Origin: Natronobiforma cellulositropha
GTDB taxonomy: Archaea > Halobacteriota > Halobacteria > Halobacteriales > Natrialbaceae
NCBI RefSeq assembly: GCF_025629245.1
Contig: NZ_JANZXN010000015.1
Location: 186,001 to 250,000, forward strand
DNA: 64,000 nucleotides
Direction: 5' to 3'
Shown here one piece after another: positions 1-64,000 of the stretch. Numbering within the stretch: the first letter of the stretch is position 1; each line of letters opens with the position of its first letter. The notes under the pieces are model-generated. The model ran no database searches. It saw only the letters and a program-made list of their open reading frames with translations, and had not been told where the DNA came from. The position numbers and the translations under genes are program-made.

Positions 1-1136
1 AGCGTCTCTAAGTCAGCACCGAACGACTCGAGTTCGGTTCTGAACTCGCCGATGAGTTCCTCGCCGCGTCCGTTCTCGTCGATGAACGCCTCGAGTGCGT
101 TCGCGTAGGCACCGATCTCTTCGACCCTGGTGACGAGGTGGTCGATGCGGGCACGTTCGCTGGCGGTCATCCCGCTCTCGGCACCCTCGCCGTCGAGTTC
201 GAGCTCGCGACGGAGGACTTCGACGTCGGTCTCCTCGAGCGTTCCCGCACGGAGTTCGGCGGCGAGGCGTGCCCCGACCGGTTCGTCACCCGCGGTGGCT
301 GGCGCCGGGTCGGTGTCAGCAGGCGGTGCAGCGACCACCTCGTCCTCGTCTGTCCCCTCGGTTACCCACTCGGCCGGTTCGGCGTCGGCGGTGGCGTCCG
401 CCGTGTCTCCGTCGGATTCGTCGTCGGCAGGTTCGGCGTCGGCGGTGGCGTCCGCCGTGTCCCCGTCGGATTCGTCGTCCGCAGCCTCGCCGATGTCGAG
501 GGTGATCTCGGGTTCCTCCTCGTCGTCGACCGTCTGCTCGCCGGGTCCGTCCTCCTCCTCGCTCGGTTCGGCATCGGCGGCCGCTCGCTCGAGGTCGAGG
601 GTGATCTCGGGTTCCTCCTCGCCGTCATCGCCCTGGTCGTCGAGTCCGGGAACGCCGCCGGTGCCTGCGAGCATGTCTTTGACGACCTGGTTGCGGTCGC
701 TCGCGAGAATGTCGTCGATCGTCGTGTCGTCGACCTCTTCGGCATCACGCTCGTCGTCGTCGGTGTCTTCGGTCGTCGTGGGTGCGATGGCCGGTTCGGT
801 CAGGAACTCGGCGGGTTCGGTCTCTTCGTCGAGACGAATCCCGTAGACGGTCACGAGCGGTTCGTCCGGTTCGACGGTACCCGAAAACTCGACGTGGTTG
901 TCCTGGAACGCCGTCCAGTTCTCACTGTGATACTCCGGGTGGAACCCGACGCCGTCCATCGGGAACGACTCGGGGATGCGCTCGACGAGGCGAAACGAGA
1001 CTGCCTCGTCGCCGGCCGTCTCGATCTCGAAGCGGATCGCCGGAACCGGAAACTCGTCCGCAGTAAACGATTTCTCGACGGTCAGCCCCCCCTCGCTAAC
1101 TTCCACCACCTCGTCCGCGTCAGCGGTACTACTCAT
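1..1136 (-). CDS. Acidic haloarchaeal protein of unknown function, 3' end missing
   Basis: Open frame from an ATG at 1136 that runs off the left edge of the window with no stop, so about 378 codons of the N-terminal side are visible. Residues about 1-115 look like a compact beta-rich domain. About 120-285 is a strongly acidic, low-complexity linker that contains EEEPEITLD twice and an 18-residue segment repeated in tandem. The last part seen is helical and charged (RARIDHLVTRVEEIGAYANALEAF), probably a coiled coil. I do not recognise the family. The acidic linker suggests a scaffold or adaptor joining a folded N-terminal domain to a coiled coil, which is inference only. The reading frame is supported by haloarchaeal codon use (third positions almost all G or C). 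Confidence 0.7.
   Translation of the reverse strand, partial: MSSTADADEVVEVSEGGLTVEKSFTADEFPVPAIRFEIETAGDEAVSFRLVERIPESFPMDGVGFHPEYHSENWTAFQDNHVEFSGTVEPDEPLVTVYGIRLDEETEPAEFLTEPAIAPTTTEDTDDDERDAEEVDDTTIDDILASDRNQVVKDMLAGTGGVPGLDDQGDDGEEEPEITLDLERAAADAEPSEEEDGPGEQTVDDEEEPEITLDIGEAADDESDGDTADATADAEPADDESDGDTADATADAEPAEWVTEGTDEDEVVAAPPADTDPAPATAGDEPVGARLAAELRAGTLEETDVEVLRRELELDGEGAESGMTASERARIDHLVTRVEEIGAYANALEAFIDENGRGEELIGEFRTELESFGADLET
376..479. repeat. 54-bp-period direct repeat inside the acidic linker
   Basis: A 50-base block at 376-425 recurs at 430-479 with one visible difference (T/C). The period is 54 bases, so 18 residues are duplicated in frame (DESDGDTADATADAEPAD on the minus strand). 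It looks like a recent in-frame duplication in a disordered linker. Confidence 0.85.
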
Positions 1137-1210
1137 GGGAAGAACGTTACGCCAGCACTACTATAAATGAAACGGGCACTCCGCGGAACGGACGTCTGCC
1201 CTGCTCGCGG

Positions 1211-2050
1211 TCACAACTCGACGCGGTCACCGATCTCGACGAGTTCGAGGCGCTCCGGGTACGGGAAGCTCTTCGTGTGGTGGTGGAGCACTTTCGGGTC
1301 GGAGGTGAGTCCACGCCACATGTCCCAGTGACTCGGGAGCAGCCGATCGAGCTGGAGGTCGTGTGCACACTCGACGATCTGGTTCTCGTCGTTGTACCAG
1401 ACCGTCCGCTGACCCTCGCCGGTCTCCTTGTCGGCGATCAGACCGACCGTCCCGAACGCGAGGACGCCCAGGTCGATGTCGTACTCCTCGCCGATGCGGG
1501 CGAACGCGTCCGATGGCTTCGTGTCGCCGCCGTGGAAGAACGTCCCGGCGTCGTGTTCGATGACGTAGCTCACGGGGTGGGTCGCGTCGGGGTCGTGAGC
1601 CTCCTCGACGTGGAGGGTGAACTCACCGATCTCGAGGGTGTCGCCCTCGGTCACCTCTTCGAACTGCTCGTCGGTGACGTCCCAGCCGTCGGTCCAGGCT
1701 TCCTCCTCGCGCGCGACGGCGAGGCTGTCGTCGGGTGCGTAGAGAGTCGCTCCGGTCGACTCGAGGATCGGTGCCTGGGAGGGACCGTGGACGTGGTCGA
1801 GGTGTTCGTGGGTCGCGAGCACCGCGTCCGCCTCCGTGACGTCTTCGGGATCGAAGGGCACGGGGATCATGCGGACGGTTCGCGGTGGGCGGCCGATGCC
1901 GAGGTAGGGATCGATGAAGAGCGTCGTTCCCTCGCTGCCTTTGAGCGCGAAGCCGTTACAGCCGAGATACCAGATGGCGACGCCGTCGGGTTCGGCGTCG
2001 GCGATCGCGTTCGGAAGCCAGTCGCCCCAGTCGCTCGTTGGCGTGGACAT
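1211..2050 (-). CDS. MBL-fold metal-dependent hydrolase (UlaG-like)
   Basis: 279 residues. The metallo-beta-lactamase signature THEHLDH at residues 80-86 gives the first metal-binding histidines and aspartate. FIDPYLG near 45-51, HGGDTKPSD near 178 and LLPSHWDMW near the C-terminus match the UlaG/COG2220 layout (YtnP/UlaG-type phosphodiesterase or lactonase). The family hydrolyses a range of phosphodiester, lactone and N-acyl substrates, and the substrate here is not predictable. The start at 2050 gives a complete N-terminus. The gene is on the same strand as dph2 downstream of it in the window (48 bases between genes), so co-transcription is possible. Confidence 0.8.
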   Translation of the reverse strand: MSTPTSDWGDWLPNAIADAEPDGVAIWYLGCNGFALKGSEGTTLFIDPYLGIGRPPRTVRMIPVPFDPEDVTEADAVLATHEHLDHVHGPSQAPILESTGATLYAPDDSLAVAREEEAWTDGWDVTDEQFEEVTEGDTLEIGEFTLHVEEAHDPDATHPVSYVIEHDAGTFFHGGDTKPSDAFARIGEEYDIDLGVLAFGTVGLIADKETGEGQRTVWYNDENQIVECAHDLQLDRLLPSHWDMWRGLTSDPKVLHHHTKSFPYPERLELVEIGDRVEL

Positions 2051-2098
2051 ACCGCAACCTGCACCGATGAGGGGCCTAAGTGTTGTCGTTTCCGACCA

Positions 2099-3148
2099 CT
2101 ACCAGGTGCCGTGGAAGGTGTCGAACGAGAGGTTCTCGAGTGGCTCGTTGCCGACGGCGATCTCGTACTCGCCGGGGGTGAGCATCGGTTTGTGAAAGCG
2201 TGGGCCGTCGTCGGTCGTGATCCGCGGACAGCCGGTGTTGACGAAGGCGTCCATGTCGAAGTTGCGCAGGCGGTCGGGGGTTACCTCGTCCATCGTGATG
2301 AGGTAGGTGTTCTCGTTGTCCGCCAGAATGTCCTGGGCGATCTCCCAGCGTCCCTGGCCGATCTTGGTACAGAAGATGACGCCCCAGCGCCGGGCGTCCA
2401 TCGCGCGGTGGACGGCGCCGAAGCGCTGTTTCATGAACTTCTCGGTGTCGGCGACGGTGACGACGTTGTTGACGGGGTCGGCGATGACGACGTGTTTCTC
2501 CGGGTGTTCCATCGCCAGTCCGAGCGGGTGGAACTTCCCGCCGCCGACGTAGAGCACCTGGTCTGCGGGCACGTCCGCGCTCGCGTAGTTGCAGCCGAGC
2601 ACCTGCCCCTCGTGGGTGAGCCGGTCGTCACCGCGGCGGGTCTGTACCTCGTAGCCAGCCTCTTCGAGGAACGCAGCCATCTCCTCGAAACGGTTCATGT
2701 GCTGGGCGGTGGTGACGAGACCGATCTCGGGGGTCTCGTCGGGCGACTCGAGCGTCTCGAGTGCCTCCTCGATGATCGGCGTCACCTCGACGTTCGAGAA
2801 GAGCGGGACGTAGATCACCTTGTTCGACTCCTTCATCGGCGAGTGGCCGAAGTGGACGAAGACGTCGGTGCGCTTCATCAGGTAAGTATCGAGATCACAC
2901 GCGCCGTAACACGGCTGGCCCGAGAGCATGAAGGTCACCCCGTCGCCGACCAGTTCGCGCAGGTCGTCCGCGACCGACGGACCGCGGCGTTTCAACCCCT
3001 CGGGAAACTGCAGGCCGACTTTCGTCGCGTCGCGCTCTTCGATGGCGTCGACGATCCGCTCGAGTTCGTAGTCCCACTCGCGGTCGTGTTTGAGCGCCAT
3101 CCCCGTGTTTCGGAGGTCTCCCTCGCTGTACTCCGACTCCTGGCTCAT
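2099..3148 (-). CDS. dph2: Diphthamide synthase Dph2 (3-amino-3-carboxypropyl transferase)
   Basis: 349 residues. This is the archaeal radical-SAM-like (non-canonical) enzyme that transfers the 3-amino-3-carboxypropyl group of SAM to a histidine of elongation factor 2, the first step of diphthamide synthesis. Three cysteines expected to hold the [4Fe-4S] cluster are visible: GQPCYGACDLD (C84), VLGCNYAS and VNTGCPRI. The N-terminal VGLQFPEGLKR is typical. The frame extends further upstream to a GTG, but MSQES at 3148 is taken as the start because residues before it are Arg/Ser-rich and unlike the acidic protein. Archaeal Dph2 is usually 320-350 residues, so the gene is full length. Confidence 0.9.
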   Translation of the reverse strand: MSQESEYSEGDLRNTGMALKHDREWDYELERIVDAIEERDATKVGLQFPEGLKRRGPSVADDLRELVGDGVTFMLSGQPCYGACDLDTYLMKRTDVFVHFGHSPMKESNKVIYVPLFSNVEVTPIIEEALETLESPDETPEIGLVTTAQHMNRFEEMAAFLEEAGYEVQTRRGDDRLTHEGQVLGCNYASADVPADQVLYVGGGKFHPLGLAMEHPEKHVVIADPVNNVVTVADTEKFMKQRFGAVHRAMDARRWGVIFCTKIGQGRWEIAQDILADNENTYLITMDEVTPDRLRNFDMDAFVNTGCPRITTDDGPRFHKPMLTPGEYEIAVGNEPLENLSFDTFHGTW

Positions 3149-3197
3149 TGCGGGTCGTAACGGGCGCGTACGTAAAACGACGGCGCTTCTCGAGCGT

Positions 3198-3794
3198 TCA
3201 GAGCCAGGCGACGCGCCTGAGTCGCGCCCCGCCGGCGAAGTCGGGGGTCTCGAACGCCGCCCGGAAGTCCTCGGCGTCGAAGTGTCGGCGGAGGTCGTCG
3301 ACCTCGCGGCGGAGACACTCGAGGCGTTCACAGAGCGTCTCGTACTCGCTATCGCGCTCGACGTCGGCGGGTGTGGTCTCGAGTTCGGCCCGTCGTTCGG
3401 CGAGACTCGCACACTCGGCGAGTTTCTCGTCGTACCGTGCCCAGCGCCGGAGCCGCGAGACCGACTCGCGGAGGGCCGACTCGTCGATCGGTTCGTCGAG
3501 AAACGCCTCCCGACAGATCGAAACGGTGCGTTCGGTCGGGTCCAGGCCGTCGACGATCGCAGCGAAACACGCCCCCGCTCGACACTGACTCTCGAGGACG
3601 AGCTGGTCGCCAGCGGGTATCGGCAGCGACCGCTCGAAGAGGACGACCTCGGAGCGGCCGAACTCGTCTGCGTGATCGAAGACGTCCTCGTCGGGTCCGA
3701 CCCGGGTCACCGTGTACGTCGTCGCGAGCGCTCGCTCGACCCTATCGAGCGTCTCACACTCGTCGGCGACGACGAGCACCGGATACTCCCCCAT
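3198..3794 (-). CDS. HalX-domain receiver-like signalling protein
   Basis: 198 residues from ATG 3794. Residues about 1-110 form a receiver-like fold (YPVLVVADECETLDRVERAL, then EVVLFERSLP where a receiver would have its phospho-Asp strand). About 125-190 matches the HalX domain, a helical, charged region found after receivers in haloarchaea. The usual phospho-acceptor motif LLDL is not obvious (LFERSLP instead), so this may be a pseudo-receiver. A longer reading from a TTG at 3863 is possible, but the receiver strand begins right after 3794. A TATA-like box for the minus strand lies at 3894-3905, which would leave a leader of about 80 bases to this start. Partner kinase unknown. Confidence 0.7.
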   Translation of the reverse strand: MGEYPVLVVADECETLDRVERALATTYTVTRVGPDEDVFDHADEFGRSEVVLFERSLPIPAGDQLVLESQCRAGACFAAIVDGLDPTERTVSICREAFLDEPIDESALRESVSRLRRWARYDEKLAECASLAERRAELETTPADVERDSEYETLCERLECLRREVDDLRRHFDAEDFRAAFETPDFAGGARLRRVAWL

Positions 3795-4003
3795 CACGAT
3801 CGCCTCCGTTTCCGTCGAGGCGAACCGTTCCCTGCCGGCCGTGGTGTCTGCACCATCTTTCAATCCCCTCTGTGAGAGAGCACACAGACGGCGATTGTAT
3901 AACTTTCGGCTATGTCTAACGGAGATCGTACCGTACCATCGCCGTCGCAGACTCTCGGTTCGAGGCTCGAAACGTTGAAAGTCGACCCGGCCGAAAGACG
4001 CCT

Positions 4004-4378
4004 ATGAGCATTCAGACGAGCGAGGTCGAAGCGCTCGGCAGTGAACTCGGTGAAGCGATCGCCGACCTCCCGGCGTACGAGGAGTTCGAGTCCGCGAAAG
4101 CCGCCGTCGAGGCGTGCGAACAGACCCAGGCGAAGATCGACGAGTTCGAGCGCATCCGCCAGGAGTTCATGATCGCTCGCCAGACCGGCACCGCCACCCA
4201 GGACGACCTCGAGAAACTCCAGTCGACCCAGGAGGAACTCCACTCGATGGCGACGATGGAGGCGTTTCTCGAGGCGAAGGCGGCTCTCAGCGGCGAACTC
4301 GAGGCGGTCAACGACGCCATCTCGGCCCCGATCGCGGTCGACTTCAGCGGCGAGACCGGCGGTTGCTGTAACGACTGA
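4004..4378 (+). CDS. YlbF/YmcA-family protein
   Basis: 124 residues, almost entirely helical and charged, with the family pattern of paired helices (YEEFESAKAAVEACEQTQAKI ... EFERIRQEF). In bacteria YlbF and YmcA help RNase Y-dependent RNA processing and can carry Fe-S clusters. Archaeal members are uncharacterised. The C-terminus ends in GGCCND, an adjacent cysteine pair that could bind metal or a cluster (inference). It is transcribed toward the membrane protein at 4468 and followed by a T-run terminator candidate. Confidence 0.75.
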   Translation: MSIQTSEVEALGSELGEAIADLPAYEEFESAKAAVEACEQTQAKIDEFERIRQEFMIARQTGTATQDDLEKLQSTQEELHSMATMEAFLEAKAALSGELEAVNDAISAPIAVDFSGETGGCCND

Positions 4379-4410
4379 GACCGCCGTCGAGCCGAACGCG
4401 TATAATGACG

Positions 4411-4425
4411 ACCGCGTGATTTTTT
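4411..4425 (+). terminator. T-run terminator candidate after the YlbF-family gene
   Basis: Six consecutive T (4420-4425) lie 42 bases after the stop codon at 4378 and before the promoter of the next gene. Archaeal RNA polymerase terminates at such U-runs. No strong hairpin precedes it. Confidence 0.4.
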
Positions 4426-4467
4426 CCCGTCCCAAAAGTCATAGTACTGGAGAGTAAAGGGGCGCTA

Positions 4468-5433
4468 ATGGCAGCGGAACAGCCGACAGAAGGGTACCTG
4501 TTCGACCTCTATCGCCAGTACATCGGTGAACCCGACGGTCGAACCGACGTCTACCTCGGATTTGGATTGTTTATCGGTGGGATCGGACTGGCGGTCGTCG
4601 CGCTCGTCCTGTTCCTCTACAGTAGTACGCTCGAGGCTCGTTCTGATACGTACTTCCAGTGGGTACAGCCGGCGTACGCGCTCGGCATGCTCGCGCTCCC
4701 GGTGACGATGCTCGGCATCACCGTCTTGCTTCCGACGGAACGGCGCGTGCTGTACGCCTCGGTCGTGGGTGCCGCCGTCGCAGTGACAGCGGTCGGTGGC
4801 TTCGTCGCCCTCTATCCATCCGACTGGAACTACTACGAGAGCGGTACCGCCACGTTCGGGACGGTCCACGTCGTCGCCGCCTACGCGATCGGTCTGGCTG
4901 CGATCACCGCCTCGACCGGTGCCGCGCTCATCGCACACTACCTCGACATGGCCCGGGCGGTCGAGGAGATTCGAGACGACTCCGAGGAGGACGACGAGGA
5001 GTACTACTCCGACGAGGAGATCAGAGGCGACATCGACGACGCGATGGACGGCGTCGAACTCTCCTGGGGTGGCGTCGAGAAGACCGAACACAAACGGCTC
5101 AGTTTCACCGATCACGAGTTCGACGGGGCGTCGCTCGAACTCGGCACGAAGACGACTCGCTCGAGCGGCGTCGACGACCAGGTCGCCGGCCTGAAGGGGC
5201 TGAAAGGCGGGCAGACGAAGACGACCACCTCGAGTGCGACCGTCGACGACCAGACGGCGAAACTCAGGGAGTTACGCGAGCAGCGGGAACGAGAGCAGGC
5301 CGCCGCCGACGCCGAGCGCACTCGAGGCGACGCCATCGTGGCTCCGTTCGCACGGGTGAAAGCCTGGCTCGTCGGCTCTGAGCGCTCGGATGGCGTCCTC
5401 GGTGCGTTGCGCAATCGCGTCAGAAGGAATTAA
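4468..5433 (+). CDS. Haloarchaeal integral membrane protein with cytoplasmic charged tail
   Basis: 321 residues. Four or five hydrophobic segments occupy about residues 25-165 (YLGFGLFIGGIGLAVVALVLFL, ALGMLALPVTMLGITVLL, VVGAAVAVTAVGGFVALY, TVHVVAAYAIGLAAITAS). From about 170 on the protein is acidic and then a basic/acidic coiled-coil-like tail (AKLRELREQREREQAAADAERT). The family is conserved in haloarchaea but has no assigned function that I know. It lies immediately upstream of, and on the same strand as, the salactin-type actin gene, with 97 bases between them that contain a separate promoter. A membrane anchor for the actin is an attractive but unproven idea. Confidence 0.75.
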   Translation: MAAEQPTEGYLFDLYRQYIGEPDGRTDVYLGFGLFIGGIGLAVVALVLFLYSSTLEARSDTYFQWVQPAYALGMLALPVTMLGITVLLPTERRVLYASVVGAAVAVTAVGGFVALYPSDWNYYESGTATFGTVHVVAAYAIGLAAITASTGAALIAHYLDMARAVEEIRDDSEEDDEEYYSDEEIRGDIDDAMDGVELSWGGVEKTEHKRLSFTDHEFDGASLELGTKTTRSSGVDDQVAGLKGLKGGQTKTTTSSATVDDQTAKLRELREQREREQAAADAERTRGDAIVAPFARVKAWLVGSERSDGVLGALRNRVRRN

Positions 5434-5445
5434 CTATTCGACAAG

Positions 5446-5459
5446 TCTATAAATATAGA
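5446..5459. promoter_or_regulatory. AT-rich palindrome between membrane gene and actin gene
   Basis: TCTATA-AA-TATAGA is a perfect 6-bp inverted repeat around two A, just after the stop of the membrane protein gene. It could be an upstream promoter, a regulator site or part of a terminator. Confidence 0.35.
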
Positions 5460-5480
5460 ATTTATTCACGATCGACTTCG

Positions 5481-5510
5481 GTGCACACAATGCACATAGA
5501 TTTATAATCC
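5481..5510 (+). promoter_or_regulatory. Promoter of the salactin-type gene with an inverted repeat
   Basis: TTTATAATC at 5501-5509 is a strong haloarchaeal TATA box centred about 27 bases before the ATG at 5531, so the transcript should be leaderless. Directly upstream, GTGCA-CACAA-TGCAC (5481-5495) is a perfect 5-bp inverted repeat in the position where an activator or repressor would sit. Confidence 0.55.
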
Positions 5511-5530
5511 GTCAGACGCCTTTGCCAATT

Positions 5531-6556
5531 ATGGCTAAGGGCCTAGACGTTGGTACGATGAACATCCTGTCTGCACAGCAGGATGGAAACGACACGGTGT
5601 TCGTGCAGCAGCGAAACTCCTTCGTAGAGATCGAATACTCGGACATGGCCGAGCAGATGCTCTCGCGGAGCGAAGTGTTACACATCCGGAAAGACGACAA
5701 AGTTTATGTCGTCGGTGACGACGCACTCAATTTCGCGAACATCTTCAATAAAGAGACCCGCCGGCCGATGAAACACGGCATTCTCTCCTCCGACGAGAAG
5801 AGTGCGATTCCGATGATGAAACTCATCATCGAACAGGTCGTCGGCGAACCGAACTACCCCGACGAGAAACTGTACTTCTCGACCCCCGCAGACCCAATCG
5901 ACTCCGATCTCTCGACGCTGTACCACCAGAAGACGATCGAGTCGTTCCTCAACGACGTCGGCTACGACGCAGAGCCGATCAACGAGGGGATGTCCGTCAT
6001 CTACTCCGAACTCGCGGACAACAACTTCACCGGTCTCGGCATCAGCTTCGGTGCGGGCATGACGAACGTCTGTCTCGCCTACTACGCCGTCCCCGTCATG
6101 AAGTTCTCCGTCGCACGCGGTGGCGACTGGGTCGACGAACAGGCCGCCCGCGCGACCGGCACTCCCGTCGACAAGGTCACCTCGATCAAAGAGGACGACT
6201 TCGAACTCGACTTCACGACCGACGTCGGCGGCGTCGAGGGTGCGCTGTCGATCTACTACGAGAACCTCCTCGACTACGTCATCGAGAACATCGTCCGCGA
6301 GGTCGACGAGGGTGACGTCGAGGAAGGTCTCGACATCCCCGTCGTCGTCACCGGTGGGACCTCGAGTCCGAAGGGCTTCGAGAAACTGTTCCGTGACCAC
6401 CTGGAAGACGCGAACATCCCGTTCTCGGTCAGCGGCGTCACCCACGCCGACGAACCGCTCTACAGCGTCGCACGCGGTGGACTCGTCGCCGCCCGCTCCG
6501 ACGAGGACGTCGTCTACGACGAAGACGAGGCGGAAGCCCCCGCCGCGAACGAGTAG
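5531..6556 (+). CDS. Salactin-type actin-family ATPase
   Basis: 341 residues from ATG 5531 (a TTG nine bases upstream is also in frame but the TATA spacing fits 5531). It shows the actin/MreB fold markers: phosphate-1 loop GLDVGTMNI at the N-terminus, phosphate-2 [15 protein letters not shown] near residue 170, and the adenosine-binding [12 protein letters not shown] near residue 275. The sequence closely resembles the haloarchaeal actin homologue called salactin in Halobacterium salinarum, which forms dynamically unstable filaments near the poles and affects DNA partition. Assignment to salactin is from memory of that family. The C-terminus is an acidic tail ([13 protein letters not shown]). 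Confidence 0.85.
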
Positions 6557-6705
6557 CGCCCCCACGCTACCTTTTGGGTGCTGGTGTCGAGACGCACGAG
6601 CGACCGCGTCGGCCCCGCTCGAGGCAGTACTGGTGCCTGGAAACCGACGCTTCTCGAGTGCGGTGGCGTCGCTCGAGTGAACTCACCGACCCCCCGTGGC
6701 GGCGG

Positions 6706-6876
6706 TCACGAGTCGTAGAACCGGTTGAACGCGTCCCGCCAGGATTCGATCTCTACCGGTTTGCTCTCGTGGTCGACCGGAACGTCGGCGAACCCACACC
6801 GGCCACACGCGATGGTCGTGACCTCGCCCAGCGAGAGACGCTCGAGGGGCGACTGACACCGTGGGCATTCGTCCAT
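6706..6876 (-). CDS. Small one-zinc-ribbon protein
   Basis: 56 residues. A single zinc ribbon is formed by CPRC and CGRCG (MDECPRCQSPLERL ... IACGRCGFADV). The tail ESWRDAFNRFYDS is conserved-looking and aromatic. An upstream ATG at 6891 is possible, but a TATA-like box near 6898-6907 places a leaderless start at 6876. Such proteins are abundant in haloarchaea and mostly uncharacterised. Its role is unknown. Confidence 0.65.
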   Translation of the reverse strand: MDECPRCQSPLERLSLGEVTTIACGRCGFADVPVDHESKPVEIESWRDAFNRFYDS

Positions 6877-7105
6877 ACGTTCTCCTCGCATGGCCAGTCC
6901 TTAACTCTTAGTGTTTCTGTCACGTTATCTGACCATCCGTGTGGTGAAAGGCGGCGTCGAACCGGTCAGGTCCCCATCCGGGTCGCATCTAAACGTTTTA
7001 CTGTCGCGTCGGTGTACCCACTCGAGTGCGCGCCCAAGTGTTCGGTCTCGAGCGATCGATCGGCGAGCCGACGGCCGACAGTACCCCCGCAGGCGGTCTC
7101 GAGCG

Positions 7106-7732
7106 ATGACCAGCCGTCGAACCATCGAGCGGAGGCTCGAGCGCGTCCGTGACTTCGACGCGCCGGACGTCGCGCTCGAACAGTATCGCACGCCGCCAGC
7201 GCTCGCGGCCCACCTCTGTCACCTCGCTGCGCTGCAGGGCGACCTCGCTGAGCGTCCGGTAGTCGACCTCGGAACCGGAACGGGGATGCTCGCGATCGGG
7301 TGTGCGCTCGCGGGTGGAACTCGGATCGTCGGACTCGAGCGCGATCCGTCGGCACTCGCTCGCGCGCGCGACAACGAGGTACGGATTCTCGGTACCGATC
7401 CGATCGAGTGGGTGGTCGGCGACGGCCGCCGCCACCCGCTCGCACTCTCCGACGCGACCGTGGTGTCGAACCCGCCGTTCGGCGCACAGCGGGGCAACCG
7501 CCACGCGGACCGGGCCTTTCTCGAGTCCGCTCGAGACCTCGGCGCGGTCTCGTACACCATCCACAACGCCGGCAGCCAGTCGTTCGTCGAAGCGTTCGCC
7601 GCCGACGGAGGTGGGGTGGTCACGCACGCCTTCGCCGCGGCGTTCCCGGTCGACCGCCGCTTCGAGTTCCACACCGACGAACGGCGTGAACTCGAGGTCG
7701 AGGTGTTTCGTATCGAGTGGCCCGGCAGGTGA
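7106..7732 (+). CDS. METTL5-like RNA methyltransferase
   Basis: 208 residues. SAM-binding motif I is DLGTGTGML near residue 56, acidic motif II is GLERDPSALA, and the catalytic N6-adenine-type NPPF motif is VVSNPPFGAQRGNRHAD near residue 130. The small size and NPPFG match the METTL5/COG2263 family. The eukaryotic member makes m6A in 18S rRNA, so an rRNA target is likely here (inference). ATG 7106 is chosen because the frame upstream is Arg-rich and unlike coding sequence. The stop lies two bases before the end of the convergent rhomboid-like gene. Confidence 0.8.
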   Translation: MTSRRTIERRLERVRDFDAPDVALEQYRTPPALAAHLCHLAALQGDLAERPVVDLGTGTGMLAIGCALAGGTRIVGLERDPSALARARDNEVRILGTDPIEWVVGDGRRHPLALSDATVVSNPPFGAQRGNRHADRAFLESARDLGAVSYTIHNAGSQSFVEAFAADGGGVVTHAFAAAFPVDRRFEFHTDERRELEVEVFRIEWPGR

Positions 7733-7733
7733 C

Positions 7734-9584
7734 CTACCGGCTGTACCGTTCCTGGCGTGCGACCTGTACGCGCGTGTCGTCGACTTCGGCGTAGACCGTC
7801 CGTCCGTCGCGTTCGAACGTGACCTCACCCGCCGAAAACCGCGCGTCCTGGTTCGGTATCAACGCGGCCGCAGGCTCGCTCTCACCGTCTGCGACGACGA
7901 GGAAGAACGCACCCTCGTGGGGGACGACGGTGACGTTCTGTCCGGCGAGGACGACGTCGGCCTGGGCTGGTTCAGAGGTGAACACGTGCTGGTACGGGTC
8001 GTCACCGGCACGCAGCCACACCTGGTAGGCGGTGTCCCCACCCGTGGCCGACCAGCCCTGTCGGACCGCAGTCACGGGTTCACGCCAGCCGAGACCGCCG
8101 AGCTGTATCTGTGACGAGCCCGAGTGAGCCAGCCGTTGCTCGGAGATCGCGTCCATCCAGATGTTTCGCTCCTCGCTCCAGACGATGACGCCGCCGGTCT
8201 CGACGGTCGTATCCTGGCCGAACGCTTCGATATCGACCACGGAGATGAGTTCGTTCTCGACCCCCTCGGCGTAGGTGACCGAGTAGTCGCCGACCGTGAT
8301 CGCCTCCTCACCCGGACTCGACTCGCCGTCGAGAACGAACATGTTGACCGGTATCGAGGGACCGACCAGGAGCGCGAGCACGACGGTGACGGCGAGCAAC
8401 ACGACACCCCGACGGCTCGTCGTCGCGAGCGAGGTAGTGACCGACGAGCGCGACCGGGACCCGTCCCAGCGTTTCGCTCCCGTCGCGACGCTCCCACTCG
8501 CGCTGCCGACGACCATGTCGTAGATCCGCTCGTGAGTCCGGCGGCGCTCGCCCTCGAAGGGGAGACCCAACTCGAGGCTGCGACGCGTCGAGGCGGGGAC
8601 GTTCCGGTGGAGGAGACGCCGTCTGATCGAACGCGGGACGAGTGGGCGGTTCGAACTCACGACGGCGAGCGTGAGCACCAGCGCGAGGGCGACGACGATG
8701 GCAACGCCGGGTCCCTGAAAGAGAATGTACTCGTCGCCGCCACCGAACCAGTAGATCGCCCAGAGCGACTTCGCGAACGCGAACAGGACGATCGCGACCC
8801 AGAGTCTGAGCGGATCCTGGCGGAGTCCACGCCGGTGAAAAATCGCGATGGCACACACGAAGCCGATGAAGAAGCCGAGCGCGTGACCCTGAATCGCGAT
8901 GGTCGCCCACGACGGGGCGGAGGGCGGGCGCGCCTGTGCGGTCTGGGTGAGAATCGGCTCACCGAGCGCCCGGTAGATCGTACTCAGCGCCCCCTGCGCC
9001 GTCGTCGTCGCGACGAGCGTCGTGATCGGATAGCGGACGATGGCGAACCCGGCGAAGGCGTAGACGACGCTCGAGAATCCGATCACGGGACCGAGTGCGA
9101 ACACGGAGGTCAAGAGCCCGATACAGACGACCGCGGCCGGGAAGACGACGAGTGCGCGGACCCACGGCCGGTGGTAGAATCGAGACGGTGCGTGACGGTC
9201 GCGCTCGCGCGGGTAGTGACCCCAGGCGTACTCGGCGATCGGTGCGGCCATCGCCGTCCCGATCAGGTTCCCCGTCAGGTGGCCCGCACTGTCGTGTGCG
9301 AACGATCCGGTGAGTATCCCGAGCGGGTAGAAGTACGACCACGCCCGGAACGGAATCGTCACCGGTCGAGACCAGTCGGTCAGCCCATCCTGTACCAGCA
9401 GGTAAAACGAGAGGACGAACCCGATGACGACGAGCGTCCCCCAGGGCACCCCCATCACCAGTCGGTCACTGGCGATATCGGGCCAGCGCCTCGAGTGACC
9501 CAGCGTCAGGTACCGTATCGCACCGACCGACAGCACGAGCGTCACGACGACCAGCCCCGCGAGAACCGCAGACGAAGAGAGCAT
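7734..9584 (-). CDS. Rhomboid-family intramembrane serine protease with large C-terminal region
   Basis: 616 residues. The rhomboid core shows H97xxxxH102xxxN106 (HDSAGHLTGN) in TM2, the nucleophile loop G169-F-S171-S in TM4 and H234 (QGHALGF) in TM6. The usual motif is GxSG, so the Gly after the catalytic Ser is replaced by Ser. After the membrane core the protein has more TM segments, an Arg/Ser-rich loop near 375-410, another TM near 415-435 and a beta-rich domain of about 190 residues (from MFVLDGESS) that should be extracellular. Rhomboids cut membrane-anchored substrates. A frame extension to 9782 was rejected as non-coding in composition. Confidence 0.8.
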   Translation of the reverse strand: MLSSSAVLAGLVVVTLVLSVGAIRYLTLGHSRRWPDIASDRLVMGVPWGTLVVIGFVLSFYLLVQDGLTDWSRPVTIPFRAWSYFYPLGILTGSFAHDSAGHLTGNLIGTAMAAPIAEYAWGHYPRERDRHAPSRFYHRPWVRALVVFPAAVVCIGLLTSVFALGPVIGFSSVVYAFAGFAIVRYPITTLVATTTAQGALSTIYRALGEPILTQTAQARPPSAPSWATIAIQGHALGFFIGFVCAIAIFHRRGLRQDPLRLWVAIVLFAFAKSLWAIYWFGGGDEYILFQGPGVAIVVALALVLTLAVVSSNRPLVPRSIRRRLLHRNVPASTRRSLELGLPFEGERRRTHERIYDMVVGSASGSVATGAKRWDGSRSRSSVTTSLATTSRRGVVLLAVTVVLALLVGPSIPVNMFVLDGESSPGEEAITVGDYSVTYAEGVENELISVVDIEAFGQDTTVETGGVIVWSEERNIWMDAISEQRLAHSGSSQIQLGGLGWREPVTAVRQGWSATGGDTAYQVWLRAGDDPYQHVFTSEPAQADVVLAGQNVTVVPHEGAFFLVVADGESEPAAALIPNQDARFSAGEVTFERDGRTVYAEVDDTRVQVARQERYSR

Positions 9585-9714
9585 ATATCCGACGTTCGGA
9601 GGGAAGCGTATAGTCGTTTCTGCCCCGTTCGCCGCGCCGTCTACGACTCGTCGCGGCCGGCCCGTGGCCGTCGTGCGCTGGGCGTCCCCCGTCCGTTCGC
9701 TCGGATAGCGTGGG

Positions 9715-9861
9715 TCAGTGGCCGAGCAAACGCAACACGATACCGAGAACGACGCCCGAGAGACCGACGAGTATCCCGGCACCGGGGAGCACCGGAATCG
9801 GGAGCAGGCCGATACCGAGCACGATGGCGAGGACGATGACGACCGTCGAGAGACGAACCAT
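9715..9861 (-). CDS. 48-residue membrane microprotein
   Basis: ATG at 9861, stop at 9715. The product is nearly all hydrophobic: MVRLSTVVIVLAIVLGIG, then LLPIPVLPGAG, then LVGLSGVVLGIVLRLLGH, which gives two short membrane helices around a Pro/Gly turn. Codon third positions are G/C as in neighbouring genes. Its upstream neighbour on the same strand is none; the gene at 9984 is divergent. Small hairpin membrane proteins of this kind are common in haloarchaea and have no known function. Confidence 0.6.
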   Translation of the reverse strand: MVRLSTVVIVLAIVLGIGLLPIPVLPGAGILVGLSGVVLGIVLRLLGH

Positions 9862-9983
9862 ACGTCACCAACACCACGCCGGAGTGTAGCGATTGGGCTT
9901 GCAACGGATCGAGACGCGGCCGGCGGGTGTCGGCGTCGCGGCTATCACAATCTTTTCGTCCCCCTGATGCGTTGCTCTCGAGT

Positions 9984-10421
9984 GTGATCCCCAGGACGAA
10001 CGCTCGAGGAATCCTCGCACTCGCGCTGGTGACAGGCATCGTCCACGCCGTCGCGGCGCTCTGGCTATCGGGCGTCGTCCGTGGTCGCCCGGTCGGTGCA
10101 CTCACCCCGGCGACCTCGGAGGAACTCGCGTTCTTCGCGGTGACCGTCGGCGGACTCGTCGCGCTCGGAGCCACACCGGTCGTCCTGCGCGCTCGGTTCG
10201 GTCTCGTCACGCCAGCGCTCGCGCTGGTGACGCTCTTCGTCGCCGCGTTTCTTACGAGTTGGCGCCGCTTCGAGACCGCTCGAGCCGCCGGCGCGTCGTC
10301 GATCGATCTCTCCGCCGACTCGCTGTTCGGCCCGCTCTGGGTCGTCCCGCTGGTGATCGTGCTCGTCGTCGGCGGTCTCGAGTTCGTCGTCCGCCGGCGC
10401 GTCCGTTCCACAGCCGCCTGA
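9984..10421 (+). CDS. Four-helix membrane protein, unknown function
   Basis: 145 residues from GTG 9984. Four hydrophobic segments: ILALALVTGIVHAVAALWL, LAFFAVTVGGLVALGATP, LVTPALALVTLFVAAFLTSW and LFGPLWVVPLVIVLVVGG. The C-terminus is basic (RRRVRSTAA), consistent with a cytoplasmic end. An in-frame GTG at 9927 would add 19 residues without membrane character; a TATA-like CAATCTTTT near 9950 fits the later start. Family not recognised. Confidence 0.6.
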   Translation: MIPRTNARGILALALVTGIVHAVAALWLSGVVRGRPVGALTPATSEELAFFAVTVGGLVALGATPVVLRARFGLVTPALALVTLFVAAFLTSWRRFETARAAGASSIDLSADSLFGPLWVVPLVIVLVVGGLEFVVRRRVRSTAA

Positions 10422-10554
10422 GATATAGTAACAACTGCAACGATTCACACACTGATCGCCGACCCGTCTGGCGATCGGGAGTGCACTGACTTGCAGTGGC
10501 GACTATACCAGCCGCTTCGAAAGGTACAAGCGAGCGAACACCACAGAGTGGTGT

Positions 10555-10836
10555 ATGGAGCTACGGGTCACCGAGAGCAGCGAGAACGAGCTGTCGATCG
10601 AGATCGGCGGCGAGGACCACACGTTCATGAACGTGTTGAAGGGCGCACTCCTCGAGCACGACGACGTGAGCGCCGCAACCTACGACATGAACCCAGAACA
10701 GTCCGGCGGCCAGACGGACCCGATCCTGACGGTCAAGACCATCGACGGCGTCGACCCGCTCGACGCGCTCGAGGCTGGCGCGGCGACGGTTCGTGAGAAG
10801 ACGAGCGCGCTCCGCGAGGCGTTCGAGGCGGCCTAG
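10555..10836 (+). CDS. rpoL: DNA-directed RNA polymerase subunit Rpo11 (L)
   Basis: 93 residues. Rpo11 pairs with Rpo3 to form the alpha-like assembly platform of archaeal RNA polymerase. The core motif [23 protein letters not shown] and the helix [24 protein letters not shown] match the family and the length is normal. A TATA-like GTACAAG at 10524-10530 sits 27 bases upstream of the ATG. The gene is convergent with the zinc-ribbon membrane protein, with the 40-bp tandem repeat between them. Confidence 0.95.
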
Positions 10837-10840
10837 CGTC

Positions 10841-10967
10841 CGTCGGGTTCAGCAGACGAGGTAGTAGACGAAGACCGTCCCGTCGGGTTCAGCAGACGAG
10901 GTAGTAGACGAAGACCGTCCCGTCGGGTTCAGCAGACGAGGTAGTAGACGAAGACCGTCCCGTCGGG
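10841..10967. repeat. Three tandem 40-bp repeats at a gene 3' end
   Basis: Perfect 40-base copies begin at 10841, 10881 and 10921, followed by 7 bases of a fourth. The third copy encodes the last residues and stop codon (TGA, 10929-10931) of the zinc-ribbon protein on the minus strand. Copies one and two lie beyond the stop, in the 24-to-90-base space before the end of rpoL. Forty is not a multiple of three, so the extra copies do not extend the protein. Confidence 0.95.
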
Positions 10968-11747
10968 ACCGACGTGGACGTCGAGGGCTTCGGTGCGTGC
11001 GTCGGTCACCGACGCGGGCGTCGAACCGGCGAGCGACTCCGTGATTTCTGTGGCGAGTGCCGCTTCGTTCTCGAAGGCAGTGATCGACTCCGAGAGCGGG
11101 CCGAGCTGGCCGCCGACGATCGTCGAGCGCGAACACGAGAGGTCGAACTCGCGCGTACTCGGGTCGCTCGGGCGCTCGTCGCCGTAGTGTTCGACGACGT
11201 CCTGGTGGTTCGCGTAGGCCGCCAGATCACCGAGTCCGCCTCCGTAGCTTCTCTCGGCGTCACTCCCCCGTTCGGTCTCGAGTCGCTCGTGGACTTCCTC
11301 TCCGACGAGCACCAGGTCGATGCCCGCCGACACGTCGCCGTCACCGGGGACGTCGGAGACGGTGGGTGTCCCGATGCCGGGGATGACCGACGGGGAGACG
11401 ACGCCGGTGACGAAGAGACCGACGACGAGCGCGAAGACGAGGATGATCGGCGCGTAGGGTCTCGCCACCTCGAGCCAGCTCGGAGCGGCGAGGTCGCTCT
11501 CGATGTCCTCGTAGCTCTGTTCGACCTTCTCCAGGTCGTGTTCGCCACAGCGCGAACAGGGCGGGTTGTTCTTGACGTGCTGGCGGCCGCAGTTCGAGCA
11601 CACCCACATGTACTGGGTGCCGGTGTCGACCGTCTCGAACTCCTGTTCGCGGACGACCGCCTCCTCGAAGGTGCCGTGGCCGCAGCTATCGCAGGGCGGG
11701 TCGTTCGATTCGTGTGGTTTTCCACACCAGGTACACCGCCACTTCAC
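10929..11747 (-). CDS. Double zinc-ribbon, single-TM membrane protein with extracellular domain
   Basis: 272 residues. Two zinc ribbons fill the first 70 residues (CTWCGKPHESNDPPCDSCG and CSNCGRQHVKNNPPCSRCG). A TM helix follows at about 97-120 (APIILVFALVVGLFVTGVV). The remainder should be outside the cell; VGEEVHERLETERG ... DLAAYANHQDVVEHYG and the C-terminal FVYYLVC are reminiscent of haloarchaeal CAP/SCP-type domains, but the match is weak. Unusually, the zinc ribbons would be cytoplasmic and the CAP-like part exported. The terminal codons lie in the tandem repeat. Confidence 0.75.
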   Translation of the reverse strand: MKWRCTWCGKPHESNDPPCDSCGHGTFEEAVVREQEFETVDTGTQYMWVCSNCGRQHVKNNPPCSRCGEHDLEKVEQSYEDIESDLAAPSWLEVARPYAPIILVFALVVGLFVTGVVSPSVIPGIGTPTVSDVPGDGDVSAGIDLVLVGEEVHERLETERGSDAERSYGGGLGDLAAYANHQDVVEHYGDERPSDPSTREFDLSCSRSTIVGGQLGPLSESITAFENEAALATEITESLAGSTPASVTDARTEALDVHVGPDGTVFVYYLVC

Positions 11748-11793
11748 GCCTGAACACTCGGCTGACGGAAGAAAAGCCTAGCGAAACCCCCAC

Positions 11794-12606
11794 TCAGAAC
11801 CGGACCGGAACGTCTCGCTCGTCGAGGTAGGACTTCACGTCGGCGATGGAGTACTCGTCGAAGTGAAAGATCGAGGCCGCGAGTCCGGCGTCGGCGTTCG
11901 CCTCGGTGAACACCTCGTGCATGTGCTCGGGACCGCCACAGCCGGAGGAGGCGATCACGGGCGTGTCGACGACGTCACAGACGGCACTCGTCAACGGAAT
12001 GTCGTAGCCGTCTTTCGTTCCGTCCTTGTCGATGGAGTTGACGAACAACTCACCCGCACCGCGGGACTCCGCCTCGGCGGCCCACTCGAGGACGTCGATG
12101 CCCGTCCCTTCGCGTCCGCCCTTCTTGGTACACTCGAACCAGCAGGACTCGCCGTCGACCTGCGTGTAGTGTTCGCCGTCCTCGTCGAAGCGCCGTCGGG
12201 CGTCGACGCTGATGACGATACACTGACTGCCGAAGGCGCGCGCCCCTTCGTTGACGAGTTCGGGACGCTCGAGTGCGCCGGTGGTGATCGAGACCTTGTC
12301 CGCGCCCGCGCGCAGCGTCTCCTTGATGTCCTCGGTCGTCCGGATGCCGCCGCCAACGGTCAACGGAATGAACACCTCGTCTGCGACCTGTGAGACCACG
12401 TCGAGCATCGTCTCCCGGCCGTCTGCGGATGCGGTGATGTCGAGGAAGACGAACTCGTCGGCACCCGCCTCGTTGTACGCTCGAGCCATCTCGACCGGAT
12501 CGCCGGTGTACTTCAGATCCTCGAAGTGGACGCCGGTGTAGACCGCCGGATTCCCGTCGTCGTCTAGGTCGACGTCGATACAGGGGATGATTCGCTTCGT
12601 GAGCAT
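11794..12606 (-). CDS. hisF: Imidazole glycerol phosphate synthase subunit HisF
   Basis: 270 residues. HisF is the cyclase half of the HisH-HisF complex that makes imidazole glycerol phosphate and AICAR in histidine synthesis. Catalytic Asp11 is in [13 protein letters not shown] and the second acid is in ISVDARRRF. Phosphate-binding loops [11 protein letters not shown] and [11 protein letters not shown] are intact. The acidic segment LDDDGNP is a halophilic insertion after the first Asp. No other his gene is nearby, as is usual for scattered archaeal histidine genes. Confidence 0.95.
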
Positions 12607-12789
12607 TTCCTACCCGTCGGTTGGTGCGAGGGGTGTTTCACCGTTTCGACCGGGACCATCCACCCGGAACGGAGGGCATCGGCGCAGTCTCGAGTACTGA
12701 CCGGCCGACGTGGTAGCGGGAAAGTGGTCAGCCACGACGTACTCTCCGTCTCTCGGTACGTTTATCAGGCGATGCACTGACTACCCGAT

Positions 12790-13362
12790 ATGAGCGTCAG
12801 GCGTGAGTTCTGGTCCATCTATCGGGAGGCGCTACCGATCCTGCTGGTCGCCCTCGGCGGTGGACTCTTCGCCGGGTTGGTACTCGAGTCGATCATCGAG
12901 AGCGTCCAGCGGTTTCCCGGTATCCTCGTGATGGTTCCCGTCTTCCTCGCGACGCGGGGGAACGTCTACGGCGCGCTCGGCGGCCGGATCGCGAGCGGTC
13001 TCCACCAGGGGTTGATCCCACCGGAGTTCGAACGAAACGACCGCCTCGTCAACGCGGTCGTCGCCTCGTTCATCAACGGCATCGGCATCTCGATCGTGAT
13101 CGGCGTCATCACCTGGATCGCCCTCCTTGCACTGGGCCGTGAGGCGGCCGCACTCTACGAACTCGTCGGCATCATGCTGATCGCTGGCGTACTGACCTCG
13201 GTCGTCATGATCGTCGGTTTACTCGCGCTGGTCTTCACCGGCTACAAGCGTGGCTACGACCCCGACAACCTCATCGGACCGATCGTCACCACCTTGGGCG
13301 ACATCTTCGGCATGCTGTTCATGCTGTTCGCCATCCTGCTCGTCGGGGTGATCGTCCCATGA
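12790..13362 (+). CDS. MgtE-like membrane domain protein, first half
   Basis: 190 residues with about five TM helices and the MgtE/SLC41 divalent-cation transporter signature (VMVPVFLATRGNVYGALGGRIASGLH). It has only the membrane domain, without the N-domain and CBS domains of bacterial MgtE. A TATA-like TTTATC at 12761-12766 lies 27 bases before the ATG, so the message is probably leaderless. It overlaps the next gene by four bases, and the two are homologous halves. Confidence 0.75.
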   Translation: MSVRREFWSIYREALPILLVALGGGLFAGLVLESIIESVQRFPGILVMVPVFLATRGNVYGALGGRIASGLHQGLIPPEFERNDRLVNAVVASFINGIGISIVIGVITWIALLALGREAAALYELVGIMLIAGVLTSVVMIVGLLALVFTGYKRGYDPDNLIGPIVTTLGDIFGMLFMLFAILLVGVIVP

Positions 13363-13937
13363 TAACCCCACAGGACTCGCTCGGTAGCTGGGACACCAGG
13401 CGCATCGTCAGGAACATGTTCCCCCTGCTGGTCGTCCTCTCGGCGATCGTGCTCGTGGCAGGGATCACGCTCGAGGAGGCCGAAGAGATGCTCGACCGCT
13501 ACGGTCTCCTCGCGGTCATGGTCCCGACGATGGTCGACATGGGTGGCAACCTCGGTGCCATCCTGAGTTCCCGGCTCTCGACGCGATTCCACCTCGGGAC
13601 GACCGACCTGGACCCGCGAGACCGTGCGCTGTGGATCGACATTGCGGCGGTCATCGCCCTCGCAGCGACTATCTTCACCGCGCTCGCCATCGGTGCCTAC
13701 GCGATCGGCGTGGTACTCGGCTCTGATCTCACCCTGTCGACGTTGCTGGTCATCTCACTGGTCAGCGGCATGTCTGTCGCCGTCATCGCCGTCGTGTTCA
13801 GCTTCGCCGCCACCTACGCCTCCTACCGTCTGGGAGTCGACCCCGACGACACCACGATTCCGATCGTCACGAACGTCGTCGACGTCTGTGGAATGCTCAT
13901 CTTCATCGGCGTCTCGGCGGCCGTCTTGGGCTTCTGA
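13359..13937 (+). CDS. MgtE-like membrane domain protein, second half
   Basis: 192 residues, homologous in layout to the preceding protein: VMVPTMVDMGGNLGAILSSRLSTRFHLG corresponds to its VMVPVFLATRGNVYGALGGRIASGLHQG, and DPDDTTIPIVTNVVDVCGML to DPDNLIGPIVTTLGDIFGML. The start overlaps the upstream stop (translational coupling), so the products probably pair as a heterodimer equal to a two-repeat SLC41 transporter. Mg2+ or another divalent cation is the expected substrate. Confidence 0.75.
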   Translation: MITPQDSLGSWDTRRIVRNMFPLLVVLSAIVLVAGITLEEAEEMLDRYGLLAVMVPTMVDMGGNLGAILSSRLSTRFHLGTTDLDPRDRALWIDIAAVIALAATIFTALAIGAYAIGVVLGSDLTLSTLLVISLVSGMSVAVIAVVFSFAATYASYRLGVDPDDTTIPIVTNVVDVCGMLIFIGVSAAVLGF

Positions 13938-13998
13938 GCGGCGCTCGGCACCGACCCGTCTAGCAGCGCTTAAGTGACCGCCAGCGATACGCTCGAGT

Positions 13999-14220
13999 AT
14001 GGCAGACCCTGTAGACGAACCCGAAGACGCCCACGGGGACGAAGAGATCGATCCCGTCCACGACCAGGACTCGGCGGCGACCGTCGGCCACGATATCGAC
14101 GAGGGACGAACCACGGCACCGATGAGCGAGTTCACTACTCGAGCGGCCGGTCTCGGTGCGCTCGTGCTCGCGGTCGGTCTCGTCGTCGCCTTCGCGATTC
14201 CGGTCCTCGCTACCTTCTGA
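13999..14220 (+). CDS. Small single-TM haloarchaeal protein
   Basis: 73 residues: an acidic N-terminal half (MADPVDEPEDAHGDEEIDP) and one C-terminal TM helix (AAGLGALVLAVGLVVAFAIPVL). A TATA-like CTTAAG centred near 13971 is 28 bases upstream of the ATG. The topology is like small tail-anchored proteins. I do not recognise a function. It follows the MgtE pair by 61 bases on the same strand and is convergent with purD. Confidence 0.65.
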   Translation: MADPVDEPEDAHGDEEIDPVHDQDSAATVGHDIDEGRTTAPMSEFTTRAAGLGALVLAVGLVVAFAIPVLATF

Positions 14221-14254
14221 AAGAAGTACGGTCGATCCGCGAACTACGTGGTCC

Positions 14255-15550
14255 TCACTGCTCGCCGCGAAGTTCGTTCACGTGATCGATGCGCTGCTGG
14301 ACGAGGTCGGCTTTCCCGATGTCGTGGCGCATGTGCAGTCCCTCCTCACCGGCGACCGAGAGTGCGTCTTCGGCGATCTCTTCGGCCTCGGCGATGGTGT
14401 CGGCCACGCCGACGACGGCGAACGACCGCGAGGTCGTCGTGTAGATGCCGTCGTCGCGCTCGTCGACGCTGGCGTAGTACAGCAGGGCGTCGCCGGCGCT
14501 CTCCTCGTCGACCTCGACGCGCGCCCCGGCGTTCGGGTCGTCCGGGTAGCCCTCGGGAACGGCGTACTTACAGACCGTCGCCTGGTCTGTGAACGCGAGC
14601 GCTGGTGGGGCGTCTCCGTCGCGTGCGGCGACGAGCACGTCGAGGAACTCGGTCTCGAGCGTCGGTAGGGTGTTCATCGCTTCGGGGTCACCGAAGCGGG
14701 CGTTGTACTCGATGACCTTCGGTCCCTCGGCGGTGAGCATGAACTGGCCGTAGAGGATGCCCTTGTAGCCCTCGAGCGCGTCGACGGTCGCCTCGATGAT
14801 CGAGACGGCCTCCTCGTAGTCGGTCTCGGTCATGAAGGGCAGTTCGCGAGTCGCGTCGGTGTAGCTCCCCATGCCGCCGGTGTTCGGCCCGACGTCGCCC
14901 TCGTAGGCGCGCTTGTGGTCCTGTACGGCAGGTGCGGTCTCGAACGCGCCGTTGGCGACGAACGCCTGGACGGTGAACTCCTCGCCGATCAGACGTTCCT
15001 CTAAGACGATGGTCTCGTAGTCGGACTCGCGAATGTAGGCTTTGCCCTCCTCCGGGGTGACCTGCTCGCCGATGACCTTGACGCCCTTCCCACCCGTGAG
15101 TCCGGCGGGCTTGATGACGAGGTCGCCGTCGTAGGCGTCGATGTAGTCACACGCCGCCTCCGGGTCGTCGAAGGTCTCGTAGTCCGGACAGCCCGGAACC
15201 CCGTGTTCGGTCATGAACCGTCGCTGGAAGGCCTTGTCCGTCTCGATCCGCGCGAGGTCCTTCTCGGGTCCAAACGCGTAGACTCCCGCCTGCTCGAGGG
15301 CGTCGACGACACCGGCGGCCAGCGGCGCTTCGGGACCGACGACCGCGATGGTCGCGTCGATCCGCTGGGCGTACTCGACGACCGCCTCCGGGTCGGTCGT
15401 CTCGAGCGTCTCGAACTCGGTGACCAGGCCCGCGATACCGGGGTTCTTGTTCTCCGCGCAGGCGTACAGATCGACGTCGCTGTCGGCGAGTGCGCGCGCG
15501 ATCGCGTGTTCGCGCCCGCCGCCGCCGAGTAGTAGCACGATCTCTCGCAT
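14255..15550 (-). CDS. purD: Phosphoribosylamine-glycine ligase PurD
   Basis: 431 residues. PurD (GAR synthetase) joins glycine to phosphoribosylamine with ATP in de novo purine synthesis. The N-terminal loop VLLLGGGGREHAIA, the ATP-grasp segments VIKPAGLTGGKGVKV and NTGGMGSYTD, and the metal/ATP residues in VIEYNARFGDPEAMNTLP are all present. The length is normal. A promoter on the minus strand is suggested by GTTTACCC near 15576-15583, 27 bases upstream of the ATG. Confidence 0.95.
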   Translation of the reverse strand: MREIVLLLGGGGREHAIARALADSDVDLYACAENKNPGIAGLVTEFETLETTDPEAVVEYAQRIDATIAVVGPEAPLAAGVVDALEQAGVYAFGPEKDLARIETDKAFQRRFMTEHGVPGCPDYETFDDPEAACDYIDAYDGDLVIKPAGLTGGKGVKVIGEQVTPEEGKAYIRESDYETIVLEERLIGEEFTVQAFVANGAFETAPAVQDHKRAYEGDVGPNTGGMGSYTDATRELPFMTETDYEEAVSIIEATVDALEGYKGILYGQFMLTAEGPKVIEYNARFGDPEAMNTLPTLETEFLDVLVAARDGDAPPALAFTDQATVCKYAVPEGYPDDPNAGARVEVDEESAGDALLYYASVDERDDGIYTTTSRSFAVVGVADTIAEAEEIAEDALSVAGEEGLHMRHDIGKADLVQQRIDHVNELRGEQ

Positions 15551-15726
15551 GGTCGAAACCGGTACGTACGGACGGGTAAACGTTCCTTTTTTGCGCCCGG
15601 TCGACGCGTGTGACTCGACCGGCCTCGCGACGAGACGCCCGCTGTCGACGCGAACGAGCGGGCTCGAGCGGCAATTCGTGTAAGTGTAGAGGTAGATTTA
15701 CGGTGTGGGTATACAAAGGAGGCGAC

Positions 15727-17646
15727 ATGAGACGTCGAACGGCAGTGGCCGCTCTCGTCTGTATCGTGCTAGTCCTCCAGGCGTTCACACCGCTCGCACT
15801 CGCCGCAGAACCGACGGCGCTCGAGCAGTCCGGGGCGAGCGCCCCACCCGCATTCGACGACGAGGCGGCGAGTGCGTTCGACGCCCTCGTCGAGGAAGCG
15901 ATGGCTGACTACGAGATCGCCGGTGCGAGCGCGTCGGTGGTCGAGGGCGGCGAACTCGTCCACGCGGCGGGCTACGGCTACGCGGACGCCGACACGGGTG
16001 AGGCGGTCGACCCCGACGAGACGCTCTTTCGCGTCGGCTCGGTGGCGAAACTGCCCATCTGGACCGCGATCGTCCAGGGTACCGAGGACGGGACGCTCTC
16101 GCTCGAGGACGAGGTCGGCGACCACGTCGACGGCTTCGAGGCGGAGGGCGTCACGCTCGAGCACCTCGGCACGCACAGCGCGGGCTACGAGGACCGTCTC
16201 GAGGGCCTGTTCGTCAGGGAGTACGAGGAGGCGGCCGACTGGGAGGCGAAACTCGAGCGCGAGATGCCGCGGCAGGTCCGCCCAGCGGGTGAGACCATCG
16301 CCTACTCGAACCACGGGAGCGCGCTCGCCGGATTAGTCGTCCAGGAAGCCAACGGCGAACCCTACGAGCGCTACCTCGAACGGGAGGTGTTCGAGCCGCT
16401 CGAGATGACACACACGACGTTCGACCAGCCGGTTCCGGACGAGGTTGGGACGGTCTCGAAAGGGCACGTTCCCCTCGGCGACGGCTACCACACCGACGAG
16501 TACGTGGTCGTCGGCGTCCCACCCGCCGGCTCGATGAGCGCGAGTGCGACGGATATGGCCAACTTCATGAGCGCCACACTCGAGGGTGGTGCGTTCGGCG
16601 ACGAGCGGATCCTCGAGTCCGCGTCGGTCGACGCGATGCTCGAGGAACGGGCGAGCCACCACCCCTCGCTCAACGGTGTCGGCTACGGCTACATGCAGAT
16701 GGACCGCGGCGGCGAGCGCATCGTCGGCCACACCGGCGGGACGGAGTACTTCCACACGCTGCTGGCGCTCTTCCCGGAGCACGACACCGGCGTCTTCGTG
16801 AGCTTCAACTCACCCGGCGGGACCGCAGCGCTCGTCGACGTGCTCGACGGCTTCGTCGAGGACCACCTCGGTGGGTCGGTTGGACCCGACGAGACGCTCG
16901 AGACCCACCCCGGCTTCGAGGAGCGTGCCGACGCCTACGAGGGCGAGTACCGGACGACCCGCTTCGTCACCACCCACGAGAAACTCGCCGGTCTCGGCGA
17001 GACGATCACCGTCTCGGCGACCGACGACGGTCTCCTCGAGACCTCGTTTCTCGGCGGCGGTGCCGTCACCTGGGTGGAGATCGAACCCGGCGTCTTCGCC
17101 CCCGGTCCCGACAACGACCTGTTCGTCTCGGGGCTGGTGATCGAGGACGACCGCCTCTACCTCGACGCACCCTCGCCGCCGTACGAACGCCTCTCGTGGT
17201 ACGAGCGGACGAGCGTCCAGGGTGGCCTGTTCGCGCTGGCGCTGCTGGCCATCGTCTCGCCGCTGTTCGTCTGGCCGGTCAACGCCTACCGGACGCGCGG
17301 CGACGGCCGGCTACGTGACTTCTTCACCCGCGCGAGAGTCGCCGTACTCGCCTGTAGCCTGCTCGCCGTCGTCTACCTCGGCGCCGTCGTCGGGACGCTG
17401 CTCGTCGACCCGCTCCAGTTTATCTACGGACTGACCCTCCCGCTTCGGATCGCCCTCGGTCTCGCACTCGTCCTCACGGTCGCGACGGTCGTCGCCGCCG
17501 TGACGACGGCGCTCGAGTTGACCGGGAGCCACACGGCCAGCCGCCACTCACGGCTCGCGCGCGTCTACCTCGTCGTCGTCCTCCTCGCGTTCGCCACCTT
17601 GCTGTGGCAACTCGAGTACTGGAACGTCCTGCGCGCGGCGCTCTGA
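15727..17646 (+). CDS. Secreted-face serine hydrolase (beta-lactamase/S12 family) with C-terminal TM helices
   Basis: 639 residues. A signal peptide (RRRTAVAALVCIVLVLQAFTPLALA) is followed by the S12 serine hydrolase fold: nucleophile S105-V-A-K108, YSN near residue 193 and HTGG near 335. Residues about 500-639 hold four TM helices (LFALALLAIVSPLFVW, VAVLACSLLAVVYLGAVVGTLL, ALGLALVLTVATVVAAV, VYLVVVLLAFATLLW). The family includes D-aminopeptidases, esterases and DD-peptidase-like enzymes; archaea lack murein, so the substrate is unknown. ATG 15727 is preceded by AAGGAGG (15716-15722), an unusually complete Shine-Dalgarno sequence in a genome rich in leaderless genes. Confidence 0.8.
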   Translation: MRRRTAVAALVCIVLVLQAFTPLALAAEPTALEQSGASAPPAFDDEAASAFDALVEEAMADYEIAGASASVVEGGELVHAAGYGYADADTGEAVDPDETLFRVGSVAKLPIWTAIVQGTEDGTLSLEDEVGDHVDGFEAEGVTLEHLGTHSAGYEDRLEGLFVREYEEAADWEAKLEREMPRQVRPAGETIAYSNHGSALAGLVVQEANGEPYERYLEREVFEPLEMTHTTFDQPVPDEVGTVSKGHVPLGDGYHTDEYVVVGVPPAGSMSASATDMANFMSATLEGGAFGDERILESASVDAMLEERASHHPSLNGVGYGYMQMDRGGERIVGHTGGTEYFHTLLALFPEHDTGVFVSFNSPGGTAALVDVLDGFVEDHLGGSVGPDETLETHPGFEERADAYEGEYRTTRFVTTHEKLAGLGETITVSATDDGLLETSFLGGGAVTWVEIEPGVFAPGPDNDLFVSGLVIEDDRLYLDAPSPPYERLSWYERTSVQGGLFALALLAIVSPLFVWPVNAYRTRGDGRLRDFFTRARVAVLACSLLAVVYLGAVVGTLLVDPLQFIYGLTLPLRIALGLALVLTVATVVAAVTTALELTGSHTASRHSRLARVYLVVVLLAFATLLWQLEYWNVLRAAL

Positions 17647-17726
17647 GCGGACGCCACCGGGTTGTGGACCACAGCACTCGACAACCACCCGACCGTTATT
17701 TTTCGCTCGCCGGTGTGTGTGCTCGC

Positions 17727-17924
17727 GTGAGCCACCTCGAGTCACCCTCGGTCGACCGCGTCCACGGAGCGCTCGCCGTCGGCTCGTTCCTCCTCGTCGG
17801 GGTGTTCAACCTCGTCCTGCTCCTCCTCTGGGGCGCTGACTTCCTCTGGGGGTTCGTCGTGCTCGTCCCCGTCGCGTTCATGTGCGCGCTCGCCTGGGTC
17901 GCGTTCGGAGCGGGAACCGACTAG
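17727..17924 (+). CDS. Small two-TM membrane protein near the oxidase genes
   Basis: 65 residues from GTG 17727, with two TM helices (VHGALAVGSFLLVGVFNLVLLLLW and FLWGFVVLVPVAFMCALAWVAF). TTATTTTT centred near 17699 is 28 bases upstream, so a leaderless GTG start is likely. It lies beside, and converges with, coxB. It may be a small accessory subunit of the oxidase, but that is only suggested by position. Confidence 0.6.
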   Translation: MSHLESPSVDRVHGALAVGSFLLVGVFNLVLLLLWGADFLWGFVVLVPVAFMCALAWVAFGAGTD

Positions 17925-18003
17925 TGCGTCGGCAAGCCCGAACGGATGGAGAGAGCCGAGTGCGGTCGCCCGATTTTCACTCACCAGCTGACGTGGAAGG
18001 GGA

Positions 18004-18768
18004 CTAGTCCTCGAGCGCTGGCGCCTCGGTCACGCCGCGTTCGTCGGCGTGCTCGTCGAGCCACTCGTCGTAGGTGTCCCGGTCGACGACGGTCACGTTC
18101 GCCCGCATGTGGGCGTGGCGCGCACCGCAGAACTCGGTACAGAACGCGTCGTACTCACCGGTGGTGTGGACGTTGGTCCTGATCGCCGACTCCTGGCCCG
18201 GGAAGACGTCCTGTTTGACCCCCAGCTCGGGGATGGCGAGTGAGTGTATCACGTCGTTCGAGGTCATCGACAGCGTGACGTCCTCGTCGGCGGGGAGGAC
18301 GAGTTCGTTCTGGGTCGTCAGATTCGCCTCGTCGTAGACGAACTGCCACTCCCACTGGTAGGCGACGACCTCGACGAGTTCGTCGTCCTCGGGGACCTCG
18401 ACCGGGTTCGTCCCGGTTCCCGCGAGTTCCCCGTCGGTCTGGACGCCCGGCGAGAGGTACGGACTCGCGAGCACCGCGTAGGAGGAGACGCCGACGAACA
18501 GCAGGATGATCGCCGTCGCCGCCGTCCAGGTGATCTCGAGTGGCGGATCTTCGGCCGTCGGCTGTGGGTCGTCGTTGTCCCGAAAGCGCACGACCGAGTA
18601 GGCGAGGATGACCAGCACGAACAGCGTCAGCGGGAGCGCCACGTAGAGCAACTGGAGGTAGAGACTGTCGATCAGGTCGCGGTTGACCGACTGGGCGGCG
18701 ACCGGCGTCGTCGCGAGTACGAAGGCGGCGAGCGTACAGAGGGCGAGCGAGGCACGACGGGCGTCCAT
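18004..18768 (-). CDS. coxB: Cytochrome c oxidase subunit II
   Basis: 254 residues. A signal peptide, two TM helices (LYVALPLTLFVLVILAYSVV and TAATAIILLFVGVSSYAVL) and a C-terminal cupredoxin domain make up subunit II. The CuA site is complete: the first His is in DVIHSLAIPELG, and CTEFCGARHAHM has the two Cys, His and Met. WQWEWQFVYD-like aromatic residues (VAYQWEWQFVYD) for electron entry are present. It is divergent from coxA, with 184 bases between the two starts that hold the promoters. Confidence 0.92.
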   Translation of the reverse strand: MDARRASLALCTLAAFVLATTPVAAQSVNRDLIDSLYLQLLYVALPLTLFVLVILAYSVVRFRDNDDPQPTAEDPPLEITWTAATAIILLFVGVSSYAVLASPYLSPGVQTDGELAGTGTNPVEVPEDDELVEVVAYQWEWQFVYDEANLTTQNELVLPADEDVTLSMTSNDVIHSLAIPELGVKQDVFPGQESAIRTNVHTTGEYDAFCTEFCGARHAHMRANVTVVDRDTYDEWLDEHADERGVTEAPALED

Positions 18769-18952
18769 CGAACCGTCTCACCACGCCGAGCGGCAAATAG
18801 CCCCCGTGAGTACTCGAGAACTACCACAGCCGGTGTCACTCGGGTTTCATACCACCGTCCGTCGTAGGAGTTCGCTCGATGACGGGCCAGCGACCCACTC
18901 GAGTCACAGCCAGGCGACCGGGCGGCCGCCGCCCCTCAGAGGAGGGGTGTCC

Positions 18953-21232
18953 GTGAGCGTCGATCCGACACTGTTGCGCGTCGGCCTGTTCGTCGCGATT
19001 CTGGGAGGGTGTCTGGCGGTCGCCGCTCGAGCGCGCGAGCACGACGCCAGCGTCCGACCCGATGGCGGCGCACACGCCCGCAGAGACCTCTCACTCGAGG
19101 TCGCCTCGCTGAAGCGGGGGGTGAAACGCTGGCTGACGACGACGAACCACCGCGACATCGGCTTGCTCTACATCGCCTTCGGGACGACGGCCGCGCTGTG
19201 GGGCGGCATCGACGGGATGATGATCCGCACCGAGTTGCTGGTGCCCGCGGCGTCGGTCTGGAACGAACCAACCTACAACGAGCTGTTCACCGCCCACGGC
19301 ATCACGATGCTCTTCTTCTTCGTCACACCGGTGTTCTTCGGCATCGGCAACTACTTCTTACCCTTACTGATTGGCGCGGACGACATGGCGTTCCCCCGCC
19401 TGAACGCCATCGGCTTCTGGCTGTTGCCGCCGTCGCTGTTGCTCGCTCGAGCGGGCCTGCTCTCTGAGGTGACGGCGAAGACGCTGGGCTTTTTCGTCGG
19501 CGAGAACCCGGTGGTTCGCTTCTTCGGGGCACTGAGCGAACCGGCGCTGGGGTGGACGCTCTACGTGCCGCTGTCGACACAGATGGCGAACCCACAGATC
19601 GACCTGCTCTTGCTCGGGCTGCACCTGAGCGGCATCGCGACGACGCTCGCAGCGATCAACTTCGTCGTCACGGTCGTCTACGAGCGTGGCGAGGGCGTCA
19701 CCTGGGCGAACCTCGACATCTTCTCGTGGACGATGCTCACCACGAGCGGTCTCGTGATCTTCGCGTTTCCGATCCTCGGCAGCGCCATCGTGATGTTGCT
19801 CTTGGATCGGAACGTCGGGACGACCTTCTACGCGGCCGAAGGTGGTGGCCCGCTGCTCTGGCAGCACCTGTTCTGGTTCTTCGGCCATCCCGAGGTCTAC
19901 ATCATCTTCCTGCCAGCGGCGGGGCTGATGAGTCTCATCCTCCCGAAGTTCTGCGGCCGGAAACTCTTCGGCTACCAGTTCGTCGTCTACTCGACGCTCG
20001 CCATCGGCGTCCTCAGCTTCGGCGTCTGGGTCCACCACATGTTCATGACCGGCATCGACCCGCGCATCCGCGCCGGGTTCATGGTCACCACCATCGCGGT
20101 CGCGATTCCGAGCGCCATCAAGGTGTTCAACTGGATGACCACCATCTGGGACGGCTCAGTCCGCCTCACTGCGCCGATGATCCTCTGTGTGAGTGCCATC
20201 GCCACGTTCGTCATCGCCGGCGTCACCGGCATCTTTCTCGCGTCGATTCCGATCAACATCCAGTACAACGGGACCTACTACGTCGTCGGCCACTTCCACC
20301 TGATCGTGATGGGGATCATCCCCTTCATGATGGTCGCCGCGAGCTACTACTGGTATCCGATCATCACCGGCCGGCTGTTCGACCGGCGGCTCGCACGCTT
20401 CCAGGCGACGCTGCTCGTCGTCGGCTCGACGATCACGTTCACGACGCTCGTGATCCTCGGCCTGTTCGAACTGCCGCGGCGCATCGCGGCCTACCCCGCA
20501 GTCTACGCCCCGCTCCAGCAGGTCGCGACGATCGGTGCCTACCTCGTCGGCATCAGCGTCCTCCTCTGGCTGTACAACATGCTCTGGTCGTACTGGGCCG
20601 GTCCACCCGTCGAAGATGCTGACGTCTGGAACCTCAAAGCAACCGAGCAGTTCACCCGCGAGTGGCAGTGGTTCGAAGCCAGACTCGAGCGGGAGTACGG
20701 CATCGAGCCGACCGAGCCAGCGACGGTGCGCCCCTCCTCGACGGCCGTCCCCGGCGAGGGGAGTCCCGCGATCTCGACGCAGTTTCGCCCCATCGTGAGC
20801 AAGGTGGCCGAGAACACGCTCGTCGGCGCGCTCGGCGGGCTGGTCGGCACCCTCCTCATGACCGGCGTCCTCTCGAGCGGGGCAGTCATCGGCGTCTTCG
20901 ACGTCGCCGCCTTCGCAGACCTGGCGGGACTGATCGGATTGCCCCAGGACCCACTCGTCGGCTACCTCGTCTTCCTGGCCGGCGGCATGACGCTCTGGCC
21001 GTTGCTGTTCGTGACCATCGCCAGATACATTCCCGGGCGGACGCAGATCACGCGCGGACTCTGGTTCGCGACCATCGTCGTCGCCGGCTTCCTCCTCGCG
21101 TTCTACACCGGCCAGACCGGGCTCGAACTCGTCGGCTACGTCGCCTTCTCGATCCTGGGCCACTGGGCGTACGGACTGGGGCTGGGTCTCACCCTCCAGT
21201 ACGCCATCTACAACTGGGACGTGGAGGTGTGA
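18953..21232 (+). CDS. coxA: Cytochrome c oxidase subunit I with extra C-terminal membrane domain
   Basis: 759 residues. Twelve TM helices of the heme-copper oxidase catalytic subunit carry the low-spin heme His (FTAHGITMLFF), the CuB/Tyr/Glu motif GHPEVYIIFLP, VWVHHMF (two CuB His), and GHFHLIVMG (heme ligands). The Glu in HPEVY marks an A1-type enzyme with a D-channel. From about residue 620 an additional domain of about 140 residues with four or five TM helices follows (GALGGLVGTLLMTGVL, GYLVFLAGGMTLWPLLFVTIARYI). GTG 18953 is preceded by GAGGAGG. Subunits II and III lie on either side on the opposite strand. Confidence 0.9.
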   Translation: MSVDPTLLRVGLFVAILGGCLAVAARAREHDASVRPDGGAHARRDLSLEVASLKRGVKRWLTTTNHRDIGLLYIAFGTTAALWGGIDGMMIRTELLVPAASVWNEPTYNELFTAHGITMLFFFVTPVFFGIGNYFLPLLIGADDMAFPRLNAIGFWLLPPSLLLARAGLLSEVTAKTLGFFVGENPVVRFFGALSEPALGWTLYVPLSTQMANPQIDLLLLGLHLSGIATTLAAINFVVTVVYERGEGVTWANLDIFSWTMLTTSGLVIFAFPILGSAIVMLLLDRNVGTTFYAAEGGGPLLWQHLFWFFGHPEVYIIFLPAAGLMSLILPKFCGRKLFGYQFVVYSTLAIGVLSFGVWVHHMFMTGIDPRIRAGFMVTTIAVAIPSAIKVFNWMTTIWDGSVRLTAPMILCVSAIATFVIAGVTGIFLASIPINIQYNGTYYVVGHFHLIVMGIIPFMMVAASYYWYPIITGRLFDRRLARFQATLLVVGSTITFTTLVILGLFELPRRIAAYPAVYAPLQQVATIGAYLVGISVLLWLYNMLWSYWAGPPVEDADVWNLKATEQFTREWQWFEARLEREYGIEPTEPATVRPSSTAVPGEGSPAISTQFRPIVSKVAENTLVGALGGLVGTLLMTGVLSSGAVIGVFDVAAFADLAGLIGLPQDPLVGYLVFLAGGMTLWPLLFVTIARYIPGRTQITRGLWFATIVVAGFLLAFYTGQTGLELVGYVAFSILGHWAYGLGLGLTLQYAIYNWDVEV

Positions 21233-21236
21233 TCGC

Positions 21237-21848
21237 GTGAGCGACCGAACGGAACGACCGGCGACCGGACCGAACCGGGAGCGAGACGGGCGACCGACGA
21301 GACGGACGGACGCCTCGAGCGACGGCGAGGAGCCACCGATCGGTTCACGGCTGTTCACCTACGTCGTTCCGTTCGTCGCCGCACTCTTTCTCGCGCTCGG
21401 CATCGCCGGTGCCGTCACCGGGTCGTGGGCGCTCGTCCAGCCAGCGATCGACGGCTGTGACCGGCCGGCCATCGGCGTCGACACGGTCGAGGAGACCGAC
21501 GAGCGCCTCGCCACCTCGACACCCGCCCTCGAGACGCTCACCCTCGACGACCTCACCGACGCCGAGCAGCGGGCGTTCGAGGAGGCGCTCGAGGACGTCC
21601 ACCGCGAGGGAACGGTCGACGGTGAGACGGCGAACCTGGCGGCGTTCGAGCGTGGGGTGCTCGTGAGCGACGGCGAGGACGAGCGCTACGTGACGCTCGT
21701 CTCTGCGAGTCGCTGTCTCAGCGTCGACCCGCTCGTGTTACCGCTCGGCGTCGTCTCGCTGCTCGTCGGTCTCGGCGGCTTCGTCGTCGTCGCGTTCCTC
21801 AACTACCCCGAGAGCTTCTCGCCACGGCTCCGGTGGCCGCCGCGGTGA
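21237..21848 (+). CDS. Haloarchaeal membrane protein, probable oxidase accessory
   Basis: 203 residues from GTG 21237, four bases after the coxA stop, so it is almost certainly co-transcribed with it. One TM helix near 42-65 (FTYVVPFVAALFLALGIAGAVTG) and another near 170-192 (PLVLPLGVVSLLVGLGGFVVVAFL) flank an acidic extracellular loop that contains two Cys (DGCDRP and ASRCLS) able to form a disulphide. Function unknown. Position suggests a role in oxidase assembly. Confidence 0.65.
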   Translation: MSDRTERPATGPNRERDGRPTRRTDASSDGEEPPIGSRLFTYVVPFVAALFLALGIAGAVTGSWALVQPAIDGCDRPAIGVDTVEETDERLATSTPALETLTLDDLTDAEQRAFEEALEDVHREGTVDGETANLAAFERGVLVSDGEDERYVTLVSASRCLSVDPLVLPLGVVSLLVGLGGFVVVAFLNYPESFSPRLRWPPR

Positions 21849-21869
21849 AGCGACGCGCTCGCGGCGTAC

Positions 21870-22736
21870 TCAGAACGTGATCGCCGCGCCGACGTAGAGC
21901 ACCGCGACGAGGAAGAGCCACACCGCGTCGACGAAGTGCCAGTAGAGACCGACGGTCGCGACCGAGGTGTCACGCTCCGGGCCGTACGCACCGCGCACTC
22001 CTCTGACGAAGACGATACCGATGAGCACGACCCCGAGTGCGACGTGCAGGCCGTGCAGCCCCGTCAGGCCGAAGAACGCGCTCTCGAAGACGCCGCCGGT
22101 GACCGCGACGCCCTCGAGGACGACGAACTCGTAGTACTCGAGGACCTGCCCGGCGAGGAAGACGAGACCCAACAGCAGCGTCACGCCCACCCACGCGAGA
22201 AACCGCCGGCGTTCGCCACGCTCGAGGGCGTTGTGGCCGGCGTGGAAGGTGAGGCTGCTCGCGACGAGCACGAGCGTGTTGAGCAGGATGAGCGAGCCGA
22301 TCAGCGGCGGCAGTTCCGCAGGTGGCCAGGTGCCGGCCCGGATGAAGCCGTAGTAGACGAACAGCGCGCCGAAGGTTCCCAGGTCCGTCGCGAGAAAGAG
22401 CACCATCGTCGTCACGTGAATGCGGCGCGTCTCGGCGTCGGCCGGTCCGGTGGCGACGCGGGAGAGAAACGCCTCTGAGAGCCAGCCGAATAAGGCGACG
22501 GCGGTGAGGATCCCACCGCCGACGGCGACCGCGACGCCGAGTACCGGCGGAACCGTTCCCGCCGCGGAGGCGACGAGCACGAGCGCGACCCCCGCGTAGA
22601 GGGTCGCAGCGCCTGCTGCACCGACGACCGGCCAGCTGCTTCGGTGGTGGTCGGTGGCGTCGGGAGGTGAGTCGACGGCGGGTCCGTGGTCGCTAGCAGG
22701 TGGTGACGTGATAGGGAACACCTCGGAGTGGCTCAC
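21870..22736 (-). CDS. coxC: Cytochrome c oxidase subunit III
   Basis: 288 residues from GTG 22736. Seven TM helices with subunit III signatures: FLATDLGTFGALFVYYGF, HAGHNALERGERR, FFGLTGLHGLHVALGV and VGLYWHFVDAVWLFLVAVLY. The N-terminal 35 residues are a disordered His/Pro/Asp tail. Subunit III stabilises proton uptake by subunit I. The gene is convergent with the coxA transcript (22 bases between stops). Confidence 0.92.
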   Translation of the reverse strand: MSHSEVFPITSPPASDHGPAVDSPPDATDHHRSSWPVVGAAGAATLYAGVALVLVASAAGTVPPVLGVAVAVGGGILTAVALFGWLSEAFLSRVATGPADAETRRIHVTTMVLFLATDLGTFGALFVYYGFIRAGTWPPAELPPLIGSLILLNTLVLVASSLTFHAGHNALERGERRRFLAWVGVTLLLGLVFLAGQVLEYYEFVVLEGVAVTGGVFESAFFGLTGLHGLHVALGVVLIGIVFVRGVRGAYGPERDTSVATVGLYWHFVDAVWLFLVAVLYVGAAITF

Positions 22737-22878
22737 TCGAGTGGCGAGTCGTCTACTGGCTCACCTGCAGGTGCAAAGTAGCTGTCACTGGCGGTCGCTG
22801 GGGGATGGAGTCACCAGGACTGGCTGGCTCTGGGGGTAGTTGCAACAGGAGAAAAACGGGCGTCGTGTGCTCGCCCGC

Positions 22879-24096
22879 TCAGGCGAACGTCTTCGAAATC
22901 TGTTCGTCCTCGCTCTCGGCGCTGACCTTCTCCCAGGCGTCGAGGAAGTCGGCCATCCTGATCTCGGTCCGCTCGTCGCGGATGGCGAACATCCCGGCTT
23001 CGGTACAGATCGCTTTCACGTCCGCACCGGAGGCGTCGACGGCCTCGGCGGCGAGTTCGGCGAAGTCGACGTCGTCGGCGACGTTCATGTTCCGGGTGTG
23101 GATCTGGAAGATGATCTCGCGACCCTCCTCGTTCGGCTTCGGCACCTCGATGAGGCGGTCGAAGCGACCCGGACGGAGGATGGCCCGGTCGAGCATGTCG
23201 AAACGGTTGGTGGCGGCGATGATCCGGATCTCACCGCGGTCTTCGAAGCCGTCCATCTCCGAGAGTAGTTGCATCATCGTCCGCTGGACCTCGGCGTCGC
23301 CGGAGGTCTTCGACTCCGTCCGCCGGGAGGCGATGGCGTCGATCTCGTCGATGAAGATGACGGCGGGTTCGTGGTCTCTGGCGACCTGGAAGAGATCGCG
23401 GACGAGTTTCGCCCCCTCACCGATGAACTTGTGGACCAGTTCCGAGCCAGCCATCTTGATGAAGGTGGCGTCGGTCTGGTTGGCGACGGCCTTCGCGAGC
23501 ATCGTCTTCCCGGTGCCGGGCGGCCCGTAGAGGAGGACGCCACTCGGCGGGTCGATGCCCACGTCCCGGAACATCTCCGGCTTCTTCAGCGGCATCTCGA
23601 CGGTCTCTCTGACCTCCTGCATCTGCTCTTCGAGACCGCCGATGTCCTCGTAGCTGACGTCCGGACTCTCGGTGACTTCCATCACGCGAGCGCGAACGTC
23701 CGTCTCGTTCGAGAGCGTCTTGACGATGGATAGAGAGTTGTTGACCGCGACGCGCGTATCGGGCACGATATCTGCGCGCATCTCCTCTGTCACCTCCGTC
23801 AGCGCCTCCTGGTTGTTGCCGTGTTGTTTGATGATGACGCCTTCGTCGGTCATCTCCTGGACGGTGGCAACGAACAGCGGCGACTGCTTGAGCTTCTTGT
23901 TCTCGTGAGTCAGTCGCTCGAGTTTCTGCTGGTACTTGTTGTTCTCTGCGTTCGCGTCGAGGAGTTTGTCCCGCATCTCCTCGTTCTGTGACTCGAGGAT
24001 GTCCAGGCGATCCTCGAGCGCCCGTATTTTCTCCTGTTGGGACGTCTCCTCGTCGTCGTACGGGAGGTCGACGTCGTCCACAGTGTCGCTCATCAT
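22879..24096 (-). CDS. pan: Proteasome-activating nucleotidase PAN
   Basis: 405 residues. PAN is the hexameric AAA+ unfoldase that feeds substrates to the archaeal 20S proteasome. Domains in order: N-terminal coiled coil (20-75, LEDRLDILESQNEEMRD), OB domain (75-145), AAA+ with Walker A GPPGTGKT at 191-198, Walker B VIFIDEID at 246-253, and SRH IIAATNRFDMLDRAILRPGRFDR. The C-terminus is ISKTFA; a strict hydrophobic-Tyr-X motif for docking on the 20S is not visible. ATG 24093 is an equally possible start (MM at the N-terminus). Confidence 0.95.
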   Translation of the reverse strand: MMSDTVDDVDLPYDDEETSQQEKIRALEDRLDILESQNEEMRDKLLDANAENNKYQQKLERLTHENKKLKQSPLFVATVQEMTDEGVIIKQHGNNQEALTEVTEEMRADIVPDTRVAVNNSLSIVKTLSNETDVRARVMEVTESPDVSYEDIGGLEEQMQEVRETVEMPLKKPEMFRDVGIDPPSGVLLYGPPGTGKTMLAKAVANQTDATFIKMAGSELVHKFIGEGAKLVRDLFQVARDHEPAVIFIDEIDAIASRRTESKTSGDAEVQRTMMQLLSEMDGFEDRGEIRIIAATNRFDMLDRAILRPGRFDRLIEVPKPNEEGREIIFQIHTRNMNVADDVDFAELAAEAVDASGADVKAICTEAGMFAIRDERTEIRMADFLDAWEKVSAESEDEQISKTFA

Positions 24097-24230
24097 CCCT
24101 CCGTAGGTGGTTGCTTCATAAGAGGTTTCGGGTAAGGCAACTCCTAATTTCCCGCCGCCGGTATATTACCACTATGCATAGGTCTAAACAGCAAATATTA
24201 TTACCCCGTATGGAGTATCCCGTAGCAACG

Positions 24231-24500
24231 ATGAGCGCATCAGAGACGCTACGACAGGACGCCGGGGCGAGGGGTACGTGGGACGACGTCAAGGATCTCC
24301 CGCCGAGTGCGAAACTGGTCGCGAAGGTACTCGAGTACAACGATACGATGACCCAACAGGAGATCGCAGAGGAAACCCTCCTCCCGGCGCGGACGGTTCG
24401 CTACGCGCTGAACCGTCTCGACGAGGAGAACGTGATCGACTCGCGGTTCTCGTTCTCCGACGCCAGAAAGCGACTCTACTCGCTCGAGATCGAGTCGTAG
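24231..24500 (+). CDS. Winged-helix transcriptional regulator (MarR/TrmB-like HTH)
   Basis: 89 residues. A single wHTH domain: SAKLVAKVLEYNDTMTQQEIAEETLLPARTVRYALNRLDEENVIDSRFSFSDARKRLYSL, with TQQEIAEET as helix 2 and PARTVRYALNRL as the recognition helix. An AT-rich box AAATATTATTA at 24193-24203 fits a start near 24231; in-frame ATGs at 24210 and 24174 are possible but less well placed. It is divergent from pan across about 135 bases, so it could regulate pan, itself or neither. Confidence 0.75.
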   Translation: MSASETLRQDAGARGTWDDVKDLPPSAKLVAKVLEYNDTMTQQEIAEETLLPARTVRYALNRLDEENVIDSRFSFSDARKRLYSLEIES

Positions 24501-24610
24501 GTCTCGACTCCGAGATACACTGACGACAGTCACCGCCTTCGCGTTCGGCCGCTCTTCTCACGCGACGCTCGCGGAACCCATTTAGTGACCGGCGGGCAAG
24601 GGTCGGGTAG

Positions 24611-25942
24611 ATGACACGGGTGATTCACACCGGCGACACCCACATCGGGTACCAGCAGTACAACGCCCCCGAGCGTCGCCGCGACTTTCTGGACGCGTTT
24701 CGCCAGGTCGCGAGCGACGCCGTCGCCGACGACGTCGACGCGGTCGTCCACGCGGGTGACCTCTTCCACGACCGCCGCCCCGGTCTCCTCGACCTCCAGG
24801 GGACCGTCGAGGTACTCACGACGCTCGCGAACGCGGGCGTGCCGTTTCTGGCGATCGTCGGCAACCACGAATCGAAACGCGACACCCAGTGGCTCGACCT
24901 CTTCGAGGCGCTCGGTCTCGCGACCCGACTCGGCGCCTCCCCGACGGTGGTCGGCGACGTCGCCTTCTACGGACTCGACTTCGTCCCCCGCTCGCGGCGC
25001 GAGGACCTCGGCTACGAGTTCGAGAGCGTCCCCGAGACGGCCGACCACGCCGTCCTCGTCGGCCACGGCCTGTTCGAACCGTTCGCCCACGCCGACTGGG
25101 ATACCGAGACCGTCCTCGAGCGCTCGAGCGTCGAGTTCGACGCCGTCCTCTTAGGTGACAACCACGCACCCGACACCGCAGAGGTCGCCGAGACGTGGGT
25201 GACCTACTGTGGATCGACCGAGCGCGCGAGCGCGAGCGAGCGCGACGACCGCGGCTACAACCTCGTCACGTTCGACGAGGAGATCACCATCGCACGACGC
25301 GGTCTCGAGACCCGGCCGTTCGTCTTCGTCGACGTCGACCTCGGCACAGCGGAGGGACTCGAACGGATCAGAGAGCGCATCCGCGAGTACGACGTCGAGG
25401 ACGCGGTCGTGATCGTCACCGTCGACGGCGAAGGCGAGCCGATCACGCAGGCGGCCGTCGAGGAGTTCGCCATCGACCGCGGCGCGCTGATCGCCCGCGT
25501 CAACGACCACCGCGAGGTCGACGAGGAGGCGGACCTCTCGGTGAGTTTCGCCGACCCCGACGACGCCGTCCGCGAGCGTCTGGGCGAACTCGGCCTGAGC
25601 CAGGCGGCACGGGAGATCGACGAGACGGTCAGAGACCCCACCGTCGCCGACGCAAACGTCCGCGAGACGGTCGAACGCCGGGTCCGCGAGGCGCTCGAGT
25701 CGGACGAGGGACGCTTCTCACGCACGCCGGAGCGCGAGACACCGGTGCGGACGGTCGCCGACGAACTCGGCGACGCCGAGTCGGCGTCGGATGAACACGC
25801 GAACGCCGAACCCCCCTCGAGCGCTGGCGACGCGTCGACGGCCGACTCGAGCGAACCCGACGTCGACTCGGAGACGGCCACCGACGAGCCGCCGGCCGAT
25901 CCGGCGGACGACGGCCAGGTCTCGATGGGTGATTTCTCGTGA
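24611..25942 (+). CDS. mre11: DNA double-strand break repair nuclease Mre11
   Basis: 443 residues. Phosphodiesterase motifs of the Mn-dependent nuclease are in order: GDTHIGYQQ (residues 8-16), HAGDLFHDRRP (about 46-56), IVGNHESKR (about 82-90), LVGHGLFEPF and LLGDNHAPD. A capping domain follows, and the last 70 residues are an acidic tail. Mre11 works with Rad50 to tether and trim broken DNA ends; in haloarchaea the complex also restrains homologous recombination. It overlaps rad50 by four bases. Confidence 0.95.
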   Translation: MTRVIHTGDTHIGYQQYNAPERRRDFLDAFRQVASDAVADDVDAVVHAGDLFHDRRPGLLDLQGTVEVLTTLANAGVPFLAIVGNHESKRDTQWLDLFEALGLATRLGASPTVVGDVAFYGLDFVPRSRREDLGYEFESVPETADHAVLVGHGLFEPFAHADWDTETVLERSSVEFDAVLLGDNHAPDTAEVAETWVTYCGSTERASASERDDRGYNLVTFDEEITIARRGLETRPFVFVDVDLGTAEGLERIRERIREYDVEDAVVIVTVDGEGEPITQAAVEEFAIDRGALIARVNDHREVDEEADLSVSFADPDDAVRERLGELGLSQAAREIDETVRDPTVADANVRETVERRVREALESDEGRFSRTPERETPVRTVADELGDAESASDEHANAEPPSSAGDASTADSSEPDVDSETATDEPPADPADDGQVSMGDFS

Positions 25943-28608
25943 GAGTCTCCCGCGTCCGCCTCGAGAACTTCAAGTGCTACGGCGAGAGCGACCTCCGACT
26001 GCGCGACGGTGTGACGGTCGTCTACGGCGTCAACGGCAGCGGGAAGTCGTCGCTGCTCGAGGCGGTCTTCTTCGCGCTCTACGGTTCGAAGGCGCTCGAC
26101 GACCGGACGCTCGACGACGTGATCACGACCGGCGAGGAGGAGACCGGCGTCGAACTCTGGTTCAGCCACGACGGCCGTGAGTACCACGTCGAGCGGCGGC
26201 TGAAACTGCGCGGCGAGCGCGCGACGACCACGAAGTGCGTCCTCGAGAGCGGTGACGAGACCATCGAAGGCGCGCGAGACGTCCGCCGGGAGATCACCGA
26301 GTTGCTGCGCATGGACGCCGACGCGTTCGTCAACTGCGCCTACGTCCGCCAGGGCGAGGTGAACAAACTGATCCACGCCTCCCCGCGCGAGCGCCAGGAC
26401 ATGATCGACGACCTGCTCCAGCTCGGCGCACTCGAGGAGTACCGCGAGCGGGCGAGCGACGCCAGACTCGGGGTGAGAGAGGTTCTCAACGGCCAGCAAG
26501 AACTCGTAGACGACGTTCGCTCACAGGTCGAAGCGAAAGAGGAGAGGAATCTCCACGAGCGGCTGAACGCCCGCGAGAGCGAGCGGGCGAAACTGGACGA
26601 GAAAATCGACCACTACGAGTCCCAGCGCCGGGAAGCGGAGCGAACCGCCGAAGCGGCGACGACGGTCCTCGAGCGCCACGAGCAGACGCAGGAGGAACTC
26701 GCGACGCTCGAGGACGACATCGAGTCGCTCCGAGAGACCATCGGCGAGACCGAGCGCGAACGCGAAACCCTCGAAGAGCGACTCCGAACCCGGCGAGAGC
26801 GCCGAGACGAACTCGAGGACGACCGCGACGAGGCGCGCTCGAGCGTCGACCTCGACGGAGCGAGCGTCGAAGAACGCCTCGACGAACTCGAAGCGGAGGA
26901 CGAAACCCTGCGCGAGCGCCTCGAGGAGTGTCGCCTCGAGATCGAAACCAGCTCACAGTCGCTCGAGCGCCTGCGCGAACGTGCGGACGAACTCGAACGA
27001 GAGGGAGCGCAGGCACGCGAAGAGGCGGCCGACCTGGCCGAGACACTCGAAGCCGACGAGGAGACGATCGAACAGCGAGAAGCGACGCTCGCGGAGCTGG
27101 ACGGCGAGATCGAGCGCGCACGGGCGACGTTCGAGGAGGCACCGGTCGAGTACGGCGAGGCATCGGCGCACCGCGAGACGGTCGATGCGAAGCGAACGGA
27201 GGTGGGGTCTACACTGGAGGAGCTGCGAATAGAGATCGAGAAGACGAGTGCGTCGATCGAGGAGGGGGAAACCCTGCTCGCGGCCGGAAAGTGCCCCGAG
27301 TGTGGCCAGCCGGTCGAGGACTCGCCGCACGTCGACGTGCTCGAGGAGCGACGTGCCGAACTCGAGACGCTCGAAACGGAGCGAGACGAACGGACGGCGG
27401 AACTCGAGGCGGTCGAGGAGCGCCTCGAGCGGGCGGAGGAATTAGTCGAGATCGAGCGCGAGGTCGAGCAACTCGAGACGAACCGGGAGAACGTCGCCCA
27501 GTTGCTCGCGGAGAAACGCGAGGCGCTCACAGAGCGGGCGGGCCAGCGCGAGACACTGCTCGAGCGCGCCGACGAACTCGAGGGCGACGCCGAGGAGAAA
27601 CGCGAGGAGGCGAGCGAACTCGAAGAGACCGTCGCCGAACACAGAGCCGACCTCGGAGCGGTGAACCGCGAGCGCAAAGAACTGAGCGAGAGGCGCGCTG
27701 CGCTCGAGCGCGTCCAGGACCTCGAGACGGAGATCGAGACGCTCGACGGTGAGATCGAAGCGATACGCACCCAGCGGGCGAGCAAGGCCGAACTGAACGA
27801 GGAGCGACGGACCCGCCTGTCGGAGAAACGGACGCGGGTACGTGACCTCGAAGCCGAGTTCGACGCCGAGCGCATCGAGGAGGCGCGCAACGAGAAGGAG
27901 AACGCCGAGAGCTACCTCGAGCGCGTCGGCGCGGAACTCGAGACGCTCGGTGAGCGCCGCGACGAGGTGCAGAACGCCATCGGGGCGATCGAGCGCGAAC
28001 TCGAGGAACTCGAGGAGCTTCGCGGCCGCCTCGAGCACCTGGGGGCGCGCTGTCAGCGCCTCGAGTCGCTCTACGAGGAGGCCGAGACCCTCCAGGCGAC
28101 CTACGGCGACCTGCGCGCGGAGTTACGCCGGAAGAACGTCGACACGCTCGAGCGGTTGCTCAACGAGACGTTCGACCTGGTCTACCAGAACGACTCCTAC
28201 GCCGCGATCGAACTCGACGGCGAGTACCGGCTGACGGTGTATCAGAAAGACGGCGAGGCGCTCGAGCCAGAACAGCTCTCGGGTGGCGAGCGGGCGCTGT
28301 TCAACCTGAGCCTGCGGTGTGCGATCTACCGCCTGCTGGCGGAGGGTGTCGAGGGGAGCGCGCCGATGCCGCCGCTGATCCTCGACGAACCGACCGTGTT
28401 CCTCGACTCGGGGCACGTGACGCAACTGGTCTCGCTCGTCGAGTCGATGCGCTCCATTGGCGTCGAACAGATCGTCGTCGTCAGCCACGATCAGGAACTG
28501 GTCGGTGCGGCCGATCGCCTGGTGAGCGTCGAGAAGGACTCGACGTCGAACCGCTCGCGACTCGCACACGGCGAGCCACCCGAGGCGGCGCTGCTCTCGG
28601 CCGAGTGA
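25939..28608 (+). CDS. rad50: DNA double-strand break repair ATPase Rad50
   Basis: 889 residues from GTG 25939. An SMC-like ATPase with Walker A GVNGSGKSS near residues 34-42, two long coiled-coil arms rich in Glu/Arg, the zinc hook CPECGQ near residue 452 at the apex, ABC signature LSGGERALFNLSL near 780 and Walker B LILDEPTVFLDSG near 812. The size and arm symmetry are normal. The ATG-less GTG start overlaps the mre11 stop, implying coupled translation. Confidence 0.95.
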   Translation: MRVSRVRLENFKCYGESDLRLRDGVTVVYGVNGSGKSSLLEAVFFALYGSKALDDRTLDDVITTGEEETGVELWFSHDGREYHVERRLKLRGERATTTKCVLESGDETIEGARDVRREITELLRMDADAFVNCAYVRQGEVNKLIHASPRERQDMIDDLLQLGALEEYRERASDARLGVREVLNGQQELVDDVRSQVEAKEERNLHERLNARESERAKLDEKIDHYESQRREAERTAEAATTVLERHEQTQEELATLEDDIESLRETIGETERERETLEERLRTRRERRDELEDDRDEARSSVDLDGASVEERLDELEAEDETLRERLEECRLEIETSSQSLERLRERADELEREGAQAREEAADLAETLEADEETIEQREATLAELDGEIERARATFEEAPVEYGEASAHRETVDAKRTEVGSTLEELRIEIEKTSASIEEGETLLAAGKCPECGQPVEDSPHVDVLEERRAELETLETERDERTAELEAVEERLERAEELVEIEREVEQLETNRENVAQLLAEKREALTERAGQRETLLERADELEGDAEEKREEASELEETVAEHRADLGAVNRERKELSERRAALERVQDLETEIETLDGEIEAIRTQRASKAELNEERRTRLSEKRTRVRDLEAEFDAERIEEARNEKENAESYLERVGAELETLGERRDEVQNAIGAIERELEELEELRGRLEHLGARCQRLESLYEEAETLQATYGDLRAELRRKNVDTLERLLNETFDLVYQNDSYAAIELDGEYRLTVYQKDGEALEPEQLSGGERALFNLSLRCAIYRLLAEGVEGSAPMPPLILDEPTVFLDSGHVTQLVSLVESMRSIGVEQIVVVSHDQELVGAADRLVSVEKDSTSNRSRLAHGEPPEAALLSAE

Positions 28609-28609
28609 G

Positions 28610-29074
28610 TTACGGCGGCCCGTCCGCCGGGTCCCCGCTCTCGTCCGTGTACGCGGGCCGGAGAATCGAGAGGGCGTCCACGAGATCATCGCTGGCCCGG
28701 TAGCCGCGCTCGCCAGCGACGGTCGCCTCCTCGAGCAACCCCGCGAGTCGGTACTCGAGCAGGCGGCCGTGGAGGTCGCTCTCACAGTAGTCGTAGCGCT
28801 CGAGCAGCGTCCGCGCCGCCAGCGGTCCCCGGTCGGTGAGTTCGATCAGGAGTCCGAGTCCGTCGTCGTCGTGTACCGCCCGCAAGAGCGCTCTGACGGC
28901 GGGATCGACTCCGCTGGCTGCGACCTCGAGTGCACTCTCGCCGTCGAGTTCCTCGAGGTCGTCGTTCGGGAGGTAGCGGCGCTCGCCCGTGGCCGGGTCG
29001 CGAACGAGTGTGGCGTCGCTCGAGCGTTTACAGACGAAATAGCGGGTGCCGTCGGCGTCGGTGACGAGTCTCAT
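28610..29074 (-). CDS. Conserved haloarchaeal protein downstream of rad50
   Basis: 154 residues, soluble. A short beta-rich N-terminus (RLVTDADGTRYFVCKRSSDATLVRDP) is followed by helices that resemble a winged-helix fold (LLIELTDRGPLAARTLLERYDYCESDLHGRLLEYRLAGLLEEA). It is convergent with rad50 (one base between stops) and overlaps the upstream membrane gene by four bases. The position between mre11-rad50 and polB is, from memory, also seen in Haloferax. Function unassigned; a role tied to DNA repair is guilt by association. Confidence 0.65.
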   Translation of the reverse strand: MRLVTDADGTRYFVCKRSSDATLVRDPATGERRYLPNDDLEELDGESALEVAASGVDPAVRALLRAVHDDDGLGLLIELTDRGPLAARTLLERYDYCESDLHGRLLEYRLAGLLEEATVAGERGYRASDDLVDALSILRPAYTDESGDPADGPP

Positions 29075-29502
29075 GGCTCGTCGGCGGGACCGTCCGGGTC
29101 GCCCGTCTCGGCCGGGCCGTCGGTGTCCTCCCCGTTTCCGGCTTCGCCGGCCGGCTCGGATGGCTCTCCGTCGTCGGTCTCCTCGTCCAGTTGCTCGAGC
29201 GAGGCGCTGAACACCCTGATCCGGTACAGCGCGAGTGCGAAGAAGGCGGCGCCGGCGACGACGAGCGCGAGTCCGATGGACTGGTCGTAGCCAGCCGCGA
29301 GCAGCACCGCGCCGACGCCGCCGGCCATCACCCCACCCTTGATGCCGAGGACGGCCAACCAGAAGGGGCGCTGGACCTCGGCGGGGACGTCCTCGAGGTC
29401 GGCGTCGACCTGCGGGACCGTGAGCGAGTCGGTCTTCGGGTCGTAGAGGTCCTCTTCGGGGTCGTACTCGTCGGGTTCGTGTTCGGTTCGCTCGAACAGC
29501 AC
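29071..29502 (-). CDS. Two-TM haloarchaeal protein with acidic tails
   Basis: 143 residues from GTG 29502. The N-terminus is acidic (EHEPDEYDPEEDLYDP), two TM helices follow (FWLAVLGIKGGVMAGGVGAVLLAAGY and IGLALVVAGAAFFALALY) and the C-terminal 50 residues are a low-complexity Gly/Asp/Glu/Pro tail. A TATA-like box CCCTTTTCTA (29525-29534 on the minus strand) sits 28 bases upstream of GTG 29502, which supports this start over the GTG at 29541. First gene of a two-gene operon with the protein at 28610. Confidence 0.65.
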   Translation of the reverse strand: MLFERTEHEPDEYDPEEDLYDPKTDSLTVPQVDADLEDVPAEVQRPFWLAVLGIKGGVMAGGVGAVLLAAGYDQSIGLALVVAGAAFFALALYRIRVFSASLEQLDEETDDGEPSEPAGEAGNGEDTDGPAETGDPDGPADEP

Positions 29503-29554
29503 GTCTACCCGAACGTGGAGTTCGTAGAAAAGGGTTCTCACACGGTGCCTGTGC

Positions 29555-29740
29555 TCAGGCGAAATCCTCTAACGCGTAGGTCTGGCTGGTCTCCATCCAC
29601 GCGAGTGGATTCTCCGCGTCGTAGAAGACGACCCCATCTTTCGTCTCGTAGGACTCGATCGTCGCGATGCTCGCAGGTTCGCCGCGTCGAACACTGTCAC
29701 CCCTCCGGCTATCGTCAGCACGAGTGGACACTTCTATCAC
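29555..29740 (-). CDS. 61-residue haloarchaeal protein
   Basis: GTG start at 29740 with a minus-strand TATA-like ATTTAATG centred near 29768, 27-28 bases upstream. The conserved-looking core is ESYETKDGVVFYDAENPLAWMET followed by TYALEDFA. No membrane segment or metal ligands. This small family recurs in haloarchaea, but I know of no function. It is divergent from polB across 143 bases. Confidence 0.6.
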   Translation of the reverse strand: MIEVSTRADDSRRGDSVRRGEPASIATIESYETKDGVVFYDAENPLAWMETSQTYALEDFA

Positions 29741-29850
29741 CTACCTATGTGCTATGTGTTACCACATTAAATGTCTTATTGCCGGAGGTGTAACAGGTAG
29801 CTGACCGGGAAATACGTCATTACCTGCCCGACTGATCGGCGATTGCACGG

Positions 29851-29860
29851 TGTTTTTAAG
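29851..29860 (+). promoter_or_regulatory. polB promoter TATA box
   Basis: TTTTTAAG centred near 29857 is 27 bases upstream of the polB ATG at 29884, giving a leaderless or near-leaderless message. Confidence 0.5.
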
Positions 29861-29883
29861 CGGCGCACACGAACCCCGACAGC

Positions 29884-32622
29884 ATGACTGACGAGGGGCA
29901 ACTGGGACTCGAGCGCTTCGCCTCGGGCGGGTCCGACAGCGAGCAACGGCCCGCCGAGGAGGCGGCCGCCGTCGCCGGAAACGGCGGGTCGGCGAGTGGG
30001 GACGTCGTCGACGTACTCGAGGAGACCTTACCCGACGCCCAGGGCGAACTCGAGATCGCGGTGATGCAGGTCGATTACACCATCACCGGCCGGGGTGACG
30101 ACGAACGGCCGATTATTCACGTCTTCGGGCGTACCCCAGACGGGACGCTCGAGCACGTGCAAGTGATCGACTTCAGACCCTACTTCTACGCCCCGACGGC
30201 GACGCTCGACGTGAGTGCGCTCGAGCGCGACGACCGGATCACGGGGTGGGAAGAAGCGGGCGCGAACGGCGGCGCTCACGAGAGTATCCGCGGGGAAGCG
30301 CTGACGAAGATCTACGGGCGAACACCGCGCGACGTCGGCCAGATCCGAGACGAGTTCGACCACTACGAGGCGGACATCCTCTTTCCGAACCGGTTTCTGA
30401 TCGACAAAGACGTTCGGAGCGGTATCCGCGTCCCCGACCGGCGTGCCGACGACGGCACCGTGCTCGTCTCCCACGAGGAGGTCGAAGCCGCCCCCGTCGA
30501 GGCGGTCCCGCGCGTACTCACCTTCGACATCGAAGTCGAGGACCGCCACGGCTTCCCCGAAGACGGCGAGGAACCGATCGTCTGTCTCACCAGCCACGAC
30601 TCCGTGCGCGACGAGTACGTCATGTGGCTCTACGAGGCTCCCGAGGGCGACGGCGAGATCCCCGAGGCGATCACCGACTACGAGCCGATTTCCGGCGAGA
30701 TCTCCGCCGACGTTCGCGCCTTCGCCGACGAGGACGCGATGCTCGAGGCGTTTCTCACCTACATCGAAGAGACCGACCCCGACGTCCTGACTGGCTGGAA
30801 CTTCGAGGACTTCGACGCGCCGTACTTCCTCGACCGGCTCGAGCGACGCGACGGTCCCCACCACGACTACGACCTGCGGGTCGAGCGCCTCTCGCGCGTC
30901 GGCGAGGTCTGGCGCAGTGGCTGGGGCGGACCCGACATCAAAGGCCGGGTCGTCTTCGACCTGCTCTACGCCTACAAGCGGACGGTGTTCAGCGAACTCG
31001 ACTCCTACCGACTGGACGCCGTCGGCGAGGTCGAACTCGGCGTCGGCAAGGAACGCTACGCGGGCACCATCGGCGACCTCTGGGAGGAGAACCCGACGCG
31101 ACTGCTCGAGTACAACCTGCGCGACGTCGAACTCTGTGTCGAACTCGACCGCAAACAGGAGATCATCCCCTTCTGGCGCGAGGTGGCGACGTTCGTCGGC
31201 TGTAAACTCGAGGACGCGCCGACGCCGGGTGACGCCGTCGACATGTACGTCCTCCACGAGGCTCACGGCCGCTTCGCGCTGCCCTCGAAGGGCCAACAGG
31301 AGAGCGGCGAGGAGTACGAGGGCGGGGCGGTGTTCGACCCGATCACGGGCGTCAGAGAGAACGTCACCGTCCTCGACCTGAAGAGTCTGTACCCGATGTG
31401 TATGGTGACGGTCAACGCCTCGCCGGAGACGAAAGTCGACCCCGACGACTACGGCGGCGAGACGTTCGTCGCACCGACGGAACCCGAACCCACCCACTTC
31501 CGGAAGGAACCGGACGGGGTCATGCGCGAGATGATCACGGAACTGCTCGCCGAACGTGAGGAGAAGAAGACACTTCGAAATCAGCACGAACCCGGCACAC
31601 CGGAGTACGATCAGTACGACCGTCAGCAAGGAAGTGTCAAAGTAATTATGAATTCTTTATATGGGGTGTCGGGTTGGGATCGCTTCCGCCTCTACGACAA
31701 AGAGGCCGCGGCGGCCATCACGGCGACCGGCCGCGAGGTGATCCGCTTTACCGAGCGAGCGGCAACGGAAATCGACTACGAGGTCGCCTACGGCGACACC
31801 GACTCGGTCATGCTCGAACTCGGTGGCGAGGTGTCGAAAGCGGAGGCACTCGAGCAGTCGTTCGAGATCGAGGAGTACATCAACGGCCGCTACGGCGACT
31901 TCGCAGCCGACGACCTGAACGCCGAGGACCACCGCTTCCAGATCGAGTTCGAGAAGCTCTACCGGCGGTTCTTCCAGGCCGGAACCAAGAAGCGTTACGC
32001 CGGTCACATCGTCTGGAAGGAGGGCAAAGACGTCGACGACATCGACATCACCGGCTTCGAGTACAAACGCTCTGACATCGCGCCGATCACCAAAGAGGTC
32101 CAACACCGCGTCATCGAGATGATCGTCCGCGAGGGTGACATCGAGGAAGTGAAAACCTACCTCGGCGAGGTCATCGAGAACTTCCAGAACGGCGCGGTGA
32201 GTCTCGAGGAGATCGCCATCCCCGGCGGCATCGGCAAACGCCTCGACAACTACGACACCGACACCGCCCACGTGCGCGGGGCGAAGTACGCTAACCGCTT
32301 CCTCGGGACGAACTTCGACCGCGGGAGCAAGCCGAAACGCCTCTACCTCGAGCGGGTCGACCCCGGATTCTTCGTCGAACTCGAGGACGAGCAGGGTCTC
32401 GACGCCCGCCGAGATCCCGTCTACGGCGCGTTCAAGCGCGACCCGGACGTCATCTGCTTCGAGTACGAAGACCAGATCCCCGAGGCGTTCGCGATCGACT
32501 ACGAGGTCATGCTCGAGAAGACCCTCCAGGGACCGATCTCGCGGATTCTCGAGGCACTCGGCATCTCCTGGGAGGAGATCAAATCCGGCCAGGAACAGAC
32601 CGGTCTCGACAGTTTCATGTGA
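29884..32622 (+). CDS. polB: B-family DNA polymerase, intein-free
   Basis: 912 residues. Replicative/repair polymerase with 3'-5' exonuclease Exo I FDIEVEDRHG near residue 213 and Exo II NFEDFDAPYFLDRL. The polymerase motifs are DLKSLYPMCMVT near 500 (region II), KVIMNSLYGVSG at 586-597 (region III) and YGDTDSVML near 634 (region I). The N-terminal 50 residues are acidic and Gly-rich, probably disordered. Many haloarchaeal polB genes carry inteins at these three motifs; none is present here, but the codons from 31627 to 31665 are AT-rich, unlike the rest of the gene (see findings). Confidence 0.95.
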   Translation: MTDEGQLGLERFASGGSDSEQRPAEEAAAVAGNGGSASGDVVDVLEETLPDAQGELEIAVMQVDYTITGRGDDERPIIHVFGRTPDGTLEHVQVIDFRPYFYAPTATLDVSALERDDRITGWEEAGANGGAHESIRGEALTKIYGRTPRDVGQIRDEFDHYEADILFPNRFLIDKDVRSGIRVPDRRADDGTVLVSHEEVEAAPVEAVPRVLTFDIEVEDRHGFPEDGEEPIVCLTSHDSVRDEYVMWLYEAPEGDGEIPEAITDYEPISGEISADVRAFADEDAMLEAFLTYIEETDPDVLTGWNFEDFDAPYFLDRLERRDGPHHDYDLRVERLSRVGEVWRSGWGGPDIKGRVVFDLLYAYKRTVFSELDSYRLDAVGEVELGVGKERYAGTIGDLWEENPTRLLEYNLRDVELCVELDRKQEIIPFWREVATFVGCKLEDAPTPGDAVDMYVLHEAHGRFALPSKGQQESGEEYEGGAVFDPITGVRENVTVLDLKSLYPMCMVTVNASPETKVDPDDYGGETFVAPTEPEPTHFRKEPDGVMREMITELLAEREEKKTLRNQHEPGTPEYDQYDRQQGSVKVIMNSLYGVSGWDRFRLYDKEAAAAITATGREVIRFTERAATEIDYEVAYGDTDSVMLELGGEVSKAEALEQSFEIEEYINGRYGDFAADDLNAEDHRFQIEFEKLYRRFFQAGTKKRYAGHIVWKEGKDVDDIDITGFEYKRSDIAPITKEVQHRVIEMIVREGDIEEVKTYLGEVIENFQNGAVSLEEIAIPGGIGKRLDNYDTDTAHVRGAKYANRFLGTNFDRGSKPKRLYLERVDPGFFVELEDEQGLDARRDPVYGAFKRDPDVICFEYEDQIPEAFAIDYEVMLEKTLQGPISRILEALGISWEEIKSGQEQTGLDSFM
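31627..31665 (+). other. AT-rich codon patch at the polB region III intein insertion point
   Basis: Codons CAA GGA AGT, then AAA GTA ATT ATG AAT TCT TTA TAT GGG, encode QGS and KVIMNSLYG. Every synonymous choice is the A/T-rich one, whereas flanking codons are almost all G/C-ending. The patch is centred on the Asn-Ser pair (residues 590-591), the known insertion point of region III inteins. Confidence 0.85.
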
Positions 32623-32760
32623 GGTGGCTCTCGAGCCGCTGCATCGGCCGTGGACCGACGGCACTGTGCCGGATGTGACGTGAGCCGGAGAGTGTGAGCC
32701 GAGCCACGGTGTCGGTGAGAATCGTTGATGAATAGAAAAAATATTTTTCGTAAACAACAC

Positions 32761-32793
32761 CGTATCCAGTCAGATACGAAACCGTTATCAGGG
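32761..32793 (+). promoter_or_regulatory. suf operon promoter with perfect palindrome
   Basis: CGTATC (32761-32766) and GATACG (32773-32778) form a perfect 6-bp inverted repeat with a 6-base spacer, directly in front of a TATA-like ACCGTTATC at 32781-32789. The position just upstream of the TATA box suits an activator or a repressor. A second hairpin, CTCGTC-GTA-GACGAG (32802-32816), lies in the expected 5' leader just before AGAGAGG and the sufC ATG at 32833. Confidence 0.5.
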
Positions 32794-32832
32794 GGACGAC
32801 CCTCGTCGTAGACGAGAGAGGTATCCGTACCA

Positions 32833-33750
32833 ATGGCACGTCTACAACTCAAGAATCTACACGCCAGAGTGGCAGAGGACGGTGGTGAGGAGATCCTGCG
32901 CGGTGTCGACCTGACAGTCGAGTCGGGCGAGATCCACGCGCTGATGGGACCGAACGGCAGCGGGAAGTCGACGACGGCGAAGATCGTCGCCGGCCACCCC
33001 GCCTACGAGGTCACCGAGGGCGAGGTCTTACTCCACCTCGAGGCAGACGAGTTCGGCGACGAACTCGAGATCCCCGAGGACAAACGCACCTGGAACGTCC
33101 TCGACCTGGAGCCGAACGAGCGCGCCGCGCTCGGCATCTTCCTCGCGTTCCAGTACCCTGCCGAGATCGACGGGGTGACGATGACGAACTTCCTGCGGAC
33201 GGCGCTCAACGCCAAGATCGACGAGCGAGAGGAACTGCTCGGCGAGGACGAGGACGACGATGCAGACGCCGACGAGGACGAAGAGACCGCCACACCGTCG
33301 CCGATGGAAGGTCCCGTCGACGAGGGCGAGGTCGGTATCGCCGAGTTCCAGCAGCTGCTCACCGAGAAGATGGAGGCGCTCGACATGGACGAGAAGTTCG
33401 CCCACCGCTACCTCAACGCGGGCTTCTCCGGCGGGGAGAAGAAACAGAACGAGGTGCTCCAGGCGGCGATCCTCGAGCCATCGATCGCCGTCCTCGACGA
33501 GATCGATTCCGGACTCGACATCGACCGATTACAGGACGTCTCGACCGGCATCAACACGCTGCGTGACACCCAGGGCACTGGCATCCTCCAGATCACCCAC
33601 TACCAGCGCATCCTCGACTACGTCGAACCCGACCACGTCCACATCATGCTCGACGGACAGATCGTCAAGAGCGGCGACGCGAGCCTCGCCGCGGAACTCG
33701 AGGACAAGGGCTACGACTGGGTCCGCGAAGAGGTCTACGAGACCGCGTAA
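32833..33750 (+). CDS. sufC: Fe-S cluster assembly ATPase SufC
   Basis: 305 residues. ABC-type ATPase of the SufBCD scaffold: Walker A GPNGSGKSTT at 39-48, Q-loop FLAFQYPAEI, signature FSGGEKKQNEVLQAA and Walker B IAVLDEIDSGLD. About 25 acidic residues (EDEDDDADADEDEE and onward) are inserted after the Q-loop, near 137-162, making the protein some 50 residues longer than bacterial SufC. It is first in the sufCBD operon. Confidence 0.95.
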   Translation: MARLQLKNLHARVAEDGGEEILRGVDLTVESGEIHALMGPNGSGKSTTAKIVAGHPAYEVTEGEVLLHLEADEFGDELEIPEDKRTWNVLDLEPNERAALGIFLAFQYPAEIDGVTMTNFLRTALNAKIDEREELLGEDEDDDADADEDEETATPSPMEGPVDEGEVGIAEFQQLLTEKMEALDMDEKFAHRYLNAGFSGGEKKQNEVLQAAILEPSIAVLDEIDSGLDIDRLQDVSTGINTLRDTQGTGILQITHYQRILDYVEPDHVHIMLDGQIVKSGDASLAAELEDKGYDWVREEVYETA

Positions 33751-33812
33751 CCGGATCTAGCTAGGAGAACGGTAATAACGCTACAGCCGTAAACATAACC
33801 ACATACAAACTC

Positions 33813-35243
33813 ATGAGTTCCGAACAAGATCACCTCAAAGAGACCGACACCGAAGCCCGCTTCGACTTCCACAAAGAACAGCGTGCGGCGGTCAAGTCGG
33901 AGAAAGGTCTGACCGAGGAGGTCATCCGTATGATCTCCGAGGACAAGGACGAACCCGAGTGGATGCTCGAGCGCCGCCTCCGTGCGCTCAAGCAGTATCA
34001 CGCGATGCCGATGCCGGTCGACTGGCCGGGCCAACCGGACCTCTCCGAACTCGACGTCGAAGAGATCGTCCCCTACATCCGCCCGGACGTCGACAAGCGC
34101 GAAGGCGTCGACGACTGGGACGAACTGCCGGACGACATCAAAGACACCTTCGAGAAACTCGGCATTCCGGAGGCCGAGCGGAAGGCGCTCTCGGGCGTCG
34201 GCGCGCAGTACGAGTCCGAGATCGTCTACCAGAACATGCAAGAACAGTGGGAGGAGAAGGGCGTCGTCTTCATGAACGTCGATCAGGCGGTCAAAGAACA
34301 CCCCGACCTGATCCAGGAGTACTTCATGACGACCTGTGTCCCCCCGAGCGACAACAAGTTCGCCGCACTCCACGGGGCGGTCTGGTCCGGTGGGAGTTTC
34401 GTCTACGTCCCCGAGGACGTCACCGTCGAGATGCCCGTCCAGGCGTACTTCCGGATGAACTCCGAGGGGATGGGCCAGTTCGAGCACACGCTCATCATCG
34501 CCGAGCGCGGCTCCGAGGTCCACTACATCGAGGGCTGTTCCGCGCCGAAGTACGGCAAGCACAACCTCCACAGCGGCTGTGTCGAGGTCTTCGTCAAAGA
34601 GGACGCCCACGTCCAGTACTCGACGGTGCAGAACTGGTCGAAAAACACCTACAACCTCAACACCAAGCGCGCCATCGTCGACGCGAACGGCACGATGGAG
34701 TGGGTGTCTGGCAGCATGGGCTCGAAAGCCACCATGCTCTACCCGTGTACGATCCTCAAGGGTCGCGGGGCGACCGACACCCACATCACTATCGCCTTCG
34801 CGGGCGAAGGCCAGGACATCGACACCGGGGCGAAAGTCTACCACAACGCACCCGAGACGAAGTCGACCATCGAGTCGAAGTCGATCGCGAAAGACGGCGG
34901 CCGCACCAACTACCGCGGACTCGTCCACATCGCTGACGGTGCCGAGAACTCCTCCACTGCGGTCGAGTGCGACGCGCTGATGTTCGACAACGAGTCGACC
35001 TCGGACACCATGCCCTACATGGAGATCGAAGAGTCGAAAGTCGACGTCGCCCACGAGGCAACCGTGGGTAAGATCGGCGACGAAGACATCTTCTACCTCC
35101 AGAGCCGCGGTCTCGACGACGACGACGCCAAGAAGATGATCGTCGCCGGCTTCATCGAACCGATCACCGAAGAACTGCCGATCGAGTACGCAGTCGAACT
35201 CAACCGGCTGATCGAACTCGAGATGGAGGGAAGCCTCGGGTAA
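33813..35243 (+). CDS. sufB: Fe-S cluster scaffold protein SufB
   Basis: 476 residues. SufB builds [4Fe-4S] clusters with SufC and SufD. The beta-helix core is recognisable (VYVPEDVTVEMPVQAYFRMN, EGCSAPKYGKHNLHSGCVEVFV, ETKSTIESKSIAKDGGRTNYRGLV) and the C-terminal FYLQSRGLDDDDAKKMIVAGFIEP is the SufB/SufD signature. The spacing to sufC is 62 bases, with an AT-rich GTAAACATAACC that might be a secondary promoter. Length normal. Confidence 0.95.
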   Translation: MSSEQDHLKETDTEARFDFHKEQRAAVKSEKGLTEEVIRMISEDKDEPEWMLERRLRALKQYHAMPMPVDWPGQPDLSELDVEEIVPYIRPDVDKREGVDDWDELPDDIKDTFEKLGIPEAERKALSGVGAQYESEIVYQNMQEQWEEKGVVFMNVDQAVKEHPDLIQEYFMTTCVPPSDNKFAALHGAVWSGGSFVYVPEDVTVEMPVQAYFRMNSEGMGQFEHTLIIAERGSEVHYIEGCSAPKYGKHNLHSGCVEVFVKEDAHVQYSTVQNWSKNTYNLNTKRAIVDANGTMEWVSGSMGSKATMLYPCTILKGRGATDTHITIAFAGEGQDIDTGAKVYHNAPETKSTIESKSIAKDGGRTNYRGLVHIADGAENSSTAVECDALMFDNESTSDTMPYMEIEESKVDVAHEATVGKIGDEDIFYLQSRGLDDDDAKKMIVAGFIEPITEELPIEYAVELNRLIELEMEGSLG

Positions 35244-35258
35244 CCCCCGAGAACATAC

Positions 35259-36521
35259 ATGAGTACGCAGGTACACGCAAACCTAACCGACGAACAGGTC
35301 CGACAGATCAGCGACGACCTCGGCGAACCCGAGTGGCTGCTCGAGACCCGTCTCGAGGCGCTCGAGGCGCTCGACGATCTCGACATGCCGGACGTGATCC
35401 GGACGCCGGGTCGGGACTGGACCAGCCTCCACGAACTCGACTTCGAGTCGTTCGTCGACCCGCTGAACTGGGCCGAGGAGAAAGACCAGGTCGGTCCCGA
35501 CGACGTCGAGGTGCTCTCCTGGACGGCGGCACTCGAGAGCCACGAGGAACTCGTCCGTGAGCACTTCGGCTCGATCGTCCCGACACAGGAGAACTACCTG
35601 ACGGCGCTCTCGACGGCGCTGTTCTCGACGGGAACGGTCGTCTACGTCCCCGAGGGTGTCGACGCCGAAGACGTGACGATCCGGACGGAGATGAACTCCC
35701 AGTCGCTGTTCAACTACACGCTCGTCGTCACCGAGGAGTCGTCGTCGGTGACGATCTTAGAGCGCCAGTCGACGGGAAACGCGGAACACAGTTCCGCGGA
35801 AAGTCGAGCGGCGGAGCCGCGAGACAGCGAGACGGATGTCGACGGTGAACGCTACTACAGCGGCATCGTCGAGATCGTCGCTGGTGAGAACTCGAACGTC
35901 CAGTACGGCTCGCTGCAGAACCTCTCTGAGGACTCGTACAACTTCACGTGTAAGCGCGCCGACGCGGGCACCTACGCGACGGTCAACTGGATCGAGGGCA
36001 ACATCGGCTCGCAGCTGACGAAGACCGAGACCTCGACCGAACTCACCGGTGACGGCTCTGAGACACAGATCGTCGGGGCCTTCTTCGGTCACAACGACCA
36101 GCACTTCGACCTCGACGTCAAAGTCTGGCACCGCGCCGAACACACCACCGCCGACCTCGTCACCCGCGGTGTCACCGACGACGTCGCGCGCTCGGTCTAC
36201 GAGGGTGTCCAGGACGTCGGCCGCGACGCCTGGGATACGAGTTCCTACCAGCGCGAGAACACCCTGATGCTGAGCGACGAATCCGAGGCCGACGCCTCCC
36301 CGAAGCTCATCATCAACAACCACGACACGGAAGCGAGTCACTCGGCGACCGTCGGGCAGATCGACGAGGAGGACCTGCTCTACATGACCTCGCGCGGCGT
36401 CTCACCACGACTCGCGCGAAACATGCTCGTGGAGGGCTTCTTCGTGCCCGTCATGGAAGAGATCGCCGTCGAAGAGTTCCGCGAGGACCTCGAGGAGCTA
36501 GTCCGGGCTCGTCTCCACTAG
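35259..36521 (+). CDS. sufD: Fe-S cluster assembly protein SufD
   Basis: 420 residues, paralogous to SufB and its partner in the SufBC2D complex. VVYVPEGVDAEDVTI, GENSNVQYGSLQNLSED, WIEGNIGSQLTKTET and LLYMTSRGVSPRLARNMLVEGFF are family segments. Near residues 174-196 there is a hydrophilic insertion (NAEHSSAESRAAEPRDSET) whose DNA folds into two perfect hairpins (see repeat entry). The start is 15 bases after the sufB stop. A T-run at 36550-36554 follows the gene and may terminate the operon. Confidence 0.93.
   Translation: MSTQVHANLTDEQVRQISDDLGEPEWLLETRLEALEALDDLDMPDVIRTPGRDWTSLHELDFESFVDPLNWAEEKDQVGPDDVEVLSWTAALESHEELVREHFGSIVPTQENYLTALSTALFSTGTVVYVPEGVDAEDVTIRTEMNSQSLFNYTLVVTEESSSVTILERQSTGNAEHSSAESRAAEPRDSETDVDGERYYSGIVEIVAGENSNVQYGSLQNLSEDSYNFTCKRADAGTYATVNWIEGNIGSQLTKTETSTELTGDGSETQIVGAFFGHNDQHFDLDVKVWHRAEHTTADLVTRGVTDDVARSVYEGVQDVGRDAWDTSSYQRENTLMLSDESEADASPKLIINNHDTEASHSATVGQIDEEDLLYMTSRGVSPRLARNMLVEGFFVPVMEEIAVEEFREDLEELVRARLH
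35780..35820. repeat. Palindromic element inserted in frame in sufD
   Basis: Two perfect hairpins lie within the coding region: CGCGGAAC-ACA-GTTCCGCG (35780-35798) and GCGGC-GGA-GCCGC (35808-35820). They encode the non-conserved hydrophilic segment of SufD. The arrangement looks like a small palindromic mobile element tolerated in frame. Confidence 0.6.
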
Positions 36522-36549
36522 CCGCGAGAGCACCCCCACTCCGGAGCTG

Positions 36550-36554
36550 TTTTT
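36550..36554 (+). terminator. T-run after sufD
   Basis: Five T 29 bases after the sufD stop, in the gap before the convergent UspA gene. Candidate archaeal terminator without a clear hairpin. Confidence 0.35.
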
Positions 36555-36666
36555 CTGCCAACTGTCCGCTCTCGTACCTGCCTGCGGGACGACTCCGCTG
36601 GTCCAGGCACCGACTATCGACTGGTCCCGCGCGATACGTCAGGAGAGCGGATAGTGGGTGCACCGC

Positions 36667-37542
36667 TCACGAGCCGAGACCGTCCGTCTCCGAGAGAGTC
36701 TCCCGATCGACCGCGTACGTCGGTTCGTCCGGACGCTCGTCGTGCGACTGGCGACGAACGACCAGTACCGGTCCGTGAAACCGCTCGGCGACCTCCGCTG
36801 CGGTCTCGCCAAAGACGAACGTCGTGACGCTCGGGTCAGACTCGCCCATGACGACCGCGTCGTACTCCGACGCGGTGTTGACGATCGTCCGCACCGGTGT
36901 GAGGGAGGTATCGACGCGCGTCTCGATAAGGTCGGGATCGACGCCACGGGCCTCGAGGAGTTCCCGAGCGCGCTCGAGGACGCGGCCGCTCGTCTCCTCG
37001 TCCTCGCGCTCGAGGCGATAGAGCGTCACCCCGACGTCGAGACCGGCCAGCAGGTCCCCGGTGAGACCGGCGACCCGCTCGAGCGACCGTTCACTCCGGA
37101 GCGGGACGAGCACGTCCTCGAGACGCATCGCCGGGTTGGGGATCACCGTCCCGACGCACCCCGTCTCCTCGGCGACGCGGTTCAGGGACTGCTCGCGGTT
37201 GTGGGTAAACACCAGGCGGGTTTCGACGGTCGCTCCTGCCACCTCGAGTTCGCCCGCGACGTCTGCGAGCCGTTCTGTCGCCCGGTCTTCGAACTGGAAA
37301 CGGGCCTGGCCCGGTGGCGTCTGGTCGGGCACCTCGTGGTACCCGAGTAAGAGGACGCGCGCCCGTGATAGCAACGTCGCGACGCCCGGTTCGACCGACT
37401 GGCCCTCGAGGACGCGAACGGGAACCAGGATCGGTCCCGGCCCGCTCGTGTCGGTGTCGGTGTCGGTGGCGGTCTCGTGGCCCGTCGACTGGTCCTCGCG
37501 GGCGTCGTTGGACTGGTCGGTGTCGGTGGGTTGGTCGCTCAT
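36667..37542 (-). CDS. Tandem-domain universal stress protein (UspA)
   Basis: 291 residues. After an acidic Thr/Asp-rich N-tail (residues 1-33), two Usp-like alpha/beta domains follow: ILVPVRVLEG...VETRLVFTHN and TLYRLEREDEE...YDAVVMGESDP...GPVLVVRRQS. The second keeps the nucleotide-binding-like G-x-S/T pattern (MGESDPSVTTFVFGETAAEVAERFHGPVLVV). It starts two bases after the stop of the amino-acid permease gene, so the two form an operon. APC permease and UspA pairs or fusions are frequent in haloarchaea, suggesting UspA modulates transport. Confidence 0.8.
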   Translation of the reverse strand: MSDQPTDTDQSNDAREDQSTGHETATDTDTDTSGPGPILVPVRVLEGQSVEPGVATLLSRARVLLLGYHEVPDQTPPGQARFQFEDRATERLADVAGELEVAGATVETRLVFTHNREQSLNRVAEETGCVGTVIPNPAMRLEDVLVPLRSERSLERVAGLTGDLLAGLDVGVTLYRLEREDEETSGRVLERARELLEARGVDPDLIETRVDTSLTPVRTIVNTASEYDAVVMGESDPSVTTFVFGETAAEVAERFHGPVLVVRRQSHDERPDEPTYAVDRETLSETDGLGS

Positions 37543-37544
37543 TG

Positions 37545-38984
37545 TTAGAGTTTTCCTTTGAGTTCGACGTCGTCCGTATAGTAGAGGTACCACGCGAAGG
37601 TAACGGCAATGACCCCGACGCCGACGACGATCGACGCGAGGTCCATGAACGCGATCAGACCGAAGCTCGCGAGCGCACCCGCCGCCGGCAGGGCCGGATA
37701 GGCCGGGGTCCTGAAGTCCGGGTCGTACCAGTCGGGCGGGTTTCGTCGCAGCGCGATGAGGGCGACGCAGATGAGACCGTACATCACGAGGTGGAGAAAC
37801 GAGGCCACCTCGGCGAGCAATACGACTGCGTCGGTCGCGGTGAGGACGACGATCGGCACCCCGGCGAGTCCGAGCGCGACGTGTGGCGTCCCCCACCGGA
37901 GATTCACTGCGCTCGCCTCTCGAGGCAACAGGGCGTCCTTGCTCAGGGCGTAGACCGCCCGCGAGGAGCTCAGGATCGAGGCGTTCGCACTCGAGATCGT
38001 CGCGAGCAGGCCAGCCAGCAAGATGGCGACGGCACCGAGCGGCCCGGCGTAGGCGCGTGCGACCTCGACGATCGCCGTCTCGCCGAAGGTGCCGAGTTCC
38101 GCGCTGGGGAACGCGCTGGTCGCGACGAAGATGGTCGCGACGTAGAAGGCACCGACGAGGACGACCGAGCCGACCATCGCCAGCGGCAGGTTACGGCTCG
38201 GCTGCTTGATCTCGCCAGCGACGGTCGCCACCTGGGCGAACCCGAGGTAGGAGGTGAACACGAGCGCCGCCGTCTGGAGGACCGGCAGCCAGCCGAAGGG
38301 GGCGAACCGCTCCGGGGTCGATTCGGTGCCGAACACGCCGACCGAGTCGAGGCCGCCGTAGACCAGAAACAGCGTCAGAATGCCGAGCAAGAGGGCGACG
38401 ACGACGTTCTGGATGGCGGCCGTTCGCTCGGTGCCGGTGACACTCAGGACGGCCAACCCCACACCGAAGAGGACGCCGAGCGGGGCCGCGGGATTGAACG
38501 GCACCGAGATGCCGACCTCGAGGAGGACGGCGGCCGCGTAGTGGCCGAAGCCGACGAGGTAGAACGCCGAGGCGAACACCAGCCCGAGCCAGAGTCCGAG
38601 TCCGACGATCGTGCCGTAGACGGTGCCGAGTCCGCGCGAGATGAAGTAGTACCCCCCGCCGCTTCTGGGCATCGCCGTCGCGAGTTCCGAGGCGGGGAGG
38701 GCGACGAGCAACGCGATGACCGCGCCGATCGCGAACGACCCCATCGCGGCGGGTCCAGCCTCCCCGGCGGCCAGCCCCGGAAAGACGAAGATTCCGGCGC
38801 CGATCATGGTCCCGACGCCGATCGACAGCCCGCCGACGAGCCCGATCGTCCGCTCGAGTTCCGTTCCTTCTTCGTGGACGGTCGCCGCTTCGGTCGCCGT
38901 CGTCTCCTCGATGATCGGACGGTCACCCTCGACGTTCGTCGGCTCCGTCGACGCCGTCTCACCGTCGGTGGACCGGTCACCCAT
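37545..38984 (-). CDS. APC-superfamily amino-acid permease
   Basis: 479 residues with 12 TM helices after a 40-residue acidic N-tail. TM1 motif [28 protein letters not shown] holds the unwound GAGIF substrate site of the APC fold, and TM2-3 has the [22 protein letters not shown] motif. The substrate is an amino acid or polyamine, not resolvable further. The frame could extend to 39779, but the acidic MGDRSTDGE start at 38984 is preferred and has a TATA-like GCCTTTGACC about 28 bases upstream. Confidence 0.85.
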
Positions 38985-39169
38985 ACGTCCGTATTCTGTC
39001 GGGATGGTCAAAGGCGTACCCCTCGAACCCGGCGGCGTCTCCCCAGAAGAAACCGACCCACCGGACGGTGTGGCGCGAGATGCCGTGTCAGCGGCCCGCG
39101 TGGCGCGAGGTGTCACGTCACCACCGTCTGACGATACTTTTTGTACGACGGGCTGGTATTCGCGTACCG

Positions 39170-40153
39170 ATGCGGGTACTCCCCCTCGAATTACCGTCGG
39201 AAACGGTCGAAGCCCTCGAGGTCGAACGCGAACTCCTCGGGTTCGAGAGCCGCGGCGCGTACGTCCGCTGGCTGCTCGAGCACCGGGCGACGGTCGAGGT
39301 CCCCGGTGACGACGAGCGCACGCTCCTCGAGACCTACCGCGAGCGCCTCGTCCACCTCGAGCGCCGGGAAGCGGCGACCGACGAGGGGGCGGAGGACCGC
39401 GAGTCACCGCTCGAGGAGACTGACGCGTGTGAGAGTCGAGGCTGGCGACGCGCGAAGAGCGATCCGACGGTCCGCGTCCGGGGGTCGCCACGGCGAACCG
39501 TGGTCGCGGATTCGACGACACCAGCGGGTGACCCGGACACGGACGGAGACGACGGGACGCTCGAGTACCGTTCGGAACCGTCCGAGAACACCCATCCCGA
39601 AGCGGACGCCGACGGTGCAGTCTCGACGCGTTCGTTGCGGGCGCTCGAGCGCGCTCACGACGTAATCGACTCGATGAACCTGACGCCCGAGCGCGTCGAG
39701 CGCATCCGTGAGGACCGGGTCGCCGCGGACGCCGGATCACTCGGTAGCGTCGAGACGAACCGCCTCGACGAACTCTCACGGCGAGCGGTCGCGAAGACCC
39801 GGACGACGCTCGGCCGTAACGTACAGACCGGACTGTCCTACACCTCCTCGAGCGATCTCGCAGGATCGGACGTGCGGCCGGGCGAAGACGTCGTCGACCT
39901 CGAGACGCTCTCGGTGCCGGGGCGGTCGGCCGACCTCGTCGAACGCCGACGCGAACTCGCCGGGCGGGCGGTCGCGTTCCTCCGCGATGCCGAGCAGGCC
40001 CGACGGGCAGACTTCGTCGAGGCGCTCTACGAGGAGTACTCCGCCGGATACGAGACGGTCGATAGCTGGTGGCGCTGTGTCAAGGTGGCGCTCAAGCAGG
40101 TCGAGTCAGTCGAAGGCGGAGCAGGGTCGCGCGTGTGGCGGTTTCGACGGTAG
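39170..40153 (+). CDS. Haloarchaeal protein with ribbon-helix-helix-like N-terminus
   Basis: 327 residues from ATG 39170, which a TATA-like TACTTTTTG near 39135-39143 supports. The N-terminal 45 residues ([40 protein letters not shown]) look like a ribbon-helix-helix fold. A poorly conserved acidic linker follows to about residue 185, then a helical C-terminal domain ([26 protein letters not shown] ... [18 protein letters not shown]). It may be a DNA-binding regulator. No name recognised. Confidence 0.6.
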
Positions 40154-40243
40154 CTTCGACCCGGACGCCAGTCGCGGAGAGAACGTCCTGACCCGCCGAC
40201 TCGGAGGGGGACCGTTAAGTGATCCGGTCCCCGACAGGTGGAT

Positions 40244-40738
40244 ATGAGTCTGGGACAGCGTGTCTCGAGCGACCACCAACTCACACGCCTCCTGCAGATT
40301 GGCGTCATCCTGGAAGAGGTCGTCGAGTCACGCGCCGCCCACCACCTCGAGTCACTCCCCGAGGACGAACGGGACGACCTCGACGACGAGGTGCGGGCGC
40401 TACTGACAGAAGCGACGGCAGAGTCGGCAACACACCGCGAGCGACTCGAGGAACTCATCGACGACCTCGACGCCGAGACGGTTCCCTACGAGGAGATCAA
40501 CGCCTTAGTCGACGCCCGCTACGGCCCGCCGGAGGACACCGACGGCGTCCTCTACGATCAGCTGTGTAACGAAGAGACCGCCTACAAGTTCTACGACGAC
40601 CTCATCGGAGCCATCGAAGCCTCGGACACCGAGTTCGCCGTCGACCGCGAGCGCGTCCTCGAGACGCTCAGAGAGATCCGCGAGGAGGAACGCGAGGGCG
40701 TCGAAGACGTCACCCACATCATGGAGCGACGAGCATGA
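40244..40738 (+). CDS. Ferritin-like helical protein paired with a DtxR regulator
   Basis: 164 residues from ATG 40244; CCGTTAAG near 40212-40219 is about 28 bases upstream. Mostly helical with acidic/His positions spaced as in ferritin-like bundles (LEEVVESRAAHHLE, ESATHRERLEEL, YKFYDDLIGAIE). The last codons overlap the DtxR-type gene by four bases, so the two are co-translated. The pairing is known from Halobacterium, where the regulator belongs to the iron-responsive set. Metal binding is an inference. Confidence 0.65.
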   Translation: MSLGQRVSSDHQLTRLLQIGVILEEVVESRAAHHLESLPEDERDDLDDEVRALLTEATAESATHRERLEELIDDLDAETVPYEEINALVDARYGPPEDTDGVLYDQLCNEETAYKFYDDLIGAIEASDTEFAVDRERVLETLREIREEEREGVEDVTHIMERRA

Positions 40739-41169
40739 ATACGGCCGACCAGTACCTGAAAGCGGTCTACCTCGCCCAGCGACTCGAGGACGGTCCCGCC
40801 TCGACCGGCCAACTCGCGGAGATGCTCGGGGTCAGCCCCGCCAGCGTCAACGAGATGATCGGGAAACTCGAGTCACGCGGTCTCGTCGAACACGAGAAGT
40901 ACAAGGGCGCACGCCTGACCGACGACGGTCTCGAGCGCGCCCACGATGCTCTCCAGACCTACTGCATCATCGAACGCTTCCTCGCGAACGTCCTCGAAGT
41001 CGACGCCTTCCGCGAGGAGGCGCGCACGCTCGAGAGCGTCATCGACGACACGGTCGCCGACCGTCTCGACACCATTATCGACCGGCGCAGCGAGTGCCCG
41101 GACTGTTTCGACCCGGAAACGGACTGTTGTGAGTACCTCGAGGTCGAAGCGAGCCAGCACGGAGACTAA
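40735..41169 (+). CDS. DtxR/SirR-family metal-dependent transcriptional regulator
   Basis: 144 residues. The N-terminal wHTH (MNTADQYLKAVYLAQRLEDGPASTGQLAEMLGVSPASVNEMIGKLESRGLVEHEKYKGARLTDDG, shown in parts: residues 1-65) is classic DtxR. The dimerisation/metal domain follows with a C-terminal Cys cluster CPDCFDPETDCCEYL (three or four Cys) that could bind iron or zinc. Fe2+- or Mn2+-dependent repression of uptake or storage genes is the usual role. Four-base overlap with the ferritin-like gene. Confidence 0.85.
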   Translation: MNTADQYLKAVYLAQRLEDGPASTGQLAEMLGVSPASVNEMIGKLESRGLVEHEKYKGARLTDDGLERAHDALQTYCIIERFLANVLEVDAFREEARTLESVIDDTVADRLDTIIDRRSECPDCFDPETDCCEYLEVEASQHGD

Positions 41170-41178
41170 CGGCGCGGA

Positions 41179-41349
41179 CTACGTCGACTCCAGGAGGTCG
41201 TCGTAGGTCGTCCGTTCGATTAGATACGAGCCACACGTGGTACACTGCTGTCGGTCGCGTTCGAACCGTTGGCCGCACGCACGACACTCGTAGAGTTCCT
41301 CCCCCGACCGGTCCCCGAACAGGCGCTGGACTCGAGCACTCAACGTCAT
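41179..41349 (-). CDS. Small zinc-ribbon protein
   Basis: 56 residues from ATG 41349: MTLSARVQRLFGDRS, then ribbon CRACG and CTTCG separated by 13 residues, then YLIERTTYDDLLE. Convergent with the DtxR gene. Uncharacterised haloarchaeal small zinc-finger family. Longer in-frame readings upstream are His/Arg-rich and unlikely. Confidence 0.6.
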   Translation of the reverse strand: MTLSARVQRLFGDRSGEELYECRACGQRFERDRQQCTTCGSYLIERTTYDDLLEST

Positions 41350-41552
41350 TCGTCTGCTCGAACCTCGAACACCACCTGATTTAGTTAGCGTGTCCATACC
41401 GCCCGCCCGAGCGCTCGCCAGCCCGTTTCGTCGAGAGACGTGACTGTGTGAGACGTGGGTCACTCACGCTCGAGTGAGTCGGTACGGGCGGCGTACCCGC
41501 CGGGAAAAATAACAACCCATAAGCCGCTACACCGGTAACGTCAGGCCGCTGC

Positions 41553-41625
41553 AGTCCCGTGGTGTAGTGGCCAATCATGTTAGCCTTTGGAGCTGACGAC
41601 GGCGGTTCGAATCCGCCCGGGACTA
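41553..41625 (+). tRNA. tRNA-Gln (anticodon UUG)
   Basis: 73 bases, no intron. Acceptor stem AGTCCCG (41553-41559) pairs with CGGGACT (41618-41624), discriminator A at 41625, CCA not encoded. Anticodon stem TTAGC/GCTGA with loop CTTTGGA gives anticodon TTG. T-arm GGCGG-TTCGAAT-CCGCC (41601-41617). A TATA-like CATAAGCC at about 41518-41525 is in the right place for transcription. The 3' end of this gene recurs twice downstream. Confidence 0.92.
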
Positions 41626-41828
41626 CTTCTGCCGCGAGCAATTCCGCGAGCGGCGACTGTCCTCGCGGATTCGAATCAGAGAGTGGAGCGAAGCGGAACG
41701 ACCGTGGTTCGAATCCGCCCGGGTCTATTTTCGCGCGAACAACTCCGTGAGCGCGAAATATCCTCGGCGGTTCTAGCCCAGCAGACGAGAGGATTCGAGT
41801 CTGCGCGGTTCGAATCCGCCCGGGTCTA
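41604..41828 (+). repeat. Tandem array of tRNA-Gln 3'-end fragments with conserved hairpins
   Basis: The motif GGTTCGAATCCGCCCGGG plus 3-4 bases occurs at 41604 (inside the tRNA), 41706 and 41807, a period of 101-102 bases. Copies two and three read TCTA where the tRNA has ACTA. Each of the first two is followed at a similar distance by a 5-bp hairpin with a 14-base loop: GCCGC...GCGGC at 41631-41654 and CGCGC...GCGCG at 41732-41755, with loop consensus GARCAAYTCCGYGA. The rest to 41915 has no gene that I can support. Confidence 0.8.
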
Positions 41829-41915
41829 TGTCTACACGTTGTGGTTCATCCACCGCCCTGCACGGGTATTCCGGGGTGGGAGTGCTCCGTTGAGATCACA
41901 GGGTGGCTCGCCCAC

Positions 41916-42383
41916 TTACCGCTCGAGTTCCGGCGGGAGACCGGTGTGTTTGACCCCCGACTGGTCCTGGATCTGAAATTCGTAGATGGACACCGCGCTC
42001 GAGCGGGCTGCCGTCTCGAACAGGTCCGGCCGCCAGGCGCCGTCGAGGGCGTCCCCGATGGCCGCCCACTCGGATTCGGGGACCTGCTCGAGCGTCCCTT
42101 CCAGGAGCACGCTCTCCCAGTTGAACCTGGTGTCGGCTGTGTAGACGAGGACGCTCGCGACGTCGGCCTGCTCGCTCAGCGTCGCTTTCCGACTCGCCGA
42201 CCCCGTGAGGAAGGTGAAGTAGAGGCACGAGTCCCCGTCGAACCCGTACGACAGTGGGAGCAGGTACGGTGCGTCCGCGGTCGGAAAGCCGAGTACGCCG
42301 GTCCGCTGGCTCGCGAGGAACGACCGAATCTGGGCGTCGTCCATCCGGACCAGTCCGTAGCCCTCGAGTTCGTCGATTGACAT
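41916..42383 (-). CDS. Pyridoxamine 5'-phosphate oxidase-like FMN-binding protein
   Basis: 155 residues. A split-barrel flavin-binding fold: IRSFLASQRTGVLGFPTADAPYLLPLSYGFDGDSCLYFTFLTGSASRKATLSEQADVASVLVY in the usual order. Related proteins bind FMN, heme or F420, and the cofactor cannot be read here. The ATG at 42383 has a minus-strand TATA box (CTTTATATCC, 42407-42416) about 29 bases upstream, so a leaderless message is expected. Short for an enzyme of vitamin B6 synthesis, so a general flavin-binding role is more likely. Confidence 0.75.
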   Translation of the reverse strand: MSIDELEGYGLVRMDDAQIRSFLASQRTGVLGFPTADAPYLLPLSYGFDGDSCLYFTFLTGSASRKATLSEQADVASVLVYTADTRFNWESVLLEGTLEQVPESEWAAIGDALDGAWRPDLFETAARSSAVSIYEFQIQDQSGVKHTGLPPELER

Positions 42384-42406
42384 CGTTCAGTGAGTTCGAG
42401 GGCGGC

Positions 42407-42451
42407 GGATATAAAGGTCAGACGGAGCGTCGACCGCGGACTGACAGTCAG
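42407..42451 (-). promoter_or_regulatory. Promoter of the split-barrel gene with upstream palindrome
   Basis: TATA box CTTTATATCC on the minus strand (42407-42416) and, 25 bases further upstream, the perfect palindrome CTGAC-A-GTCAG (42441-42451). The placement is that of an operator upstream of the core promoter. Confidence 0.45.
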
Positions 42452-42520
42452 GCTCGCGAGTCGTTCACGTCGAGGGGACGGCTGTTGCTCGAGTCGGACG
42501 GACGGGATGAGGAGAGTGAA

Positions 42521-43090
42521 TTACTCGCTCTCGACCGGGATCTCCGTCTCCTCGCCGGTACGGCGCGTTCGGCTGTCGAGGAGACCGCGCGTGATCAGGT
42601 CCGTGACGGGATCCAGGCTCCGGTGGAGGCGGCGGGCGATGAGGGCCACGGGCACCAGCGTCACCAGCAGGAACACGAGGTGGTAGACCCAGGCGGCGGC
42701 GACGTTCTCGACCATCGGGACGAGCGCGGGGGCGAAGCCCTGGTAGGCGACCAGTAGCGCGACGAAGACGAAGAGGTACTTCGCGATGGCACCGGTGTCC
42801 TCGACGACGCGTTGCGGACCCTCGAGACTGTCGGCGACGAGCGCTTCGACGCGGCCCGCGACGGCGAGGAGACCACCGGCGACGAGGTAGGTCCCGAGGG
42901 CGAGTAAGACAGCACTGACCGAGATTTCGAAGCCGCCGAACAGCACCTCGAGCCCCGGTAACAGCGAGACGAGGCCGAGCAGGACGAGGCCGCCGACGGC
43001 GATCAGGGCGATACGAACGAGGGGATAGATGTGGCTCTCTTCGAGTGCGGGCGAGAACGCGATCGTGTCGTTGTCATCACTCATAGTCAT
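42521..43090 (-). CDS. Multi-pass membrane protein, unknown function
   Basis: 189 residues from ATG 43090 (43084 also possible); a TATA-like AAACTTATGG near 43111-43120 fits 43090. About five TM helices: YPLVRIALIAVGGLVLLGLVSLL, SVSAVLLALGTYLVAGGLLAVAG, IAKYLFVFVALLVAYQGF, AAAWVYHLVFLLVTLVPVALIA. The family is not recognised. Divergent from the transducer gene across about 218 bases. Confidence 0.6.
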   Translation of the reverse strand: MTMSDDNDTIAFSPALEESHIYPLVRIALIAVGGLVLLGLVSLLPGLEVLFGGFEISVSAVLLALGTYLVAGGLLAVAGRVEALVADSLEGPQRVVEDTGAIAKYLFVFVALLVAYQGFAPALVPMVENVAAAWVYHLVFLLVTLVPVALIARRLHRSLDPVTDLITRGLLDSRTRRTGEETEIPVESE

Positions 43091-43278
43091 CGTTGGGCTA
43101 ACGTGGTAGCGACCATAAGTTTCCCGGTGGCGTGACGATCGAAGCGGGGAGAAGCGGTGGACGGATTGGAGGTTTGGCGATTGATGTCGGAACTCTATAG
43201 TATCAATAGCGATAGCTGTATTGTGAACAGGGAAGTCACGGTTCGTGAACATTCATTATATTTCGTCGGTTCAGTATC

Positions 43279-43287
43279 TTTTAATAT
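43279..43287 (+). promoter_or_regulatory. TATA box of the transducer gene
   Basis: TTTTAATAT, centred 26 bases before the ATG at 43309, is the strongest AT block in the 218-base divergent region. Confidence 0.5.
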
Positions 43288-43308
43288 CTCGGCCACTCTT
43301 CCTCTGGC

Positions 43309-45609
43309 ATGGCGAATATCGATCGGTTCGTCCCGGACGTGATTAGTACCAGCTATTCAAGAAAACTGATAATATTGTTGTTCGTAGTCGTTCTTTGTAT
43401 TTCAGCTATCGGATTGGCGATTTATACTCAGACGAGTTCCGCACTCGAGGAGGACACACAACAACAGATCAACCAGTCGACGCTGTTGCAGGCGGAGACG
43501 TTGACCGAGTGGGTCGACCGGATGACCTACCAGACGCAGTCGCTCTCTGAGACCGCTGCGTTGACCGACGGAGCGAACCACGAGATACGGGGCGCGCTCT
43601 CGAACGCCGATGGGAACTCCCACGAGAGTGTTACCGCGGTCCACTACATCGAGACTGGATCGTACGAAATCCTCGAGAGCAGCAATACGAGCGCAACGGG
43701 CGTCGCGTTCTCGGAGTACGACGTCCGGTGGGCCGAGCAGGGACTCGAGTTCGACAACACATCACACACCCAGTTCACCACGCCGTTCGAGGATCCGGTG
43801 ACCGGAGAGCAGTCCATCGCGTTCGTCAGCCCCGTCGACGGTGATTCCGGCCACGCAGTGATGTTCGTCGTCGACCTGATCGACTACTCGAGCTTGCTGA
43901 TGCGTCCCTCCGACGACGAGGGCTCACACACGTTCGTCGCCAACTCCGAGGGGACCGTCGTGATGAGCCACCACACGCACAGCATCGGTGACCAGAACAT
44001 GGGTCAGGACGAGTTCGAAGCACAGTCCCCGCCGGTACTCGCCGCGCTCGACGGCGTCACCGGCTACGAAGAGATGGAGATGCACGGCCACGGCGAGGAG
44101 ATGGCGATGGGCTTTACCCGCATCGAGGGGACCGACTGGGTCGTTATGACCCACATCCCAACAGAGGCCGCCTACTCGCTCCAGGGGACGATCGAGAACT
44201 CGGTGATCGCGCTCGTCCTCGTCTCCGTGCTCGGGCTCGGCGCGATCGGCGTCGTCATCGGCCGCGACACCGCCGGTTCGCTCAACCACCTCTCGTCGAG
44301 AGCGCAGGAACTCGAGCAGGGTAACTTAGAGACCGAACTCTCAACGACGCGCCGGGACGAGATCGGCACCCTCTACGCGGCCTTCGAGAGCATGCGCGTC
44401 TCCCTGCGCGAGACGATCACCGAAGCGGAGGCCGCACGCGAGCAGGCGATCCACCGCGAACGCGAACTCGCCGAACTCGCGAAACAGCTCGAGGAAGAGG
44501 CGAGCGTCGTGATGGCCGACGCCGCCGACGGCGACCTCACCGAGCGGATGTCGGTCGAGGGCGACAACGAGGCGATGAGCCAGGTCGTCACCGAGTACAA
44601 CGAGATGATGTCCGGTATCGAGGGCACTGTCGAGGAGCTGAAACACTTCGCGACCGACGTTGCCGCCCACAGCGAGCAGATGACCGCGAGCGTCGAAGAG
44701 GTCGAGGCAGCGAGCGAGCAGGTGACGAAGTCCGTCCAGGAGATCTCCTCGCACACCGACCACCAGCACGCGACGTTCCAGCAGGTCGAAGCCGAGATGG
44801 GCTCGATTGCCGCGATGACCGACGACATCGCCTCGCTCTCACAGACCGTCACCGAGGCCGCAGAGCAGACCGCAGACACCGGCAGCGACGGTCGCGTTGC
44901 CGCCCGCGAGGTGAAAGAAGCCATTGCCCGCATCGACGCGGAGTCTCAGGAGACCATCGACGAGATCGAGAAGCTCCAGGCCGAGATGGACCGCATCGAG
45001 GCGATGGCGGAGTTCATCTCCGAGGTCGCCACCCAGACGAACGTCCTCGCACTGAACGCGAACATCGAAGCGACGCGCACCTCGAGTGAGTCCGACGGCT
45101 TCAGCGCCGTCGCAGGCGAGGTCAAGTCGCTCGCGAGCGACGCGAAAGACTCCGCACAGAAGATCGAGACCGTCGTCGGCTCGATCCAGGAGCAGATGGG
45201 ACGGACCGCGACGGAAGTCGAACAGACGCGTGCAGAGATCGACGCCAGCGCGAAGACGATCGACGAGGCCAGCACGGCACTCGAGGAGATCGCCGAGCAC
45301 GCGGATACGACCCACGAGGGCGTCCGCGAGATCGCGAGTCTGACCCAGCAGCAGGCGAGTTCGACCCAGGAGGTCACGGAGATGGTCGTCGACGCCTCGA
45401 CGATCAGCGACAAGGTGAGCGAGGAAGCCGAGACGGTCGCCGCGGCGGCCGAAGAACAGACGAGTTCGCTCCACGAGGTCAGCCACAGCGCGAACGACCT
45501 CGCGGGTGAGGCCCACTCGCTGCAGTTCTCGCTCGATCAGTTCGAGACGGACGCCGACCTCGATGGAGAGACCGACGAGGAGCGGCCACCGCAGATCAGT
45601 TCGGACTGA
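43309..45609 (+). CDS. Methyl-accepting chemotaxis/halotaxis transducer
   Basis: 766 residues. TM1 near 19-41 (KLIILLFVVVLCISAIGLAIY), an extracellular Cache-like sensor to about 290, TM2 near 297-317 (VIALVLVSVLGLGAIGVVIG), HAMP regions, then the methyl-accepting coiled coil with the conserved hairpin tip ISEVATQTNVLALNANIEATR near 568-588. It should couple to CheA/CheW. The sensor is His/Met-rich around MSHHTHSIGDQNMG and EMEMHGHGEEMAMG, which may bind a metal ligand (inference). No che genes are in the window. Confidence 0.9.
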   Translation: MANIDRFVPDVISTSYSRKLIILLFVVVLCISAIGLAIYTQTSSALEEDTQQQINQSTLLQAETLTEWVDRMTYQTQSLSETAALTDGANHEIRGALSNADGNSHESVTAVHYIETGSYEILESSNTSATGVAFSEYDVRWAEQGLEFDNTSHTQFTTPFEDPVTGEQSIAFVSPVDGDSGHAVMFVVDLIDYSSLLMRPSDDEGSHTFVANSEGTVVMSHHTHSIGDQNMGQDEFEAQSPPVLAALDGVTGYEEMEMHGHGEEMAMGFTRIEGTDWVVMTHIPTEAAYSLQGTIENSVIALVLVSVLGLGAIGVVIGRDTAGSLNHLSSRAQELEQGNLETELSTTRRDEIGTLYAAFESMRVSLRETITEAEAAREQAIHRERELAELAKQLEEEASVVMADAADGDLTERMSVEGDNEAMSQVVTEYNEMMSGIEGTVEELKHFATDVAAHSEQMTASVEEVEAASEQVTKSVQEISSHTDHQHATFQQVEAEMGSIAAMTDDIASLSQTVTEAAEQTADTGSDGRVAAREVKEAIARIDAESQETIDEIEKLQAEMDRIEAMAEFISEVATQTNVLALNANIEATRTSSESDGFSAVAGEVKSLASDAKDSAQKIETVVGSIQEQMGRTATEVEQTRAEIDASAKTIDEASTALEEIAEHADTTHEGVREIASLTQQQASSTQEVTEMVVDASTISDKVSEEAETVAAAAEEQTSSLHEVSHSANDLAGEAHSLQFSLDQFETDADLDGETDEERPPQISSD

Positions 45610-45707
45610 ACGCACCGCCACCGGCGGGTGGGGTGCGATCCGGTCGCCGACTGGCCGAACAGTGATATACTCACACGGCCCAGTGAGAGACAACGGCTAT
45701 TCCGGCA

Positions 45708-48356
45708 ATGACGAGGAACTACGATCACGCAGAGGCGCAGGAGTTCTGGCAGTACATGTGGCGCAACGAGAACGTCTTCACCCTCGAGTCCGACGTCGAG
45801 GACCCGACGTACGTCCTCGGCATGTTCCCGTACACGTCGGGGACGCTCCACATGGGTCACATCCGAAACTACGCGATCACCGACGCCTACGCCCGTTACC
45901 GCAGGATGAGCGGCGACGACGTGCTCCACCCGATGGGGTGGGACGCCTTCGGCTTACCGGCCGAAAACGCGGCGTACGAACGCTATACCGACCCCCAGTC
46001 GTGGACGAAGGCGTGTATCTCGCGGATGCGCGACGAACTCGAGACGATGGGCTTTGGCTACGACTGGTCGCGCGAGATCACGACGTGTGAGCCGTCGTAC
46101 TACCGGTGGAACCAGTGGCTCTTCCGGCGCTTTTACGAGGCCGGACTCGTCGAGTACGAAGCGGCGATGGTCAACTGGTGTCCGGACTGTGAGACGGTGC
46201 TGGCGGAGGCCCAGGTCGAGACAGGAGACGGACACCGACGCTGCTGGCGCTGTGAGACGCCGGTGTCGCGTCGCGAACTCGACCAGTGGTTCTTCACGAT
46301 CACCGACTACGCCGACGAACTCGTCGACGGTCTCGACGACCTCGAGGGCTGGCCCGACGGCGTCACGGAGATCCAACGCAACTGGATCGGTCGCCAGGAG
46401 GGCGCACACGTGCGCTTCGAGGTGGTCACCGCCGACGGGGACGCCACGCCCGTGGAGGTGTTCACCACCCGCCCGGAGACGGTCTACGGTGCGACCTACG
46501 TCGCGCTCTCGCCGGGCCACGACCTCGTCTCGAAGCTCTCGAGCGACGGCGACCTCGCCACGTACGTCGAGGACGTCTACGGCCGCAGCGCCGCCGAGGT
46601 CGGCTACAGTGGCCGACTGACGGACGCGCGAGCGATCCACCCGCTCACCGGCGAGGAACTGCCGGTCTACGTCGCCCCGTACGTCCTCGAGGACGTCGGG
46701 ACGGGTGCGGTGATGGGTGTTCCCGCACACAACGAACGCGACCACGCCTTCGCCAGCGAGCACGACCTGCCGGCCGTCTCGGTGATCGATACCGACGGCG
46801 CACCGAGTGAGGGCGCGTTCACCGGGGAGGGAACGCTGACGCGAAGCGGCGAGTTCGACGGACTCGAGAGTCCGGTCGCGCGCGAGCGACTGCTCGAGGA
46901 GGTCGACGCCATCGACGAGGCGGTCACCTACCGGCTGCGTGACTGGCTGATCTCGAGACAGCGCTACTGGGGGACGCCGATTCCGATCGTCCACTGCGAC
47001 GACTGTGGGCACGTCCTCGTCCCCGAAGAGGAACTCCCCGTCGAACTGCCGCCGTTCGTCCAGACGACCGGCAACCCCCTTGCAGAGAGCGAGAAGTTCC
47101 TCGAGACGACCTGTCCCGACTGTGGCGGTCCCGCAACGCGCGAGACGGACACGATGGACACCTTCGTCGACTCCTCGTGGTACTTCCTGCGATTCCTCTC
47201 GCCCGACCTCGAGGACGCGCCGTTCGACACCGAGCGTGCGAACGCCTGGCTCCCCATCGACGTCTACGTCGGCGGGGACGAACACGCGACCTTGCACCTG
47301 CTCTACCTGCGCTTTTTCACCAAGGCACTCGCAGACCTCGGCTTACTCGAGCACCGGGAACCGGTCGAACGCCTCGTCAACCAGGGGACGGTCCTCCACG
47401 GTGGTGAGAAGATGTCGAAGTCGACGGGCAACGTCGTCTCACCCCACGAGTACGGCTCCGAGACGACGCGGCTGTTCTTGCTCTCGGCCGCCCACCCCGA
47501 ACAGGACTTCGAGTGGACGACCAACCGCGTTGGCTCGACCTACGACTTCCAGCAGACGCTCTTCTCGATGGTCGTCGACGCCGTCGAGGGACCGACGGGG
47601 CGGAGCGACCGCGCCCCGCAGGACGCCTACGTCGAGCGTGAGATCGATCGCACCATCGCCGCCGTCACCGTCGAATACGAGCGCTTTCGGTTCCACCGCG
47701 CGCTCTCGGAGATCCGTCGCCTCGCCCGACTGTTGCGCCGCTACGCCGGCTACGAGACCCCACACGAAGCGGTCCACCGGCGCGGCCTGCGCACGCTCAC
47801 CGCACTCATCGCGCCGATGGCACCCCACCTCGGCGAGGAGTGCTGGAACAAACTCCGCGGTGACGGCCTGGTCGTCACCGCCCCGTGGCCCGAATCGGAC
47901 AGCCAGATCGACTACCCGCGACTCGAGCGCCGCCTCGTCGAGCGCACCGTCGACGACGTGCGCGACATCACGAGCGTCGTCGACATCGAGAACCCCACCA
48001 CGATCGACGTGGTGGTCGCCCCCGAGTGGAAGTACCGGGCCCACCGGATCGCTCTCGAGTGCGCCGACGGTGATGGCGACGGACGGGTCCCGATGGCGGA
48101 GGTCGTCGAGGCGATCCTCGACGACGCGTTGGTCGCCCAGCACGACGACGCCGAGCGCCACGCGGCCGAACTCGCGGGGCGACGGGCGGAACTCGACCCG
48201 ACGCTCGAGCGCGAGCGCGAACTCGAGATTCTGACGCAGGCGAGTTGGCTCCTCGAAGACGAGTTCGGCGCGTCCGTGATCGTCCGGCGGGGGACCGACG
48301 ACGAGGACCTCACCGCGCGGGCGAGACCCGGAAAGCCAGCGATTCACATCGCCTAA
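45708..48356 (+). CDS. leuS: Leucyl-tRNA synthetase, bacterial-type core
   Basis: 882 residues. Class I signatures: HMGH at 48-51 and KMSKS near 568-572. The CP1 editing domain has TTRPETVYGATY and GVPAHNERDHAF with the conserved Asp, so it should be proof-reading competent. The catalytic and editing parts look bacterial, while the C-terminal region (TVDDVRDITSVVDIENPTTIDVVVAPEWKYRAHRIAL) is of the archaeal LeuRS kind. Chimeric LeuRS enzymes of this sort have been described from haloarchaea, some of which have two leuS genes; a second copy cannot be excluded outside the window. Confidence 0.9.
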   Translation: MTRNYDHAEAQEFWQYMWRNENVFTLESDVEDPTYVLGMFPYTSGTLHMGHIRNYAITDAYARYRRMSGDDVLHPMGWDAFGLPAENAAYERYTDPQSWTKACISRMRDELETMGFGYDWSREITTCEPSYYRWNQWLFRRFYEAGLVEYEAAMVNWCPDCETVLAEAQVETGDGHRRCWRCETPVSRRELDQWFFTITDYADELVDGLDDLEGWPDGVTEIQRNWIGRQEGAHVRFEVVTADGDATPVEVFTTRPETVYGATYVALSPGHDLVSKLSSDGDLATYVEDVYGRSAAEVGYSGRLTDARAIHPLTGEELPVYVAPYVLEDVGTGAVMGVPAHNERDHAFASEHDLPAVSVIDTDGAPSEGAFTGEGTLTRSGEFDGLESPVARERLLEEVDAIDEAVTYRLRDWLISRQRYWGTPIPIVHCDDCGHVLVPEEELPVELPPFVQTTGNPLAESEKFLETTCPDCGGPATRETDTMDTFVDSSWYFLRFLSPDLEDAPFDTERANAWLPIDVYVGGDEHATLHLLYLRFFTKALADLGLLEHREPVERLVNQGTVLHGGEKMSKSTGNVVSPHEYGSETTRLFLLSAAHPEQDFEWTTNRVGSTYDFQQTLFSMVVDAVEGPTGRSDRAPQDAYVEREIDRTIAAVTVEYERFRFHRALSEIRRLARLLRRYAGYETPHEAVHRRGLRTLTALIAPMAPHLGEECWNKLRGDGLVVTAPWPESDSQIDYPRLERRLVERTVDDVRDITSVVDIENPTTIDVVVAPEWKYRAHRIALECADGDGDGRVPMAEVVEAILDDALVAQHDDAERHAAELAGRRAELDPTLERERELEILTQASWLLEDEFGASVIVRRGTDDEDLTARARPGKPAIHIA

Positions 48357-48383
48357 CGGCCGTCTTCGACGGCTCGGCCCCTT

Positions 48384-48412
48384 CCGCCGTCCGAACGGAC
48401 GCCTGAAGGCGG
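48384..48412. other. Nested inverted repeats after leuS
   Basis: CCGCC (48384-48388) and GGCGG (48108 offset: 48408-48412) enclose the hairpins GTCCG-AA-CGGAC (48389-48400) and GCC-TGAA-GGC (48401-48410, overlapping). A separate hairpin GCCGTC-TTC-GACGGC (48359-48373) lies right after the leuS stop. A TATA-like CATAAATAAC follows near 48423-48432. Could be a terminator plus a short RNA promoter. Confidence 0.35.
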
Positions 48413-48526
48413 TTTCCGGATGGCATAAATAACACTTCGTAATCGAAGCCCCCCTTTCCGTCTGCGGTAGTATCTGTCGGCGATAGAAGGATAGGCTTAT
48501 GCCTGACGTCCATAAAGTCGATTCGT

Positions 48527-48799
48527 ATGGAAGAGGGGGGCGACCGGGTCGATTCGTGGCACCATAGGACACCCAGTCAGGCGGTCATCGAAGCGGTCGC
48601 CGACGCCGAGGGCGTGGCACCGACTGATCTCTGTCCACCCACCTACGAGTCACTCCACGACGTCGTCGATCCGTCGGCGCTCGACGACCTCTTCGCCCCC
48701 CGCCACAACGGCATTCCACGCGGCAACGGACGTATTACGTTCCAGTTCTGCGGGTACACCGTCATGGTGACCGGCGACGGCAACGTCACTCTCGAGTGA
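48527..48799 (+). CDS. HalOD1 domain protein
   Basis: 90 residues. A stand-alone halobacterial output domain 1: TPSQAVIEAVADAEGVAPTDLCPPTYESLHDVVDPSALDDLF (in parts) then GRITFQFCGYTVMVTGDGNVTL. These domains end haloarchaeal signalling proteins or stand alone and are thought to carry an output function. TTATGC near 48497-48502 is 27-28 bases upstream of the ATG, so it is leaderless. Partner unknown. Confidence 0.8.
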   Translation: MEEGGDRVDSWHHRTPSQAVIEAVADAEGVAPTDLCPPTYESLHDVVDPSALDDLFAPRHNGIPRGNGRITFQFCGYTVMVTGDGNVTLE

Positions 48800-48870
48800 C
48801 CTGACACTCTCGTGTGCACACATGTCGCACACGGAAAGACTCTTTTCTACCAAGGCAGAACTACGCTACG

Positions 48871-49773
48871 ATGGAACGCCACTACGACGTCCTCGGTGTC
48901 ACGCCGGAGGCGGACCGGGCCGACGTTCGACTGGCCTATCGGGCGTTGTTGAAGGAGTGTCACCCCGACCAGGGTGGCTCCCGCCTCGAGTTCCTCCGAC
49001 TCAAGCGCGCCTACGAGGCGATCACCGGCGAGCGTGCGCCGGAGGAGGGCGAGACGGACGGCGGGGCGGTGCCGAGCGGCCAGCTCGGTGCGGGTACCGA
49101 CCCGACGTTCGAGCCGTCACCACGGCCGCGAGACCGACCGGGTGGAACCGGAGCCGGGCTGCGAAACGAGGGCGAGTTACTGAGCGTGACGTTGGTCGGA
49201 CTGGTCCCGGACTTACAGCTCCGGTCGATCGTCTCGGGTCGGCTCAGCCCGTCGCTACAGCGAGCCGTTGCGTTCTTCGAAGTCGAGAACGTATCCGACC
49301 GAACTCTCGAGTGGTCGGGTCGCTCGAACACGAGTTTCATCGGCGACGACGGCTTTCTCTACGAAGGGGCGAACATTCTGCGGCCACACGCAGACTCGCT
49401 ACCGTCACCGTGGTGTGTGACCGACGTCGAACTCGAGCCCGGACGGGCGGTGAACGGCGTCGTCGTCGCCGGTGAGGTTCCGGACGGAACGGCCATCGAC
49501 CGGGTCGTCTACACCCAACACGCCACGAGCGAAGACGGGCGTGGGTCCGACGAGACCGAGCGGTACCTCTTCGAGATCAAACCGCGTATCCGGGACGCAC
49601 TCGAGTACGTCCCGTTCGCGGTCGCCGACCCGGACGAGGCGAGCGAACGCCGCGCACGGTCGGCCGACGAGGCGAATGGAGCCGACGGGACCGACGAGGA
49701 GTCGCCGTCGTATCGGATCGACGTCGAGTTCGACGGCGACAGTGACGGAGACGTCTCGTTCGACCTCGAGTGA
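48871..49773 (+). CDS. J-domain protein with C-terminal beta-rich domain
   Basis: 300 residues from ATG 48871, with TCTTTTCTA at 48841-48849 as TATA. The N-terminal J domain (YDVLGVTPEADRADVRLAYRALLKECHPDQGG) keeps the HPD motif that stimulates Hsp70/DnaK ATPase. A Gly/Pro-rich linker follows to about 110, then a beta-rich domain (LSVTLVGLVPDLQLRSIVSGRLSPSL; VAFFEVENVSDRTLEWSG) and an acidic C-tail. It lacks the zinc fingers of DnaJ and so belongs to the specialised J-proteins. Client unknown. Confidence 0.8.
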   Translation: MERHYDVLGVTPEADRADVRLAYRALLKECHPDQGGSRLEFLRLKRAYEAITGERAPEEGETDGGAVPSGQLGAGTDPTFEPSPRPRDRPGGTGAGLRNEGELLSVTLVGLVPDLQLRSIVSGRLSPSLQRAVAFFEVENVSDRTLEWSGRSNTSFIGDDGFLYEGANILRPHADSLPSPWCVTDVELEPGRAVNGVVVAGEVPDGTAIDRVVYTQHATSEDGRGSDETERYLFEIKPRIRDALEYVPFAVADPDEASERRARSADEANGADGTDEESPSYRIDVEFDGDSDGDVSFDLE

Positions 49774-49824
49774 GTCACGGACGAAGAGCAACACAGATAC
49801 GGGTGCTGTCCTAACGCTCGAGCG

Positions 49825-50433
49825 ATGGCTACTGCTGACGCGAGGCGACGAATTCGCGAGAACCTCCTCGGCGTGACGGTCGCGCTGACGCTCGTCGGAT
49901 ACGCACTGGTGATCGGCACGTTCGCGCTCGACCTCCCGTTCTATCCGGAACTCACCGAGACGCAGGTGAACTGGCTGACCCACGCTATCGCGGTCATCAA
50001 CGCCGCGACGACGGCGCTGCTCGTCCTGGGCTGGCACTGGATCCGCCAGAACGAGGTCGAGAAACACCGCTGGGCGATGGTCGGTGCGTTCGCGCTCATC
50101 TTGCTCTTTCTCGTCGTCTACCTGATCCGCGTCGGCGGCGGCGGAGAGAAGTACATCGACGACGTGTCGACCGCCGTGTGGGCTGCGTACATCGTCATGC
50201 TCGCCGTCCACATCCTCCTCTCGATCGTCGCGGTTCCGGTCGTCCTCTACGCACTACTGCTCGGACTGACCCACACCCCGGCCGAGCTACGCCGGACTCC
50301 CCACGCCAGGGTCGGGCGTATCGCCGCCGCCTCGTGGATCCTGAGCCTCGTCCTCGGCGTCGTCACCTACCTGATGCTCAACCACATCTACGACTACCGC
50401 TTCGAGCCGTTGGCCGTATTCGGGCTGTGGTGA
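49825..50433 (+). CDS. DUF420-family membrane protein (CtaM-like)
   Basis: 202 residues with about six TM helices: VALTLVGYALVIGTFAL, LTHAIAVINAATTALLVLGWHWI, HRWAMVGAFALILLFLVVYLI, AYIVMLAVHILLSIVAVPVVLYALLLG and a final HARVGRIAAASWILSLVLGVVTYLML. His residues in TM helices (HAIAVIN, HILLS) match COG2322, whose bacterial relative CtaM is needed for heme-copper oxidase assembly. This fits the oxidase genes elsewhere in the window. Convergent with the ABC-2 permease. Confidence 0.75.
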   Translation: MATADARRRIRENLLGVTVALTLVGYALVIGTFALDLPFYPELTETQVNWLTHAIAVINAATTALLVLGWHWIRQNEVEKHRWAMVGAFALILLFLVVYLIRVGGGGEKYIDDVSTAVWAAYIVMLAVHILLSIVAVPVVLYALLLGLTHTPAELRRTPHARVGRIAAASWILSLVLGVVTYLMLNHIYDYRFEPLAVFGLW

Positions 50434-50446
50434 CCCGAGCGTCCGT

Positions 50447-51238
50447 TCACTCCGTCGCGGGAATCGAGCGTGCGCCGATCACGAAGAAGACGAGGGCGAA
50501 CGCGCCGAGGACGAGCAGGTTCCCGAAGGCCGGATCCACGCCCGTCACCGACTCGAGCGTCCCCGAGACGCCGGTCTCAGCACCGGGGTAGCTCGCGGCC
50601 CTGACGCCGCGGGCGAAGTAGGTCAGCGGCGAGAGGTCGACCAGCGGGGCGAACCAGCCGGGAAGTTGTTCCAGGGTGACGAACGTCTCGGAGAGGAACA
50701 ACAGCGGGAGACCGATGGCGTTGCTGGCGGCGACGGCTCCGTCCTGGGAGTCGGTGTAGCTGCCGATGATCGCCCCGACGCCACAGAAGCAGACGACACC
50801 GACGAGGACGTACGCGAGCAACCAGACCGAGAGGGCGATCTCCGCTCCCGTCAGGGCGACGACCAACGCGAGGATGAGCAGGCCGGCGACGGCGATGATG
50901 ACCGTGTTGACGAGCGTCTGTGAGAGCAACCACTCGCCGCGCGTCAGCGGCGTCGTCGCGAGTTTCTCGAAGCGGTTGCCCTCGCGGTGGCGCGCGACCT
51001 CGCTGCCGAGTCGCGACAGTGGCGTAAAGAGCACGACGACGGCGAGGTAGCCGGGCACGTAGTACGCAGGCGGTTCCGAGAACAGGCCGCCACCGCCGGG
51101 GTCGCTCCGGACGAGCGCCCCGAAGATGACGATCAGGATCACCGGGAAGAAGAAGGTGAAGAAGACCGCCGTCCGTCGGCGGGTGAACGAGCGCCAGTCG
51201 GCACTCGCCTGCGAGCGCACCCGAGTGAGACGAGTCAT
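50447..51238 (-). CDS. ABC-2 type transporter permease
   Basis: 263 residues, six TM helices with the ABC-2 signature near 145-175 (GVVCFCGVGAIIGSYTDSQDGAVAASNAIGLPLLFLSETFV) and TRGEWLLSQTL. Overlaps the ATPase gene by four bases. Together they make a minimal exporter (drug, lipid or heme-related; substrate unknown). Convergent with the DUF420 gene, whose link to oxidase assembly makes a heme-linked substrate one possibility. Confidence 0.82.
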   Translation of the reverse strand: MTRLTRVRSQASADWRSFTRRRTAVFFTFFFPVILIVIFGALVRSDPGGGGLFSEPPAYYVPGYLAVVVLFTPLSRLGSEVARHREGNRFEKLATTPLTRGEWLLSQTLVNTVIIAVAGLLILALVVALTGAEIALSVWLLAYVLVGVVCFCGVGAIIGSYTDSQDGAVAASNAIGLPLLFLSETFVTLEQLPGWFAPLVDLSPLTYFARGVRAASYPGAETGVSGTLESVTGVDPAFGNLLVLGAFALVFFVIGARSIPATE

Positions 51239-52239
51239 CGCTCCTCACCTCCGTCTCCAGTCTCGTCGCTCGAGCGTTCTGCCGGCCCGGTCGGGTCGGC
51301 CGTCCCCGCCGCTCGCGTCGCCAGCGCTTCGGTCTCACCAGCGAGCGCCAGGTAGACGTCCTCGAGGTCGGGTTCGGCCCACTCGAGACTGGTGTACTCG
51401 AGACCGCGCTCGGCCAGCGCGTCGACGACGCGGGCGATGTCAGCCGGTGAGACGTCGCGCACCAGCAGGTCGCTCTCGCGTGCATCGACCTCGACGGCGA
51501 ACTCGAGTGCGGACTCGAGGTCCGCGCGGATCGGCTCGAGGGTCTCGTCGGTCGCGAGCGAGACCGTGAGCGAACTCGGACCCGCGTGGGCGTCGATCAA
51601 CGCCTCGGGCGTCCCGAGTGCAACGAGATCCCCGTCGGCGAGCAACCCGACTCGATCACCGAGGCGGGCGGCTTCGGCCATGTCGTGGGTCGTCAGCAGG
51701 ACGGTCGTCCCCGCATCGGCGAGACCCTCGAGCAGTCGCCAGACGGTTCGACGGCCCGCGGGGTCGATGCCGGTCGTCGGCTCGTCGAGGACGAGCACTT
51801 CGGGGTCGTTGACCAGCGCCGCGCCGACGCAGACGCGTCGTTGCTGGCCGCCCGAGAGGTTCTCGTAGCGGGTGTCGCCCGCCCCGGTGAGACCGACGTC
51901 CGCCAGAACCGTCTCGGGGTCGCGCGCCTCGTCGTAGAGTCCGGCGTAGTAGGCGAGTAACTCGCGGGCGCTCAGGCGCGGTTGCGGTGAGAACGCCTGG
52001 GGCAACACGCCGATACGAGCGCGCTCGAGGTCGGTCGGCGCACGCTCGAGGACCCGAACGGCGCCCTCGTCGGGAACGGCCGTCCCGGTGAGCGTGCGAA
52101 CGAGCGTCGTCTTCCCCGCGCCGTTTGGTCCGATGAGCGCGAAGACCTCCCCGCGTTCGACGGTCAGTGACACTCCCGAGAGGGCGACGGTGTCACCGTA
52201 CGATTTCGTCAGGTTCGTCGCGTCGACCGCAGCGTCCAT
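51235..52239 (-). CDS. ABC transporter ATP-binding protein
   Basis: 334 residues. Walker A GPNGAGKTTLVR near 39-50, signature LSGGQQRRVCVG near 128-140, Walker B VLVLDEPTTGIDP and the H-loop TTHDMAEA. A C-terminal extension of about 100 residues after the NBD (SLTVSLATDETLEPIRADLE...) is the DrrA/CcmA-type regulatory domain of exporters. First gene of the operon with the permease. Confidence 0.88.
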   Translation of the reverse strand: MDAAVDATNLTKSYGDTVALSGVSLTVERGEVFALIGPNGAGKTTLVRTLTGTAVPDEGAVRVLERAPTDLERARIGVLPQAFSPQPRLSARELLAYYAGLYDEARDPETVLADVGLTGAGDTRYENLSGGQQRRVCVGAALVNDPEVLVLDEPTTGIDPAGRRTVWRLLEGLADAGTTVLLTTHDMAEAARLGDRVGLLADGDLVALGTPEALIDAHAGPSSLTVSLATDETLEPIRADLESALEFAVEVDARESDLLVRDVSPADIARVVDALAERGLEYTSLEWAEPDLEDVYLALAGETEALATRAAGTADPTGPAERSSDETGDGGEER

Positions 52240-52295
52240 GTGCCGACGCTACCGACCGACCGCGCCTAAGCCGTTCGGTTCGCCGGCCGGGACGC

Positions 52296-53168
52296 TCACT
52301 CGAGCGGAGCGAACGTCACCGACCGGGTCCGGAACTCCTCGACGAACGCGCCGCTCCCGCCGAGGGTGATGCGTTCACCCTCGACGTCGTCGGTCTCGCG
52401 CTCGAGGATGAGGGCGTTCTCGATGGCGAACGACTCGAAGACTGGCTCGAGGATGCTCTGGCGGACGTCGGCCAGTCGGCCCTCGACAGTGTCGTAGGTG
52501 TCGACGCCGACCGGCTTCGCTTCGGCCGTGACGCGCACGTCGTCGTCGGCCTGGACGTGCAACGTCGCCTGGAAGACGGCCTGTCTGATATTGGTGTAGG
52601 TCGCCGGGAGTGGCGCTGGCTCGCTCGTGTACGCCTGCGTCGCGATGCGCCAGTAGTTCCCGAAGAACGACCCCATCAGCAGGAAGGCGAGGTCACGCTG
52701 TTCGAGGACGAGCGCGCCGTCACCACCCGCACCCGTCAGCATCCCGTGTGGAGCCATCACGCCCCACCGGTAGTCGACGGTCGCGAGCAGCGGCGCGGTC
52801 TTGCTCCAGAGGCGGGCGACGCTGGCGACACCCTCGAAACGCGAGGCGGCGAGGTCGTCGTTGTCGGTGACGAGGACGATCACCAGGACGCCGCGCTCGA
52901 GCGCGGCGCGAAGGTGTGACTCGAGGTGGTCGAAGACGGCGACCGGTGCCGAGAGGGCGACCTCCTCCTCCGCCTCGTCGATGAGCGTCGCGAGACGCTC
53001 GAGGAGTACCTCGCGGTCGGCCACGCCGTCGAACGGCAGCGACAGGCCGCCATCCGCCAGCGCCACCGGGTCGGTCGCTTCGGCCGCCTCGCCCGTCGGC
53101 GAGAGCTGGCGTCCGTCTCTACACGATGAAAAGACCTGTCCGAGACTCGAGCGGGTGACCCTGTCCAT
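52296..53168 (-). CDS. TrmB-type effector domain protein lacking the DNA-binding domain
   Basis: 290 residues from ATG 53168. From about residue 60 the sequence fits the C-terminal half of haloarchaeal TrmB-family regulators: EEEVALSAPVAVFDHLESHLRAALERGVLVIVLV, LLATVDYRWGVMAPHGMLTG and the final FVEEFRTRSVTFAP. The winged helix that normally starts these proteins (about 90 residues) is absent; the first 50 residues are Ser/Gly/Ala-rich. The upstream sequence up to 53300 does not encode a wHTH in any frame that I can see. Either a stand-alone sensor or a truncated regulator. Confidence 0.65.
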   Translation of the reverse strand: MDRVTRSSLGQVFSSCRDGRQLSPTGEAAEATDPVALADGGLSLPFDGVADREVLLERLATLIDEAEEEVALSAPVAVFDHLESHLRAALERGVLVIVLVTDNDDLAASRFEGVASVARLWSKTAPLLATVDYRWGVMAPHGMLTGAGGDGALVLEQRDLAFLLMGSFFGNYWRIATQAYTSEPAPLPATYTNIRQAVFQATLHVQADDDVRVTAEAKPVGVDTYDTVEGRLADVRQSILEPVFESFAIENALILERETDDVEGERITLGGSGAFVEEFRTRSVTFAPLE

Positions 53169-53307
53169 ACCCGATAGTGGTGGGGGCGACACCAATGAGT
53201 GTTTACCTTCGAACCCTTGCACGGAGGAGTCAGCCGTCGACGCCAGCCGACCCGAGCGGCCACTGCAGGGCCAAGCGTTAGAACGCGACTCGGTGAAGGT
53301 CTCGCCC

Positions 53308-54276
53308 ATGTCCGACAGACAGCTCGGGTTCACACTCTCGAGCGAGGAGCACCCGCCAGCCGACCTCGTCGACAACGCCATCCGCGCCGAGGCGGTCGGC
53401 TTCGACTTCGTCTCGGTCTCCGACCACTTTCACCCGTGGGTCTCCGCACAGGGGCACTCGCCGTTCGTCTGGTCCGTCCTCGCAGCCATCGCCCGCGAGA
53501 CCGACGAGATCGGCATCGGCGTCGGCGTCACCTGTCCCACGATCCGAATCCACCCGGTGAACGTCGCCCACGCGGTCGCCACCACACAAGTGTTGGCCGA
53601 CGGCCGGTTCACCTTCGGTGTCGGCACCGGCGAAAACTTAAACGAGCACGTCACGGGCGCGCGCTGGCCCGAACACGACGTCCGCCTCGAGATGCTCGAG
53701 GAGTCGATCGACGTCATCCGCGCCCTCCTGACCGGCGAGGAGGTCAGCCACCACGGCGACCACTACACCGTCGAGAACGCGACACTCTTCACCGCACCCG
53801 AGGAGCCTGTGCCGACGGTCGTCAGCGCCTTCGGGCCGAAAGCCGCGAGAATGGCCGCCGAGTACGGCGACGGACTCTGGTGTTCCGGTCCCGTCGCGGA
53901 AGTCGTCGACGCCTACGAAGAAGCCGGTGGCGACGGCCCGACGTACACCCAGCTCCACGTCTGTTACGAGGAGACCGAAGACGAAGCGATCGACCGCGTC
54001 CACGAGCGCTGGCCGAACGGCGCACTCCCCGGTGAACTCGCCCAGGAACTCCCCTCGCCAGCACACTTCGAGCAGGCCGCCACGATGGTCGAACGCGAGG
54101 ACGTCGCCGAGGGGAGTACGGTGACCGACCCCGACCCCCAGGCCCACGTCGAAGCGTTCGAACAGGCGTTCGACGCCGGCTACGATCACGTCTACGTCCA
54201 CCAGATCGGTCCCCGACAGGACCTCGCACTCGAGTTCTACGAGGAGGAAGTGCTGCCCGAACTCAGACAGCGCTGA
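53308..54276 (+). CDS. F420-dependent LLM-class oxidoreductase
   Basis: 322 residues. Luciferase-like TIM barrel with GFTLSSEEHPPADLVDNAI, VSVSDHFHPW, GVGVTCPTIRIHP and RFTFGVGTGENLNEHVTG, typical of the F420-dependent glucose-6-phosphate dehydrogenase-like branch. The reduced deazaflavin F420 is the expected cofactor. Substrate (sugar phosphate or other alcohol) uncertain. Divergent from the TrmB-type gene across 139 bases, a location consistent with regulation by it if it has DNA-binding partners. Confidence 0.85.
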   Translation: MSDRQLGFTLSSEEHPPADLVDNAIRAEAVGFDFVSVSDHFHPWVSAQGHSPFVWSVLAAIARETDEIGIGVGVTCPTIRIHPVNVAHAVATTQVLADGRFTFGVGTGENLNEHVTGARWPEHDVRLEMLEESIDVIRALLTGEEVSHHGDHYTVENATLFTAPEEPVPTVVSAFGPKAARMAAEYGDGLWCSGPVAEVVDAYEEAGGDGPTYTQLHVCYEETEDEAIDRVHERWPNGALPGELAQELPSPAHFEQAATMVEREDVAEGSTVTDPDPQAHVEAFEQAFDAGYDHVYVHQIGPRQDLALEFYEEEVLPELRQR

Positions 54277-54450
54277 CTCGACCGTCAGCCGTCGCGACGC
54301 CCCTCGAGTCGCTCACGAATCACCCCTACACCAGGTGAACACGCGACGCGCGTCCGTCGACCCCCACCCCGACAGCGGCTACCGGAGGTCGACGGAAACG
54401 TATAGGTGGATTCGCTCGAGAGAGTCCCTGTGGCCTGGAAATCGGGCACG
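54277..54450 (+). promoter_or_regulatory. CRISPR leader region
   Basis: The 174 bases before the first repeat hold no gene. GAAACGTATAGG near 54393-54404 is the best TATA-like box; initiation about 27 bases later would be about 20 bases before the first repeat. The leader is placed on this side because the opposite end of the array has the degenerate repeat. Confidence 0.55.
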
Positions 54451-56854
54451 GTTTCAGACGAACCCTTGTGGGGTTGAAGCGTCTCGGAGGCCCTTGAGCG
54501 CGGCCACTCGGAAGAGGGTTTCAGACGAACCCTTGTGGGGTTGAAGCGCCTCGAATTTGACAGGATCATCAACTGTTATCTGGTTTCAGACGAACCCTTG
54601 TGGGGTTGAAGCCGTCGATGCCGAGACCGCCGGGGAAGCCGAGTATCGTTTCAGACGAACCCTTGTGGGGTTGAAGCGTCGAGTCCAACGACGTCCAGCC
54701 CGGCGACACGCACAGTTTCAGACGAACCCTTGTGGGGTTGAAGCCTGAGACGACAGTCGAGTATGATCCTGACGCCGTGGTTTCAGACGAACCCTTGTGG
54801 GGTTGAAGCGGATCGACGTCGTGCCAGACGAGAGGATGCCCCGACTGTTTCAGACGAACCCTTGTGGGGTTGAAGCGTTCCAGATTACCGCTCGCTCGTG
54901 GAATGGGTCGAGTTTCAGACGAACCCTTGTGGGGTTGAAGCTCGCACAAAGTCGGGGCGAGAGACCACGCTCGCAAGGTTTCAGACGAACCCTTGTGGGG
55001 TTGAAGCAACCAATGTCTATACCACAAAGTTTTGAAAGTAATGGTTTCAGACGAACCCTTGTGGGGTTGAAGCACCTCCTTCGGAATCTCGTGCGTCGGG
55101 AACGCCTGTTTCAGACGAACCCTTGTGGGGTTGAAGCCTGTCGTCCAGGACGCAATCAACGCGAGTAGCGAGTTTCAGACGAACCCTTGTGGGGTTGAAG
55201 CGGCTCTGGCGGCCGACTACGTGGCGGATCATCGAGGAGTTTCAGACGAACCCTTGTGGGGTTGAAGCGAACAGGTCGGTGGCTTCGACGACTACGAACC
55301 GTGTTTCAGACGAACCCTTGTGGGGTTGAAGCTGCCGGAGACTATAGCGGCCATAGCCACACCAGTAGTTTCAGACGAACCCTTGTGGGGTTGAAGCCAT
55401 CTCAGCCGTGTCGACCGCCTCGCGCAGGATCTTGTTTCAGACGAACCCTTGTGGGGTTGAAGCGCAACATCGATAACCGAACCTTCTCCTGATTTGAGTT
55501 GTTTCAGACGAACCCTTGTGGGGTTGAAGCGGAGGGACGGCATGAGCGAGTGCCCGCAGTGTGCGGGTGTTTCAGACGAACCCTTGTGGGGTTGAAGCGA
55601 CTTTACCACAGTCGATACCGGAGACATCGGCTTCGTTTCAGACGAACCCTTGTGGGGTTGAAGCCCTCGGGATGCCATGCTCCCGAGCGAGCGGCAAGGT
55701 CGTTTCAGACGAACCCTTGTGGGGTTGAAGCGACCTCGGTCACGGCCGGGCCGACCGGCCTCGAGGCCGTTTCAGACGAACCCTTGTGGGGTTGAAGCCT
55801 CTGCGAGTTCGGTTCCGGTCCCGACGACGCCCGCGCGTTTCAGACGAACCCTTGTGGGGTTGAAGCTCGGCGTGGCCTGCAGGATACTTTGCAAGTGGGT
55901 AGGTTTCAGACGAACCCTTGTGGGGTTGAAGCTTGCGGTAGCCCTCCAGGTTGGGTTTGAACTGTGCGAGTTTCAGACGAACCCTTGTGGGGTTGAAGCG
56001 ATCTTCAACGATGGCGAGGGTGAGACGCGCCTGCGTTTCAGACGAACCCTTGTGGGGTTGAAGCCCCTCGAGGACGGACATGGACGTCGATCGGAAACGG
56101 TTTCAGACGAACCCTTGTGGGGTTGAAGCCTGACCAGCGCGGACCACGTCCAGGACTACCACTTGTTTCAGACGAACCCTTGTGGGGTTGAAGCGATTTT
56201 AGGATCGACACCGCGCGCTTGAGTTCGCCGGTTTCAGACGAACCCTTGTGGGGTTGAAGCGAGCAGATGGACCTCGACCAGACGACCGACACCGACAGTT
56301 TCAGACGAACCCTTGTGGGGTTGAAGCTGGTTAGCGTGCCGACAGTATAGGCCTGATGGCGTTTCAGACGAACCCTTGTGGGGTTGAAGCGCGCTCGAGG
56401 ACGACTTCGGCGAGGGGCCGGGCGAGAGTTTCAGACGAACCCTTGTGGGGTTGAAGCGACCCAGGGCCGGATGCGCGATCGTGGGATGTCGAGTGTTTCA
56501 GACGAACCCTTGTGGGGTTGAAGCGTGCAGTGGTGCGAGAGCGAGGGGATCGACAACCTGGTTTCAGACGAACCCTTGTGGGGTTGAAGCGAGATAGAAC
56601 CGAGCAATATCGATGCTCAGCAGGTTGGTTTCAGACGAACCCTTGTGGGGTTGAAGCCCGACGAGGTGGACGCGGACGAGTGGTTCCGTATGAGTTTCAG
56701 ACGAACCCTTGTGGGGTTGAAGCTGCTGCTAGGAGATGCCTGAGATACGTATCATCAGCGTTTCAGACGAACCCTTGTGGGGTTGAAGCGACACGGAGGA
56801 CACAGCGGACTGGTCCTGAGATGGGTTTCAGACGAACCCTCGAGGGGGTACAGC
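54451..56854 (+). CRISPR. CRISPR array, 37 repeats, 36 spacers
   Basis: Thirty-six identical 30-base repeats (starting GTTTCAGACGAACCC and ending TTGTGGGGTTGAAGC) begin at 54451 and recur every 63-68 bases to 56760, so spacers are 33-38 bases. A 37th copy at 56825-56854 keeps the first 16 bases and then diverges (CGAGGGGGTACAGC). The repeat is nearly the same as the type I-B repeat of Haloferax, from memory, so I infer type I-B. No two spacers look the same by eye. No cas gene is within 2 kb left or 7 kb right. Confidence 0.98.
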
Positions 56855-56905
56855 AGTCACGAGAGCGGAGAACGAATTATGGTGTTCTCTTCCCGAGGTG
56901 TACGT

Positions 56906-57262
56906 ATGCCAGGTGGACAGGGAGACGACGCTGGCGAAGAGACTGAGAAAAGCGAATACAGAGAGCAGCTCGAGCGACTGACCGCAGCGGCGGACGAAGA
57001 GCTGATACGCGGCCACGTTGGCTACGATATGTACATCGAGGGTGATTCGGCGTCCCTCGACGTTTTTCTCGAGGTGTTCGAAGACGAGTTCGTCGTCGAG
57101 CGGACCGATTCCCCGGAGGCGCTGTTGATCCCGTACGATGAGAACGAGGGGGCGGACGACGATGGTCGGCTGGGACGGGTGGCGATCGTCGACTGTATCC
57201 ACGATACGCTCGGCACCGATGTCTTCCACGGCAGCTGGTTCACCGCCATCGGCCGCTCGTGA
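56906..57262 (+). CDS. Short hypothetical protein after the CRISPR array
   Basis: 118 residues from ATG 56906. Acidic and soluble: EKSEYREQLERLTAAADEELIRGHVGYDMYIEGD, then SLDVFLEVFEDEFVVERTDSPEALLIPYDENEG, then IVDCIHDTLGTDVFHGSWFTAIG. It might be a small alpha/beta fold. I do not recognise a family and see no nuclease motif or other link to CRISPR beyond position. An earlier in-frame ATG at 56879 would add nine residues. Confidence 0.5.
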   Translation: MPGGQGDDAGEETEKSEYREQLERLTAAADEELIRGHVGYDMYIEGDSASLDVFLEVFEDEFVVERTDSPEALLIPYDENEGADDDGRLGRVAIVDCIHDTLGTDVFHGSWFTAIGRS

Positions 57263-57365
57263 CGCCGGCGCTGACGATACCTCGAGGGGCGGCTCACCCC
57301 GGAGAGTGCAAGTGACACGGTTTCACATACTGATCGGCTAGGTGTATGCGGGGTGGCCACAGTCG

Positions 57366-57608
57366 ATGCCCTCCTCGAGCGAGTCCGCGTCACGCGTCGA
57401 GCAGAACCGGACGGCGGCGAGCATTGCGGGTGGGTCACTGGTCGTTATCGTGGGGGTCGCGATTGCGTACTGGGGCGGGGTGCTCGAGTCGCTGATTCCT
57501 CCGGGCGGTCCCGCGGCGGATGCGATTCCGCTCATCGTGGTCGTGTCGGTACTGCTGGTGGCGCTCGTGGTGTGGAGTTGGGGACGGGTGCTCTCGTGGC
57601 TCGGCTGA
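57366..57608 (+). CDS. Small two-TM membrane protein
   Basis: 80 residues from ATG 57366 (a GTG at 57342 would add eight). Two TM helices: AASIAGGSLVVIVGVAIAYWGGVL and AIPLIVVVSVLLVALVVWSWGRVL. Ends one base before the convergent HxlR gene. Function unknown. Confidence 0.55.
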   Translation: MPSSSESASRVEQNRTAASIAGGSLVVIVGVAIAYWGGVLESLIPPGGPAADAIPLIVVVSVLLVALVVWSWGRVLSWLG

Positions 57609-57609
57609 G

Positions 57610-57960
57610 TTACTCCTCCTCGAGCCAGTCGCCCGCCCAGCACTCGATTTCGCCGAAGATGGGAGCGAGCGACTCGCCCTTGTCAGTCAGACTGTAGTAG
57701 GTCGCGATGGGGGCGTCTTCTTCGATCCGACGCGAGACGAAGCCCATCTCGCCGAGGTCGTCGAGGACGCGCGAGAGGGTGCGGGCGTTCGCGCCGGTCG
57801 CGCGTTTGAGTTCGTTGAAGCGGTGTTCGCCCGAGAGCAGTTCGTGGAGGACGGCGAGTCGCCACTGCGAGCCGATCTGTTCGAGCGATTCGATGACGGG
57901 GCAGGCATCGGGAGCCGGCTGGTCGGAGTCGGTCTGTTCGAGCGTCTGATCAGAGACCAT
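57610..57960 (-). CDS. HxlR-family transcriptional regulator
   Basis: 116 residues. wHTH of the HxlR type: CPVIESLEQIGSQWRLAVLHELLSGEHRFNELKRATGANARTLSRVLDDLGEMGFVSRR (residues 20-78) and the wing ATYYSLTDKGESLAPIFGEI. The family senses redox or electrophiles through the conserved Cys (C20 here). It is divergent from the ABC exporter operon at 58118 with 157 bases between, so it may control that operon. Confidence 0.82.
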   Translation of the reverse strand: MVSDQTLEQTDSDQPAPDACPVIESLEQIGSQWRLAVLHELLSGEHRFNELKRATGANARTLSRVLDDLGEMGFVSRRIEEDAPIATYYSLTDKGESLAPIFGEIECWAGDWLEEE

Positions 57961-58117
57961 CGATGACAGTGGCTACGGATGCACGCGGTATAGAGGTTCG
58001 GTATCGAACTAGCTAACGCGACGTTATCGGGTGGGGTGAAGTGACGGCTGACGCCGTCGCGTCGGGTGGTTCGGCCACTACCTTTTACTGATGGCTATTC
58101 GTGTGTCGGTGTAATCG

Positions 58118-58999
58118 ATGATCGAAGTGTCCAACCTCCGAAAGGAATACGGAGGGTTCGTCGCTGTCGAGGATAGTACGTTCTCGGTGGCGCGCGGCGA
58201 GGTGTTCGGCGTCGTCGGGCCGAACGGTGCGGGGAAGACGACGACGCTCAAGACGCTCGCCGGATTGATCGAGCCGACGGCGGGGACGGCGACCGTCGCC
58301 GGACTCCCGGCGGGCGACCCCGAGACGGCCGCGATTCTCGGATTTTTACCCGAGGAGTCGCCGCTGTACGAGGAGATGACGGCGACGGCGTATCTCGAGT
58401 TCTTCGCGGATCTGTACGACGTTCCACGGGCGGTCGCCCGCGAGCGCATCGCGGAGACGCTCGATAGACTCGACCTCGAGCACCGCGAGCGACGTATCGG
58501 GAACATGTCGAAGGGCATGAAGCGGAAGGTCGCTATCGCGCGGGCGCTGGTGAACGATCCGGAGGTGTTGATCTTCGACGAGCCAGCGTCGGGACTCGAT
58601 CCGCTGACGACGAACTACATCGTCGAGTTCACCCGGGAGTTGAGCGAGGCGGGAAAGACCGTCGTCTTCAGCGCGCACAACCTCTTTCACGTCGAGAGTA
58701 TCTGCGACCGGGTGATCATCATGGCCGACGGAAACATCGTCGCGCGTGGCTCGCTCGAGGAGATCCGTGAGGCCCACGGCGGGACGACCTATCACGTCTA
58801 CGCGACGGTCGAGACGGCCGTCGGTGTGGCAGTGCGCGAGAACGGCCACGTCCGGCACACCGTTTCGGACATGGATGCGGTCGACGACGTGCGCCGCCGG
58901 GTCGAGACCGAGGGCGGTCGAGTCGTCGACATCCAGACGCACACGCCGAGTCTCGAGGAGATCTTCCTCGACGTTGCCCGCCGTGAGGAGGCGAGATGA
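58118..58999 (+). CDS. ABC exporter ATP-binding protein
   Basis: 293 residues. Walker A GPNGAGKTTTLK at 34-45, signature region NMSKGMKRKVAIARAL (MSKGM in place of LSGGQ, as in many ABC-2 ATPases), Walker B VLIFDEPASGLDP, and a C-terminal domain. First gene of a three-gene operon: overlaps the next by four bases. A TATA-like CCTTTTACTG near 58080-58090 precedes it. Confidence 0.88.
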   Translation: MIEVSNLRKEYGGFVAVEDSTFSVARGEVFGVVGPNGAGKTTTLKTLAGLIEPTAGTATVAGLPAGDPETAAILGFLPEESPLYEEMTATAYLEFFADLYDVPRAVARERIAETLDRLDLEHRERRIGNMSKGMKRKVAIARALVNDPEVLIFDEPASGLDPLTTNYIVEFTRELSEAGKTVVFSAHNLFHVESICDRVIIMADGNIVARGSLEEIREAHGGTTYHVYATVETAVGVAVRENGHVRHTVSDMDAVDDVRRRVETEGGRVVDIQTHTPSLEEIFLDVARREEAR

Positions 59000-60786
59000 G
59001 ACTGCGGCGGATCGGACGGATCGCCCGCTGGGAGGTCACGAAGGGAGCGGGAACGCTGGATCGAAAGACGGTGTTCGCGCTCGTCGTCCTGGCGCTGCTC
59101 GTCGGTGTGGTGGGCGTCTCGGCGTTCGACGACGGGGGCGGACTCGAGGACGGTATCTACGTCGTGGGCGTCGACGCCGAGAGCGCGGAGGGAGACCCCT
59201 ACCGGCAGGTCGTCGCGGCGAGTCCCGAGTTCAGACTCGAGGAGACGACGATCACCGCGTTCCGACTCGGTGAGAGCGACGCGGACGTGTTCGTCGGCGG
59301 GCCGCGTCTCCTCGAGTCGGACGGGTCGACCAAGGGTGACGCCGCCTACGCGGCGTTTCGCGACGCCATCGAACGCTACAACTACGAGTCGATGCTGGCA
59401 GAACCCGACGAGGCGGCGGCGTTTCCGGTCACCGTCAGTGTGCAGTACCAGGAGCGCGCGCCAGCGAGTGCGGACGGGAGCGGGAGTGGCGACGCGAGTA
59501 GTGGCGGATTCGACGGGAGCGGAGCGGAGGGGGGCGCTGGGTCGGGCGGCGCACCCGACGGAGCGTCGAGCGGTAGCGGTGAGGGTGGCGGACTGGGGAT
59601 TCCGGACGTCGGCGGTGGACTCGGTGAGCGCATCGAGGCGGGGACGCCGAGTGCGCTCTCGCCGCCGTTTCCGTTCGGGCCGCTCATCCTGGCGTTCCTG
59701 TTCGTCGTCCCGATGAACTTCGTGATTCAGGCCTACGGAAGTACGATCCTCGACGAACGGATCAAGCGCCGTGGTGAACTGCTGTTGGTCTCGCCGGCGT
59801 CACGGTACGAGATCGTCGCCGGAAAGACGCTGCCGTACCTGCTGGGGCTGGTCGCAATCGTGGTCGTCCTGGCCGTCGCGCTCGAGGGTGGCGTGTTGTC
59901 GGTCCTCGGCGCGTTGCCCATCGCGCTGGTCTTCCTCGCGGCGACGTTCGTCGGCGCGATGCTCGCGCGCTCGTTCAAGGAGCTGACGTTCGTGACGGTG
60001 GCGATCTCGGTGTTCATGACGACCTACACGTTCGTCCCGGCGATCTTCACCGAGGTGACCGCCATCGCGCTCATCTCGCCGCTGACGATCGTGGTGATGG
60101 ACTTACAGGGTGAGAGCGTGACGCTCGGTCAGTACCTCTTCTCGACGGGTCCGTTCTACCTCGTCGCGGCGGTGTTGTTCCTCCTCGGGATCGGCCTTTA
60201 TCGCGAGGAGGATATGTTCGCCCAGAAGGCGATTCCCGCGAAGGTCGTCGACGCGCTGGTGAGCCGTCTGCACGGCTACCGGAGCGTGCCGCTCCTCTCG
60301 ATTCTGTTCGTCCCGTTCGTCTTCGTCGGCCAGCTGCTCGCCGTTGCACTCCTGTTTCCGGCACCCGAGGCGCTCGCCCTGCCACTGTTGTTGGTGTTCG
60401 CCGCTGCAATCGAGGAACTCGCCAAGAGCATCCACGTCTACGCCGGCATCGCTCGCTCGCGTTTCGACGCCTCGCTGCGGACCGCGCTCGTTCTCGGCGT
60501 CCTCTCCGGTGGCGGGTTCTTCGTCGGCGAGAAGCTCACACACGCCGTCCAGTTCGTCGGTCTTCCGGACCTCCCGGCCGGGCAGGTCGTGTTCGGGCAG
60601 GCGCTGACGAGCGACCCGCTGCTCGTGCTCGCGCTGTTTCTCGTCCCGCTCGTCGTCCACGCGACCACGGCGACGATTTCGGCGATCGGTGCCAGCTACG
60701 GCCGGACCCAGTACGCCGCCGCGTTCGTCCTCGCCACCCTGCTCCACGCGGGGTACAACCTGGGGGTGATCCTCCTTGTCGTCTGA
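58996..60786 (+). CDS. ABC-2 permease fused to a PrsW-like membrane protease domain
   Basis: 596 residues. TM1 near 26-44, then a long extracellular loop to about 230 with a Gly/Ser-rich stretch (GSGSGDASSGGFDGSGAEGG). The ABC-2 helices follow (about 235-400: FGPLILAFLFVVPMNFVIQ, GELLLVSPASRYEIVAGKTLPYLLGL). From about 425 a second membrane domain has IEELAKSIHVY near 473, HATTATISAIGASYG near 554 and LLHAGYN near 583, the layout of PrsW/CAAX-type (EExxK, His, His) intramembrane proteases. The fusion is continuous, with no frameshift seen. Overlaps genes on both sides. Confidence 0.8.
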   Translation: MRLRRIGRIARWEVTKGAGTLDRKTVFALVVLALLVGVVGVSAFDDGGGLEDGIYVVGVDAESAEGDPYRQVVAASPEFRLEETTITAFRLGESDADVFVGGPRLLESDGSTKGDAAYAAFRDAIERYNYESMLAEPDEAAAFPVTVSVQYQERAPASADGSGSGDASSGGFDGSGAEGGAGSGGAPDGASSGSGEGGGLGIPDVGGGLGERIEAGTPSALSPPFPFGPLILAFLFVVPMNFVIQAYGSTILDERIKRRGELLLVSPASRYEIVAGKTLPYLLGLVAIVVVLAVALEGGVLSVLGALPIALVFLAATFVGAMLARSFKELTFVTVAISVFMTTYTFVPAIFTEVTAIALISPLTIVVMDLQGESVTLGQYLFSTGPFYLVAAVLFLLGIGLYREEDMFAQKAIPAKVVDALVSRLHGYRSVPLLSILFVPFVFVGQLLAVALLFPAPEALALPLLLVFAAAIEELAKSIHVYAGIARSRFDASLRTALVLGVLSGGGFFVGEKLTHAVQFVGLPDLPAGQVVFGQALTSDPLLVLALFLVPLVVHATTATISAIGASYGRTQYAAAFVLATLLHAGYNLGVILLVV

Positions 60787-61909
60787 GGACCGAGACCGCT
60801 CGAGTGAGCGTCGTTCGGACCGCACTCGATCGACCCGCATGCTCGGTAGCGAGGCGACCTGGAGCGCGAAGTGGGCGATCGCCAGGCGGGAACTCGCCTC
60901 GCTTCGTACGGAGAAGACGATCGTACTGGCGATCGTAATCCAGGTGTTCATCGCGGCGTTCTCCTCGTTTCTGGTCGTCGGACTCGTCTCGCTGTACGAC
61001 CCGACGTCCGTCGAAGGCGGCGAACTCGTGGTCGCCGTCACGGGCGACGACCCCGAAGCGCTACTCGCCGCCGCGGCCGAACGGGACGGCATCGACGCAC
61101 GCTGGGCATCGGACCGCTCGAGCGCGTACAGCGCGTTCGAGGAACGACGCGTCGCTGCGGTCCTCGACGCGAGTCGAGACGCCGACGGGCGGCTGGCCGT
61201 GCGCGTCACCGCGCCGGACGAAGGGATCGGAACGACGCTCCTGATCGTCGAACTACGTGGTCTCCTCGAGGACGTCGAACGTACCGAGCGGGCGAGTTCC
61301 GTCGACCGCCTCGAGACCGTCCCGCTCGCCGTTCCGGCCGACGCGGGTGCGAGTCCCTACTTCGGCTTCACCTACACGGTGTTACTGCCGCTGTTGCTCT
61401 TCTTACCCGTCTTCATCAGCGGGTCGATCGTCGTCGATTCGTTGACCGAAGAGCGCCAGCGGGGGACGCTCGAGTTACTCCGGGTGGCTCCGCTCTCGCT
61501 CGCGGACGTAGTCGACGCGAAACTCGTCTCGATGGCGGCGCTGGCACCGGTCCAGGCGATCGCCTGGCTGGTGTTGCTCGTGCTCAACGGGACGGCCGTG
61601 GCGAACGTGCCGGCACTGGTGATACTCGTCGCTGCGCTCGCGCTGATCGTCGTCGGCGCTGGCGTCGCCATCGCACTCGTCGCGCCGGACCGGCGACAGG
61701 CACAGCTGCTGTTCTCCGGCACCGTCATTGGCATACTGGTCGTCGCGAGCGTCCTGCCCGAGCACCCGGCGAACACGGTCGCGAAACTCGCCGTCGGTAG
61801 CGCTACGTCGGTGACGTGGCTCCTCTTCGCTGGCTACTGCCTCCTCGGCGCGGCCACGTTCTTTGGAGTCCGGTGGGGAGTGGCCCGTCTCGAGGCGGAG
61901 TCGCTCTGA
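60776..61909 (+). CDS. ABC-2 type transporter permease
   Basis: 377 residues if the TTG at 60776 is used (overlapping the previous stop); ATG 60839 would give 356. TM1 near 48-72, a soluble extracellular region, then five TM helices (PYFGFTYTVLLPLLLFLPVFISGSIVVDSLTEERQRGTLELL..., LVSMAALAPVQAIAWLVLLVL, LVILVAALALIVVGAGVAIALV, LLFSGTVIGILVVASVL, TWLLFAGYCLLGAATFF). EERQRGTLELLRVAPLS is the ABC-2/NatB family signature. It completes a heteromeric exporter with the two upstream genes. Confidence 0.82.
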   Translation: MSSEDRDRSSERRSDRTRSTRMLGSEATWSAKWAIARRELASLRTEKTIVLAIVIQVFIAAFSSFLVVGLVSLYDPTSVEGGELVVAVTGDDPEALLAAAAERDGIDARWASDRSSAYSAFEERRVAAVLDASRDADGRLAVRVTAPDEGIGTTLLIVELRGLLEDVERTERASSVDRLETVPLAVPADAGASPYFGFTYTVLLPLLLFLPVFISGSIVVDSLTEERQRGTLELLRVAPLSLADVVDAKLVSMAALAPVQAIAWLVLLVLNGTAVANVPALVILVAALALIVVGAGVAIALVAPDRRQAQLLFSGTVIGILVVASVLPEHPANTVAKLAVGSATSVTWLLFAGYCLLGAATFFGVRWGVARLEAESL

Positions 61910-62030
61910 GCAGGCTCGAGCGGAACGGCCGACGGTGTCCGTCGGTCTCCCTCGTCAGGAGTGGAGGGGGATCACGAGAGGGGGCGTAGGCAGCGGTTCC
62001 GTTATCCCTCTCGGCCACGAACGAGGTGCC

Positions 62031-62489
62031 ATGGACGAGTCGCGAGCCACCGGAGCTGCACCCGTAGACATTCTCCTCGTCGAGGATAATCCCGGCGACG
62101 TTCGACTCACAGAGGAGGCGTTCAAGGAGGGGAACATCGAGAACACGCTCCACGTCGTTGGAGACGGCGTCGAAGCGCTCGACTTCCTCTATCAGCGCGG
62201 CGAGTACACGGATGCGCCACGACCCGAAATCGTCCTGCTCGACCTCAATTTGCCGCGGAAGAACGGCGACGAGGTGCTCGCCGAAGTGAAAGGAGATCCC
62301 AACTTGCGGCGGATCCCGGTGATCGTCCTCACGAGTTCGAAGAGCGAAGAGGACGTGGTGAAATCCTACGACCTCCACGCGAACGCCTACCTCATCAAGC
62401 CGGTCGATCCCTTCGAGTTCATCAAGACCGTCGCCACGTTCGAGGACCTCTGGTTCTCCATCGTCAGACTGCCCGAACACGAGCAGTGA
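62031..62489 (+). CDS. Receiver-only response regulator
   Basis: 152 residues. Phosphoacceptor D71 in IVLLDLNLPRKNGDEVL, acidic pair E18-D19, T101 and K123 (LIKPVDPFEF) are all present. The extended insertion NLPRKNGDEV and the length are of the Rcp1 type used with phytochrome-like or orphan histidine kinases. There is no output domain. The partner kinase is not in the window. Convergent with ureF. Confidence 0.88.
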   Translation: MDESRATGAAPVDILLVEDNPGDVRLTEEAFKEGNIENTLHVVGDGVEALDFLYQRGEYTDAPRPEIVLLDLNLPRKNGDEVLAEVKGDPNLRRIPVIVLTSSKSEEDVVKSYDLHANAYLIKPVDPFEFIKTVATFEDLWFSIVRLPEHEQ

Positions 62490-62502
62490 CTCGGTGGCCG
62501 GC

Positions 62503-63201
62503 TCAACTCATAAACAGCCGCCGCGTCGCCCGCTCGTGGCGCATCCCCATGGCTTCTGCGAACGGCGCGAACGCGCCCATCTCCCCGAGCGGCGTCTCGA
62601 CGTGGCGCGCACAGACTTCCTCGAGCACCGGCAGCGTCGACTCGAGAACCGACTGCACGTCCGTGTGTCCGAACCGGCCGAGTCGCTGGGCAGCCCCCAG
62701 CAACGAGACGAGGAAGGCGTAGCCCTGGGTGAGACACGCAACCTCGCACTCGAGACCGGCCGCCTGCGTGTAGACGCCGAAACAGACCGCGTAGTGACCC
62801 GGCGTCGTCCCCGCCTCGACCGCGGTGGCGTAGGCGGGAGCCACCGCCTCACCGTCCGCCGCCGCTAGCAACAGGTCACAGAACTGGCCCCCCGCCCTGG
62901 TCGAACTCTCGCGGAACTCGCGTGGCAGCGTCACGGCGTGGAGGCGCTCGTCGACCGCGAGCACCCCATCCAGATCCCCGTCCGCACTCGCAGCGTGGGC
63001 GTTCGCGACGGCGACGGTCTCACAGGGACCGACGACGCGCTCGAGATAGGCTTCCACGACCGCCCTGAGGTCAGAGACTTCCTCGAGCAGCCCCTCGTTG
63101 GCGTACTGTTCGATGCCGTAAGAGGCCGTATAGGAGCCGACCGGCAGCGAGGAGTCGGCGAGTCGGAGTGCGGTCAAGAACGCACTCGAGTCAGTGGGCA
63201 T
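62503..63201 (-). CDS. ureF: Urease accessory protein UreF
   Basis: 232 residues. UreF, with UreD (UreH) and UreG, delivers Ni to apo-urease. Helical family segments: ALRLADSSLPVGSYTASYGIEQYANEGLL, LDGVLAVDERLHAVTLPREFRESSTRAGGQF and the C-terminal MGMRHERATRRLFMS. MPTDSS at 63201 overlaps the end of ureE by 11 bases. A longer upstream frame is the antisense of the ureE His-rich tail and was rejected. Confidence 0.92.
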   Translation of the reverse strand: MPTDSSAFLTALRLADSSLPVGSYTASYGIEQYANEGLLEEVSDLRAVVEAYLERVVGPCETVAVANAHAASADGDLDGVLAVDERLHAVTLPREFRESSTRAGGQFCDLLLAAADGEAVAPAYATAVEAGTTPGHYAVCFGVYTQAAGLECEVACLTQGYAFLVSLLGAAQRLGRFGHTDVQSVLESTLPVLEEVCARHVETPLGEMGAFAPFAEAMGMRHERATRRLFMS

Positions 63202-63895
63202 GGTCCTCGTGCTCGCTCGAGCCGTCGTGTTCGTGATCATCACCGTCGTGACTGTGGTGGTGGTCGGCACCACGAGAGTCGTGTTCGTGATCATCACCGT
63301 CGTGATTGTGGTGGTGGTCAGTACCGTCGTGGCCGTGGTGGTGAGGAGCGCCCTCGTCGCCGTGGCTCTGGTGGGCGGCCGCCCCACCGCGGGTGTGCCC
63401 GTGAGCGCCCGGGTCGGCGGCGAACAGTTCCGCGTCCACCGTGACGGCGTGGATTTCGCAGTCGGGGAGGACGCTACGGACGATACGCTCGAGAATGTGG
63501 CGGTCGGCGACGAGCGGAACGTAGACGGCTCCCCCAGAAACCGCGAGGTCCCAGTGCTGGTTACCGATCCGGTGGCCGAGTTCGGCCGCGAGCGCCAGTC
63601 CCTCGGCGGTCGGATCGGGCAGCGTGACGGCGACGGCGTCGCGTGGCTCGAGTGTGACGACGATCATCCGGTCGGGGGTGTGCTCGAGGACGTCGCCACC
63701 CGACAGTGCAGGTCGGTCGACGACGATGCCGAGATCGGTCCCGGCGTCGGTCGTGACGCGCAGGCGCGAGCGCCGGCGCTCGGTCTCGTCGAGGACGACG
63801 CGCTCGAGTGTGCCCGCGGCGTCGTGGGCCGCTCGAGCGCTCGCGAGGTCGATGTCGGCGTGGACGTTGCCGAGCACGCTGTCGATGCGCTCCAT
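63191..63895 (-). CDS. ureE: Urease accessory metallochaperone UreE
   Basis: 234 residues. N-terminal domain with LRVTTDAGTDLGIVV, central domain with GHRIGNQHWDLAV (metal-binding region), and a C-terminal His-rich tail of about 60 residues (from GAHGHTRGG to EHEDHAH) with about 20 His alternating with Asp and Gly, expected to store Ni2+. The start is one base after the stop of the preceding gene at 63897. Operon order D-E-F is the common haloarchaeal one. Confidence 0.92.
   Translation of the reverse strand: MERIDSVLGNVHADIDLASARAAHDAAGTLERVVLDETERRRSRLRVTTDAGTDLGIVVDRPALSGGDVLEHTPDRMIVVTLEPRDAVAVTLPDPTAEGLALAAELGHRIGNQHWDLAVSGGAVYVPLVADRHILERIVRSVLPDCEIHAVTVDAELFAADPGAHGHTRGGAAAHQSHGDEGAPHHHGHDGTDHHHNHDGDDHEHDSRGADHHHSHDGDDHEHDGSSEHEDHAH
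63224..63319. repeat. Repeat encoding the UreE His tail
   Basis: A 42-base block at 63224-63265 recurs at 63278-63319 with one visible mismatch; the period is 54 bases (18 residues: DHHH plus HDGDDHEHD type). Likely a recent in-frame duplication that lengthens the Ni-binding tail. Confidence 0.85.
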
Positions 63896-63896
63896 C

Positions 63897-64000
63897 TCAG
63901 TACCTCCGGTCGGGTCCGAGACCGACGCCGAGCGTCGCGCGTCTGACCTGCTCCCACGCGAGTCGGATTGCGTCGGTCACGTCCGCGCCGCGGTGACCCA
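63897..64000 (-). CDS. Probable UreD C-terminus (gene runs off the right edge)
   Basis: The last 34 codons are visible, ending in DAIRLAWEQVRRATLGVGLGPDRRY and a TGA at 63897-63899. The stop is one base before the ureE start. Identity is inferred from the common order ureD-ureE-ureF and from a helical C-terminus; the part seen is too short to prove it. Confidence 0.4.
   Translation of the reverse strand, partial: GHRGADVTDAIRLAWEQVRRATLGVGLGPDRRY

Follow-up and report, generated by a model that had tools for sequence, protein, structure and literature searches.

A patch of A/T-ending codons at the empty motif-B intein site of a haloarchaeal polB gene, probably a scar of gene conversion

The polB intein of the site considered here homes in Haloferax volcanii (PMC3024317), and flanking codons may move along with haloarchaeal MCM inteins (PMC10643990). 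The co-conversion associated with LAGLIDADG inteins and introns in these two works resembles the present case in haloarchaeal polB homing, in changes of the flanks that accompany the element and in the use of homologous repair. It differs in that the scar presented below lies in an intein-free allele and was recognised by its codon usage, while its donor and the act of homing are putative. The homing cycle of Soucy et al. 2014 (PMC4071816) likewise involves related genomes that differ patchily in whether their polB and MCM sites are occupied, but that survey scores presence or absence and intein phylogeny, and its main text contains neither "codon" nor "co-conversion". Intein-resistant mcm alleles, which carry a proline after the site (PMC10643990), are comparable in that empty alleles vary in sequence at the junction; there, however, an amino acid blocks splicing, whereas the differences at the polB junction are synonymous and any resistance is putative. 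The mechanism of co-conversion is already known, while a class-wide codon scar visible in empty alleles appears to be new. The titles and passages returned by a partial literature search described no codon scars in empty alleles, which is weak evidence of novelty.

Whether inteins are cyclically gained and lost is difficult to establish, since the protein bears no mark of a clean loss. If homing scars empty alleles, ordinary genomes would reveal the history of invasion, how long conversion tracts are and by which routes archaeal families exchange DNA, and past endonuclease activity could be mapped in genes that lack any intein.

The codon patch in polB

The analysed window is a stretch of 64,000 nucleotides from Natronobiforma cellulositropha. 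The features referred to in the text are as follows (a slash between codons or residues marks an intein insertion point).

29884..32622, plus strand: polB, family B DNA polymerase, intein-free and single copy (open reading frame; Pfam DNA_pol_B and DNA_pol_B_exo1; search of its own genome)
31381..31386, plus strand: motif A intein site, codon 500/501, empty, with ordinary GC3
about 31570-31590, plus strand: weaker A/T-ending run upstream of the patch, codons 563-569
31627..31665, plus strand: codons 582-594, the central part of the A/T-ending patch, most plausibly a scar of gene conversion
31633..31635, plus strand: Ser584 (AGT), a non-synonymous marker within the patch
31651..31656, plus strand: empty motif-B intein site Asn590/Ser591 (AAT/TCT), insertion point between 31653 and 31654
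31795..31800, plus strand: motif C intein site, codon 638/639, with ordinary codons here and a GC3 minimum in other haloarchaea

The polB reading frame is intact and intein-free over its 912 codons (912 aa). The short run of unusual synonymous codons that had been reported in a preliminary description of this DNA is a real patch. Its core reads CAA GGA AGT GTC AAA GTA ATT ATG AAT TCT TTA TAT GGG, in which 10 of 13 codons end in A or T, a bias equalled by only 8 of 20,000 within-gene synonymous shuffles. The lowest-GC3 stretch of the gene comprises the 15 codons from 579 (GC3 of 0.21 versus 0.85 for the whole gene). The codons at the other two insertion motifs are normal, as had also been reported (GC3 of 0.85 at motif A and 0.93 at motif C). 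The patch straddles Asn590/Ser591, and in relatives, inteins of about 345-424 aa start after the homologous Asn. When the window's polB was compared with its 20 nearest relatives, the highest local synonymous divergence of the gene was located at codons 585-599 (3.0x core). The patch also contains a non-synonymous change, Ala584Ser, where family relatives have Ala; Ser584 encoded by AGT is common to the window, the intein-bearing alleles of genus g69, one plasmid PolB and one viral PolB. The weaker run at codons 563-569 (31570-31590) also diverges from several of the nearest relatives. A second polB copy in the same genome was ruled out as a donor, the sole other match being distant (25% identity).

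We consider the patch to be probably the product of short-tract gene conversion at the motif-B intein homing site, from other and often AT-richer lineages (probability of roughly 0.66). The LAGLIDADG endonuclease of site-590 inteins would cut empty polB alleles, and these breaks would start the conversion. Repair would then use another polB copy as template (intein-bearing, empty, or located on a plasmid or virus), and the copying would extend over some tens to about 200 bp of the adjoining extein. Since the donors would often be distant and AT-richer, the recipient, whether or not it acquired the intein, would keep foreign synonymous codons at the junction (and here also Ala584Ser). For the window, the predicted conversion tract spans about 20 codons; its donor is putative, and so is the occurrence of such an event in this lineage.

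Occupancy and synonymous turnover at the polB intein sites

Besides the window's gene, polB was compared in 120 other members of the family and in about 130 haloarchaea from outside it; 248 haloarchaeal alleles were analysed. An intein of about 412 aa occupies codon 590 in 30 of the 121 family alleles, and the occupied-site pattern was matched in 100 of the 392 genomes of the order that were searched, in agreement with the earlier placement of the patch at a known insertion point. Both site-590 inteins that were scanned have Hint and LAGLIDADG domains. The GC3 of the site-590 inteins is 0.71-0.77, compared to 0.86 for the exteins. The window is not alone in having such a patch: A/T-ending haplotypes (for example CAA GGA GCT GTC AAG GTT ATT ATG AAT) recur patchily in many genera, beside GC-ending close relatives, and the N-side haplotype is found in occupied and empty alleles alike.

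Across the 248 alleles, the region of about codons 583-660, which includes sites 590 and 638, combines the lowest GC3 with the highest synonymous diversity and a weak phylogenetic signal. The GC3 minimum of the gene falls within codons 575-655 (9% of the gene) in 137 of the 248 alleles. In 57 empty alleles from other families, motif C (638) ranks 1 and motif B (590) ranks 8 of 897 among the lowest GC3 windows. Codons of about 593-653 in empty alleles show among the lowest correlations with distances over the rest of the gene, as well as the highest synonymous diversity. Similar scars most likely occur in intein-free polB copies across salt-loving archaea.

Of the 44 best runs of rare codons that different families have in common (score of 6 or more), 37 are located at site 590 and 5 at site 500, the independent events being fewer than 44 because the pairs have members in common. 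The run GTC AAA GTA ATT ATG AAT TCT TTA TAT is common to the window and a Haloplanus MAG, and CAA GGA AGT GTC AAA GTA is common to the window and an intein-bearing allele of another family. Codon by codon, families agreed in the A/T base no more often within the patch than elsewhere; the evidence for sharing lies in the runs. Rare-codon runs shared across families (for example GTT CTA GAT TTG AAA AGT) were also observed at codons 492-501, by the motif-A site, in alleles L230, L225, L277 and L314, and they may represent a lesser scar of this type. In the exonuclease domain, codon 305 is a fourth intein site of polB, with an insert of about 451 aa (e.g., alleles L142, L179 and L259). It is occupied in 8-9 of the 121 family alleles, which exceeds the occupancy of motifs A and C in the family, and displays a mild local divergence peak (1.5x) in close pairs.

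The relation between divergence and occupancy was assessed at class level with 78 close polB pairs from 64 genomes, which are less independent than their number suggests owing to shared donors and phylogenetic clustering, and occupancy labels were permuted. In these pairs, divergence reaches 2-3x core at codons of about 571-661. Over codons 575-605, synonymous divergence is 2.62x core when the members of a pair differ in site-590 occupancy and 1.87x when they are in the same state (p = 0.0012). The effect of occupancy along the gene is maximal at codons 571-601 (z of 3.4). It sets in abruptly on the left, near codon 573-583, and fades by about codon 690. Differences are dense from codon 590 onward between empty L230 and occupied L225, and from about codon 573 between empty L215 and occupied L201. 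The greater junction divergence between close alleles of unlike occupancy, which is the comparison that the preliminary description had proposed, supports homing-linked conversion. Because same-state pairs also display a 1.9x excess, much of the turnover is untied to current occupancy. In occupied alleles, the relatedness of the flanks tracked that of the inteins only weakly (partial r of 0.04-0.13, Mantel test).

Codon 590, candidate donors and alternative readings

The patch had originally been proposed to be either a trace of co-conversion beside a former intein or a preserved homing-endonuclease target. The former idea agrees in its general form with the occupancy-linked divergence, but its former intein is hypothetical for this lineage; patches of a similar sort are present in many intein-free relatives. 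None of the sampled occupied alleles matches the whole patch, nor is the window's empty allele identical to any of them with the intein removed. Codon 590 is AAC in 28 of 30 and 65 of 70 occupied alleles, but AAT in the window and in most A/T-rich empty alleles. Removing the intein from an occupied allele would thus not yield the empty patch, unless codon 590 changed later. Intein loss in the window's own lineage is possible but unproven. The proposal of a preserved target appears doubtful, as occupied junctions are mostly AAC/TCG and CTS TAC, not AAT/TCT TTA TAT.

The contrast at codon 590 would arise if AAC came in with the intein or if AAT sites were spared from cutting. In an escape reading, an empty site recoded by synonymous changes, such as AAT/TCT TTA TAT, would be poorly cut, and the patch would be a resistance allele and not an intein relic, the variants having been either selected or spread by endonuclease-induced repair. 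This agrees with the finding that, given ATT588, AAT590 occurs in 30 of 43 empty versus 2 of 37 occupied alleles, and that codon 591 is AGY in 19 of 148 empty versus 1 of 94 occupied alleles. In the family census, 2 of 29 AAT alleles are occupied compared to 28 of 92 AAC alleles. However, the same codon difference is expected if the incoming intein always brings AAC, and occupied alleles show as strong an A/T dip at codons 580-588 and 595-599 as empty ones. The divergence excess extends to about codon 690, past a recognition site of 12-40 bp, and single synonymous changes are tolerated according to in vitro work cited in PMC3024317. We regard escape as an unlikely account of the patch, although it raises the question of whether synonymous changes at an intein site protect against invasion.

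On the N side of the window's patch, the best match, at 8 of 10 codons, is the intein-bearing allele L266, which two empty alleles equal; the best matches of the centre and the C side are empty alleles of other families. The identical rare-codon runs in different families, the shared AGT marker of Ser584 and the sharp one-sided tract edges in close pairs all indicate copying. They make it highly unlikely that the A/T-ending codons arose by local mutagenesis, in which repeated breaks and resection together with cytosine deamination would act with no foreign DNA, even if such a process could explain why sites in both states are diverse and A/T-biased, with little phylogenetic signal.

Two mobile, low-GC3 PolB of chromosomal haloarchaeal type with Ser584 and Val588 were encountered: L498, encoded on a Salinibaculum plasmid (GC3 of 0.59), and L291, on a viral contig of 89.6 kb (GC3 of 0.73). 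Both carry AGT GTC AAG at codons 584-586, close to AGT GTC AAA of the window, and they may be conversion donors or relatives of donors. Their presence would also suit a reading without any role for inteins, in which PolB genes of plasmids or viruses act in conversion through the most conserved parts of the gene. This is even less probable than mutagenesis, as motif A is equally conserved and has no comparable dip, the divergence excess depends on intein occupancy and the recurrent patch pattern was not matched in viral contigs. A blastn search of the patch region against phage records returned nothing relevant. The candidates for a viral occupied-site motif B were rejected, since none of the 36 matches in viral contigs was in a recognisable PolB reading frame.

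MCM and control genes

In 30 MCM alleles that are empty at the Walker-A intein site, this site shows the same kind of dip as polB and has nearly the lowest GC3 of the gene, 0.59-0.61 versus 0.82 (rank 5 of 688), and the next two MCM intein sites have GC3 ranks of 29 and 56. Other conserved MCM motifs have ordinary GC3. The Walker A motifs of RadA and AtpA, which served as controls and were empty in the genomes matched, are also ordinary (GC3 ranks of 123/335 and 240/574, respectively); neither motif is known to carry an intein in haloarchaea. An effect of active-site codons was ruled out by the RadA and AtpA P-loops and the internal motifs of MCM. The same controls, together with the patchy distribution within genera and the lack of any single retained nucleotide consensus, leave hardly any probability to nucleotide-level selection at the catalytic core (translation pausing, RNA structure or an internal regulatory site), even though many genera have a low GC3 at motifs B and C.

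No GC3 dip was detected at the RFC Walker-A intein site or at polB sites 305 and 500, so that the effect is not universal for intein sites. With somewhat less than even confidence, we suggest that homing left readable synonymous scars class-wide, at polB motifs B and C and in MCM, and that part of them may be cut-protective recoding.

The MCM gene of the window's genome lies outside the window, at about 42253-45063 of contig G000:C15 (L336-L338), and encodes a precursor of 1580 aa. It holds three inteins, at GDPGTGK/S, SSSAGL/T and DELDKMR/S (the number of sites was read from the joined sequence), at least one of which has an endonuclease-like region. Given these three inteins, intein traffic reaches the window's own lineage.
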